Assembly (NCBI GenBank): GCA_012515445.1
Contig: JAAYYI010000077.1
Coordinates: 1-33,007, forward strand
Origin: Candidatus Bathyarchaeota archaeon
GTDB lineage: Archaea; Thermoproteota; Bathyarchaeia; Bathyarchaeales; Bathycorpusculaceae
Reading direction: 5' to 3'
Length of the DNA stretch: 33,007 nt
Both the position numbers and the translations under genes were made by a program. Shown here piece by piece: positions 1 through 33,007 of the stretch; positions within the stretch are counted from its first letter, which is position 1, and every line of letters begins with the position of its first letter. The notes under the pieces were generated by a model. It saw only the letters and a list, made by a program, of their open reading frames with translations, had not been told where the DNA came from and did no database searches.

Positions 1-6
1 ATTCTG

Positions 7-20
7 ATTCTGAACAGAAT
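7..20. repeat. Short inverted repeat, possible operator
   Basis: ATTCTG is separated by AA from its complement CAGAAT, and ATTCTG also stands as a direct repeat at 1-6. The site lies about 65 bases before the first gene, where a regulator could bind. Nothing else supports a function. Confidence 0.25.
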
Positions 21-83
21 AGTAAGTGATGAAAAGTTATAATTCTTAATAGTAGCATCCTACTCTACTATAATCGATAACTT

Positions 84-587
84 TTGGCAAAACAACAACG
101 CACAGAGCTACTGCTCTCAATCATAATAATTATAATAACAGCAATCCTAATGTTTGCTTACTATAACCGCTGGTTTAGCCTTGCATACACAGTCGGCCCT
201 TTCAGAGCCATACATTACCTTGCATTCGCGGGAACCCTCTACATCGCATTCAGCGTACCCATAATAGCCTATCTTAAGCGCCGCCGACCACAAAAGTATC
301 AAACCCTCACCCGAATACACATGTTCATGAACCTCGTAGCTTTCCTTTTGATTTCCCTTCATTTCGCCGGACAACTGGGAAGACCCGCAGATTTCTACCC
401 TGAATTGGGAACAGGGCTTGCATTATACATAGCCATGGTTCTACAGGTTTTCACAGGCTTAGCTTTCAGGCTTAATCAAAAACGTTTTGTTAAGCCGATC
501 ACAACCCGTTTCCTGCATGTAGGTTTAGCCCTTGTCTTCTATATCGTGATAGTTACCCATATTCTGCATGGATTGGGCATAATATAG
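84..587 (+). CDS. Putative b-type haem membrane protein (ferric-reductase/DUF4405-like)
   Basis: A 167-residue integral membrane protein starting at TTG, with about five hydrophobic segments (roughly residues 9-27, 42-63, 77-95, 108-128 and 143-163). Two helices each carry a histidine pair with 14-residue spacing: H79/H93 and H145/H159. That is the bis-haem pattern of ferric reductase/NOX-type and related four-helix cytochrome b proteins, so I infer two stacked b haems and electron transfer across the membrane. H44 and H162 are further histidines. No flavin or NAD domain is attached and no partner gene is visible downstream, so the electron donor and acceptor are unknown. The next gene lies on the opposite strand, so this is a single transcription unit. 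The family assignment rests on histidine spacing and topology, not on a recognised full-length match. Confidence 0.6.
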   Translation: MAKQQRTELLLSIIIIIITAILMFAYYNRWFSLAYTVGPFRAIHYLAFAGTLYIAFSVPIIAYLKRRRPQKYQTLTRIHMFMNLVAFLLISLHFAGQLGRPADFYPELGTGLALYIAMVLQVFTGLAFRLNQKRFVKPITTRFLHVGLALVFYIVIVTHILHGLGII

Positions 588-696
588 CGGGCTGTTAGTG
601 AAATTGAAAAGCTATGGGCGGACAAACCCGAGGTACTGCCTACTAAAAAAGTATGTTTCTATGGTGGTCTAAAAAATAAAAAAAGAAGGTGGGGGA

Positions 697-1569
697 TTAC
701 TTGGTTTCTGTCTGCATCTTTTTTGCGATACTGTACACGATCGGTATCAAAACAACTGCGAATGCTATTGCAAAGCCCCATGCAACTGTACTGATTATTC
801 CTGTAACTCCAGTAAACGATGCAAAGATTGCTCCTGCGCCGATCAATAGGAATATGCTGTAGAGCACGAATTTTGCGTAGCCAGCTATGCTGCTGAATTC
901 TTGGTGGTCATCAGTGATTGATTTTATCACAGTATCGGTTATGATTATGCCTGCGCCGATTATGACAAAGCCAAGTATCAGTGAGTAAACAAGTCCGGTT
1001 GTGTTAAGAAGCAGCAATTCGAATGCAATATTTAGGATTACAGCGATTAAGCCGAGGAATATTAGATTCTTAAGCATATCAGCGATTTCTGTCTTAGCTT
1101 CACCGAACATAGGTCTGATGACTTTACCTATTAGCGTCGATAAGAAATCCACCAGTACAATGCCTAAGACTATCACTAGTATACCGCCGATCAATCTTGG
1201 AAGGTAAGCTGCGATTTGCTGTATGAATTCGCCTGTGGTTCCGGGGATATTGAGTAAGCCTATAGCTATCGTGATAGCGACGATAACGATGAAGGCCATG
1301 ATGACTCCGCCTACGAAATTCGAGAGGTCAAAACCTGATGCTTTGAATACTTTTCCTACTTCGCTCTTGTCAAAGTGTCCCTCTACGGTTTTATCGACGA
1401 CTCTGTTCACGACTTTTCCTACAAACCAGCCAACTACTGCTCCTACGATTATTACGATTACTGCAGCGACTGCTCCTGGTAGCGCGGTTAGTATTGTGTT
1501 CAAAAAGTTATCAATGGCTTCCTGAAGTGTCACTAAAGCTATTAATAACAAAAACATACAAAAGCTCAC
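697..1569 (-). CDS. MscS-related membrane protein with conserved TM-helix repeats
   Basis: A 290-residue protein with about seven membrane segments (near residues 31-55, 87-107, 124-148, 167-188, 191-213, 233-252 and 258-281). Two segments, around residues 25-65 and 118-160, are glycine/valine-rich and followed by a basic amphipathic stretch (for example VGWFVGKVVNRVVDKTVE). This is the 'conserved TM helix' repeat often annotated as a small-conductance mechanosensitive channel. The soluble beta domain of true MscS is absent, so channel activity is an inference. The start is uncertain: GTG at the given position, or the in-frame ATG four codons later. It stands alone between convergent and divergent neighbours. 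Confidence 0.7.
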   Translation of the reverse strand: MSFCMFLLLIALVTLQEAIDNFLNTILTALPGAVAAVIVIIVGAVVGWFVGKVVNRVVDKTVEGHFDKSEVGKVFKASGFDLSNFVGGVIMAFIVIVAITIAIGLLNIPGTTGEFIQQIAAYLPRLIGGILVIVLGIVLVDFLSTLIGKVIRPMFGEAKTEIADMLKNLIFLGLIAVILNIAFELLLLNTTGLVYSLILGFVIIGAGIIITDTVIKSITDDHQEFSSIAGYAKFVLYSIFLLIGAGAIFASFTGVTGIISTVAWGFAIAFAVVLIPIVYSIAKKMQTETK

Positions 1570-1715
1570 TGAGTTAAACTATTAATGAACGTAAATAAAA
1601 GGTTATGTTGCAATCGATAACTGGACAACCGAAAAAAGCATTATGTGTGCGTATTTAACCCTGTCTAAAATGGTAATGGTTTTAAGGTTACCCGCGTTAA
1701 TTTGAGCGATGACCC

Positions 1716-1997
1716 ATGATTAACATACGCCGTGTACTAATCGAGGCCCTGAAAGCCCGTGAAACCCCCCTTGTGGAATTATCGCAGGCACTGTGCTCAG
1801 CCAACGGCGTCGACGAATGCGACATGATAGTTACAGACGTAGACGTCAAGACAGAGACAGTTAAAATCACCGTAAGAGGCAGCAACATCGAATACAACGA
1901 GATACTAAAAATACTGCAGGATAATGGTGTCTCCGTTAAAGGAGTGGATGAAGTAAGTGTCTCAAAAGCTAAGCAAGCTCAGAGAGTACCTCCTTAG
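1716..1997 (+). CDS. DUF211 family protein
   Basis: A 93-residue soluble protein that I recognise as the archaeal DUF211 family from its opening MINIRRVLIEALKARETPLV, the central block TETVKITVRGSNIEYNEI and the ending GVDEV. The predicted fold is a small ferredoxin-like alpha/beta sandwich, and the biochemical function is unknown. The start is ATG. The gene converges on a VIT1/CCC1-like membrane protein only six bases away, a pairing that may reflect a link to metal handling; this is inference. The C-terminal tail after residue 82 is short and basic. Confidence 0.85.
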   Translation: MINIRRVLIEALKARETPLVELSQALCSANGVDECDMIVTDVDVKTETVKITVRGSNIEYNEILKILQDNGVSVKGVDEVSVSKAKQAQRVPP

Positions 1998-2003
1998 CTC
2001 TAT

Positions 2004-2627
2004 TTAAATGAGCCAATCCAAGAGATAACCCACTGTAAACGCGAGCACTCCGAAAACCACCATTCTCACCCCTTTTTTGTAGGGGTTTGTCTGCCCTATT
2101 CGACCCATATAAACGCCCGCGACAAATAATGTGCCTAACGCTAATGCTACCGAAATCCATCCAGCGATACTGATTTCTAGTAATCCTGCCCCTACAAGAA
2201 TAAAGGGAATTATCGTAATAGTACAAGAAAGCAGCGGAGTTCCAAAGTTAATGATTGTTGCAAGCAATATCGTGTTCTTAGCGGTTTTCTGGATGCTTGT
2301 ATCCGTTAAATCGGTGAAAAGCGCTTTTTCTAGGTCCTCAATTTTTTTCTCCTGCTCTAGACTCTCAGCCTCATAGACGCTGACGCCGGTAGAGATGCCT
2401 AACGCGATGCTGGTCGTTAACATAGTGACCATTATTACTCTTAATCCTGCCTCTGCTGCTAATGCTGAACCCACAATTATGCCAAGCAGCATAAAAGTTG
2501 AATCAAACAATGTGTTGATGAAGAACCTGCGAATTATTGGGCCAACGCCTTCAAGTTTAAGGGTATCAAGCAGGCGACTCAGCGTTTCACGAATGCTATT
2601 CACTAAATTTACCTTATTAGAAATCAT
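2004..2627 (-). CDS. VIT1/CCC1-like membrane protein (putative metal transporter)
   Basis: A 207-residue protein with about five membrane helices. The N-terminal cytoplasmic helix is followed by FDSTFMLLGIIVG (residues 41-53), which sits where VIT1/CCC1 iron/manganese transporters carry their first conserved helix. A charged, glutamate-rich loop follows (about residues 85-110, YEAESLEQEKKIEDLEKA), resembling the cytoplasmic metal-binding segment of that family. Three more helices occupy residues 118-205. The likely role is moving Fe2+ or Mn2+ across the cell membrane, but the usual DGxxD-type residues of helix 1 are only partly kept, so the substrate is uncertain. It converges on the DUF211 gene. 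Confidence 0.65.
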   Translation of the reverse strand: MISNKVNLVNSIRETLSRLLDTLKLEGVGPIIRRFFINTLFDSTFMLLGIIVGSALAAEAGLRVIMVTMLTTSIALGISTGVSVYEAESLEQEKKIEDLEKALFTDLTDTSIQKTAKNTILLATIINFGTPLLSCTITIIPFILVGAGLLEISIAGWISVALALGTLFVAGVYMGRIGQTNPYKKGVRMVVFGVLAFTVGYLLDWLI

Positions 2628-2673
2628 TAGTCAACAAAGCTATAAGTGATTCGAACAAAAGCAACTTAATTTA

Positions 2674-2943
2674 ATGAAAGATAACCCAAATCACATACAC
2701 TCTACAATCGGGATAAAACATAGCTATTCTTCTGCGACTGTGCAGCATATCGTCACCAACGAGGTTACCGAGAATGCGCAGAAACCTCTTCTCACTGCCT
2801 AAAAATGAGCGGCGACCACGCAGGAGCTAAACACATCTCAATAATGAACGCCTGCGCCGATGCCTGCATAATATCAGTGGATTACCTGCTAAGAGACGTA
2901 CGCTTTAGATGCCGATTACTTGAAAGACGTATTGAAGTAGGAT
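2674..2943 (+). pseudogene. Small unrecognised gene, probably frameshifted
   Basis: ATG at 2674 opens a 42-codon frame (MKDNPNHIHSTIGIKHSYSS onward) that stops at TAA 2800-2802. A second frame opens with ATG at 2805 (MSGDHAGAKHISIMNACADA onward) and runs to TGA at 2943. Adding one base to the CC before TAAAAATG would join them through GCC CTA AAA ATG into one protein of about 90 residues with believable composition. The last 39 bases overlap the 3' end of the exchanger gene on the other strand. I do not recognise the product. It could instead be two tiny genes or non-coding sequence. Confidence 0.33.
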
Positions 2944-3855
2944 GAAAGCCGCGTAGGCTGCAAGCAGAAGCAATGCATCTTTTTTATTAATAACGCCATC
3001 TTTTGAGCGCATATAAACAAATACGGCGGCTGCAGCGACAAATATTCCAGCTCCTAACGGCGACGCCATATTGGGTATTCTGATTGGGGAAAGGATGGCT
3101 ATTATGCCGATTGTCAGCATAGAGTCAGCTAAGACGTTGCCTAATATGTTGCCGATGCCGATAGAACCCTCTTTCTCGGATGCGCGGATCGCGAAAGCCA
3201 TCTCGGGCAAGCATGTCCCAATAGCCACGATGGTACCTATTAGGAAGAGGGGTAAACCTATTGCTGAGCTTAACTCCTGTGCTGAAGTCGTCACGAGTTC
3301 GCTGCCTATGAACAGCACTGTTATACCGATAATTAGGAGGAAAACCGTAACTCCTAACCTGACCACTGACCGAGATAAGCGCATACGTTCAGCAACCTCT
3401 TTTTCGCCAAGTGCACTTCTAAGCAGCCAAAACACGTAAACCACAAAAGCGGCAACTAATAGCGCTCCATCTAAACGGGAGATAACGCCATCGAGCAACA
3501 TGAAAACCGGTAGCAAAACAGCTATGAAAGCGATCTTTAGGTTCTTAAGCATACCCGACGTGATCTTCTGTTCTCCCGCAATAAGCACAACAACGCCGAT
3601 AACCAACGTCAAATCCGCTATGTTAGCACCGAAGATTAAACCTAAACCAAACGTGGACGTGCCTTCAACAGCTGATAATATACCGATGGATAGCTCAGGC
3701 AAAACCGCGAGGGTGCCCGCAATTACTACTCCTGTGACAAAGGCGGAGATGCGGAAGAGCTTCGAGAGGTTCAAAAGACGCTTAATGGCTTCATCTGCAC
3801 CGTATACTACTATCGCTATACCGGCGAAAAGTACCAGAAGGGAATACCAAGCCAT
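2905..3855 (-). CDS. Na+/Ca2+ exchanger family protein (CaCA, CaxA/YrbG-like)
   Basis: About 316 residues and ten membrane segments in two homologous halves, the layout of the cation/Ca2+ antiporter superfamily. Repeat alpha-1 is around residues 46-87 and contains VLPELS and GANIADLTLVIG. Repeat alpha-2 is around 210-257 and contains GTCLPEMAFAI and GNVLADSMLTIG. The glutamate in each LPE motif is the expected ion-binding residue. The usual GSNIFN is replaced by GANIAD and GNVLAD, so an acidic residue stands in each half where Asn is common; the ion preference may differ. I chose the ATG at 3855 because a TATA box at 3881-3890 places the transcript start close to it; the ATG at 3864 would lie upstream of that start. 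Confidence 0.85.
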   Translation of the reverse strand: MAWYSLLVLFAGIAIVVYGADEAIKRLLNLSKLFRISAFVTGVVIAGTLAVLPELSIGILSAVEGTSTFGLGLIFGANIADLTLVIGVVVLIAGEQKITSGMLKNLKIAFIAVLLPVFMLLDGVISRLDGALLVAAFVVYVFWLLRSALGEKEVAERMRLSRSVVRLGVTVFLLIIGITVLFIGSELVTTSAQELSSAIGLPLFLIGTIVAIGTCLPEMAFAIRASEKEGSIGIGNILGNVLADSMLTIGIIAILSPIRIPNMASPLGAGIFVAAAAVFVYMRSKDGVINKKDALLLLAAYAAFILLQYVFQVIGI

Positions 3856-3880
3856 TGCTATCATATCAACGTAAAATTAA

Positions 3881-3890
3881 ATTTATATAA
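3881..3890 (-). promoter_or_regulatory. TATA box of the exchanger gene
   Basis: Read on the reverse strand this is TTATATAAAT. Its centre is about 30 bases before the ATG at 3855, as expected for an archaeal promoter giving a nearly leaderless mRNA. Confidence 0.55.
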
Positions 3891-3964
3891 ACGTAACCCC
3901 AATTTGGAATAAAATTTACCTTTCAACTGCCCTGTTTATTTTAAAACTAAAACAAAGGTATAGG

Positions 3965-4333
3965 CTACTTTTTTCGCTGAGCAAGCTTCGCTTTAATAAC
4001 CCCCACAAGCTCTTCAGGCTTAACTGGCTTAGGCAAATACGCATCCACACCCTTATCCATAGCTTGCATACCTGAAACCAGCGAAGGAAAACCCGTGAAC
4101 ATAATCTTAACAGTCTCCGGCGACTCTATCTGAGACAGGATTTCGGTTCCCTCCATATCGGGGAGCTTAAGGTCAACTAATAGCACGTTGTAGGCTTGGG
4201 TTTTAATTTTAGAAAGCGCCTCTTTCCCGGTTTCAGCTTTATCCGTGATAAAACCGTTTCTATCTAAAACCAATCCGATGCTTCTAAGTATGGCTTTATC
4301 GTCGTCAACAAGTAGAACCCGATTCTTCGTCAC
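3965..4333 (-). CDS. Stand-alone response regulator receiver domain
   Basis: A 122-residue CheY-like receiver with nothing else attached. From the GTG start chosen here the key residues fall at the classic places: acidic pocket D10-D12 (LLVDDD), phosphoacceptor D54 (LLVDLKLPD), T80 (MFTG) and K102 (LPKPVKP). The GTG is preferred over the longer frame beginning 17 codons upstream because a purine-rich AAAGGGGAT lies six bases before it. Single-domain receivers relay phosphate to kinases or other partners. No histidine kinase or output gene is adjacent, so its partner is encoded elsewhere. Confidence 0.88.
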   Translation of the reverse strand: MTKNRVLLVDDDKAILRSIGLVLDRNGFITDKAETGKEALSKIKTQAYNVLLVDLKLPDMEGTEILSQIESPETVKIMFTGFPSLVSGMQAMDKGVDAYLPKPVKPEELVGVIKAKLAQRKK

Positions 4334-4516
4334 AGAACTATCCCCTTTAGTTAAATTCAACATAAAACCCGTCACCGAGAACAAGATAGTGTAATATTGG
4401 ATAATGAATAAACATTTTGCTTAAACCTCATTTATTTAAGCCACACATTCCCGTATTGGAGTATTTTAATACCTCCGTAAATTACTCTATAGAGTAGAGT
4501 TTTCTGTTGGCTTATC

Positions 4517-4921
4517 ATGGCTTTAATAAAAACTTTTATCGTGATATTAACAGCAGCGTTCATCGGCTTCTTCCTAGCATATGCATTTTTAATCATGTGG
4601 CAGTTACCGCTTCTATACACCTTCGGGTTAGAACGTGCCGCTTTAGAGGAAATGCGTGTACTGATAATAAGCATCCTCATCGGAACGCCACTTGGCCTCG
4701 CAATCGCCTCTATACCCAGACCAAAACCAAAAAACGCATTGACAGGCGTAATAAGCGCAGTTTTCCTATTTAGCGTAATGTGGCTAATTCCCCTGCTGCT
4801 ACCGATGGGCAGTGAACCCAGACTAGGCTGGGAAGAGATGCGCGTCGTCGCCGTCGGATTGGCTTTAGGCACCATAGCCGGCTACACATTAGGCTGGGCA
4901 ATCAAACATCGCCACAAATAA
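4517..4921 (+). CDS. Small membrane protein with an internal tandem duplication
   Basis: A 134-residue protein of unknown function with four hydrophobic segments. It consists of two similar halves about 61 residues apart. Residues 27-63 run MWQLPLLYTFGLERAALEEM then RVLIISILIGTPLGLAI; residues 88-129 run MWLIPLLLPMGSEPRLGWEE then MRVVAVGLALGTIAGYTLGW. Each half is a helix, a short loop ending in EEMR, and a glycine-rich helix. The pattern indicates a duplicated helical hairpin, common in small transporters and scaffolds, but no family is recognised. The C-terminus ends in basic KHRHK, probably cytoplasmic. It starts at ATG and is flanked by genes on the other strand. Confidence 0.7.
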   Translation: MALIKTFIVILTAAFIGFFLAYAFLIMWQLPLLYTFGLERAALEEMRVLIISILIGTPLGLAIASIPRPKPKNALTGVISAVFLFSVMWLIPLLLPMGSEPRLGWEEMRVVAVGLALGTIAGYTLGWAIKHRHK

Positions 4922-4969
4922 GCACTCATACCTTTTTATAAAAGATCAAAAAATAGAAATACTGCATGC

Positions 4970-5140
4970 TTACTCCAGACTTAACACTGCACTTTTAACA
5001 GAAGCTTGCCTAGATTTGCCGACTGCTTTCAATGCACCCTCAGTTAAGCCCATAGCCAACTCTAGACCCAAAAGCGTAAACATCGAAACAACCGGAAATG
5101 AGGGTAACCTTTGCTTCCGTTGACCGCCAAAACTTACCAC
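4970..5140 (-). CDS. Possible small protein downstream of psmA
   Basis: A 56-codon frame starting at GTG (MVSFGGQRKQRLPSFPVVSM), ending ASVKSAVLSLE. It lies 45 bases after the psmA stop on the same strand and could be co-transcribed. No ribosome-binding site is evident and I recognise no family. The rest of the gap between 4922 and 5185 shows nothing else. Confidence 0.22.
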   Translation of the reverse strand: MVSFGGQRKQRLPSFPVVSMFTLLGLELAMGLTEGALKAVGKSRQASVKSAVLSLE

Positions 5141-5185
5141 GAAATCCGCTGGCTTATATTGAATAAAAATTGAAGGTAGAAAGTT

Positions 5186-5905
5186 TTAAGTTGCTTCTTT
5201 AACCAAGCCTTCAACAGCTTGGTCTGGGAGCATCTCGAATTTCTTGGTTGTTGTTGGAATTACTGCAACCTTAATCCTATTCGGCAACTGTCTGGCCTGC
5301 AACGCCTTAACAAGGCATTTTACTGCAAGCGCCTTTGCCTCATCAAATGAGAGGTCTGCGCGGTATTGCTCTTTGAGGATAGCCAGAACAGTTTCGCGTC
5401 CCGCACCGATTGCGGTAGCTTTGTGGCCGCGATAGGTCCCGCTTGGGTGAGTATCAAAGATGTGTGGACCTGTGCTGTCTACGCCGCCAAAGAGGATTGA
5501 TACACCGTAGGGTCGTCCTCCGCCGTGCTGAGTGTAGGTCTGCTGGATATTGCAGATTTTCTCAGTAGCAACCTCTATATCGATTGGTTCATCGTAGGTC
5601 AGTTTGTTGCTCTGTGCATCCATGCGTGCCTGATCGATTAAGACTCTTGCATCTGAGCTTAAACCGACGATGGCTGCTCCGAAGTGGTTGTCAACGCGGA
5701 AAATCTTCCATGAATCCCTTGCGTCCTCAAGTGGCTCGACGTTCTCTTCTGCTGCCAGTACAACGCCTTCTTTGCATTCGATGCCTACGACGGTTGCTCC
5801 TCGGTTAACTAGCTCCATTGCGTATTCTACTTGGAAGAGTCGTCCATCTGGTGAGAAAACGGTGATTGTGTGATCGTATGCTCCAGGTTGCCTAAACACT
5901 GACAT
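5186..5905 (-). CDS. psmA: 20S proteasome subunit alpha
   Basis: A 239-residue alpha-type proteasome subunit, full length for the family. The alpha signature is clear near residues 9-32: YDHTITVFSPDGRLFQVEYA, in which the N-terminal helix gates the chamber and positions the ring. The conserved core follows (GATVVGIECKEGVVLA, GLSSDARVLIDQAR, RPYGVSILFGG, AIGAGRE). Alpha subunits lack the catalytic threonine and form the outer rings of the cylinder; the beta subunit is not in this window. It starts at ATG with GAGGT seven bases upstream and a TATA-like CTTATATGAG near 5955-5965. It is transcribed as a single gene, perhaps with the tiny frame downstream. Confidence 0.98.
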   Translation of the reverse strand: MSVFRQPGAYDHTITVFSPDGRLFQVEYAMELVNRGATVVGIECKEGVVLAAEENVEPLEDARDSWKIFRVDNHFGAAIVGLSSDARVLIDQARMDAQSNKLTYDEPIDIEVATEKICNIQQTYTQHGGGRPYGVSILFGGVDSTGPHIFDTHPSGTYRGHKATAIGAGRETVLAILKEQYRADLSFDEAKALAVKCLVKALQARQLPNRIKVAVIPTTTKKFEMLPDQAVEGLVKEAT

Positions 5906-6134
5906 TATGTAACCTCAATTTTGGTGTACTAACAATCTAACTGTTTCCGCGGCTCATATAAGGATACAGTATGTTCTCTTCTGAACAATATTTGGAGGAA
6001 TCCAAAAAAGAGGCTGATTTGACCTAATTCGGTTGATAACTATCTTAGGCACCTTTCTTCATTAGTTTTAGCATATTTATACATCAATTTTTTATATCGA
6101 AAACACGTGAACACCTCAGAGGCGCCAGCAGTAG

Positions 6135-7130
6135 TTGAAGAAATCAACCGTCACCATAGCATTAGCATTGTTCATTATCGTAATCGTCACAGGAACCCTA
6201 AACATCCAAAACTTTATGCCTCCAGCACAGGTGGACTCAATAGTTTTAGGGCATGTACCCGTTGAATCTTTTGCGCTCCTATACGTAGCTCAGAATCAAG
6301 GCTACTTTACGCAGCACGGCCTGAACGTGACGATTATAGACTACCCGACGGGGACAGACGCAGTAAAAGCCCTAACCGCTGGCTCAGTAGATATCGCTGG
6401 GTCATCTGAATATGTGATCGCATACAATGCTGTCGAGCGCCAGAACATCAGCATAATTGGCTCTATTGGAGAGGCACAAATCGTGGACTTAATCGTAGGC
6501 AACCACACAGGCATAACGCAGCCAGCAGATTTGAAGGACAAAACCATCGCGGTTCCAAAGAACACAGTCGGCGAATTCGACCTCGGATTATTCCTTAAAC
6601 GAAACAATCTCTCATTATCCGACATTACGCTTGTTTACTATCCACCCGGCCAATTAGCAAACGCAATCAGCAACGGCACAGTTGACGCTGTCGTAGCTTG
6701 GCAACTCTACAGTGAACAAGTAAAAATGGAATTAAGCGAAGGCTACATCTCTTGGCCGCTGCAAACAACTGAACCCTTCTTTAGCGTGCTGAGCTGCAGG
6801 AATGATTGGCTGAGTAGCCACGTCCAAACAGCCAATAAGCTTCTTTCTGCTCTTTGGGATGCGGAAGAATACATCCAAAGTCACCCAGCCGAAACGCAGC
6901 AGATAATCAAAGCCCGCTTCAATTACACCGACTCCTACATAGCATCCGTCTGGTCAAGAAACAACTGCACCTTAACATTAACTGCGAAGCTTCAAACCGT
7001 AATGTCAGATGAATCCGCATGGATGATTGAAAATTACTTAACTACACAAAGCAGCATGCCCACAATCAGCAACTACATCAACACTGATATTCTAAAGTCT
7101 GTTAAGCCTCAAGCTGTCACAATGCCCTAA
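6135..7130 (+). CDS. ABC transporter solute-binding protein, NMT1/SsuA/TauA-like
   Basis: A 331-residue extracytoplasmic binding protein with an N-terminal membrane segment (residues 6-22) that serves as signal or anchor; no lipobox cysteine is seen. The family block follows: LLYVAQNQGYFTQHGLNVTI (about residues 48-67), GTDAVKALTAGSVDIAGSSE, and later GTVDAVVAWQLYSEQ. Proteins of this family bind sulfonates, nitrate, pyrimidine precursors or similar small molecules; the ligand cannot be told from the sequence. The gene has no permease or ATPase beside it, so it is an orphan that must work with a transporter encoded elsewhere or act as a sensor. TTG start; a TATA-like TTTTTTATATCG lies at about 6088-6099, some 40 bases upstream. 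Confidence 0.88.
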   Translation: MKKSTVTIALALFIIVIVTGTLNIQNFMPPAQVDSIVLGHVPVESFALLYVAQNQGYFTQHGLNVTIIDYPTGTDAVKALTAGSVDIAGSSEYVIAYNAVERQNISIIGSIGEAQIVDLIVGNHTGITQPADLKDKTIAVPKNTVGEFDLGLFLKRNNLSLSDITLVYYPPGQLANAISNGTVDAVVAWQLYSEQVKMELSEGYISWPLQTTEPFFSVLSCRNDWLSSHVQTANKLLSALWDAEEYIQSHPAETQQIIKARFNYTDSYIASVWSRNNCTLTLTAKLQTVMSDESAWMIENYLTTQSSMPTISNYINTDILKSVKPQAVTMP

Positions 7131-7156
7131 ACAGTAATTAGAGGTTCACGAAATGC

Positions 7157-7768
7157 TCAGTTTTTGGGTGCTTTTAGTTTGTTGAGGAAATAGGTCCAGA
7201 GTACTAAGCCGATTGTGCTGGCAGCGACCATTGGAATATAAACTTGATACACAGCCATGTAGGCTGTTTCAAAGGGCACGAACACGAAAACTAGTCCCAT
7301 TGCAAAAGACTCCAAAACAATCCCCACTACTGCGGCTTTTAGTAGATAGTATTTCCCAGTTAGTTTCATGCTTACTAAACCGGCGATTAAGCCCACAAGT
7401 ATTGTTGCTACTCCGCATGGGATCATTGTTATGCCGCCTACGCTGAAGCGGTGGATTCCGCCGATCAACCCCGCAATTAAGCCTCCAACTGGGCCGCCTG
7501 CAACGCCTGCCATCATGGCTCCGAGTTCCCGCACGTTGGGAATTGTGCCGTCTGCGAGCTTAACAGCCATCAGTGTACCATAGGCGGAGAGTAAGCCGAA
7601 TACTACGCCGATTACTATCTTTGGGAGCCAACGGTTCTTGTTTGCTAGTTTTTTGTTGTTGAAGGCAACGGTTAGGTAAGCGATGATTATTACTAGTGAT
7701 GCTGTTCCGAGTAAGAATAGCGTGTTGGTTACTGTTGAGGCTAATTCAACCATGTATGGGTCGAACAA
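7157..7768 (-). CDS. Stand-alone 5TMR-LYT membrane sensor-type protein
   Basis: A 203-residue membrane protein matching the five/six-helix '5TMR of LytS/YehU' module. The hallmark is NVRELGAMMAGVAGGPVGG directly followed by LIAGLIGGIHRFSVGG and then IPCGVATILVGLIAGL (about residues 78-132). In bacteria this module senses signals at the membrane and is fused to a histidine kinase or cyclase. Here nothing follows it, and no kinase or GGDEF gene is adjacent. The protein may pass a signal to a separate partner, or act as a small transporter. TTG start. The lone receiver domain at 3965-4333 is the only other signalling gene in the region. Confidence 0.8.
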   Translation of the reverse strand: MFDPYMVELASTVTNTLFLLGTASLVIIIAYLTVAFNNKKLANKNRWLPKIVIGVVFGLLSAYGTLMAVKLADGTIPNVRELGAMMAGVAGGPVGGLIAGLIGGIHRFSVGGITMIPCGVATILVGLIAGLVSMKLTGKYYLLKAAVVGIVLESFAMGLVFVFVPFETAYMAVYQVYIPMVAASTIGLVLWTYFLNKLKAPKN

Positions 7769-7834
7769 TAAGGTATACGGCTTTGTTAAAAGTGTTTAGC
7801 TGCTTAATCTCTAGATACCAGATTAATATTTACC

Positions 7835-8365
7835 TTATAGGTTTAGGTCGGCGGCTTCAGCTGTTCTTCTAAGCAGCCTTGAACGTGCCTCGGCTTGCAC
7901 CCGTTTATCTGTTACCGGCAACTCCATATCGTAAGCCGTCAAATCCAATATTTTTCCAATTAGAACCTGTACCGCCTTAACTAATTCGGCTCTTTCGACC
8001 GTACCGTCTTCGCTAAAACCGCCGCAGGCTTCGCAGAAAGGAAAATTCGGCTCTAACTCAACGGTGTTATTCTCGTAGTCGTAGTCAACGATTGTGAACG
8101 GTTCAAGCCTGCATACAGCGGGTCGAACCTCGTAGATTTGGCATTTGTTGTCTTTGGTGAGGAACCAGCAGCTGTCATCTTCTTTGCGTTTTATCCACTG
8201 CATACCTGTTTCGTCTGGTTCCTCAATAAAATCATTGAACCCTCTATCTTCTATCCGTTTCTGCTCTATTAGGTCTACGTCGGGCGGTTGCATGCGGCAA
8301 CAGACACCGCAGTTTTTGCAGGAAAACCCAACGTTTTTGGGTAAGTTAAGTTTTGGAGTGTTCAA
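7835..8365 (-). CDS. YkgJ-family CxxCxxCC metal-binding protein
   Basis: A 176-residue soluble protein of the zinc/iron-chelating YkgJ family. The signature C16-x2-C19-x2-C22-C23 (FSCKNCGVCCRM) is followed by C66, C75 and C85 (CWFLTKDNKCQIYEVRPAVC), the spacing typical of the family, where the cysteines bind a metal or Fe-S cluster. An extra pair, C111 and C114 (FCEACGG), may add a ligand set. The precise function of the family is unknown. It starts at ATG and stands alone. Confidence 0.85.
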   Translation of the reverse strand: MNTPKLNLPKNVGFSCKNCGVCCRMQPPDVDLIEQKRIEDRGFNDFIEEPDETGMQWIKRKEDDSCWFLTKDNKCQIYEVRPAVCRLEPFTIVDYDYENNTVELEPNFPFCEACGGFSEDGTVERAELVKAVQVLIGKILDLTAYDMELPVTDKRVQAEARSRLLRRTAEAADLNL

Positions 8366-8381
8366 GGTAGCTTATAGATGC

Positions 8382-8661
8382 CTACGAGTTGCTTAATTTA
8401 GGTATCTTTTCTTTACTGTTGTTCTGCCCTTTTATGCAGATGGCTATGTGATTTCTAAAAGGCGGCGTACCGATGCCTGCGTAGCTTAGGCTTACCCCTT
8501 TTAGCCCTGCTGCCTCAAGTTTACTCTTCAAAGCGTTTCTTGTATAAACATGAAACGACTGGTATGGGTGCCTTTTTATGCCTAAACGGTTCTAACGCTT
8601 TCTGCACTAGTTCCTCTGATGTAGCGTTAACACGTACTGACTTGTAAACCAGCAGGTGCAT
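8382..8661 (-). pseudogene. Frameshifted small gene, perhaps a methyltransferase C-terminal remnant
   Basis: On the reverse strand, ATG at 8661 opens MHLLVYKSVRVNATSEELVQ and continues KALEPFRHK up to a run of five A (8573-8577 on the forward strand). Dropping one A continues the frame as RHPYQSFHVYTRNALKSKLE, then AAGLKGVSLSYAGIGTPPFR, to a stop at 8382. The second part resembles the last helix-strand-strand of class I SAM methyltransferases, but that resemblance is weak. The product would be about 92 residues, too short for a whole methyltransferase, so it is either a remnant or an unrecognised small protein. No ribosome-binding site is obvious. The remaining stretch 8662-8907 shows nothing I can support. 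Confidence 0.4.
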
Positions 8662-8907
8662 GATGAACAAAGATAAACGCGGCTATGGCATGCTTGCTTT
8701 TTTGTTGTTTCCTTTTTTTGCTTTTTAGGCTCAGCATAGAGAGGTCAAGGCTTGTTTGTTGGATACGACTAATAATGATTGAATCAGTAAAATGTACAAA
8801 ACTCGAAAATGTTCTATAAATGATCGCTAAATTATGCCCTTTCAGGCTACTTTGTAGGTGTTGGATTGTAATGCTTTTTAGGGGCCTCTGCGTTTGAAGC
8901 TTACAGA

Positions 8908-9117
8908 GTGTTACCTTTGGGTCAATCTGAATATGCAACTAGCAAAGCTCGAAACCAGAAACGCTTAGTCGGCATAGTCGCTATCGTTCTAATCACGGTC
9001 TTCTTCATCTTATCCTTCACCGGTTACATTCCTTTCCTTATTATGCTCATCCTCGACGTAATCGTTTGGGGTATTGCTAACCTTGTGCTTCGACGGATAG
9101 GCCGAGTGCCCCTTTAG
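8908..9117 (+). CDS. Small membrane protein, two helices
   Basis: A 69-residue protein starting at GTG (a TTG three codons later is an alternative). A basic N-terminus with KARNQKR is followed by two hydrophobic segments (about residues 19-40 and 43-60) and a basic RRIGR tail. I recognise no family. It precedes another membrane protein gene by 63 bases on the same strand and may share its transcript. Confidence 0.55.
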   Translation: MLPLGQSEYATSKARNQKRLVGIVAIVLITVFFILSFTGYIPFLIMLILDVIVWGIANLVLRRIGRVPL

Positions 9118-9180
9118 CGGCAAACCGATAACAACGGTAATATTGCACTTCTGCTTGGTTGAACAGCAGGTACCCCTCAG

Positions 9181-9909
9181 TTGAGCAGTAACCCGCCGAA
9201 GAGACATGCCACAATTTCATTCATCATAGCTGTAGCCGCCGCTGTAATGATATTTGTCCCCGAATCAGTAGGCATCGATGGCTTCAACGGAGGCTTTGCA
9301 ATATCGTTCATTAGCATAGTTATTGCCTTAACCTTTGGAATCGTCGGTTTCATTTTTTTGGGTTGGGCTTCCAAGGTGTCAGGGATCCAGCGCGGCGAAG
9401 GCATACTTGCACATTGGATTTACACGCCTGAATTCTGGGCTGCATACACTGAGGAAGAACATCAGGAAGAATACTCTGAGAAGAAAGGTCTTTTTCTGAT
9501 TATAACCGCCATTGCTTTGTTTTTTGGTGTGCTTTTTTGGGTGTTTGATGAGGAAGCAGGCTTCTTTGTGTTTCTGGTTATGTTGGGGTTGATTGGCCTT
9601 TGTTTTCTTGCCTGGCAGTACTCTGTTTGGAGTAACTATAGAAGCAACCGCTCTTCAGGCTCAAAGGAGGTCTTTATCACACGAGATGCCATATTCATGA
9701 ATAACCGGTTGACTACTTGGAAGACAGCTTTGGCCAATTTTGAGGATGCCTCATTTGATGCGAATCGGCGAATACCTGTGCTAATCTTCGAGTATAGCCA
9801 GTACACGGGGAGAGCTGGAAGACAGCAATATTGCACTCGCGTTCCTGTACCACCTGGACAGGAACTGGCTGCTCGACACGTTATAGAGCAGATTAACCAG
9901 CAAAACTAG
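9181..9909 (+). CDS. Hypothetical membrane protein with a soluble C-terminal domain
   Basis: A 242-residue protein with four hydrophobic segments (about residues 10-27, 38-62, 103-122 and 126-147) and a C-terminal soluble region from about residue 150. That region (GSKEVFITRDAIFMNNRLTT, then VLIFEYSQYTGRAGRQQYCT) reads like alternating beta strands, similar to the PH-like domain of bacterial membrane PH proteins; this is an impression from pattern only. It starts at TTG. It probably forms a transcription unit with the small membrane protein before it. Confidence 0.6.
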   Translation: MSSNPPKRHATISFIIAVAAAVMIFVPESVGIDGFNGGFAISFISIVIALTFGIVGFIFLGWASKVSGIQRGEGILAHWIYTPEFWAAYTEEEHQEEYSEKKGLFLIITAIALFFGVLFWVFDEEAGFFVFLVMLGLIGLCFLAWQYSVWSNYRSNRSSGSKEVFITRDAIFMNNRLTTWKTALANFEDASFDANRRIPVLIFEYSQYTGRAGRQQYCTRVPVPPGQELAARHVIEQINQQN

Positions 9910-10025
9910 CATACGGACCCTTCGGGCTAATGGTATAATCAACCACCTGAAAGGTTGCTACAGGCAGAAACAACAAAATTTTATAAACAATCCGAACTGA
10001 ATAATGATTGCAGGTAGGTTGGATA

Positions 10026-10259
10026 ATGACGGAAATGCTTTGCCTCTTACCCAAGCCTACAATGGCGATTGAATGCCTCTGCTTCGACCAAAAAACCTGC
10101 GATGTCCACATTGACGACGGCGGAAACCTAATTTGCCGGTATGGAAGCAACGAGGGCGTGGTTGACGGAATAGCTAAAGTTATTTGCCCTCTGGAGATCG
10201 AAAGCGAACGTAAGAAGTGGGAAAAATTCCTAGCCGCAGAAACAAACGCCAAAGCGTAA
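10026..10259 (+). CDS. Small cysteine-containing hypothetical protein
   Basis: A 77-residue soluble protein. ATG at 10026 is preferred over the TTG six codons upstream because AGGTAGG lies just before it. Five cysteines (CLC and C-x4-C spacing in CLCFDQKTC, then ICRY and VICPLE) and the phrase DVHIDDGGNLICRYGSNEGV suggest a small beta-rich, possibly metal-binding protein, but no family is recognised. Its stop at 10259 is 60 bases from the true end of the flavodoxin gene on the other strand. Confidence 0.5.
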   Translation: MTEMLCLLPKPTMAIECLCFDQKTCDVHIDDGGNLICRYGSNEGVVDGIAKVICPLEIESERKKWEKFLAAETNAKA

Positions 10260-10318
10260 AAATCGTGCCGAATTTCGCCTTGAGGCTCAGGGAATCTGCA
10301 ACAAAATAGGCGGAGCCT

Positions 10319-10773
10319 TTAATCTTTCTTTTCGGCGATCTTTTTTGCCCATGTAGCAGCTGCTTGAATTTCTTCATGTTTAGGGTGCCCCTTTTCATCA
10401 GGATTCCTTTCCAGCCGCCATACGCCGCGTAATGCTCCTCAAGCACCTTATGGCCTTTACCTTCAAGCAGCATCCGGAGTTTACCAAGTGCCATTTTGTC
10501 GCTTCTGGGCGCTCCACCCCACGTTATAAAAAGCGCAAAAGTTTTTGAGCTCTTAAGGTTGAGGCTGTTTAGGAATTTTACTAGGTCCTCGTTGGGTGTT
10601 CCAGCGTAGAGACCTGAGCCGAGGAAAATCAAATCGTAACTATCTAAGTCTAGTGATGCAGGTTTGGTATCGTTGGTGACTTTGACTGCCGTGCAATTTA
10701 GCTCTGTAGCCATTGCCTCTGCGATTTTTGCTGTGTTACCGCTTTTTGAGGCATAGCAGATAATTGTTTTCAC
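10319..10773 (-). CDS. Flavodoxin-like protein, frameshifted near its C-terminus
   Basis: A flavodoxin-domain protein of about 151 residues after correction. The FMN phosphate loop is at the N-terminus (YASKSGNTAKIAEAM), followed by YDLIFLGSGLYAGTPNEDL and ALFITWGGAPRS, as in electron-carrier flavodoxins. As sequenced, the frame leaves the family pattern at AAA (10408-10410 forward) and would run on to 10180, overlapping the gene on the other strand. Restoring one A gives GGWKRNPDEKGHPKHEEIQA then AATWAKKIAEKKD and a stop at 10319, the normal ending of the family, and removes the overlap. The start is the GTG at 10773 or the TTG one codon upstream, with GGAGGT nearby. Neighbours do not identify a partner. 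Confidence 0.8.
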
Positions 10774-10828
10774 CAATATCTCCCTACCTCCTTCTTTGCG
10801 GTGCTTGCGCATAAAAGTTTTAGCGTAT

Positions 10829-11146
10829 TTACTGTTGATATTTTGGGTTCTTGGATTCCTTTATCCAGAATTCCGGATCGTCAGCGTTGATTACTTCTAC
10901 TTGAACCACGTTTGCGGGGTCAGTCATTATTTTTCGCAGTCTCGCTGGCAGGTCGGGCCTTGAGAGAATTAGCATGCGTGAAGCTTCAAGTGCCTCGGCG
11001 ATTTTTTCGGTTCGCCTATCTGGGTAACCGTTGTAGCGTATGCTTTTGCCTTCTGTGATTGCTTTGTCGAAGTCGGCTTTGCTGCACTGGATTGATTTGT
11101 CTCCTTCGCGGATGAACCAGAAAGGGCCTGTAGGGTTCTTGGGCAT
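10829..11146 (-). CDS. Hypothetical protein
   Basis: A 105-residue soluble protein starting at ATG, MPKNPTGPFWFIREGDKSIQ. It is rich in charged residues, with a helical middle (TEKIAEALEASRMLILSRPD) and a strand-like ending VVQVEVINADDPEFW. I do not recognise a family. A TATA box lies just upstream, so it has its own promoter, and it may be transcribed on into the flavodoxin gene 55 bases downstream. Confidence 0.6.
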   Translation of the reverse strand: MPKNPTGPFWFIREGDKSIQCSKADFDKAITEGKSIRYNGYPDRRTEKIAEALEASRMLILSRPDLPARLRKIMTDPANVVQVEVINADDPEFWIKESKNPKYQQ

Positions 11147-11174
11147 AAATATCAGCTTGATAGACTTTGTTTTT

Positions 11175-11184
11175 AATTTATATA
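11175..11184 (-). promoter_or_regulatory. TATA box of the 10829-11146 gene
   Basis: Reverse-strand TATATAAATT, centred about 33 bases before the ATG at 11146, would give a very short leader. Confidence 0.45.
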
Positions 11185-11229
11185 GGTATCGTGCTAGCGG
11201 CTCAGTACACTAATGCATTTCCAGTCACT

Positions 11230-11244
11230 CTGAACAGTGTTCAG
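11230..11244. repeat. Perfect 7-bp inverted repeat, possible operator
   Basis: CTGAACA and TGTTCAG flank a single G. It lies in a 280-base gap between two reverse-strand genes, upstream of the TATA box at 11175-11184. A dimeric regulator could bind it. It shares the TCTGAACAG core with the inverted repeat at 7-20. The rest of the gap (11147-11428) shows nothing else. Confidence 0.35.
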
Positions 11245-11428
11245 TTGTATTGTGCAATTGTCTTCATCGACGCCACACAATAGTGGCGAAGCGATGTTTA
11301 AAAACTGGCGCCTCAGAATTTGTTAACTGTAATCATTTCCGGAAACCGAATTCCAGGTCATACTAACGTGTAATTCGTCATCGGCAAGCTACTAATAAGG
11401 GATGTAGGATAAAAACAGGAACTGCCCT

Positions 11429-12172
11429 TTATGGCAGTACGAGCCTGTAACTGTTGATTATGTCCACTTCTACGGTGGCGTTGCTTATTATGCAGTCGAG
11501 AAGGTGGCCGCCTGCGGTTCGGTCGTCGGTGATTAAGTGGATGTGGTATCCTGCGTAGTCGACGCCGTCCATGCTTGCCGGGAACCAGAAACCAACCGCT
11601 GTACCTGCGAATTGGGACAGGTTGAAGACCGCCTGCGTTTTCAGTGCCTGGGTGAGGTTCGGGTAGGGTTCAATTTGTTTTTGGGGGCTGCGTGTCTGCG
11701 CATACTCGTAGGTGCCGCTTAATTTGATAGCGTAGATTACGTCTTTTGATGTGTCTAATTGCCCGTCGAGGTAACTTTTAAGTTGAGTGTAGTTGAAGCC
11801 TGCAACGTTGTAGGTTCTGTCTGCTTCAAAATAGGTGACCGTAGCATACGGGGCTGTCTGCGTCGGCTCTACCTTTACTGGCGGGCCGCTACTGGGGATA
11901 TGGTAGAATTCGCCGTCTAGCGCTATCATTTCGCCGTCTAAGCCCTCCAGGGTGCCAATGCCGAAGTCCCCGTGCTTCTCCAACTCGTTGTAGGGCATTA
12001 AGCCGGCGTACTTGCCAGTTGAGAAGGTGTTAAACGCAGCCAACTGAAACAGCGTATCCTTGTCTGCGGGTATAACTGAATCAGCTTGGTATTGCAACCC
12101 AACAAAGATTGCGCTGCAAGCAATAACTATGATTAATGCTAACGCTAATAGAATTTTAGTGTTCAATGCCAT
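11429..12172 (-). CDS. budA: Alpha-acetolactate decarboxylase, membrane-anchored
   Basis: Catalyses decarboxylation of 2-acetolactate to acetoin. About 247 residues from the ATG chosen here (MALNTKILLALALIIVIACS), a start supported by AAGGAA eight bases upstream; an earlier in-frame start seven codons before is possible. The first 25 residues form a signal or membrane anchor, so the enzyme is probably outside the cell membrane. The family core is complete: DTLFQLAAFNTFSTGKYAG, GDFGIGTLEGLDGEMIALDG, the arginine of TRSPQKQ, and the zinc ligands H210 and H212 (GYHIHLITDD) with H223 (AGGH). No acetolactate synthase or butanediol dehydrogenase is adjacent, so the substrate must come from elsewhere, possibly branched-chain amino acid synthesis. 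Confidence 0.9.
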   Translation of the reverse strand: MALNTKILLALALIIVIACSAIFVGLQYQADSVIPADKDTLFQLAAFNTFSTGKYAGLMPYNELEKHGDFGIGTLEGLDGEMIALDGEFYHIPSSGPPVKVEPTQTAPYATVTYFEADRTYNVAGFNYTQLKSYLDGQLDTSKDVIYAIKLSGTYEYAQTRSPQKQIEPYPNLTQALKTQAVFNLSQFAGTAVGFWFPASMDGVDYAGYHIHLITDDRTAGGHLLDCIISNATVEVDIINSYRLVLP

Positions 12173-12300
12173 TCTTGGTTCCTTAGCAAGCAAAGTATGC
12201 TTTGATGGGTAAAAGGTTTTCCAAATTGCCCGAGGGGGTAATCTGGTTTAAATTAAAGATAAAAAATGAATGTGAAAGAGTCGAATAGGTTTAGGCTAAT

Positions 12301-12396
12301 TTAGCTTTTTTGTGTTTTGCTGCCTTTTGCTTTTTTAGCCTTTCTCTTTTCGTCTTTCTCTTTTTTTGTTAAAGGTTTACTTTGTTTGCTGGGCAT
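12301..12396 (-). CDS. Possible tiny lysine-rich protein
   Basis: A 31-codon frame starting at ATG, MPSKQSKPLTKKEKDEKRKA, ending KKAKGSKTQKS. Almost half the residues are basic, recalling the flexible tails of archaeal ribosomal proteins such as S25e. It follows the tfs gene by 77 bases on the same strand. No strong ribosome-binding site is seen. Confidence 0.35.
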   Translation of the reverse strand: MPSKQSKPLTKKEKDEKRKAKKAKGSKTQKS

Positions 12397-12473
12397 AGCT
12401 ATTCATCTAAGATCATGTTTTACACGGGCTATGCTTTAATATCTTTCGAAGGATACAGCTAAGTGAGCGGTAA

Positions 12474-12812
12474 TTAGGCGTATTCTCTGAAGGTATGATT
12501 GCATTTTGTGCATCGCATGAACTGAGTCATGGCTTCGTCGCCGCCACGTGTCTGAACCATCCAGACGAAGACTTCGTCGTTTCCGCATTTTTCGCAGATT
12601 TTTTTGATTCTAGACATGGTGTTGACTTCGTCTTCTTGTCCGACGACAGTCATGAATGCTTTAGGTTTAGGCTGGAGAACTGCTCCTGTGGTTGCTCTCT
12701 TATCTATTGGCTGCTTGGTAAAGTTACATTTTGCGCAGCATAGGACGAAAGCGTTACCTTCGCCGGTTTTTTTGGGTTCAAGGCGTGTACCGCATGTGGG
12801 ACAAAATTCCAA
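12474..12812 (-). CDS. tfs: Transcription factor S (TFS), RNA polymerase cleavage factor
   Basis: A 112-residue archaeal TFIIS/RPB9 homologue that rescues backtracked RNA polymerase by stimulating transcript cleavage. The N-terminal zinc ribbon uses C4, C7, C26 and C29; the C-terminal ribbon uses C73, C76, C101 and C104. The acidic pair D92-E93 in RGGDEAMTQFMRC is the hairpin tip that enters the polymerase active site; its presence argues for a true cleavage factor and not an inhibitory paralogue. The start is TTG. A TATA-like element near 12857-12866 (reverse) would give a short leader. Confidence 0.95.
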   Translation of the reverse strand: MEFCPTCGTRLEPKKTGEGNAFVLCCAKCNFTKQPIDKRATTGAVLQPKPKAFMTVVGQEDEVNTMSRIKKICEKCGNDEVFVWMVQTRGGDEAMTQFMRCTKCNHTFREYA

Positions 12813-12953
12813 GTGGCAAAATCCTCTCTTTATTCTCCTATAGTGTTAACTGATAAGATATAAGGGTTATTTTCCCTTGATTCATGGATTCTGGGTTAAA
12901 GCTACAATATCCTTAAAACTCCCCTTTTCAAATGCACTAAAATGGTGCTTTGA

Positions 12954-13604
12954 TTGTCTAAAGAAGACCCGAATCCAAGCGAGTGGCAAACAAAGAAGCA
13001 TGCCTTAAGGTATCTGTCTAGAGCTCATAAGCTGCCACATAGAACCGAAGCCGAGAATGTGCTACTGGATCAGATACCGCATGGTGTGCAGCGTGTTTTG
13101 GATTTGGGTACTGGCGACGGCAGATTGCTTTCTCTCGTCTTAGATAGGCACTCATCCGTTAAAGAGGCTGTCGCGCTGGATTTCTCTGAACCCATGCTTG
13201 CTAAAGCGTCAATCAGGTACCAGGAAGATAAGCGCGTTAGAATAGTTAGGCATGATTTTAGTCAGCCGCTGCCAGAGGATTTAGGTTGCTTCGACGCCAT
13301 AGTCTCCAGCCTTGCGATTCACCATTTGACCCACGAAAGAAAACGGCAACTCTACCTCGAAGTATTCAGGCACCTGAACAGCTTCGGAGTTTTCTGCAAC
13401 TTCGAGCATGTATCTTCACCCACCGAGAATCTGCACCGAAAATTTTTCTTAGCAATTGGACAACTTCCCGAAAAAGAGGATCCCTCAAACAAGCTGCTGG
13501 ATGTAGAAACGCAGCTGCAGTGGCTTAGAGAAATCGGTTTTGTGGATGTTGACTGCTTCTGGAAGTGGCTTGAAATCGCGGTTATTGCAGGTTTTAAGCC
13601 TTAA
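12954..13604 (+). CDS. Class I SAM-dependent methyltransferase
   Basis: A 216-residue protein with a complete methyltransferase fold. Motif I is RVLDLGTGDGR (residues 47-57), the acidic end of strand 2 is D76 in AVALDFSEPML, and later motifs are RHDFSQPLP and FDAIVSSLAIHH. A helical insertion HLTHERKRQLYLEVFRHLNS and a C-terminal aromatic strand complete it. The substrate cannot be deduced. It starts at TTG and stands alone. Confidence 0.9.
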   Translation: MSKEDPNPSEWQTKKHALRYLSRAHKLPHRTEAENVLLDQIPHGVQRVLDLGTGDGRLLSLVLDRHSSVKEAVALDFSEPMLAKASIRYQEDKRVRIVRHDFSQPLPEDLGCFDAIVSSLAIHHLTHERKRQLYLEVFRHLNSFGVFCNFEHVSSPTENLHRKFFLAIGQLPEKEDPSNKLLDVETQLQWLREIGFVDVDCFWKWLEIAVIAGFKP

Positions 13605-13685
13605 CTTTTTTAGCGGTTTAGCGTTAAATCGAAACAATTAATAGTCTGTTATTCAGAAAATGAGTAACATAGGAGTTCGATTAAA

Positions 13686-14165
13686 ATGGCAGTAACAAAT
13701 CAAATAAACTGGAACAATTGGATCTACCGCTTAATCGCTTACATCATCGACAGCATAATAATCGGAATAGTCGCCTCTATAATATCCTTCGCAGCAGCTT
13801 TCGGCGTCTTCGCGTTAGGCTGGGGCTCACTGATCATCTTAGGTATCATGGGCGTTCTATACTTCCTCTACTACAGCATATTGGATGTAGTTTGGGGTGC
13901 AACGTTGGGCAAACGTATTATGGGCTTAACCGTTCAGGGCACAGACGGCCAAAGATTAACATTCGGCAAAGCATTCATCCGCAACCTTAGCAAACTCTTC
14001 TGGCTTATACTATTCCTCGACTGGCTCATAGGCATTATATCAACAGGCAACAAGCAGCAAAAATTCCTTGACCGCGTTGCAGGCGCAGTTGTTGTGCAAA
14101 GAGGTCAACCCTTCGCAGCAGCAACACAACAAGATTATCCACCGCCGCCTCCACCGCCAGCATAA
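13686..14165 (+). CDS. RDD family membrane protein
   Basis: A 159-residue membrane protein of the RDD family. The first helix carries R15 and D22 (YRLIAYIID), a central helix carries the second aspartate (YSILDVVWG), and the family block ATLGKRIMGLTV follows, with FGKAFIRNLSK before the last helix. It ends in a proline-rich tail (QQDYPPPPPPPA) likely to lie in the cytoplasm. Members of this family are implicated in ion or solute transport, but the function here is open. It starts at ATG with TAGGAG upstream (13670-13675). Confidence 0.88.
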   Translation: MAVTNQINWNNWIYRLIAYIIDSIIIGIVASIISFAAAFGVFALGWGSLIILGIMGVLYFLYYSILDVVWGATLGKRIMGLTVQGTDGQRLTFGKAFIRNLSKLFWLILFLDWLIGIISTGNKQQKFLDRVAGAVVVQRGQPFAAATQQDYPPPPPPPA

Positions 14166-14180
14166 AAGTAGCTAATTCTA

Positions 14181-14197
14181 CTTCTTTTTCTTTTTTA
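14181..14197 (+). terminator. T-rich terminator after the RDD gene
   Basis: Runs of five and six T separated by single bases (CTTCTTTTTCTTTTTTA) begin 15 bases after the stop, as in archaeal intrinsic termination. Confidence 0.45.
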
Positions 14198-14262
14198 GCG
14201 AAAATTTAATGTAACAGTTAAGAGGTTTTTACTCAAAAAGGGTAGGGGTATAGAGCATAAAC

Positions 14263-14589
14263 TTACTTTAGTTTTTCAAGCCATTTCATGAATTCTTCTT
14301 CTTTTAGTCCTCTGCCCAGTTTTGCGTCGAGACGATTACTGACTTTGGTGTCTTCGAACAAGATTATTGTTGGAACCGCAGCTATTTCGTAGTCATCCCA
14401 GAGAGGGTTATCGTAATCGTCAAGTAGCACATGAATCACATGGTCAAGTTTTAGTACCTTGATTTCTTCGTCGAAAACGTTGACGAAACGTATACAGAAG
14501 GGGCACCATGTTGCATAGAAAAGCACCATGACCTTTTTTGATTTGGAGAGTTCTGCATTTAGCTCTTGCTTGGTATCGATTTCTTTCAT
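14263..14589 (-). CDS. Thioredoxin-like protein
   Basis: About 108 residues of thioredoxin fold. The active site is W28-C29-P30-F31-C32 in VLFYATWCPFCIRF, and the cis-proline follows in AAVPTIILF. The CPFC centre differs from the CGPC of ordinary thioredoxin and suggests a different redox potential or substrate. The ATG at 14589 is chosen because AGGA lies five bases upstream; earlier in-frame starts would add up to 20 basic residues. The C-terminal helix ends KWLEKLK. It is divergent from the Pelota-like gene. Confidence 0.82.
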   Translation of the reverse strand: MKEIDTKQELNAELSKSKKVMVLFYATWCPFCIRFVNVFDEEIKVLKLDHVIHVLLDDYDNPLWDDYEIAAVPTIILFEDTKVSNRLDAKLGRGLKEEEFMKWLEKLK

Positions 14590-14687
14590 CAGAATCCTCA
14601 TATTATTTCGGTTTTTGCGTTTCATAAACTTGCCGATGCCTGTAACCACGCGTTTAAAATAACTCCGCGGCCAACAGTTAAGCTAAG

Positions 14688-15404
14688 ATGAAACCTAAAG
14701 GTTACCGACGCGGTTACCCAGTCGCGGTTCTAATTGGCATAGAAGCGGATCATGCGGCTTTATGGCAAATCTTCAGCCAAGTCGCTAAACCACAGCAGAA
14801 TATACCGTTAAATGGCGACAGGCGAGACCAAAAAGCCATCTACAACTTTCATGAAGCAATAATAAATGCCCTGCGGCCCACATTCAAAGAGGGCGTAAAA
14901 AGCCTCATAATCGCTTCGCCGCCACGTACAAGCTACGCCGCCGACCTGCAAAGCCACATAGCGGGCCATCACAGCTGGTTAACCCAGGGCGCAAACAAAG
15001 CCACAATCTCGCTTATGGCTGGGTCGGCAAATAATTCTACGGGCGTTTCGGCTTTAACGAAGAAACCTGCGTTTAAGCAGCTGATCGAGGAGAACGCGGC
15101 TCAGGAAACAGAAAACTTCTTAGAATTGCTCGAGAAGCGCCTAAACGAGAACCTCATTGTTTTCTCGCTTGAGGAAGCTGAAAACCTGATTCTTTCATCT
15201 CAGTCGCCGGGTAAACCTCAACCCGAGTACCTCCTGCTTACAAACGATTATCTGTCAAGCTGCCGCCAAAAGAACCGTGTGCACAGATTGATGCAGATCG
15301 CCCAGAATAAGAAAATCAAGACACGTGTTATCAACGCTGAATCGAACGCTGGAGCTCGGTTAACGCAGCTGGGTGGTCTTGTATGCTTAACGAGGCGCGT
15401 TTAG
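14688..15404 (+). CDS. Pelota/eRF1-like protein with only the central and C-terminal domains
   Basis: A 238-residue protein that aligns with the last two domains of archaeal Pelota/aRF1. Residues about 10-105 resemble the central domain: VAVLIGIEADHAALWQIFSQ, then VKSLIIASPPRTSYAADLQS in the place of Pelota's AGPGFTKEEF. Residues about 115-238 resemble the link and L7Ae-like C-terminal domain: GVSALTKKPAFKQLIEENAA, VFSLEEAENLI, YLLLTNDYLSS, IKTRVINAESNAGARLTQLG and GLVCLTRRV. The Sm-like N-terminal domain, which enters the ribosomal A site, is missing, and ATG at 14688 leaves no room for it. I infer a role in ribosome rescue or quality control, or a ribosome-independent function. It overlaps the next gene's 3' end by four bases. 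Confidence 0.68.
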   Translation: MKPKGYRRGYPVAVLIGIEADHAALWQIFSQVAKPQQNIPLNGDRRDQKAIYNFHEAIINALRPTFKEGVKSLIIASPPRTSYAADLQSHIAGHHSWLTQGANKATISLMAGSANNSTGVSALTKKPAFKQLIEENAAQETENFLELLEKRLNENLIVFSLEEAENLILSSQSPGKPQPEYLLLTNDYLSSCRQKNRVHRLMQIAQNKKIKTRVINAESNAGARLTQLGGLVCLTRRV

Positions 15405-16132
15405 AGGAAGCCTTCTCGTTTTAATTCTGCATGTGAGATTTTGCCATTATGCAACGAGGTTGAAATTAGGGCACCTGCAACGCCAAGGCTTTGTAGCCTT
15501 TTTAAATCGTTTAAGTTTCTGACTCCGCCGCCGACGTAGAAATTCATACCTGTTTCCGGAATTGTTTCTTCGATAAAAGCGAAATCTACACCTTCGCCGC
15601 TGCCTACACGCGATAAATCCAGAACGATAACCTGCGAAGCGCCAAAGGTTCTAAATTCTTTTAGCAGCTGCATTGGTTCAGTGGGTCCGTTGAAGTCCGG
15701 TTGGGTTAGGACTTTGCCATCTTTCAGGTCTAAGCTGATTAAGACATGGCCGCTGCCGAAATGCTGGAGCGCTTCAGCAACGAACGCTTTACTCTTCAGC
15801 GTCTCGGTTCCGATGACAATCTTCTGCACGCCGCTATCCATTAACCTGTGGGCTCGCTCAATCCCAGTCACGCCAACGTCAACAAGTAGCGAAAGGCCGG
15901 TTTTTTCAGTGACCTGTCTTATTTGCCCAAAATCGTCTCTACAATCAATTATTGAATCAAGGTCAGCGATGTAGATTTCGCTAAATCCCAGTAACTTGAA
16001 TGCTTCAGCAACGCTTAGTGGGTCAGTGGATTTGGTCAATATGCTTTCAAGGGGCTTGTACTGGCTTCTTCTGCCCTTAACCGCGTGAACCACCTGGCGA
16101 TTTAGGATGTCGATTACTGGGATTACTTTCAA
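15401..16132 (-). CDS. HisA/HisF-related TIM-barrel protein
   Basis: A 243-residue (beta/alpha)8 barrel of the HisA/HisF superfamily. The two aspartates expected at the ends of strands 1 and 5 are present: D8 (VIPVIDILNRQVVHA) and D135 (LISLDLKDGKVL). Phosphate-binding glycine motifs are VGGGVRN and the block GVAGALISTSLHNG. It belongs to the archaeal 'hisA/hisF-related' group, whose members are not the histidine enzymes themselves; the substrate is unsettled. No histidine genes are nearby, which supports a non-histidine role. It starts at ATG and is divergent from mtnP. Confidence 0.8.
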   Translation of the reverse strand: MKVIPVIDILNRQVVHAVKGRRSQYKPLESILTKSTDPLSVAEAFKLLGFSEIYIADLDSIIDCRDDFGQIRQVTEKTGLSLLVDVGVTGIERAHRLMDSGVQKIVIGTETLKSKAFVAEALQHFGSGHVLISLDLKDGKVLTQPDFNGPTEPMQLLKEFRTFGASQVIVLDLSRVGSGEGVDFAFIEETIPETGMNFYVGGGVRNLNDLKRLQSLGVAGALISTSLHNGKISHAELKREGFL

Positions 16133-16231
16133 GGTTGTTCTCTTCTGAATTTAATCTGTGCAGATACAAAAACCTAACCATTCGGCTTTAAAGGGGAGGG
16201 GGGGCTCGGCAGCAAAAGTTAACTATGTGAT

Positions 16232-16286
16232 TTAGGATGGCGCTTGTAGGAAACGCGTCAACCAGTTTGCAGTTCGAACATCCTAA
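16232..16286. repeat. 8-bp inverted repeat with tRNA-like inner features
   Basis: TTAGGATG (16232-16239) pairs with CATCCTAA (16279-16286). Between them are a GCG...CGC arm with GG in its loop and the palindrome GTTCGAAC, which recall the D and T arms of a tRNA, but an anticodon arm is missing. It lies between the divergent hisA-related gene and mtnP. It may be an operator or hairpin. Confidence 0.3.
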
Positions 16287-16339
16287 TATTACGTCCTTTT
16301 TTGGAGAGATTAGTGCCTGTTACCGTGTTGCTGCGCTAT

Positions 16340-16349
16340 TTTTATAAGC
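16340..16349 (+). promoter_or_regulatory. TATA box of mtnP-apt
   Basis: TTTTATAAGC is centred about 28 bases before the ATG at 16373, which would place transcription start at or within a few bases of the codon: a leaderless mRNA. This also decides the start, since the longer frame from 16301 would begin upstream of the promoter. Confidence 0.6.
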
Positions 16350-16372
16350 CAAACGCTCGCCTTCTAATAACC

Positions 16373-17164
16373 ATGCAAGTCGAATTTGGAGTTATCGGCG
16401 GAACAGGTCTATACGACCCTAAACTTCTCAAGAATGTACAAGAAATCACAGTGGAAACGCCTTACGGTAAACCCTCAGATGCACTCACCATCGGTGAACT
16501 CAGCGGACGTACCGTAGCGTTTCTACCCAGACACGGAAAACTACATACCATACGCCCAAGCGACATAAACGTCAGAGCTAACATCTGGGCTTTCAAACGC
16601 ATAGGCGTTAAACGCATAATCGCCACCTCAACTGTTGGTTCACTGGTAGAGGCGTATGCGCCCGGCGACGTGGTATTCGCGGATCAATTCATTGACCGTA
16701 CCACCAAGCGCGAACAATCCTTTTATGGCTTAGCCGAAGGACGGGTATGCCATATTTCACCTGCGGAGCCAATGTGTCCTGAGTTGCACAAAACTGCAAT
16801 CCAAGCTGCGAAGGCACTTAAAATCAAGCATCACGAGACAGGTACATACGTATGTATTGAGGGCCCACGCTTCTCAACCAAAGCCGAGTCACGTATGTAC
16901 CAGAAGTGGGGTGCAGACATCGTCGGCATGACAATGGTGCCTGAAGTTGTCTTGGCACGTGAAGCGGAAATCTGCTACACTAACATCTCGACAGTAACAG
17001 ATTATGACTGCTGGAAAGACCATAACGTCTGCGTCGATGACATCGTGTCAATCATGAAGACTGGCATCGAGAATGTCAAGAAAATCGTCGCTGAGACAAT
17101 CGCGAAAACACCCGTCCAGCAGAGTTGCAAGTGTAACTGTGCATTAACCGGAGCATTCGCCTAA
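16373..17164 (+). CDS. mtnP: S-methyl-5'-thioadenosine phosphorylase
   Basis: Splits methylthioadenosine with phosphate into adenine and methylthioribose-1-phosphate. 263 residues, normal for the family. Recognised blocks are FGVIGGTGLYD at the N-terminus (phosphate loop), FLPRHGKLHTIRPSDINVRA (phosphate and ribose binding), CIEGPRFSTKAESRMY, and VTDYDCWKDHN, whose two aspartates bind the adenine base as in human MTAP. This favours adenosine over inosine-type substrate. The C-terminus adds a cysteine cluster, SCKCNC, not needed by the family and possibly metal-binding. It forms an operon with apt, 18 bases downstream, so adenine released here goes directly to AMP. Confidence 0.95.
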   Translation: MQVEFGVIGGTGLYDPKLLKNVQEITVETPYGKPSDALTIGELSGRTVAFLPRHGKLHTIRPSDINVRANIWAFKRIGVKRIIATSTVGSLVEAYAPGDVVFADQFIDRTTKREQSFYGLAEGRVCHISPAEPMCPELHKTAIQAAKALKIKHHETGTYVCIEGPRFSTKAESRMYQKWGADIVGMTMVPEVVLAREAEICYTNISTVTDYDCWKDHNVCVDDIVSIMKTGIENVKKIVAETIAKTPVQQSCKCNCALTGAFA

Positions 17165-17182
17165 ACAGAGAGGTAATTTGTA

Positions 17183-17773
17183 ATGAACAAGACTGATAAA
17201 AGCGTTAAGAACCTAAAAGTCGACAAAAAAGTCAACTCAGAAAAGATTAACCTGAAACAGAACATCCGAAGAATCCCCGAATTCAAAGGCGTAGTCTTCT
17301 GGGATATAACAACACTCCTAAAAGACCCAGCATGCTTCAAAGAAACCATCAAGCAACTAGCCGATCACTATCGTGGCAAAAAAATTGATGTGATCGTCTC
17401 TAACGAAGCACGTGGATTCATCATCGGCGCACCATTAGCTTTGGAGTTAGGCGTGGGGTTTGTGCCAATCCGCAAAAAAGGCAAACTACCCTACAAGTGT
17501 CTAGACTACACATACAAAACCGAGTATAGCACCGATAGTATCCAAATTCATGAGGATGCCATAACAAAAGGCCAAAACGTTCTGATCATCGACGATTTGC
17601 TTGCAACAGGTGGAACCGTGAAAGCAAATATCGAGATGGTTGAGAAACTAGGTGGAAAAGTCGCTGGCTTGGGTTTCTTGATAGAATTGGAATATCTGTC
17701 TGGGAGAAAAGCACTCGGCGACAAATGCGAAGTATTCTCTTTAGTAAACTATAAGACGCCTGCTGACGTCTAA
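17183..17773 (+). CDS. apt: Adenine phosphoribosyltransferase
   Basis: Converts adenine and PRPP to AMP. 196 residues; the PRPP-binding motif VLIIDDLLATGGTV spans residues 133-146, and the family blocks IRRIPEFKGVVFWDITTLLK, VSNEARGFIIGAPLALELG and FVPIRKKGKLP precede it. A lysine-rich extension of about 22 residues lies before the conserved N-terminus, probably disordered. It starts at ATG with GAGGT eight bases upstream, 18 bases after mtnP, so the two are co-transcribed and complete adenine salvage from methylthioadenosine. Confidence 0.95.
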   Translation: MNKTDKSVKNLKVDKKVNSEKINLKQNIRRIPEFKGVVFWDITTLLKDPACFKETIKQLADHYRGKKIDVIVSNEARGFIIGAPLALELGVGFVPIRKKGKLPYKCLDYTYKTEYSTDSIQIHEDAITKGQNVLIIDDLLATGGTVKANIEMVEKLGGKVAGLGFLIELEYLSGRKALGDKCEVFSLVNYKTPADV

Positions 17774-17782
17774 ACCTCAAAA

Positions 17783-17797
17783 TTTCTTTTTTGTTTT
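17783..17797 (+). terminator. T-rich terminator after apt
   Basis: TTTCTTTTTTGTTTT begins nine bases after the apt stop codon, a typical archaeal terminator. Confidence 0.5.
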
Positions 17798-17930
17798 AGG
17801 CTTGGCCTAGAAAGCGTGATTCAAGCCTCCATTCCTCCACTTCCTCCCAGACGGCGATAAAAATAATTTCGAATGGCGCACCATTGCCATCGTCACGCTT
17901 TCCGCAGATGCTAAAAGCGGTTTTCGCCAA
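17796..17930 (-). CDS. Possible 44-residue protein within the foldable element
   Basis: An open frame from TTG 17930 to TAA 17796 reads MAKTAFSICGKRDDGNGAPF, then EIIFIAVWEEVEEWRLESRF, then LGQA. The composition is protein-like, but no family is recognised and no ribosome-binding site is clear. It coincides almost exactly with the paired region of the element, so protein and RNA readings compete. Confidence 0.35.
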   Translation of the reverse strand: MAKTAFSICGKRDDGNGAPFEIIFIAVWEEVEEWRLESRFLGQA

Positions 17931-17950
17931 GCCCCAGCTTTATGAAGCTG
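17799..17950. ncRNA. Candidate structured RNA with a CCTCC-rich loop
   Basis: Nested inverted repeats: GGCTTGGC (17799-17806) with GCCAAGCC (17926-17933), and inside it GAAAGCGTGA (17810-17819) with TCACGCTTTC (17893-17902). A CGC...GCG side hairpin lies between the two right arms (17903-17919), a small hairpin AATGG-CGCA-CCATT sits in the loop (17872-17885), and CAGCTT-TATG-AAGCTG (17935-17950) follows directly. On the forward strand the loop carries three CCTCC/CTCC blocks, complementary to Shine-Dalgarno sequences; on the reverse strand the same loop is GGAGG-rich. A reverse TATA-like ATATAAC at 17974-17980 would start a transcript near 17950, at the edge of the element. The strand is undecided, and the competing reading is the 44-residue frame. 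Confidence 0.45.
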
Positions 17951-18054
17951 CATAAAATACTACTCTTTACGTTGTTATATCGATTTGTTGTTGTAGCGAG
18001 CTAGCAACTTAGGTTTAATACAGATTCTGGCGGATAGTTAATCTAATAAGGAGT

Positions 18055-18369
18055 TTGATTTTTTTGGAAAGTATACTCATTAATCATGAAGCATTACCGG
18101 AAATCAGCGCAGTCGTAGAAGAGGCTTCATTGGTTAGGCAGAAGAGAAGCGCTTTTGTTTTTATTAACACTCAATGCGATGAATGCAAAGATGCCTACGA
18201 GGATTTACAGAAGATTGATTCGGTTGAAGAGGTGTATCTTTCGCATGGTGCCTATGATATTATCGCTAAAGTAAGTGGAGAGTCGTTTGAGTCTCTACGG
18301 GAAGAGGTTTTGAAGCAGATTAGAAACATTAGCAGCATCAAATCAACTTTAACGCTGACTATAGTTTAA
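18055..18369 (+). CDS. Stand-alone Lrp/AsnC ligand-binding (RAM) domain protein
   Basis: A 104-residue protein whose residues 32-104 form the AsnC/Lrp effector-binding domain (AFVFINTQCDECKDAYEDLQ, VEEVYLSHGAYDIIAKV, SIKSTLTLTIV). The DNA-binding helix-turn-helix of full regulators is absent. Such short proteins bind amino acids and may form mixed oligomers with full-length Lrp proteins. AAGGAG lies before two candidate TTG starts, at 18055 and 18064; the second has the better spacing. A terminator follows. Confidence 0.85.
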   Translation: MIFLESILINHEALPEISAVVEEASLVRQKRSAFVFINTQCDECKDAYEDLQKIDSVEEVYLSHGAYDIIAKVSGESFESLREEVLKQIRNISSIKSTLTLTIV

Positions 18370-18374
18370 ACAGC

Positions 18375-18384
18375 CTTTTTTTTT
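18375..18384 (+). terminator. T-run terminator after the RAM-domain gene
   Basis: An almost unbroken run of T starts six bases after the stop codon and is flanked by GTTTAAA and AAAC. Confidence 0.45.
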
Positions 18385-18402
18385 AAACTCGGAAAAAAAT
18401 GG

Positions 18403-18570
18403 TTATGCGGGAATAGCCATTTCCCCATCTAGCCCGGCAATCGGTGGCGTAACATCTGGGATATACTCTCGTTGCATTCTAAGGCATTCATGGATATGTT
18501 TCCAGAGCATGTAGCGGGTACGCCAAGGTGGATGATTACAGAATGGGCATGAATAGATTGGTTGAGCCAA
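18403..18570 (-). CDS. Small CCHC-type zinc-finger protein
   Basis: A 55-residue protein, MAQPIYSCPFCNHPPWRTRY then MLWKHIHECLRMQREYIPDV and a proline-rich tail. C8 and C11 with H25 and C29 give C-x2-C-x13-H-x3-C, a single zinc finger; H27 is a possible alternative ligand. The TTG at 18570 is preferred because AAGGTGA lies about six bases upstream; the GTG inside that site would be an alternative three codons earlier. The role is unknown but could be nucleic-acid or protein binding. It fills most of the gap between the RAM-domain gene and the next forward gene. Confidence 0.65.
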   Translation of the reverse strand: MAQPIYSCPFCNHPPWRTRYMLWKHIHECLRMQREYIPDVTPPIAGLDGEMAIPA

Positions 18571-18675
18571 ATTTTTCACCTTAAATTAAACGCGACTCGA
18601 CAGCTTATATCAATATGTGGCTACACCGTAACTACTACATAGTCATTAAACAACCCGAATACCTTCTATTCTGAC

Positions 18676-18957
18676 GTGAAGTTTATGCCACGATATCTTG
18701 TCAATTCAGCCATTTTAGAATCTGGGCAGAACCCTAAAACATGCGCCGAGGGCGCCGCTAAAATGCTATCCCACGGAAAAATTAAGGACATAGAAGCTAA
18801 AGCCTGCTACTGCTGCACAGGCGAAAACCGAGTTGCATTCCTTATCGATGGACCCAGCCAAGACGCTGTGCTCGAAATCGTTCAGGAGCAACTAGACATT
18901 CCCGTCGCGTCAATAATGGAGGCAGAAGAAGTCATGCAACCCCAAGAAGCGTCTTAG
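18676..18957 (+). CDS. Hypothetical protein with a CYCC motif
   Basis: A 93-residue soluble protein starting at GTG (ATG three codons later is possible). The pattern of strand, helix (CAEGAAKMLSHGKIKDIEA), strand, strand (NRVAFLIDG) and helix (SQDAVLEIVQEQL) suggests a ferredoxin-like alpha/beta fold such as dimeric alpha-beta barrel proteins. The motif KACYCCTGEN is notable for a possible metal or redox site. No family is recognised. Its last 26 bases overlap the macro-domain gene on the other strand. Confidence 0.6.
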   Translation: MKFMPRYLVNSAILESGQNPKTCAEGAAKMLSHGKIKDIEAKACYCCTGENRVAFLIDGPSQDAVLEIVQEQLDIPVASIMEAEEVMQPQEAS

Positions 18958-19489
18958 CAGATTTAGTGTAGATTCCCAAGTCGCGCTCAGAGAAGAGCAC
19001 CATCGTTACTTTCTCGATTTTACCTTCCTTCTCCAAGTAATCTTTAATCGCTGTTATCGCAACTCTGCTTGCTTCTTCAGTTGGGTAACGGTAAGTGCCC
19101 GTGCTGATCGATGGAAACGCAACTGACTTTAGCCCTTGAGCAGCGGCGAGTTTAAGCGTGTTCCAATATGACCGCCTGAGCAGTTTCGCCTCGTCATGTA
19201 ACCCGCCATGCCAAACGGGTCCAACCGTGTGAATAACTTTTTTTGCTTTAAGGTTGCCTGCTGTTGTTGCAACTGCATTTCCCGTTGGCAAACCATCCGG
19301 CCACTCTTTCTCTCGTAGGCGCTTGCATTCTTCTAGAATTTTCGGTCCTCCCTTGTTATGGATGGCTGCATCTACTCCGCCTCCGCCCATGAGTGTTCCG
19401 TTTGCGGCGTTGACGATGGCGTCTGCTTCTACGTCTGTGATATCTGAGTGGATTAGTTCGAGTTTGGCGTTTGCTATTTTAAATTCCAT
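18932..19489 (-). CDS. Macro-domain protein, ADP-ribose (O-acetyl-ADP-ribose) hydrolase-like
   Basis: A 185-residue single macro domain of the MacroD/YmdB type. Ligand-binding blocks are all present: IVNAANGTLMGGGGVDAAIH, the GLPTGNAVAT loop, KKVIHTVGPVW and FPSISTGTYRYP. Enzymes of this group remove ADP-ribose from proteins or nucleic acids or hydrolyse O-acetyl-ADP-ribose. It starts at ATG. It lies downstream of nnr-tsr3-lysE on the same strand, 33 bases after lysE, so it may belong to that transcript. Confidence 0.92.
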   Translation of the reverse strand: MEFKIANAKLELIHSDITDVEADAIVNAANGTLMGGGGVDAAIHNKGGPKILEECKRLREKEWPDGLPTGNAVATTAGNLKAKKVIHTVGPVWHGGLHDEAKLLRRSYWNTLKLAAAQGLKSVAFPSISTGTYRYPTEEASRVAITAIKDYLEKEGKIEKVTMVLFSERDLGIYTKSAKTLLGVA

Positions 19490-19522
19490 ACTTTACCTGT
19501 ATTACATGGGTGCTATTATCTG

Positions 19523-20173
19523 CTATGCCATCAGCGCATAGAGTGCCGACCCCATGAAGTACAAGCCGAATCCTACGAATACCGCAACGCAGAACAATGT
19601 TATGCCGTATCTCACCCTGTTGTTCCAGAAGCGCTGAGATTTGAAGATCACGAAAGCGGCAACGGTGTACCATGCGAAGTCGGTGAACCAGTGCACTCCA
19701 GTAAAGATTGCGAAGCCGATGAATCCGAAGATTTGAGCGTTAATTATCAAAGTCGTGCCTATGGTTAGCCACCATAAGATGAATCCAGCGTTTATTGCGG
19801 TTGTGTAGGCTCCAGCCATAATGGTGGCTCGCATTGGGCTCGTCATGGCTGTTTCGCGTTTGTTTCTGCCCCGAAACATCTGTATGCCCATGAAAACCAT
19901 CATTGCGCCGCCGACTAAGCCCACAGCCACTTGCACGGTGCTTGGAATCTTGTACATGCTCAAAACGAAGTAAATCAGAAACATTAAAGGGAACTCGACG
20001 ATACCATGGCCAAGCGCAATTAAGAGACCCGAGTACTTGTTTTTTTCCGCTCTTTTTAGCGTAACGGCAAATAGTGGTCCAGGCATTAGAACTCCTGATA
20101 GCGAAATCAGAAGAACGGAAGCAAGGAACATTGGAAATTCAGTGATAAACGCCAAGTCTTGATTTAACCCCAC
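19523..20173 (-). CDS. LysE-family exporter
   Basis: A 216-residue protein with six membrane helices of the LysE/RhtB translocator family, which exports amino acids or other small metabolites. The family signature is near the N-terminus: LLISLSGVLMPGPLFAVTL, followed by GHGIVEFPLMFLIYF and GGAMMVFMGIQMF. The substrate is unknown. The GTG start overlaps the last ten bases of tsr3, implying coupled translation. Confidence 0.85.
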   Translation of the reverse strand: MGLNQDLAFITEFPMFLASVLLISLSGVLMPGPLFAVTLKRAEKNKYSGLLIALGHGIVEFPLMFLIYFVLSMYKIPSTVQVAVGLVGGAMMVFMGIQMFRGRNKRETAMTSPMRATIMAGAYTTAINAGFILWWLTIGTTLIINAQIFGFIGFAIFTGVHWFTDFAWYTVAAFVIFKSQRFWNNRVRYGITLFCVAVFVGFGLYFMGSALYALMA

Positions 20174-20754
20174 TCGATACCTTTGGATGGCTCACGCTTT
20201 TCAGGCTTAAGCAGCCTTTTTTGCATCTCCACGACTTCGGTGCTGTCCTTAGCGGTCACGTAGTTATCCAGCAACATCTGATTTAACTCGAAGAACGTGT
20301 GGCCCCACGGAAAAATCTCAAGCATCGAATGTGCTTCCTCTTTGAAGCCTGTAATGTAGAGAGTTGCAGCGATGGCTTCGGCGGTTGAGAGTTTTGTTAG
20401 TTTGCCATAATTCACGGGATTACCAGCGATTAAAATGGGTAGGGTGCGGCTTGTTCCCCTTACATGTTCACCCATGACTTTCTGAGCGTGTTCCCAACTG
20501 CAGTCCAACGCGACAACGCCGAATTGCTCAACCCGTTCATGGTCAGCCGGTGACAAGGCGATCTCGCTAAATGGATTTAGGACTATGGCTCTTTTTGGTA
20601 AGAACTTGATTTTAGTGACGATACGTGCAAAACCTCGTCGGCCAAGACGAAGAGCAGTGTTCTTTTTCGGGTCATCCTGAGCAGCATGGTAAATTGTGAT
20701 CCTGACGTGAAAAGCCTGCTGTGGTTGGCTTTCAGGTTCGTTTTCAATGTCCAG
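20164..20754 (-). CDS. tsr3: Tsr3, 16S rRNA aminocarboxypropyltransferase, with a non-standard start
   Basis: Transfers the 3-amino-3-carboxypropyl group of SAM to a pseudouridine of small-subunit rRNA. The whole family sequence is present: RITIYHAAQDDPKKNTALRL at the N-terminus, then RAIVLNPFSEIALSPAD, VVALDCSWEHAQ, RTLPILIAGNPVNYGKLTKL, STAEAIAATLYITGF and PWGHTFFELNQMLL. The conserved N-terminus lies upstream of any ATG, GTG or TTG in frame; the first such codon, inside ALSPAD, would remove about 65 residues. The frame is open back to a TGA just before CTG 20754. AGGTGA lies six bases before that CTG, making it the likely start; ATT at 20748 is the alternative. It overlaps nnr by 11 bases. 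Confidence 0.85.
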   Translation of the reverse strand: MDIENEPESQPQQAFHVRITIYHAAQDDPKKNTALRLGRRGFARIVTKIKFLPKRAIVLNPFSEIALSPADHERVEQFGVVALDCSWEHAQKVMGEHVRGTSRTLPILIAGNPVNYGKLTKLSTAEAIAATLYITGFKEEAHSMLEIFPWGHTFFELNQMLLDNYVTAKDSTEVVEMQKRLLKPEKREPSKGIEWG

Positions 20755-22276
20755 GCTTTTTCACCTTTAGATGATCTATCGGCGACTCAAGCATCTTGGG
20801 AATCCAGTCGATGATGTCTGTTGCAACCATATGGTAGCCGATTTCTGAGGCTACAGCGTCGCCTGCAGCGCCATTCACAAATGCTCCGGCAACTGCGGCT
20901 TCAAACGGGTCAGCATACAACGCCAGCAGCCCAGCGACGATTCCGCATAGCACATCGCCTGTACCGCCAACAGTCATTCCCGGGTTACCCGTGAAATTCA
21001 GCTTGGCTCTTTTAGGGTCACAGACGATGTCGACTTTGCCCTTTACTAGTATGGTGGCGTTTAGTTTCTTGGCTGTTGCTTGAACTGCTGCAACTCGCTC
21101 GTCTTGGTTTTCAGGCAATGCCTTGCCCGTAAGGATCGCGTATTCGCCTGAGTGAGGCGTAAGCACCAACGGAACCTTCAAGGCTCGTTTGAATTTTGCG
21201 AAAGCCTTCAAGCCGTCAGCATCCAACACCAATGCTTTACCTGCGGCTTCAACTTCATCGATGCAGGCTTTAACGAACTCTTGGGTTTCAGGTGCTAAAC
21301 CCAGTCCTGGGCCCATCGCGACTACGTCGACGTTTTCGATGAATGGCTTGAGCGTTTCGAGGTTGGCGGGATTTAGGTTGTCGCCCTCAAGCTTTACGGT
21401 TATCAGGTCAGGCGAGATGGAGGTGATTTCGTAAGCGTTTTTCGCTGGAGTAGCTAAGTAGACGAGGTCAACGCCAGTACGCATTGCCGCGAGGGATACC
21501 AGCGTGGGTGCGCCTGAGTAGATGTTGCTTCCGCCGATTATCAGCAAGCGTCCATAGTCGCCTTTGTGGCCAGTTGGGCTACGCGGCTTAACGACTAACG
21601 AGACATCGCCGGGGCCTGCGAAGCGCTCCATCTCTTGGGGCAATCCAATGTCGCCGACAACTACGTCGCCCGTGTGTCTCTTGGCTTTTGCCAAGCCCAA
21701 TTTTAATCTATGGAAAGTCACGGTTAAATCAGCCTTGACTGCTGTGCCCAGAACTTCGCCGGTATCTGAGTCAATTCCCGTTGGAACATCAACGGCGATC
21801 TTGAATCCTTTGGTTGCGTTTATAGCGTCCACGACTTGGCTTATGGGCGCACGAAGTTTACCTTTTGTTCCTGTGCCCAGCAGGGCGTCGATGACTACAT
21901 CGGCTTGGATTGCGGGTACAGCTGCACTATCCAGTACTTCAACCACTGGAACCATGCCTTGGAGTGACCGTAAAACATCATAGTTCTTAAGTGCCGCTGG
22001 GTGGCTAATGTCTCGGGCTTTTCCCACCAAAAACACCTCAACTTCAAAACCCGCCGATAGCAGATGCCGGGCAGCTACAAAGCCGTCCCCGCCGTTACCG
22101 CCAAGCCCACACACGATCGCTACGCTCTTGCCCTTCGGGAACCGAGCGATGACTTCCTGTACAACGTTTCGCCCGGCCAACTCCATAAGCTGTAGCAGGT
22201 CGAGACCGAAGTATTCTGCATTGACTTCGAGTGCACGCATTTCTCGGCTGGAAATAGGGGTGTTTTGGGTTTTCAT
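20744..22276 (-). CDS. nnr: Bifunctional NAD(P)H-hydrate epimerase/dehydratase
   Basis: Repairs damaged NAD(P)H hydrates. A 510-residue fusion of two domains. The N-terminal YjeF_N epimerase spans about residues 1-215, with LMELAGRNV, CGLGGNGGDGFVAARHL and ALLGTGTKG. The C-terminal ADP/ATP-dependent dehydratase (ribokinase-like) spans about 225-500, with GRLLIIGGSNIYSGAPTLVS, AMGPGLG, LVLTPHSGEYA and GNPGMTVGGTGDVLCGIVAG, whose GTGD holds the catalytic aspartate. It starts at ATG and heads the run nnr-tsr3-lysE. A copy of the dispersed repeat lies about 55 bases upstream in the same orientation. Confidence 0.97.
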   Translation of the reverse strand: MKTQNTPISSREMRALEVNAEYFGLDLLQLMELAGRNVVQEVIARFPKGKSVAIVCGLGGNGGDGFVAARHLLSAGFEVEVFLVGKARDISHPAALKNYDVLRSLQGMVPVVEVLDSAAVPAIQADVVIDALLGTGTKGKLRAPISQVVDAINATKGFKIAVDVPTGIDSDTGEVLGTAVKADLTVTFHRLKLGLAKAKRHTGDVVVGDIGLPQEMERFAGPGDVSLVVKPRSPTGHKGDYGRLLIIGGSNIYSGAPTLVSLAAMRTGVDLVYLATPAKNAYEITSISPDLITVKLEGDNLNPANLETLKPFIENVDVVAMGPGLGLAPETQEFVKACIDEVEAAGKALVLDADGLKAFAKFKRALKVPLVLTPHSGEYAILTGKALPENQDERVAAVQATAKKLNATILVKGKVDIVCDPKRAKLNFTGNPGMTVGGTGDVLCGIVAGLLALYADPFEAAVAGAFVNGAAGDAVASEIGYHMVATDIIDWIPKMLESPIDHLKVKKPGH

Positions 22277-22328
22277 GGTGACGCCTTATTACCAATTGTT
22301 TAGATTTAAAGATAAGGCTATCCATGGG

Positions 22329-22359
22329 CCGTATACAAAAGCATCCCCCAAACACACTT
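22329..22359 (-). repeat. Dispersed repeat, copy 1
   Basis: Reverse-strand core GATGCTTTTGTATACGG preceded by GTGTGTTTGGGG. It lies 53-83 bases before the nnr start and points toward it. Confidence 0.7.
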
Positions 22360-22423
22360 TTTGCCGCGTAAAATTTCCCAGACCCTGAACCAGCGGAAAT
22401 CTTTGCCAAAAACAGGTTATTTC

Positions 22424-22454
22424 TTCGAAATTTTTCGAACTGTATATAATCATG
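22424..22454 (-). repeat. Upstream box of repeat copy 1 (TATA plus TTCGA repeats)
   Basis: On the reverse strand: CATGATTATATACAG, then TTCGAAAAATTTCGAAG. Nearly the same box precedes copy 7 at 32697-32726, so these two copies share a larger element (126 and 97 bases). Confidence 0.5.
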
Positions 22455-22853
22455 CAAGGGCAAGAATGTGTCCCTGGGGTTGACTGAGTCGCCAGAGGAC
22501 TGTTGGTTAATTAGTTATACTTTAAAGTTCAAATAATAGTGCCCTCTAAGTTGATCTATTTTTTTAATCCTGCTTCAAAGGCAAAAAACCGTTCCAATTT
22601 GTCACGTGTCATACGTCAATTCACTGCCAAAACAATTGACCAAGGTACAAAAATAATGTCAAAACGACAATCGATTACGATTTTACTCTCTAAAAACACA
22701 ATTTGGCCCTAGCAGCATCGGTTAAAAAATTTTAGCGTTGTTACAAAAACGGTGCTCGGATCCAAAATTGGCGGGTGGTGCCTGTATGAGTGACTTGTGG
22801 AGTGGCAGTCGAAAGTGTTGCTGGTGTGTTTTTGGCAAAGTTTCTTGTGGTGG

Positions 22854-22872
22854 TTTCGAAGTAGCTTCGAAA
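22854..22872. repeat. 8-bp hairpin TTTCGAAG-TAG-CTTCGAAA
   Basis: A perfect inverted repeat with a three-base loop in a gene-less stretch. Its TTCGAA core is shared with the boxes at 22424-22454 and near 32303. Confidence 0.4.
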
Positions 22873-23150
22873 AATATTCGCAGAGAACACAATTAACAGA
22901 TATGTGTTAAAATTATGCGATATGATGACTGATTAAACGCTTTATTGTCGCAATTTTTCCATGAGGTATGCCTGTTAAGGCTTTTCGACTGCCGAAAGTG
23001 GTGTCTAGAATATCGAAGTATGGCGGGTTTTGCTGGGCTTGGCATTTTTCTTTGAAATTGAGGGAAAGGTTATTTTTGCGTCTGCACGTAGTTTGCCGTG
23101 GGTGCTGCCTGTGGCCTGTGATGATCAGAGTATGCGTTTTCTGCAGTGGC

Positions 23151-23181
23151 GACTTTGTTTTGGTGATGCTTTTGTATACGG
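23151..23181 (+). repeat. Dispersed repeat, copy 2
   Basis: GACTTTGTTTTGGT followed by the exact core GATGCTTTTGTATACGG. It lies about 80 bases before the Mrr-like gene, in the same orientation. Confidence 0.7.
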
Positions 23182-23261
23182 GGCTCGCAGCCTTTGTTAT
23201 CATCTTGGGGCAGATATGTCCAAATTTGATATTAATGTGTTTACTATGAGATGTGTTAGTT

Positions 23262-23969
23262 ATGAGTGTTGAGCGTAACCTGTTAATTTCAGTGCTAAAA
23301 TTAACCAAAGAAGGCGCCGCTTTAACTAATGATGTCAATATTGACGCTCATATACCATCGGAAGCTTGTTTGATGTTGCTTCAAAAAATGCAAAATGAAA
23401 ATTTCATTTATTTCAAAGGCGAGACAATCGAAGCGGACAGCGATGGCAGACTAAAAATCGCCATAAAAGCAGCCCAGCTAGGTGCCGATTTGCAACGCAT
23501 AAGCGATCTGCTGAGGTGGCAGGAGTTCGAGGAAATCGCAGCTGAAGCACTCAGAATCAACGGATACACTGTGTACCATAATGTCCGTTTTAAGCATGGC
23601 AACCGCAGATACGAGATAGATGTAATCGGATGCAGGAAACCCCTTGTTGTATGTATCGATTGCAAACGCTGGCAGCATGCAATCGCTGCGTCTGCGCTTC
23701 GTAAAATCGTTGAGGAACAATTCCAGCGAACACAAGCCTTGGCAGATTCGATTCCTAACCCGAAGCTGCAGCTTGAATGCGGCAAGTGGGATCGAGCCAA
23801 ATTTGTTCCCGCAGTGCTCTCATTGATGCAGGGCGCCTACAAGTTTTATCATGAAGTGCCTATAGTGCCTGTTATGTCGCTCCAAGATTTCATCGGGCAG
23901 CTACCGCTGTATCTGGATAACGTTAAGGTTTATTCTAAAAAGTTCTCGACGTTAACTTCCAATCTGTAG
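23262..23969 (+). CDS. Mrr-like PD-(D/E)XK nuclease with N-terminal winged helix
   Basis: About 235 residues from ATG 23262 (an in-frame GTG lies three codons earlier). Residues 1-75 look like a winged-helix domain (NLLISVLKLTKEGAALTNDV onward). Residues about 87-160 form a restriction-endonuclease-like fold: FEEIAAEALRINGYTV with its glutamate, EIDVIG with the metal-binding aspartate, and CIDCKRW, in which D-C-K replaces the usual E-x-K. The ending, from MQGAYKFYHEVPIVPVMSLQ on, is conserved in archaeal relatives of this type. Likely a DNA nuclease for defence or repair; no methylase gene is adjacent. Its 3' end overlaps the ABC permease by 18 bases. Confidence 0.75.
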   Translation: MSVERNLLISVLKLTKEGAALTNDVNIDAHIPSEACLMLLQKMQNENFIYFKGETIEADSDGRLKIAIKAAQLGADLQRISDLLRWQEFEEIAAEALRINGYTVYHNVRFKHGNRRYEIDVIGCRKPLVVCIDCKRWQHAIAASALRKIVEEQFQRTQALADSIPNPKLQLECGKWDRAKFVPAVLSLMQGAYKFYHEVPIVPVMSLQDFIGQLPLYLDNVKVYSKKFSTLTSNL

Positions 23970-25826
23970 GATGCCTGTTTTAGACAGTTTAAATGCTGGA
24001 TAGAGGCTCAAAACGAACATTATTATTAGCGCCGAAACGAGCCAAGCTGCAATCGATGCAACTGTTGCAGCTGTAACAATGGGGTTGGCCATCAAAATCA
24101 TCAGCGTAATGATTACTCCGAAGGAGATACCGACGCCGAAGCTGCTAAGTAGTAGAATCCCGCTTTCAAACGCGGCGATATTTACGATTATTTTAGGTTT
24201 TGCGCCTACTGCGCGGAGCACCGTGAATTCTTGGCGTTGCTCATCGATGGATAGCATCATGTAGCTGACTATGCAGATAGCTGCTGAGACTAAGCTAAGA
24301 AGCGGAATAAACATGACTGTTTGCCATGTATCGCCCAAAAAAGCCTTATTTGCAGCGATTGCTGGTTGTAGGTCGGTGACTTCTAAGTTAGGGTCAATGG
24401 ATTGTACAGTGCTTCGGATCTCTTCTATGGCTGTAATTCGGTCAACGGAGTCGTTTAGAGCTACTGCAAGCATGTTTGGGCCAGCTGCACTGGTTACGTT
24501 AATCAAGCCTTCTACTGGTACGTAAGCGACATAGCCGTTGTTTATCGAACCCACGCAGAGTCCAACAATGTCAAACTCTCCGCTGCCAATCTGCATCCCT
24601 TCAACAAGCGGGTCTGAAAGGTTAATTTGTTGATTACGATCAGGAGAATACATTGTTAGAGAAACTGAATCGCCAATAACAGCTTCCATGGCACCGTTCT
24701 GATTTAAGCTCCTTCCTTTACCTACAAAATCCGTCGCCATCTCCGCGGGATTCATACCGACTACAAGTATCTCTGCGTCTCTTTGGCCTCCAACCCATGC
24801 CTCTTTGCCCTCATAAACCGTCCAACTCCTAACTTCCCGGACATTTTGAACTAAAACAAGCCTTGAATCAACAGAAACTACGCATGATAAGGGCTCTATT
24901 TTACTGCTTACAGCACCAGATATGGCAAAGCGTGGGTCTGATAAATTTAAATCACTTATGTCTTTACTGCTTCCACTGAATTTAGCTAGTAATGCCTCAT
25001 AATTATCGGCGATGCCACTATAAGCTATGGCTACTGTATTGCTGTTTTGTGTGCCCTCAACCCAGGAAGTTGTTGTGTCTTTTGCGATTATTCCTCCTGC
25101 AACCGAAACCGTGAGTAAAACAAACACAACTGAGAGCAGCACCACAATACGGGCGACGGGTGAAATGCGTCTAACCATGCTTCTTGAGGCTACACGTATT
25201 GTTAGCGCAGAGCGTGAAAGCGCTTTTTGTTTGCCAGTTACGACTAAGCCGTAGTAGCTTGCTGGGGAGAGAGCTTCTGCAGCGGTTAATTTTGCGGCTT
25301 TAAAGATGGGTTGCAGGCCGAAAAACAGGGCTAAAACGAAGAAGAGAATAAAAACTAGAGGCGCATACCACCATGCGCCTAAAGATAGACCGCCGAAAAC
25401 AACTGTGGAGACAGCTAAATCTGCAATAAACCCAATTACTGTGCCGAGAAGGCAGCCTACTGTGGTTACTGTAAGAAGTTCGGTCATGAAGTAGCCGCCG
25501 ACTAAGCTGTTGGGGCAGCCCGCTGCTTTTATGAGGCCGAAGTCGCGTGTCCGCTGAGCCATCATCAGCATGACAATAAACGACGTTAAGATTGCTCCTA
25601 CCAAAAACACCAATAGTCCTATAAAGAGAATGAACTGGTTAAAAACCGATGTCAACCCAAGCGTAAAAATTCCGGTTGAAGAGGTCAAACCGAGTCCTAG
25701 GCGGCTGCTGAAAAGTATCAAAAATAATGTAGCGGCAACACCCAACGTTAAAGTAACAATGACTAAGCTTGTCTGGAGGCGCCTACGGATAAGGTCGTTT
25801 ATGGGGAAACCTGCGCCGCTACTCAT
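23952..25826 (-). CDS. MacB/FtsX-type ABC transporter permease
   Basis: A 624-residue membrane protein with two FtsX domains. The N-terminal half has a first helix (SLVIVTLTLGVAATLFLILF) and an FtsX block with MAQRTRDFGLIKAAGCPNSL. A further helix near residue 230 leads to a large extracytoplasmic region of about 260 residues. The second FtsX block near the C-terminus has SIDEQRQEFTVLRAVGAKPK. This is the architecture of exporters and mechanotransmission ABC systems such as MacB and LolCE, not of importers. It overlaps the ATPase gene by eight bases, so they form one unit. The cargo is unknown. Confidence 0.9.
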   Translation of the reverse strand: MSSGAGFPINDLIRRRLQTSLVIVTLTLGVAATLFLILFSSRLGLGLTSSTGIFTLGLTSVFNQFILFIGLLVFLVGAILTSFIVMLMMAQRTRDFGLIKAAGCPNSLVGGYFMTELLTVTTVGCLLGTVIGFIADLAVSTVVFGGLSLGAWWYAPLVFILFFVLALFFGLQPIFKAAKLTAAEALSPASYYGLVVTGKQKALSRSALTIRVASRSMVRRISPVARIVVLLSVVFVLLTVSVAGGIIAKDTTTSWVEGTQNSNTVAIAYSGIADNYEALLAKFSGSSKDISDLNLSDPRFAISGAVSSKIEPLSCVVSVDSRLVLVQNVREVRSWTVYEGKEAWVGGQRDAEILVVGMNPAEMATDFVGKGRSLNQNGAMEAVIGDSVSLTMYSPDRNQQINLSDPLVEGMQIGSGEFDIVGLCVGSINNGYVAYVPVEGLINVTSAAGPNMLAVALNDSVDRITAIEEIRSTVQSIDPNLEVTDLQPAIAANKAFLGDTWQTVMFIPLLSLVSAAICIVSYMMLSIDEQRQEFTVLRAVGAKPKIIVNIAAFESGILLLSSFGVGISFGVIITLMILMANPIVTAATVASIAAWLVSALIIMFVLSLYPAFKLSKTGILQIGS

Positions 25827-26490
25827 CGGTACTCGCCAATTTGCCGTCTTTTAGGATAATTACTTGGTCTGCGAGGCGACGGATTTCAAGGTCGTGGGTT
25901 GATACAATGACGGTTTTGCCCTTGCTTTTTAGCAGCTGCAGCACTTCAAGAATCTTTGCTGCGTTTTTTGCATCGAGGTTACCTGTGGGTTCATCTGCTA
26001 GTATCAGCTCAGGATCATTCGCCAGTGCCCTTGCAAAAGCAACACGTTGCTGTTCGCCGCCGCTTAACTGTGAAGGGAAATGCTTTAGCCGATGCTCCAG
26101 CCCGACTGTTTTTATCAATTCTGTTACGCGGGCTTCGATTTCCTGCGATGGCTTACGAGTCCATTCCATAGGGAAAGCAACGTTTTCCGCTACTGTTAGG
26201 GTGGAGACTAGGTTGTATGATTGGAAGACGAAGCCTATGTGATTGCAGCGGAAGTCTGAGAGGAATTCTTCGTCTCTGCTCGTTAGGGATTCGCCTGCGA
26301 CGGTGACGTCTCCGGCGGTGGCTCGGTCGATGCCGCTTATGATATTTAATAGTGTGGTTTTGCCGGAGCCGGATTGTCCGCCGACTACGATGAATTGAGC
26401 TTTAGGGATAGAGATGTTGATGTCTCTTAGGACATGGATCTTTTTTGTGCCTAGCAAATAGTACTTCTCAAGACCCTTCGTTGATACCAT
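25819..26490 (-). CDS. ABC transporter ATPase, LolD/MacB type
   Basis: A 223-residue nucleotide-binding subunit with all motifs: Walker A GGQSGSGKTTLLN, Q-loop in GFVFQSYNLV, signature LSGGEQQRVAFARAL, Walker B LILADEPTGNLD, and switch histidine in VSTHD. The GNLD after Walker B is typical of the LolD/MacB/FtsE group. It powers the overlapping permease gene downstream. The start is ATG. Confidence 0.96.
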   Translation of the reverse strand: MVSTKGLEKYYLLGTKKIHVLRDINISIPKAQFIVVGGQSGSGKTTLLNIISGIDRATAGDVTVAGESLTSRDEEFLSDFRCNHIGFVFQSYNLVSTLTVAENVAFPMEWTRKPSQEIEARVTELIKTVGLEHRLKHFPSQLSGGEQQRVAFARALANDPELILADEPTGNLDAKNAAKILEVLQLLKSKGKTVIVSTHDLEIRRLADQVIILKDGKLASTDE

Positions 26491-26574
26491 CGACGCTTCC
26501 TGCAGGTTAATCCTCCTCTATAGACCTGTTTAGGGTGGTCTACCTTTTAAGTAAATAAGAAGCTTGAGGTACAG

Positions 26575-27027
26575 TCATTTACCGGCGGCGTCATCAATGT
26601 AGCAGGTTTTTATGTTTAGGTTGCCGCGATCACGTTTTAGGATACGGGCCTTGTCTGGCAACTTATCCTTCTGCCAATCCGCCCAGTTAATTTCCCGAAA
26701 GAGCCATTTCTTGCCAAGGTGAGCTGCGACTACGGCGTGCTTGTACTCGTTGACAGAGGGGATGAATTGGTCTAGGAAGCGGAAGAGTTTATCGATCTGA
26801 ATCTTAGGGAAGTATGCGTAGTATGTTGCGTTTTTTACTTCAAACGCGTAAACATGCGGGCCACGCCGTGCCATGATGTCCGGAAGTGGGTTGAGGCTAG
26901 GGTTGCTCACGGGCACCCGGACCGAAAAGTAGCCGTTCTTCTGCAACAGCTTAACCAACGCGGTTTCACTGTAGAAGCCTCTTTTACGCCATCGTCTAAG
27001 ACGTATGCGGTCCTCTTCAGTACTCAA
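26575..27027 (-). CDS. hjc: Hjc-like Holliday junction resolvase family nuclease
   Basis: A 150-residue protein with the archaeal Hjc catalytic pattern: E21 (SETALVKLLQKNGYFSVRVP), D50 (PLPDIMAR), and E63-x-K65 (AFEVKNA). Hjc cuts four-way DNA junctions during recombination. The protein is somewhat longer than the usual 120-135 residues, with an arginine-rich N-terminus (IRLRRWRKRG) and a C-terminal tail rich in charged residues, so a related nuclease role cannot be excluded. It starts at ATG. Repeat copies 3 and 4 lie upstream. Confidence 0.8.
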   Translation of the reverse strand: MSTEEDRIRLRRWRKRGFYSETALVKLLQKNGYFSVRVPVSNPSLNPLPDIMARRGPHVYAFEVKNATYYAYFPKIQIDKLFRFLDQFIPSVNEYKHAVVAAHLGKKWLFREINWADWQKDKLPDKARILKRDRGNLNIKTCYIDDAAGK

Positions 27028-27099
27028 CTCTTTGTACCTCTAGCTATTGCTACTTTGGGTACCCGTTTAATTAAAAAATTGTTGCACTCATTAGCGCAA

Positions 27100-27130
27100 A
27101 ACTGTGTCCTGGGGATGCTTCTGTATACCG
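27100..27130 (+). repeat. Dispersed repeat, copy 3
   Basis: AACTGTGTCCTGGG followed by GATGCTTCTGTATACCG, one change in the core. It points into the gene-poor stretch. Confidence 0.6.
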
Positions 27131-27368
27131 CAAAGTTCTGCTTGGTGAAGCTGGAACCTTCTGGTGCACGTAAAATCAAAAAGTAATACTTACCTCACCA
27201 GTGCATCTAAAGTGGGATTCTCTAACATTCAAGCACATGAAAAAATGGCCGTTTTACTCATCATAATTGCTACAAATGCTACAAGGAATTGACCATGGTC
27301 ACGATCAACCAATGCACATTGAGCCAAAATTTTTCTTCACCACAGATCTTGATCTCAACGACAAGATG

Positions 27369-27399
27369 CCGTATACGGAAGCATCGCCAACACACTTCA
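27369..27399 (-). repeat. Dispersed repeat, copy 4
   Basis: Reverse-strand AGTGTGTTGGC followed by GATGCTTCCGTATACGG, two changes in the core. It faces copy 3 and points toward the hjc-like gene. Confidence 0.6.
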
Positions 27400-27794
27400 C
27401 CTTCACTGAAAGTTCCTAAAAAGAGCGGCGATAGGCGTTCCGCTTCTCAAAAAATAGGGTAATAAAAAAAGCTCCGCTGCCTGAAAATCAAGCTTTGGCC
27501 AGCTACAAACCAAAGATGCTTTTACTAGAAAAAAGGGTTGAGTATCAAAGAAAATGAAGCAAACCCACGAGCCAAGGCACCGCTTAATTTCGATTTACCA
27601 CCGATTTATCCCTTTTTTTAAAATAATGCCAATTCATGGCGATTTACTGCCAACAGGTCAAATTAACGATTGTAAAGCGCCGAAATAAGGTTTGCTAAAG
27701 AACAGCTCAAACTTTTGCACCAAAAACAAAAACAATTTTGATGAAAAAAGCCCCTTTCGCCAAAACAATCCCAGTTTGAGCCTCATTGGCGTGT

Positions 27795-27925
27795 CCCTAG
27801 GGGCTTGGCATGGAGAATATCGTGGCCCCTTATAATTAGTGATGAAAATCTCCATGCGAAGCAAAAGTCGACGTTTTCGACTAGCCTTCGCAATTCTCCG
27901 GCAACTTTTGGGTCTGTTGGAGCTT
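27795..27925. ncRNA. Candidate structured RNA: pseudoknot followed by hairpins
   Basis: AGGGGC (27799-27804) pairs with GCCCCT (27825-27830), and GCATGGAGA (27808-27816) pairs with TCTCCATGC (27849-27857). The two pairs interleave, giving H-type pseudoknot topology with loops of 3, 8 and 18 bases. A long hairpin follows at once: GCGAAG (27856-27861) and AGTCGA (27866-27871) pair with TCGACT (27877-27882) and CTTCGC (27886-27891), sharing two bases with the pseudoknot, so a switch is possible. A CTCC...CAAC/GTTGGAG hairpin follows. No protein frame explains the tract. No promoter is assigned and the strand is unknown. Confidence 0.4.
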
Positions 27926-28272
27926 AGCTGTAAACTTTGCTGTTTTTCTCAATTTTAGATAAAGGCACAACTTTGTCGTTCGCCAACTAAGCTAAGTGTA
28001 CTTAGTGCGTCAGGTTTTTCCTTAGGGCTTGATGATTTTTATTTTCAGCTTACTGCCTGTTTGATTGAATTTAGCTGCTCTGTTTCTGCAGAGAACTTGG
28101 GTGGTACCGCGCATAAGTTTGAACTTGACGGTAACTCTGTAGCTAAACTGGTTTTTTATGAGTCGAAATTTCGTTTCTAAGTAGTGAGGTCTTGTGAGTG
28201 TGTTTTTGGCTTTGGGTTGCCACCAGCACCACCAGTGAATCCTTCTTTGGTAATTAGTCAAAGGGAGCTGTT

Positions 28273-28365
28273 TTGTCTGTTCAGCTTACAGAAATCGCCT
28301 CAACCAATAGGCACCGCAGATTAGCTGCAGAAGCCAAAACAGGAACTCTTGCTAACGTCTTTTAG
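28273..28365 (+). CDS. Possible 30-residue protein or truncated gene
   Basis: TTG at 28273, with AAGGGAG about six bases upstream, opens MSVQLTEIASTNRHRRLAAE then AKTGTLANVF and TAG. The good ribosome-binding site and normal composition suggest either a small peptide or the N-terminus of a decayed gene. No family is recognised. Confidence 0.28.
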   Translation: MSVQLTEIASTNRHRRLAAEAKTGTLANVF

Positions 28366-28779
28366 TAGAATAATTGAACGGGGATGGGTGCCGTTGTCTT
28401 GCCATAAACTGCTGCTTGTAAAGACTCTACAACCAAACAGCAGCAACGCTTTCCACCTGCTGATTCAGAAAAGTAATCTTTAGCTTAAAATTATAGAAGA
28501 TGAAGTAGTAGGGCGGCATTCTCTTCTTCCTCATATTTTAAAATAAAGACCTGCACACTAACTGACTGAGGCAAAGCTATGGGTGAATTTCTTTCTAGAA
28601 AAGCGGTTGCACGTTTGATCGCCAGTTTGTGTATGTAATTAGGTAGGATAAGTTGACCCTTTTTCGGTTGCGTTAACATTAAAAGATCCGTGGTCGGTGG
28701 CTAAAGTTGGGTGCATATTACCAAAAAAATGATGTTCACCAGTGCTCACCAGACAAAAAAGGGAAAAGGGAAAAAGGTT

Positions 28780-29994
28780 TTAGCGGCGTTCTCTAAAGCG
28801 TTCTTCAACTATTTCAGAGGGCACTCCGCCTGCGTTAACTTTGCTCTGGTACTCAAACGACTTCCAATTAGACGGCAGCTGATCCTCAGAGACAAACTCC
28901 ATGTTGTAGGGTCGCAGATTTACCTGTGTGTCTAAGACTTTGTTTACGTATTCCTTGTTTGGCTCAAAAACAATTAATGGCTCTATGCTGTCCGTTTTGA
29001 TGACGTCTCGGATGTCCTGTTTCTCGTATTTCAGCAGCAGGTCATTGCACATGTTAAAGTGTTCTATTTCATGTGCACAGAACTCAGCCCAGACGCTTCT
29101 AATCCGCTCGTTAGTTTCTGTCTGCATAGCCGAGTAATAATTGTAGGCCTCGTTAAGCTGGATAAGAGTCGCCATCTGAAGCGGCGTCGCAGTAGGATCC
29201 CCAACGTCCTCGTACTGAGAAACATGCTGCTCCTCTATCTCGGCGATTTCGGCATACAGTTTGCGTGCAAGATCATTTTCCAAGTTGGCGCCATGCGTTC
29301 GGTAATACATCATCGTCTGCTGCTCGCCCGAAACGATTGTATAGTAATTCATCCACGACTTGATATGCGCAGAGTCCTTATCAAAATGCTTCCTCATCTC
29401 ATCTTCAGGGTGGCGATGCTCAACACTCGTGGGCCTGCCCGGCTTAATCTCGGTTTTGCCCTGCACAATTTTCTCAGCATCCTTATTCTCCAACATCTTC
29501 ATAAGCAGACTGTAACGGTAGAGATGGTCAAAGTCTTCAAGTAAAGCATAATCAAGTACCTGCCGGAAATAATCATCAGGTTCATTCTTCGCCAAATTAG
29601 AGGTCAAATCAACAGCCACCTGCTCATACGCGATAGTTGTTTCTAGGATGCTTTGATTGCCGGGGTTGAGCCAGTCTACGGTTTCCTGATGCTGGGAGTC
29701 AGCGCGCCTTATCGTTGACATTACCCTCTTTATTTCAGGATTATTAGTCATCCGAGAAATCGCATGAGACGTAATGACGCTGTTATTCTCTATACCATTT
29801 AAGAGTATAACGCGAGTTCTCGTATAGGCATCGACTTTATCCTTGTCATAAGGGGTTTTAATCATATTATTCCAATTTGTGAACTGCTGCTCAATCGGTT
29901 TGCCCTGTAGTTCAAAAGGTTTGAAGACATTGGAAGCTTCGCGGGTCTGTTTTTGCTGAGTCATTCCTTGGGTTGTTGAACCAATGTTTTGCAT
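28780..29994 (-). CDS. Ferritin-like protein with two helical bundles
   Basis: A 404-residue, almost wholly helical soluble protein with ferritin/rubrerythrin-type carboxylate-histidine pairs. The first bundle (about residues 65-170) carries E69, E124 and LLEDFDHLYRY (E153, H157). The second (about 215-325) carries E224, E254-x2-H257 (EIEEQHVSQYE) and E309-x2-H312 (CAHEIEHFNM). The second set matches a di-iron site best. Iron storage, peroxide removal or an oxygenase role are all possible. The N-terminal 45 residues are glutamine-rich and the last 80 fall outside the bundles. A reverse TATA-like GTTATAGT near 30017-30024 would give a near-leaderless mRNA from this ATG. Confidence 0.7.
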   Translation of the reverse strand: MQNIGSTTQGMTQQKQTREASNVFKPFELQGKPIEQQFTNWNNMIKTPYDKDKVDAYTRTRVILLNGIENNSVITSHAISRMTNNPEIKRVMSTIRRADSQHQETVDWLNPGNQSILETTIAYEQVAVDLTSNLAKNEPDDYFRQVLDYALLEDFDHLYRYSLLMKMLENKDAEKIVQGKTEIKPGRPTSVEHRHPEDEMRKHFDKDSAHIKSWMNYYTIVSGEQQTMMYYRTHGANLENDLARKLYAEIAEIEEQHVSQYEDVGDPTATPLQMATLIQLNEAYNYYSAMQTETNERIRSVWAEFCAHEIEHFNMCNDLLLKYEKQDIRDVIKTDSIEPLIVFEPNKEYVNKVLDTQVNLRPYNMEFVSEDQLPSNWKSFEYQSKVNAGGVPSEIVEERFRERR

Positions 29995-30078
29995 AAAATC
30001 ATCGGAGGTTAAAGAGTCTACTATAACTATTATCGGTATGTGACCTCCAAAAGATGCAACGGCGCTTTAAAAGCAACA

Positions 30079-30288
30079 CTACAGCGGCATACCTGCAAGC
30101 GAAATGGCTTCAGCTTTTCCATGCATCTGCCTATAATGCAGATCATGCTCTTCTAAAGTGTCAAAAACCACGCCGCAAACCCTACATCGATATCTGCCAC
30201 TGGATGTTTTCTCAATGTAATCCTCATAATCCAGCAGAGCATTCGCTAAATTAAACGGACGAATCTCAATATACTTTTCTGCCTTCAT
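30079..30288 (-). CDS. C2H2 zinc-finger protein
   Basis: A 69-residue protein with one classical C2H2 finger: C35-x2-C38-x12-H51-x4-H56 in YRCRVCGVVFDTLEEHDLHY followed by RQMH. The N-terminal half is helical (NLANALLDYEDYIEKTSSG). ATG at 30288 is chosen because AGGTGA lies eight bases upstream; the GTG inside that site would add four residues. Probably a DNA-binding regulator of unknown target. Repeat copy 5 lies about 125 bases upstream in the same orientation. Confidence 0.78.
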   Translation of the reverse strand: MKAEKYIEIRPFNLANALLDYEDYIEKTSSGRYRCRVCGVVFDTLEEHDLHYRQMHGKAEAISLAGMPL

Positions 30289-30409
30289 TCTCCAATTCAC
30301 CTAAGGCTGGCTTGCAACTAGAATTTCCTTCAAGATTGACTGAGTCCTGTTGACTTTAAAATGTACGTGGGTGGCTCAAGACAGCAACAAAGAAACTACA
30401 CAACAGTTT

Positions 30410-30440
30410 CGGTATACAAAAGCATCACCAAAACACAGTC
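30410..30440 (-). repeat. Dispersed repeat, copy 5
   Basis: Reverse-strand GACTGTGTTTTGGT followed by the exact core GATGCTTTTGTATACCG. It lies upstream of the C2H2 gene and, with copy 6, brackets yjbQ as a direct repeat. Confidence 0.7.
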
Positions 30441-30497
30441 CTGCATTAATCAGAAAAGCTTTTCAAACTAAACCGCCCGATTACCTATGGGATCGCC

Positions 30498-30911
30498 ATG
30501 TCAGATTTTAAAGTCGTAAACAAAACAATCAAGTTCTCCACTCGAGGAGAAATCCAGTTTATAGACCTAACAGACCAAGCCCAAGAAGCAGCATCAATAT
30601 CCGGCGTAAAAAACGGCATAATACACGCTTTCGCCCCACATGCAACAGGCATCTTGATGGTGCAGGAAAACGACGACGCCCTGCTACAAGACATAAAGAC
30701 TCTCCTAGAAAAGATCGTTCCGAGGCACAGCAACTATAATCACCCATCAAACGCGCATGCACATTTGCGCTCTATGCTTCTGCCGCCAGACAAAACATTG
30801 CCTGTGATTAATGGGAAAATAGCTTTCGGTACTTGGCAATCGCTGTTTTACGTGGAAACTGATGTTTATCCTAGAGAACGGACTGTGATCTTCCAAGTCA
30901 TGGGTGAATGA
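30498..30911 (+). CDS. yjbQ: YjbQ family (UPF0047) protein
   Basis: A 137-residue protein of the YjbQ/UPF0047 family, small beta-sandwich trimers for which weak thiamine-phosphate synthase activity has been described; the cellular role remains unsettled. Conserved blocks are all present: AFAPHATGILMVQENDDALL, VPRHSNYNHPSNAHAHLRSM, GKIAFGTWQSLFYVE and PRERTVIFQVMGE. The histidines of PHAT and NAHAHLR are the expected active-site or metal residues. It starts at ATG. It is bracketed by repeat copies 5 and 6. Confidence 0.92.
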   Translation: MSDFKVVNKTIKFSTRGEIQFIDLTDQAQEAASISGVKNGIIHAFAPHATGILMVQENDDALLQDIKTLLEKIVPRHSNYNHPSNAHAHLRSMLLPPDKTLPVINGKIAFGTWQSLFYVETDVYPRERTVIFQVMGE

Positions 30912-31350
30912 CCATAAATTCTACCGTATACAAAAGCATCAACGAAAAGCAGTCTTTTTACTATTTGGCGTTTTTCCATTTTTTTCGCATCTAGAGGTTC
31001 GTTTATCGTAGGTGAAAAATTACTGAGGGTATGGAGTAACTTAACAGTTAAGTAATAAAATATGGACAATTTAGCGCTGCATTTAACATATAATTATAAA
31101 AAGTGTACGTTCGATTAGCTTTCGCACAACATAAAGTCGTTAAAAGGACCGTTTAGACTTCCTCTTCAGGTTCTATAAAGTGCAGAGAGGGCTTGGGAGG
31201 GTCAAAATTGCCGATTTAGTGAAAACTTTTACGAGAAAACGCCCAGATAATATGGGAAATACTGATTAAAAAAATAAATTAAGCAAGAAATCAGGGCTTA
31301 AGCATTCTATTAGCATGATTATATAACCTTCGCATCAATTCGAACTTTCC
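30912..31350. other. Gap between yjbQ and pncA
   Basis: About 440 bases with repeat copy 6 near its left end and otherwise A/T-rich sequence. I see no gene or RNA to support. Confidence 0.5.
30924..30954 (-). repeat. Dispersed repeat, copy 6
   Basis: Reverse-strand GACTGCTTTTCGTT followed by the exact core GATGCTTTTGTATACGG. It begins 13 bases after the yjbQ stop. Confidence 0.7.
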
Positions 31351-32076
31351 TTACTGCTCAGTCTTTAGCCTCTTTTTAGCTGTCTTGGAACGCAATCGGG
31401 CTTTCTTCTTTGCTTCAAAAGCTGCAGACGGCGCCTCAGCAAACGCATCAGACGCAGTTTCTTCTATCGGTAGCTTATCAAAAGACTCAGCGAAGTCGGC
31501 GTCGACAGCCTGCTTGGCCCCACTCTTAGTCATTTCCTCCACAGCGTGGTCAACATCGCCAGGCTTAACATCAATACCTAAAGTAGCATCCATCAACACG
31601 ACTGTTTCAAAACCCAAGGTTCTCGCATCTAATACAGTATTGACCACACAGTAGTCAGTTGCTAAACCAGCAACAAAGAGCCGCTTTATGCCTAACCGCT
31701 CTAATTCAAGATCAAGGTTTGTAGTGTCAAATGCTGAGTAAGCTTCATGCGCCGGATCAGTAGCCTTAGAGATTATAAGTGTTTTATCCGGTAGTTTCAT
31801 CTTCGGACTGAATTTTGCTCCTCCTGTTCCTTGAACGCAGTGTTCAGGCCACAGTCCGCCTTGATTTTTAAAAGAAATGTGATTTGCAGGGTGCCAATCC
31901 CGTGAAGCAATAATGTGGGAATCGGCTGATTGAAAATGCTCGATATAGTTGTTTATAACGGGGATGATTTGGTCACCTCCTTTAACTGGGAGAGCGCCGC
32001 CCGGTAAAAAATCGATTTGTATATCTGTAATTAGAAGCGCATCATGTTCGTTTAGACTTATTTTTGTTTTGCTCAA
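31351..32076 (-). CDS. pncA: Nicotinamidase/isochorismatase-family hydrolase
   Basis: Converts nicotinamide to nicotinate for NAD salvage. 241 residues from TTG 32076, chosen because AAGGTG lies six to eight bases upstream; the GTG within that site would add three residues. The catalytic triad is D18 (LLITDIQIDF), K104 (IISKATDP) and C143 (ATDYCVVNTVLDA); metal ligands are D60, H62 and H66 (SRDWHPANH). WPEHCVQGTGGA is a further nicotinamidase hallmark. An extra C-terminal tail of about 45 residues, alanine-rich then strongly basic (KKKARLRSKTAKKRLKTEQ), is unusual and may bind nucleic acid or a partner. Confidence 0.93.
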   Translation of the reverse strand: MSKTKISLNEHDALLITDIQIDFLPGGALPVKGGDQIIPVINNYIEHFQSADSHIIASRDWHPANHISFKNQGGLWPEHCVQGTGGAKFSPKMKLPDKTLIISKATDPAHEAYSAFDTTNLDLELERLGIKRLFVAGLATDYCVVNTVLDARTLGFETVVLMDATLGIDVKPGDVDHAVEEMTKSGAKQAVDADFAESFDKLPIEETASDAFAEAPSAAFEAKKKARLRSKTAKKRLKTEQ

Positions 32077-32696
32077 TTGCTCCACCTTAAAGTAGACTGA
32101 GAAAAGACAGTCCGCGTTCTAATACTGCTATTTGGGCACTATAGGATAAACTTTTTCACTTGTGATCTTTCATGTGGCTTTTCACTTTTTCGTTGTCCGC
32201 TGCAATCCTTTAGCCTCGATTTGCTGTAAAATTACTTTTTTTATGTTTTTTAAATATTTAGCGCAGCTTGCTTTTTAACTGAATAATGTAAAAATTGACC
32301 ATTCGAAAAATTTTCGTCGAGGAAGTTAACCGTTTATTGCTGAACTTACTAGCAACAATAGGTTAAAGAAATTTAGAAGTAAAATACCGACCGAACACGG
32401 ACGAATCCAAAGGATCTGCTTAGCAAAAATACGAAGATCCCATCAGTAAATACCCTCAAATCAGGCACCACAACGCTAAAAATCTTTATGTATAACACTG
32501 TTTAAGCTCCAATCCGAGTTTCACAGAGACGCTTAGGGTAGAGAAACACAAAAATGACGACTATTTTATCGATTGTTTTAATCTCCCATCGTGTACTAGC
32601 GAGTAAATTCTTTTTTGAAAAGTCGCCGTAACTACCAAACTATGCGTAACAAGAGAGAACTCGCTAAAAAAACAGTAATGCACCAAGTTGCGATTT

Positions 32697-32726
32697 CATG
32701 ATTATATAAGGTTCGAGCAATTTCGA
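32697..32726 (+). repeat. Upstream box of repeat copy 7 (TATA plus TTCGA repeats)
   Basis: CATGATTATATAAGG then TTCGAGCAATTTCGATG, matching the box before copy 1 at most positions and in the same place relative to the core. Confidence 0.5.
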
Positions 32727-32762
32727 TGTTTTATGCCTATTTTGACCTTTTTTGCAAAGGTC

Positions 32763-32793
32763 GACTGCGATTTGGCGATGCTTTTGTATACAA
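32763..32793 (+). repeat. Dispersed repeat, copy 7
   Basis: GACTGCGATTTGGC followed by the exact core GATGCTTTTGTATAC. It lies about 155 bases before the last gene, in the same orientation. Confidence 0.7.
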
Positions 32794-32946
32794 GGCCTGA
32801 ATCGCCCATTTTTTTACATGCATATTGCCATTATTATAAGCCCTCAGCATCTTTGCCATTTCCGCTAACTTGCCTTTAACAGTAGATCAAAAATTTTTAT
32901 CGCGCGCTAGCGGTACTGTGATTGGTTTGTTTGTGGGGCAGAAAAG

Positions 32947-33007
32947 ATGACGAAAGGTAAACCTTGGGATATAGAGGAAATTCGTCAGTTGAGGGGTTTA
33001 GTTGATG
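32947..33007 (+). CDS. N-terminus of a gene cut by the window end
   Basis: ATG opens MTKGKPWDIEEIRQLRGLVD and runs off the window. A tryptophan followed by EEIRQLRGLV recalls the first helix of Myb/SANT-like or other helix-turn-helix proteins (W-x-x-EE-x-x-x-L), so a DNA-binding protein is possible. AGAAAAG lies just upstream. Only 20 codons are visible. Confidence 0.45.
   Translation, partial: MTKGKPWDIEEIRQLRGLVD

Follow-up and report, generated by a model that had tools for sequence, protein, structure and literature searches.

What is the task of an asymmetric motif of about 30 bp that recurs seven times within the last 10.5 kb of the window, by which we mean the whole 33,007-nucleotide stretch of Candidatus Bathyarchaeota DNA analysed here? 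The answer that we favour, tentatively and with rather less than even confidence, is that a protein binds the copies, which would belong to a locus for chromosome maintenance placed at the replication terminus or close to it, probably with a centromere-like role in partition. A signal of some 30 letters may help Bathyarchaeia to finish copying their chromosome or to separate it.

The original prediction had located seven copies of a 15-base core, and all of them were recovered at its coordinates, five exact, one with one mismatch and one with two; the similarity does extend past the core, by about 14-16 bases upstream and about 2 downstream. The copies were scored with profile R1, built from 17 sites including these seven, and the conserved block joined to copy 3 with model R3 (site plus core), built from 25 rows including the window. 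The features of the window are the following:

22328..22360, minus strand: motif copy 1, facing the start of the NNR (YjeF) gene about 55 bp away (R1 34.5 bits, E 5.2e-9)
23149..23181, plus strand: motif copy 2, about 70 bp before the nuclease gene and facing it (R1 36.1 bits, E 1.6e-9)
23253..23969, plus strand: Mrr/NERD-type nuclease gene, conserved by synteny (PF08378 5.6e-8, PF04471 1e-7)
26575..27027, minus strand: hjc, Holliday junction resolvase gene adjoining the core block (PF01870 1.1e-11; synteny)
27098..27130, plus strand: motif copy 3, left half of a convergent pair upstream of hjc (R1 28.4 bits, E 4.5e-7)
27131..27256, plus strand: core block, conserved and non-coding, directly following copy 3
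27368..27398, minus strand: motif copy 4, which completes the convergent pair on the right (R1 27.1 bits, E 1.2e-6)
28640..28762, minus strand: second core block, inverted (R3 positions 41-164, 40.1 bits, E 3.1e-10)
30410..30442, minus strand: motif copy 5, before the YjbQ gene and facing away from it (R1 36.9 bits, E 8.6e-10)
30498..30911, plus strand: YjbQ-family gene, a conserved neighbour (PF01894 2e-32; synteny)
30924..30956, minus strand: motif copy 6, directly 3' of the YjbQ end (R1 33.7 bits, E 9.3e-9)
32761..32791, plus strand: motif copy 7, close to the contig end (R1 28.7 bits, E 3.5e-7)

The repetition is far above chance. At up to three mismatches the core matches the window 9 times against 1.21 expected, a number reached in none of 100 shuffles; the two additional matches carry three mismatches, and one of them (14513) lies outside the last 10.5 kb. 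Across the whole 2.44-Mb assembly the exact core occurs 9 times, 5 of them in the 10.5 kb, and the reversed-pattern control gives 0; at up to two mismatches the counts are 25 and 2. The consensus of 100 sites is asymmetric, its palindromic part being limited to the inner GTATAC.

Could the copies be the operators of a transcription factor whose regulon is formed by the adjacent genes? Most sites fall between genes, several of them no more than about 160 bp from a start codon. Indeed, none of the seven copies falls in a firm gene of the window, as had been claimed, and open reading frames of at least 150 aa, which cover 65% of the DNA, hold only 14 of 100 profile matches from 21 sources. Against this, the orientation to genes is inconsistent. 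Four copies had been described as preceding a gene and pointing toward it; copies 1 and 2 do so (about 55 bp and 70-73 bp), whereas copy 5 has YjbQ 71 bp behind it and the gene that it faces about 420 bp off, and no open reading frame of 80 aa lies between copy 7 and the contig end. Furthermore, the neighbouring genes are functionally unrelated and are partly replaced while site and core stay, and operators would leave both the core block and the polarity relative to the origin described below unexplained. We consider a regulon of this kind unlikely.

The regulatory element was one of three options originally offered, and a regulatory role may still apply. The second, a processed RNA, was rejected: the window has no Rfam match at the gathering threshold, and RNAalifold found 0 pairs of consensus structure in the core and inter-site block. 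A tRNA search of the window returned nothing, and Rfam searches of four further loci gave one tRNA in locus L253 and nothing at the element. The third, a mobile repeat, could account for the dispersed copies. Ten of these were examined in the genome of the window, and about eight are parts of diverged repeats that exceed the motif in length, reaching about 290 bp; a bias with fork direction, known for some transposons, could give a MITE/REP-like element its orientation. The copies of the window's cluster, however, are alike in little beyond about 30 bp, and the cluster and its core keep their synteny in most genera of the family and beyond it in other families, so that insertion of a mobile repeat is a most improbable origin for the whole.

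This conservation appeared in the search of related Bathyarchaeia that the original prediction had called for. The motif was found by profile in 32/32 genomes of the same genus and 80/90 of the same family, typically grouped in a single intergenic cluster, 11 kb long at most, with further copies dispersed. At least three sites are present in 18 of 20 same-genus regions, these having been picked by their matches, and 23 of the 24 matches below E 1e-3 in four contigs (1.54 Mb) lie inside clusters. The syntenic genes are those of the Mrr/NERD-type nuclease, hjc and YjbQ. A fixed spacing of the convergent pair was rejected, the distance being 242-282 bp in 14 loci and about 1 kb or more in 7.

The second conserved component is the core block, which is framed by sites, unstructured and non-coding (each frame is open in at most 6 of 25 rows). 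In the window, core and copy 3 together match R3 at 27100-27256 (81.2 bits, E 5.2e-23); the second, inverted core lies in a gene-poor gap and has no recognisable 30-bp site. At a cut of E 1e-8, site plus core is found in 88 of the 256 class genomes and in 66 of the 90 family genomes, R3 counts at E 0.01 also taking in site-only matches. Whole site-core units form convergent pairs about 1-3.6 kb apart in several genomes, and many loci have a single core unit only. Where a lon-like gene lies between two inverted cores, its orientation is opposite in different genera.

Such a flip, the terminus-like position and the presence of inverted sites around a core, as is described around the dif site of Thermococcales (PMC2958812), would suit a locus at which site-specific recombination resolves or inverts the chromosome, of the Xer/dif type with accessory sequences. 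We regard this as very unlikely: inverted arms of the 11+6+11 type are lacking (best mean pairing 0.42 against a background of 0.25), the 30-bp sites occur in several copies, the two cores of one genome are poorly alike (65% in locus L236, for example; in the window no more than 7 bases align in one stretch), and no recombinase gene was noticed in passing beside the locus.

Where, then, does the locus lie on the chromosome? In six of six genomes that are at least 95% complete and carry both features on one contig, it lies at 0.47-0.50 of the circle from Cdc6-1, a count limited to genomes whose Cdc6 was looked up and including two, G143 and G145, in which only the block was matched (E 6e-6). 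In eight less complete one-contig genomes the distances are 0.04, 0.12, 0.17, 0.24, 0.26, 0.31, 0.42 and 0.47, near-antipodal in just one of the eight. This geometry leaves aside G184 (85% complete, weak match) and uses hjc as proxy in G185; in G092 and G093 the motif is at chance level, and hjc lies at 0.39 and 0.24 from Cdc6-1. The 95% split, like the E 0.01 cut and the ORB score cut used below, was set after seeing the data. Good support for a position at the terminus comes from the most complete genomes only; for the genome of the window, a draft of 127 contigs, we infer that the locus lies at the terminus as well.

An antipodal position would fit a second, Cdc6-independent origin, evenly spaced from oriC1, equally well, and in several contigs the local GC-skew change near the cluster has the sign expected of a minimum. 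Several observations nevertheless make a second origin highly improbable. Three ORB (Orc1/Cdc6) boxes scoring at least 19.8 are found at Cdc6-1 in 12 of 12 regions, and the clusters are without them, the best score being 19.0 in 22 regions scanned (among them L096, which has one site and no cluster). Moreover, in one genome (G022), the skew change is opposite in sign at oriC1 and at the cluster, and over as much as 300 kb the sites outside clusters face away from Cdc6-1. The skew itself gives weak support to a terminus. A contig-wide minimum falls at the cluster in one of four contigs (G022), and a rise of the corrected skew across the cluster in three of the four longer contigs is only suggestive. 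Pooled local values are -0.044 +- 0.028 for origins and +0.015 +- 0.015 for clusters, with L084 and L245 (two entries for the same genome) both counted and four loci with too few sites dropped; on pieces of about 20 kb the signs (origins negative in 7/11, clusters positive in 11/19) are not significant. Gene orientation gives no support: in four contigs the genes do not converge on the cluster beyond background (ranks 0.41-0.88), and the convergence first apparent in G022 was dropped after this ranking.

Outside the cluster, all 34 sites on Cdc6-1 contigs, among the matches listed, face away from the origin; the count covers 16 genomes and is restricted to matches at E 0.01 or better on the contig of the best Cdc6 match, and in 8 of the genomes weaker matches fall outside those listed. 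The same holds for 25/25 sites where the list of matches is complete and for 19/19 outside the 9-15-kb class. The chance-level comparison gives 9 of 14 away from the origin, one G058 match facing the origin and three G057 matches at or beyond the cluster being set aside. The sites face genes both ways and yet, outside the cluster, have a single polarity to the origin, which argues for a role in chromosome maintenance.

A polar replication-fork barrier resembling Tus-Ter or RTP-Ter would be one such role, the replichore copies being permissive and the opposed copies confined to the terminus. The 34 sites are indeed co-oriented with the forks leaving Cdc6-1, and convergent arrangements occur both as pairs of sites and, in several genomes, as whole site-core units. 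The outermost sites of the cluster (first minus, last plus) in the window and in G061 would, however, meet incoming forks in the blocking direction, many loci have one core unit only, and no candidate barrier protein was found; we judge a barrier distinctly unlikely.

The model that we propose for the maintenance locus combines these elements. The asymmetric 30-bp motif would be the target of a DNA-binding protein acting in trans. A nucleoprotein complex would assemble at the terminus on the sites and the core block there, and the few sites along the replichores would point from origin to terminus. The complex would have a centromere-like role in partition, functionally like that of parS or SegB sites. 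The candidate machinery is a cassette of a ParA/MinD-like ATPase and a winged-helix partner, found 1-8 kb away in 12 of 48 hjc loci and in 7 of the 19 whose flanks reach 8 kb or more in each direction; the fetched DNA of the other 36, the window among them, does not contain it. The 48 include both members of the same-genome pairs L246/L093 and L245/L084. A Sso10a-family gene accompanies the cassette in 8 of the 12 loci. The best profile match of the winged-helix protein is AspA, the centromere-binding protein of pNOB8, and is weak (E 0.035); its structure model has a mean pLDDT of 66, and Foldseek returned nothing at E 0.001 or better, only generic matches above E 0.06 with AspA and TubR among ArsR-type proteins. 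The N-terminal region of the nuclease may also be a winged helix; a search of solved structures with this protein gave one insignificant match.

Could 30-bp sites, core, replichore sites and a ParA-winged-helix-Sso10a cassette together form a new kind of centromere or terminus locus? We hold this to be possible, if doubtful. No paper on the motif or locus was found among the top-ranked open-access matches, in keeping with the original prediction, which knew of no described family with this core. A 2016 review presents the appearance and clustering of archaeal chromosome centromeres as an open question (PMC5120986), and a chromosome-wide map of SegB sites has since been published for Sulfolobales (PMC12284271). 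With a defined motif, a defined core and a candidate ATPase cassette from a widespread uncultured lineage, the centromere question can be put to the test with purified proteins; a long archaeal motif with origin-to-terminus polarity would alone surprise specialists.

Among known systems, archaeal ORB boxes are likewise clustered and linked to replication, but differ in sequence and lie at Cdc6-1, not at the cluster. The sites of the Tus-Ter and RTP-Ter fork traps (see also PMC4999828) are asymmetric, about 20-30 bp long, multi-copy and polar to replication, as here, whereas the outer sites of the Bathyarchaeia cluster face the wrong way. Archaeal Xer/dif has conserved flanks with inverted repeats, as here, and a terminus location like the one proposed for our locus; dif, as outlined in PMC2958812, consists of one 28-bp site whose inverted arms measure 11 bp each, and such arms are lacking at our locus. 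The AspA-ParB-ParA system encodes a winged-helix protein with ParA, as does the cassette near part of the hjc loci, but according to PMC5120986 it belongs to a plasmid, pNOB8, and uses a 23-bp palindrome together with a ParB adaptor; at the Bathyarchaeia locus no ParB-like gene was noticed in passing. The parS, SegB and AspA sites are palindromic and the Bathyarchaeia motif is not. In the case of SegB, the motif reported in PMC12284271 is a 13-bp palindrome situated mostly in genes, in contrast to the asymmetric, mostly intergenic motif of about 30 bp described here, and its consensus TCTAGA-S-TCTAGA is absent from the window even when two mismatches are allowed. In its organization, SegAB of Sulfolobales as described there nevertheless resembles our locus: a multi-copy motif with one cluster and dispersed chromosomal copies, and a ParA-type ATPase with a site-specific DNA-binding partner, to which the candidate cassette found near part of the hjc loci would correspond.

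We propose that the asymmetric ~30-bp motif and its locus serve chromosome maintenance, a function more likely than that of a metabolic operator or a transposon remnant because of the family-wide syntenic locus, its conserved core, its position and the polarity of the sites. All seven 15-base core copies announced by the original prediction are present where it placed them, and allowing up to 3 mismatches the window holds 9 matches versus 1.21 expected by chance. Similarity spans ~30 bp, the consensus from 100 sites being AAACTGTGTTTGGGTGATGCTTTTGTATACG. Of the nine exact core copies in the whole assembly, which totals 2.44 Mb in 127 contigs and includes the window as one entire contig, five lie in the last 10.5 kb of the window. 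The copies avoid genes, ORFs of at least 150 aa holding 14 of 100 profile matches though covering 65% of the DNA; copies 1, 2, 5 and 7 had been described as pointing toward genes, which holds for the first two and fails for the others. Some dispersed copies of this genome (loci L009, L016, L017 and L025) lie inside longer diverged intergenic repeats, in a span from roughly -160 to +125 relative to the motif; these repeats carry C-rich stretches that end in TTATATAA-like boxes. A further module (GGTCAACTGCGATTT...) is common to L001 and L008, and L016 and L018 are similar to it.

At E up to 0.5, profile R1 finds the motif in 32/32 genomes of the genus; the own genome has 20 matches and each other member 5-15. 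R2, trained on 100 sites taken from 21 sources, so that the training genomes match by construction, finds it in 80 of the 90 family genomes and 26 of the 32 genera (E up to 0.01). Three or more sites occur in 18 of 20 same-genus regions, fetched on account of their hits. Four contigs with a combined length of 1.54 Mb give 24 hits below E 1e-3, 23 inside clusters and one ~35 kb from a cluster; four additional hits there are at chance level. The cluster neighbours are kept across genera: a Mrr/NERD-type nuclease, the Holliday junction resolvase gene hjc and YjbQ, joined at some loci by an ABC transporter. All 28 records found by an Hjc protein search are Candidatus Bathyarchaeota/Bathyarchaeia.

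A convergent site pair, spaced by 242-282 bp in 14 loci and by ~1 kb or more in 7, frames a conserved block that is neither RNA-like nor coding. R3, which models the site joined to this block and was built from 25 loci that match by construction, matches 128 of 256 class genomes and 79 of the family's 90 (E up to 0.01), weak matches possibly covering just the site or just the block. With the cut-off at E 1e-8 or better, all matches among those listed run through the block, and R3 finds 88 of the 256: 66 of the 90 family members plus 22 genomes from five further families of the order; three hits in the class beyond the order are marginal. Several genomes carry two inverted units, the second in the window being:

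28640-28762, second inverted unit, block only, R3 match

Between the two inverted core copies, the 1.2 kb at 27400-28640 contain no ORF of 80 aa. Positions 28780-29994 encode a 404-aa protein with weak rubrerythrin/encapsulin-cargo ferritin similarity, found at the same spot in L078 and L080 and absent from the other same-genus regions mapped.

In some relatives of other genera a lon-like (protease) gene lies between the two core copies; where it adjoins or sits between inverted core units, its direction with respect to the neighbouring genes can be either of the two. With both flanks seen, it is co-directed with hjc in G050 (L236) and opposite in G069 (L247); with a single flank seen, G049 and G068 are as G050, and G035, G034 and G081 as G069. 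The region is rearranged in G073. Since both orientations relative to hjc occur, the segment enclosed by the two units has been inverted at least once.

The position of the locus was assessed in relatives, the own genome being too fragmented, wherever Cdc6 had been looked up and both lay on one contig. The six cases at least 95% complete span four genera and are therefore not six independent cases, on contigs not known to be closed circles; G143 and G145 are probably close relatives, given their equal scores.

Distance from the locus to Cdc6-1, as share of the circle
G061, at least 95% complete: 0.4998
G143, at least 95%: 0.492 (block-only match, E 6e-6)
G145, at least 95%: 0.492 (block-only match, E 6e-6)
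G064, at least 95%: 0.485-0.486 (draft, total known to two digits)
G050, at least 95%: 0.473-0.496 (draft, total known to two digits)
G057, at least 95%: 0.475-0.498 (draft, total known to two digits)
G187, 92%: 0.043 (partial match)
G185, 90%: 0.417 (hjc as proxy)
G140, 88%: 0.236
G153, 78%: 0.314
G052, 75%: 0.117
G148, 64%: 0.265
G152, 63%: 0.473
G151, 62%: 0.175

Two genomes with the motif at chance level, G092 and G093, have hjc at 0.39 and 0.24 of the circle from Cdc6-1, respectively. Three Orc1/Cdc6 boxes (ORB) scoring at least 19.8 stand upstream of Cdc6-1 in 12/12 regions scanned, with a matrix derived from boxes in most of these same regions; the top score is 19.0 in 22 regions round clusters and 16.6 in four long contigs. 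The layout of the three boxes is conserved in L214-L226 and L235. In many genomes a motif copy lies ~11-14 kb from Cdc6-1, in several between MazG-like and Lsm-like genes identified by eye.

The minimum of cumulative GC skew along the contig falls close to the cluster in G022 and elsewhere in G023, G021 and G018. With most window sizes, local skew steps close to the cluster rank with the contig's largest (best of ±15 kb, a choice favouring the cluster), and coding-strand-corrected skew increases from one side of the cluster to the other in three of four contigs, its sign at oriC1 of G022 being opposite to this increase. Pooled over ~20-kb pieces the skew is not significant, and gene orientation over the four contigs gives no support for convergence on the cluster.

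Among the matches listed, all 34 sites outside the cluster on the Cdc6-1 contig (16 genomes) point away from Cdc6-1, as do 19/19 when the 9-15-kb class, which includes an evidently orthologous site, is left out; in the eight genomes with complete lists the count is 25/25. Chance-level hits point away in 9 of 14 tabulated cases, and the 62-64% co-orientation of genes around the origin of G022 is not strong enough to produce this polarity. Fork control and chromosome resolution are possible but less favoured roles for the locus. A strict fork trap is spoken against by the outward-facing outermost sites of the cluster in the window and G061; orientations within the cluster are mixed.

A gene group absent from the window occurs 1-8 kb away in 12 of 48 hjc loci, and in 7 of the 19 whose flanks each extend for 8 kb or more; in L095 it stands beside sites with no hjc in view. 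It comprises a ParA/MinD-like ATPase gene that adjoins or overlaps the gene of a protein of ~120 aa that has a predicted long helix plus an almost invariant winged helix, for which a fold search was not decisive; 8 of the 12 groups also contain an Sso10a-family gene, above the curated cut-off in the one tested. On this ATPase cassette, partition is our first choice of function for the locus; the best profile hit of the winged helix, a weak one (E 0.035), is AspA of pNOB8.
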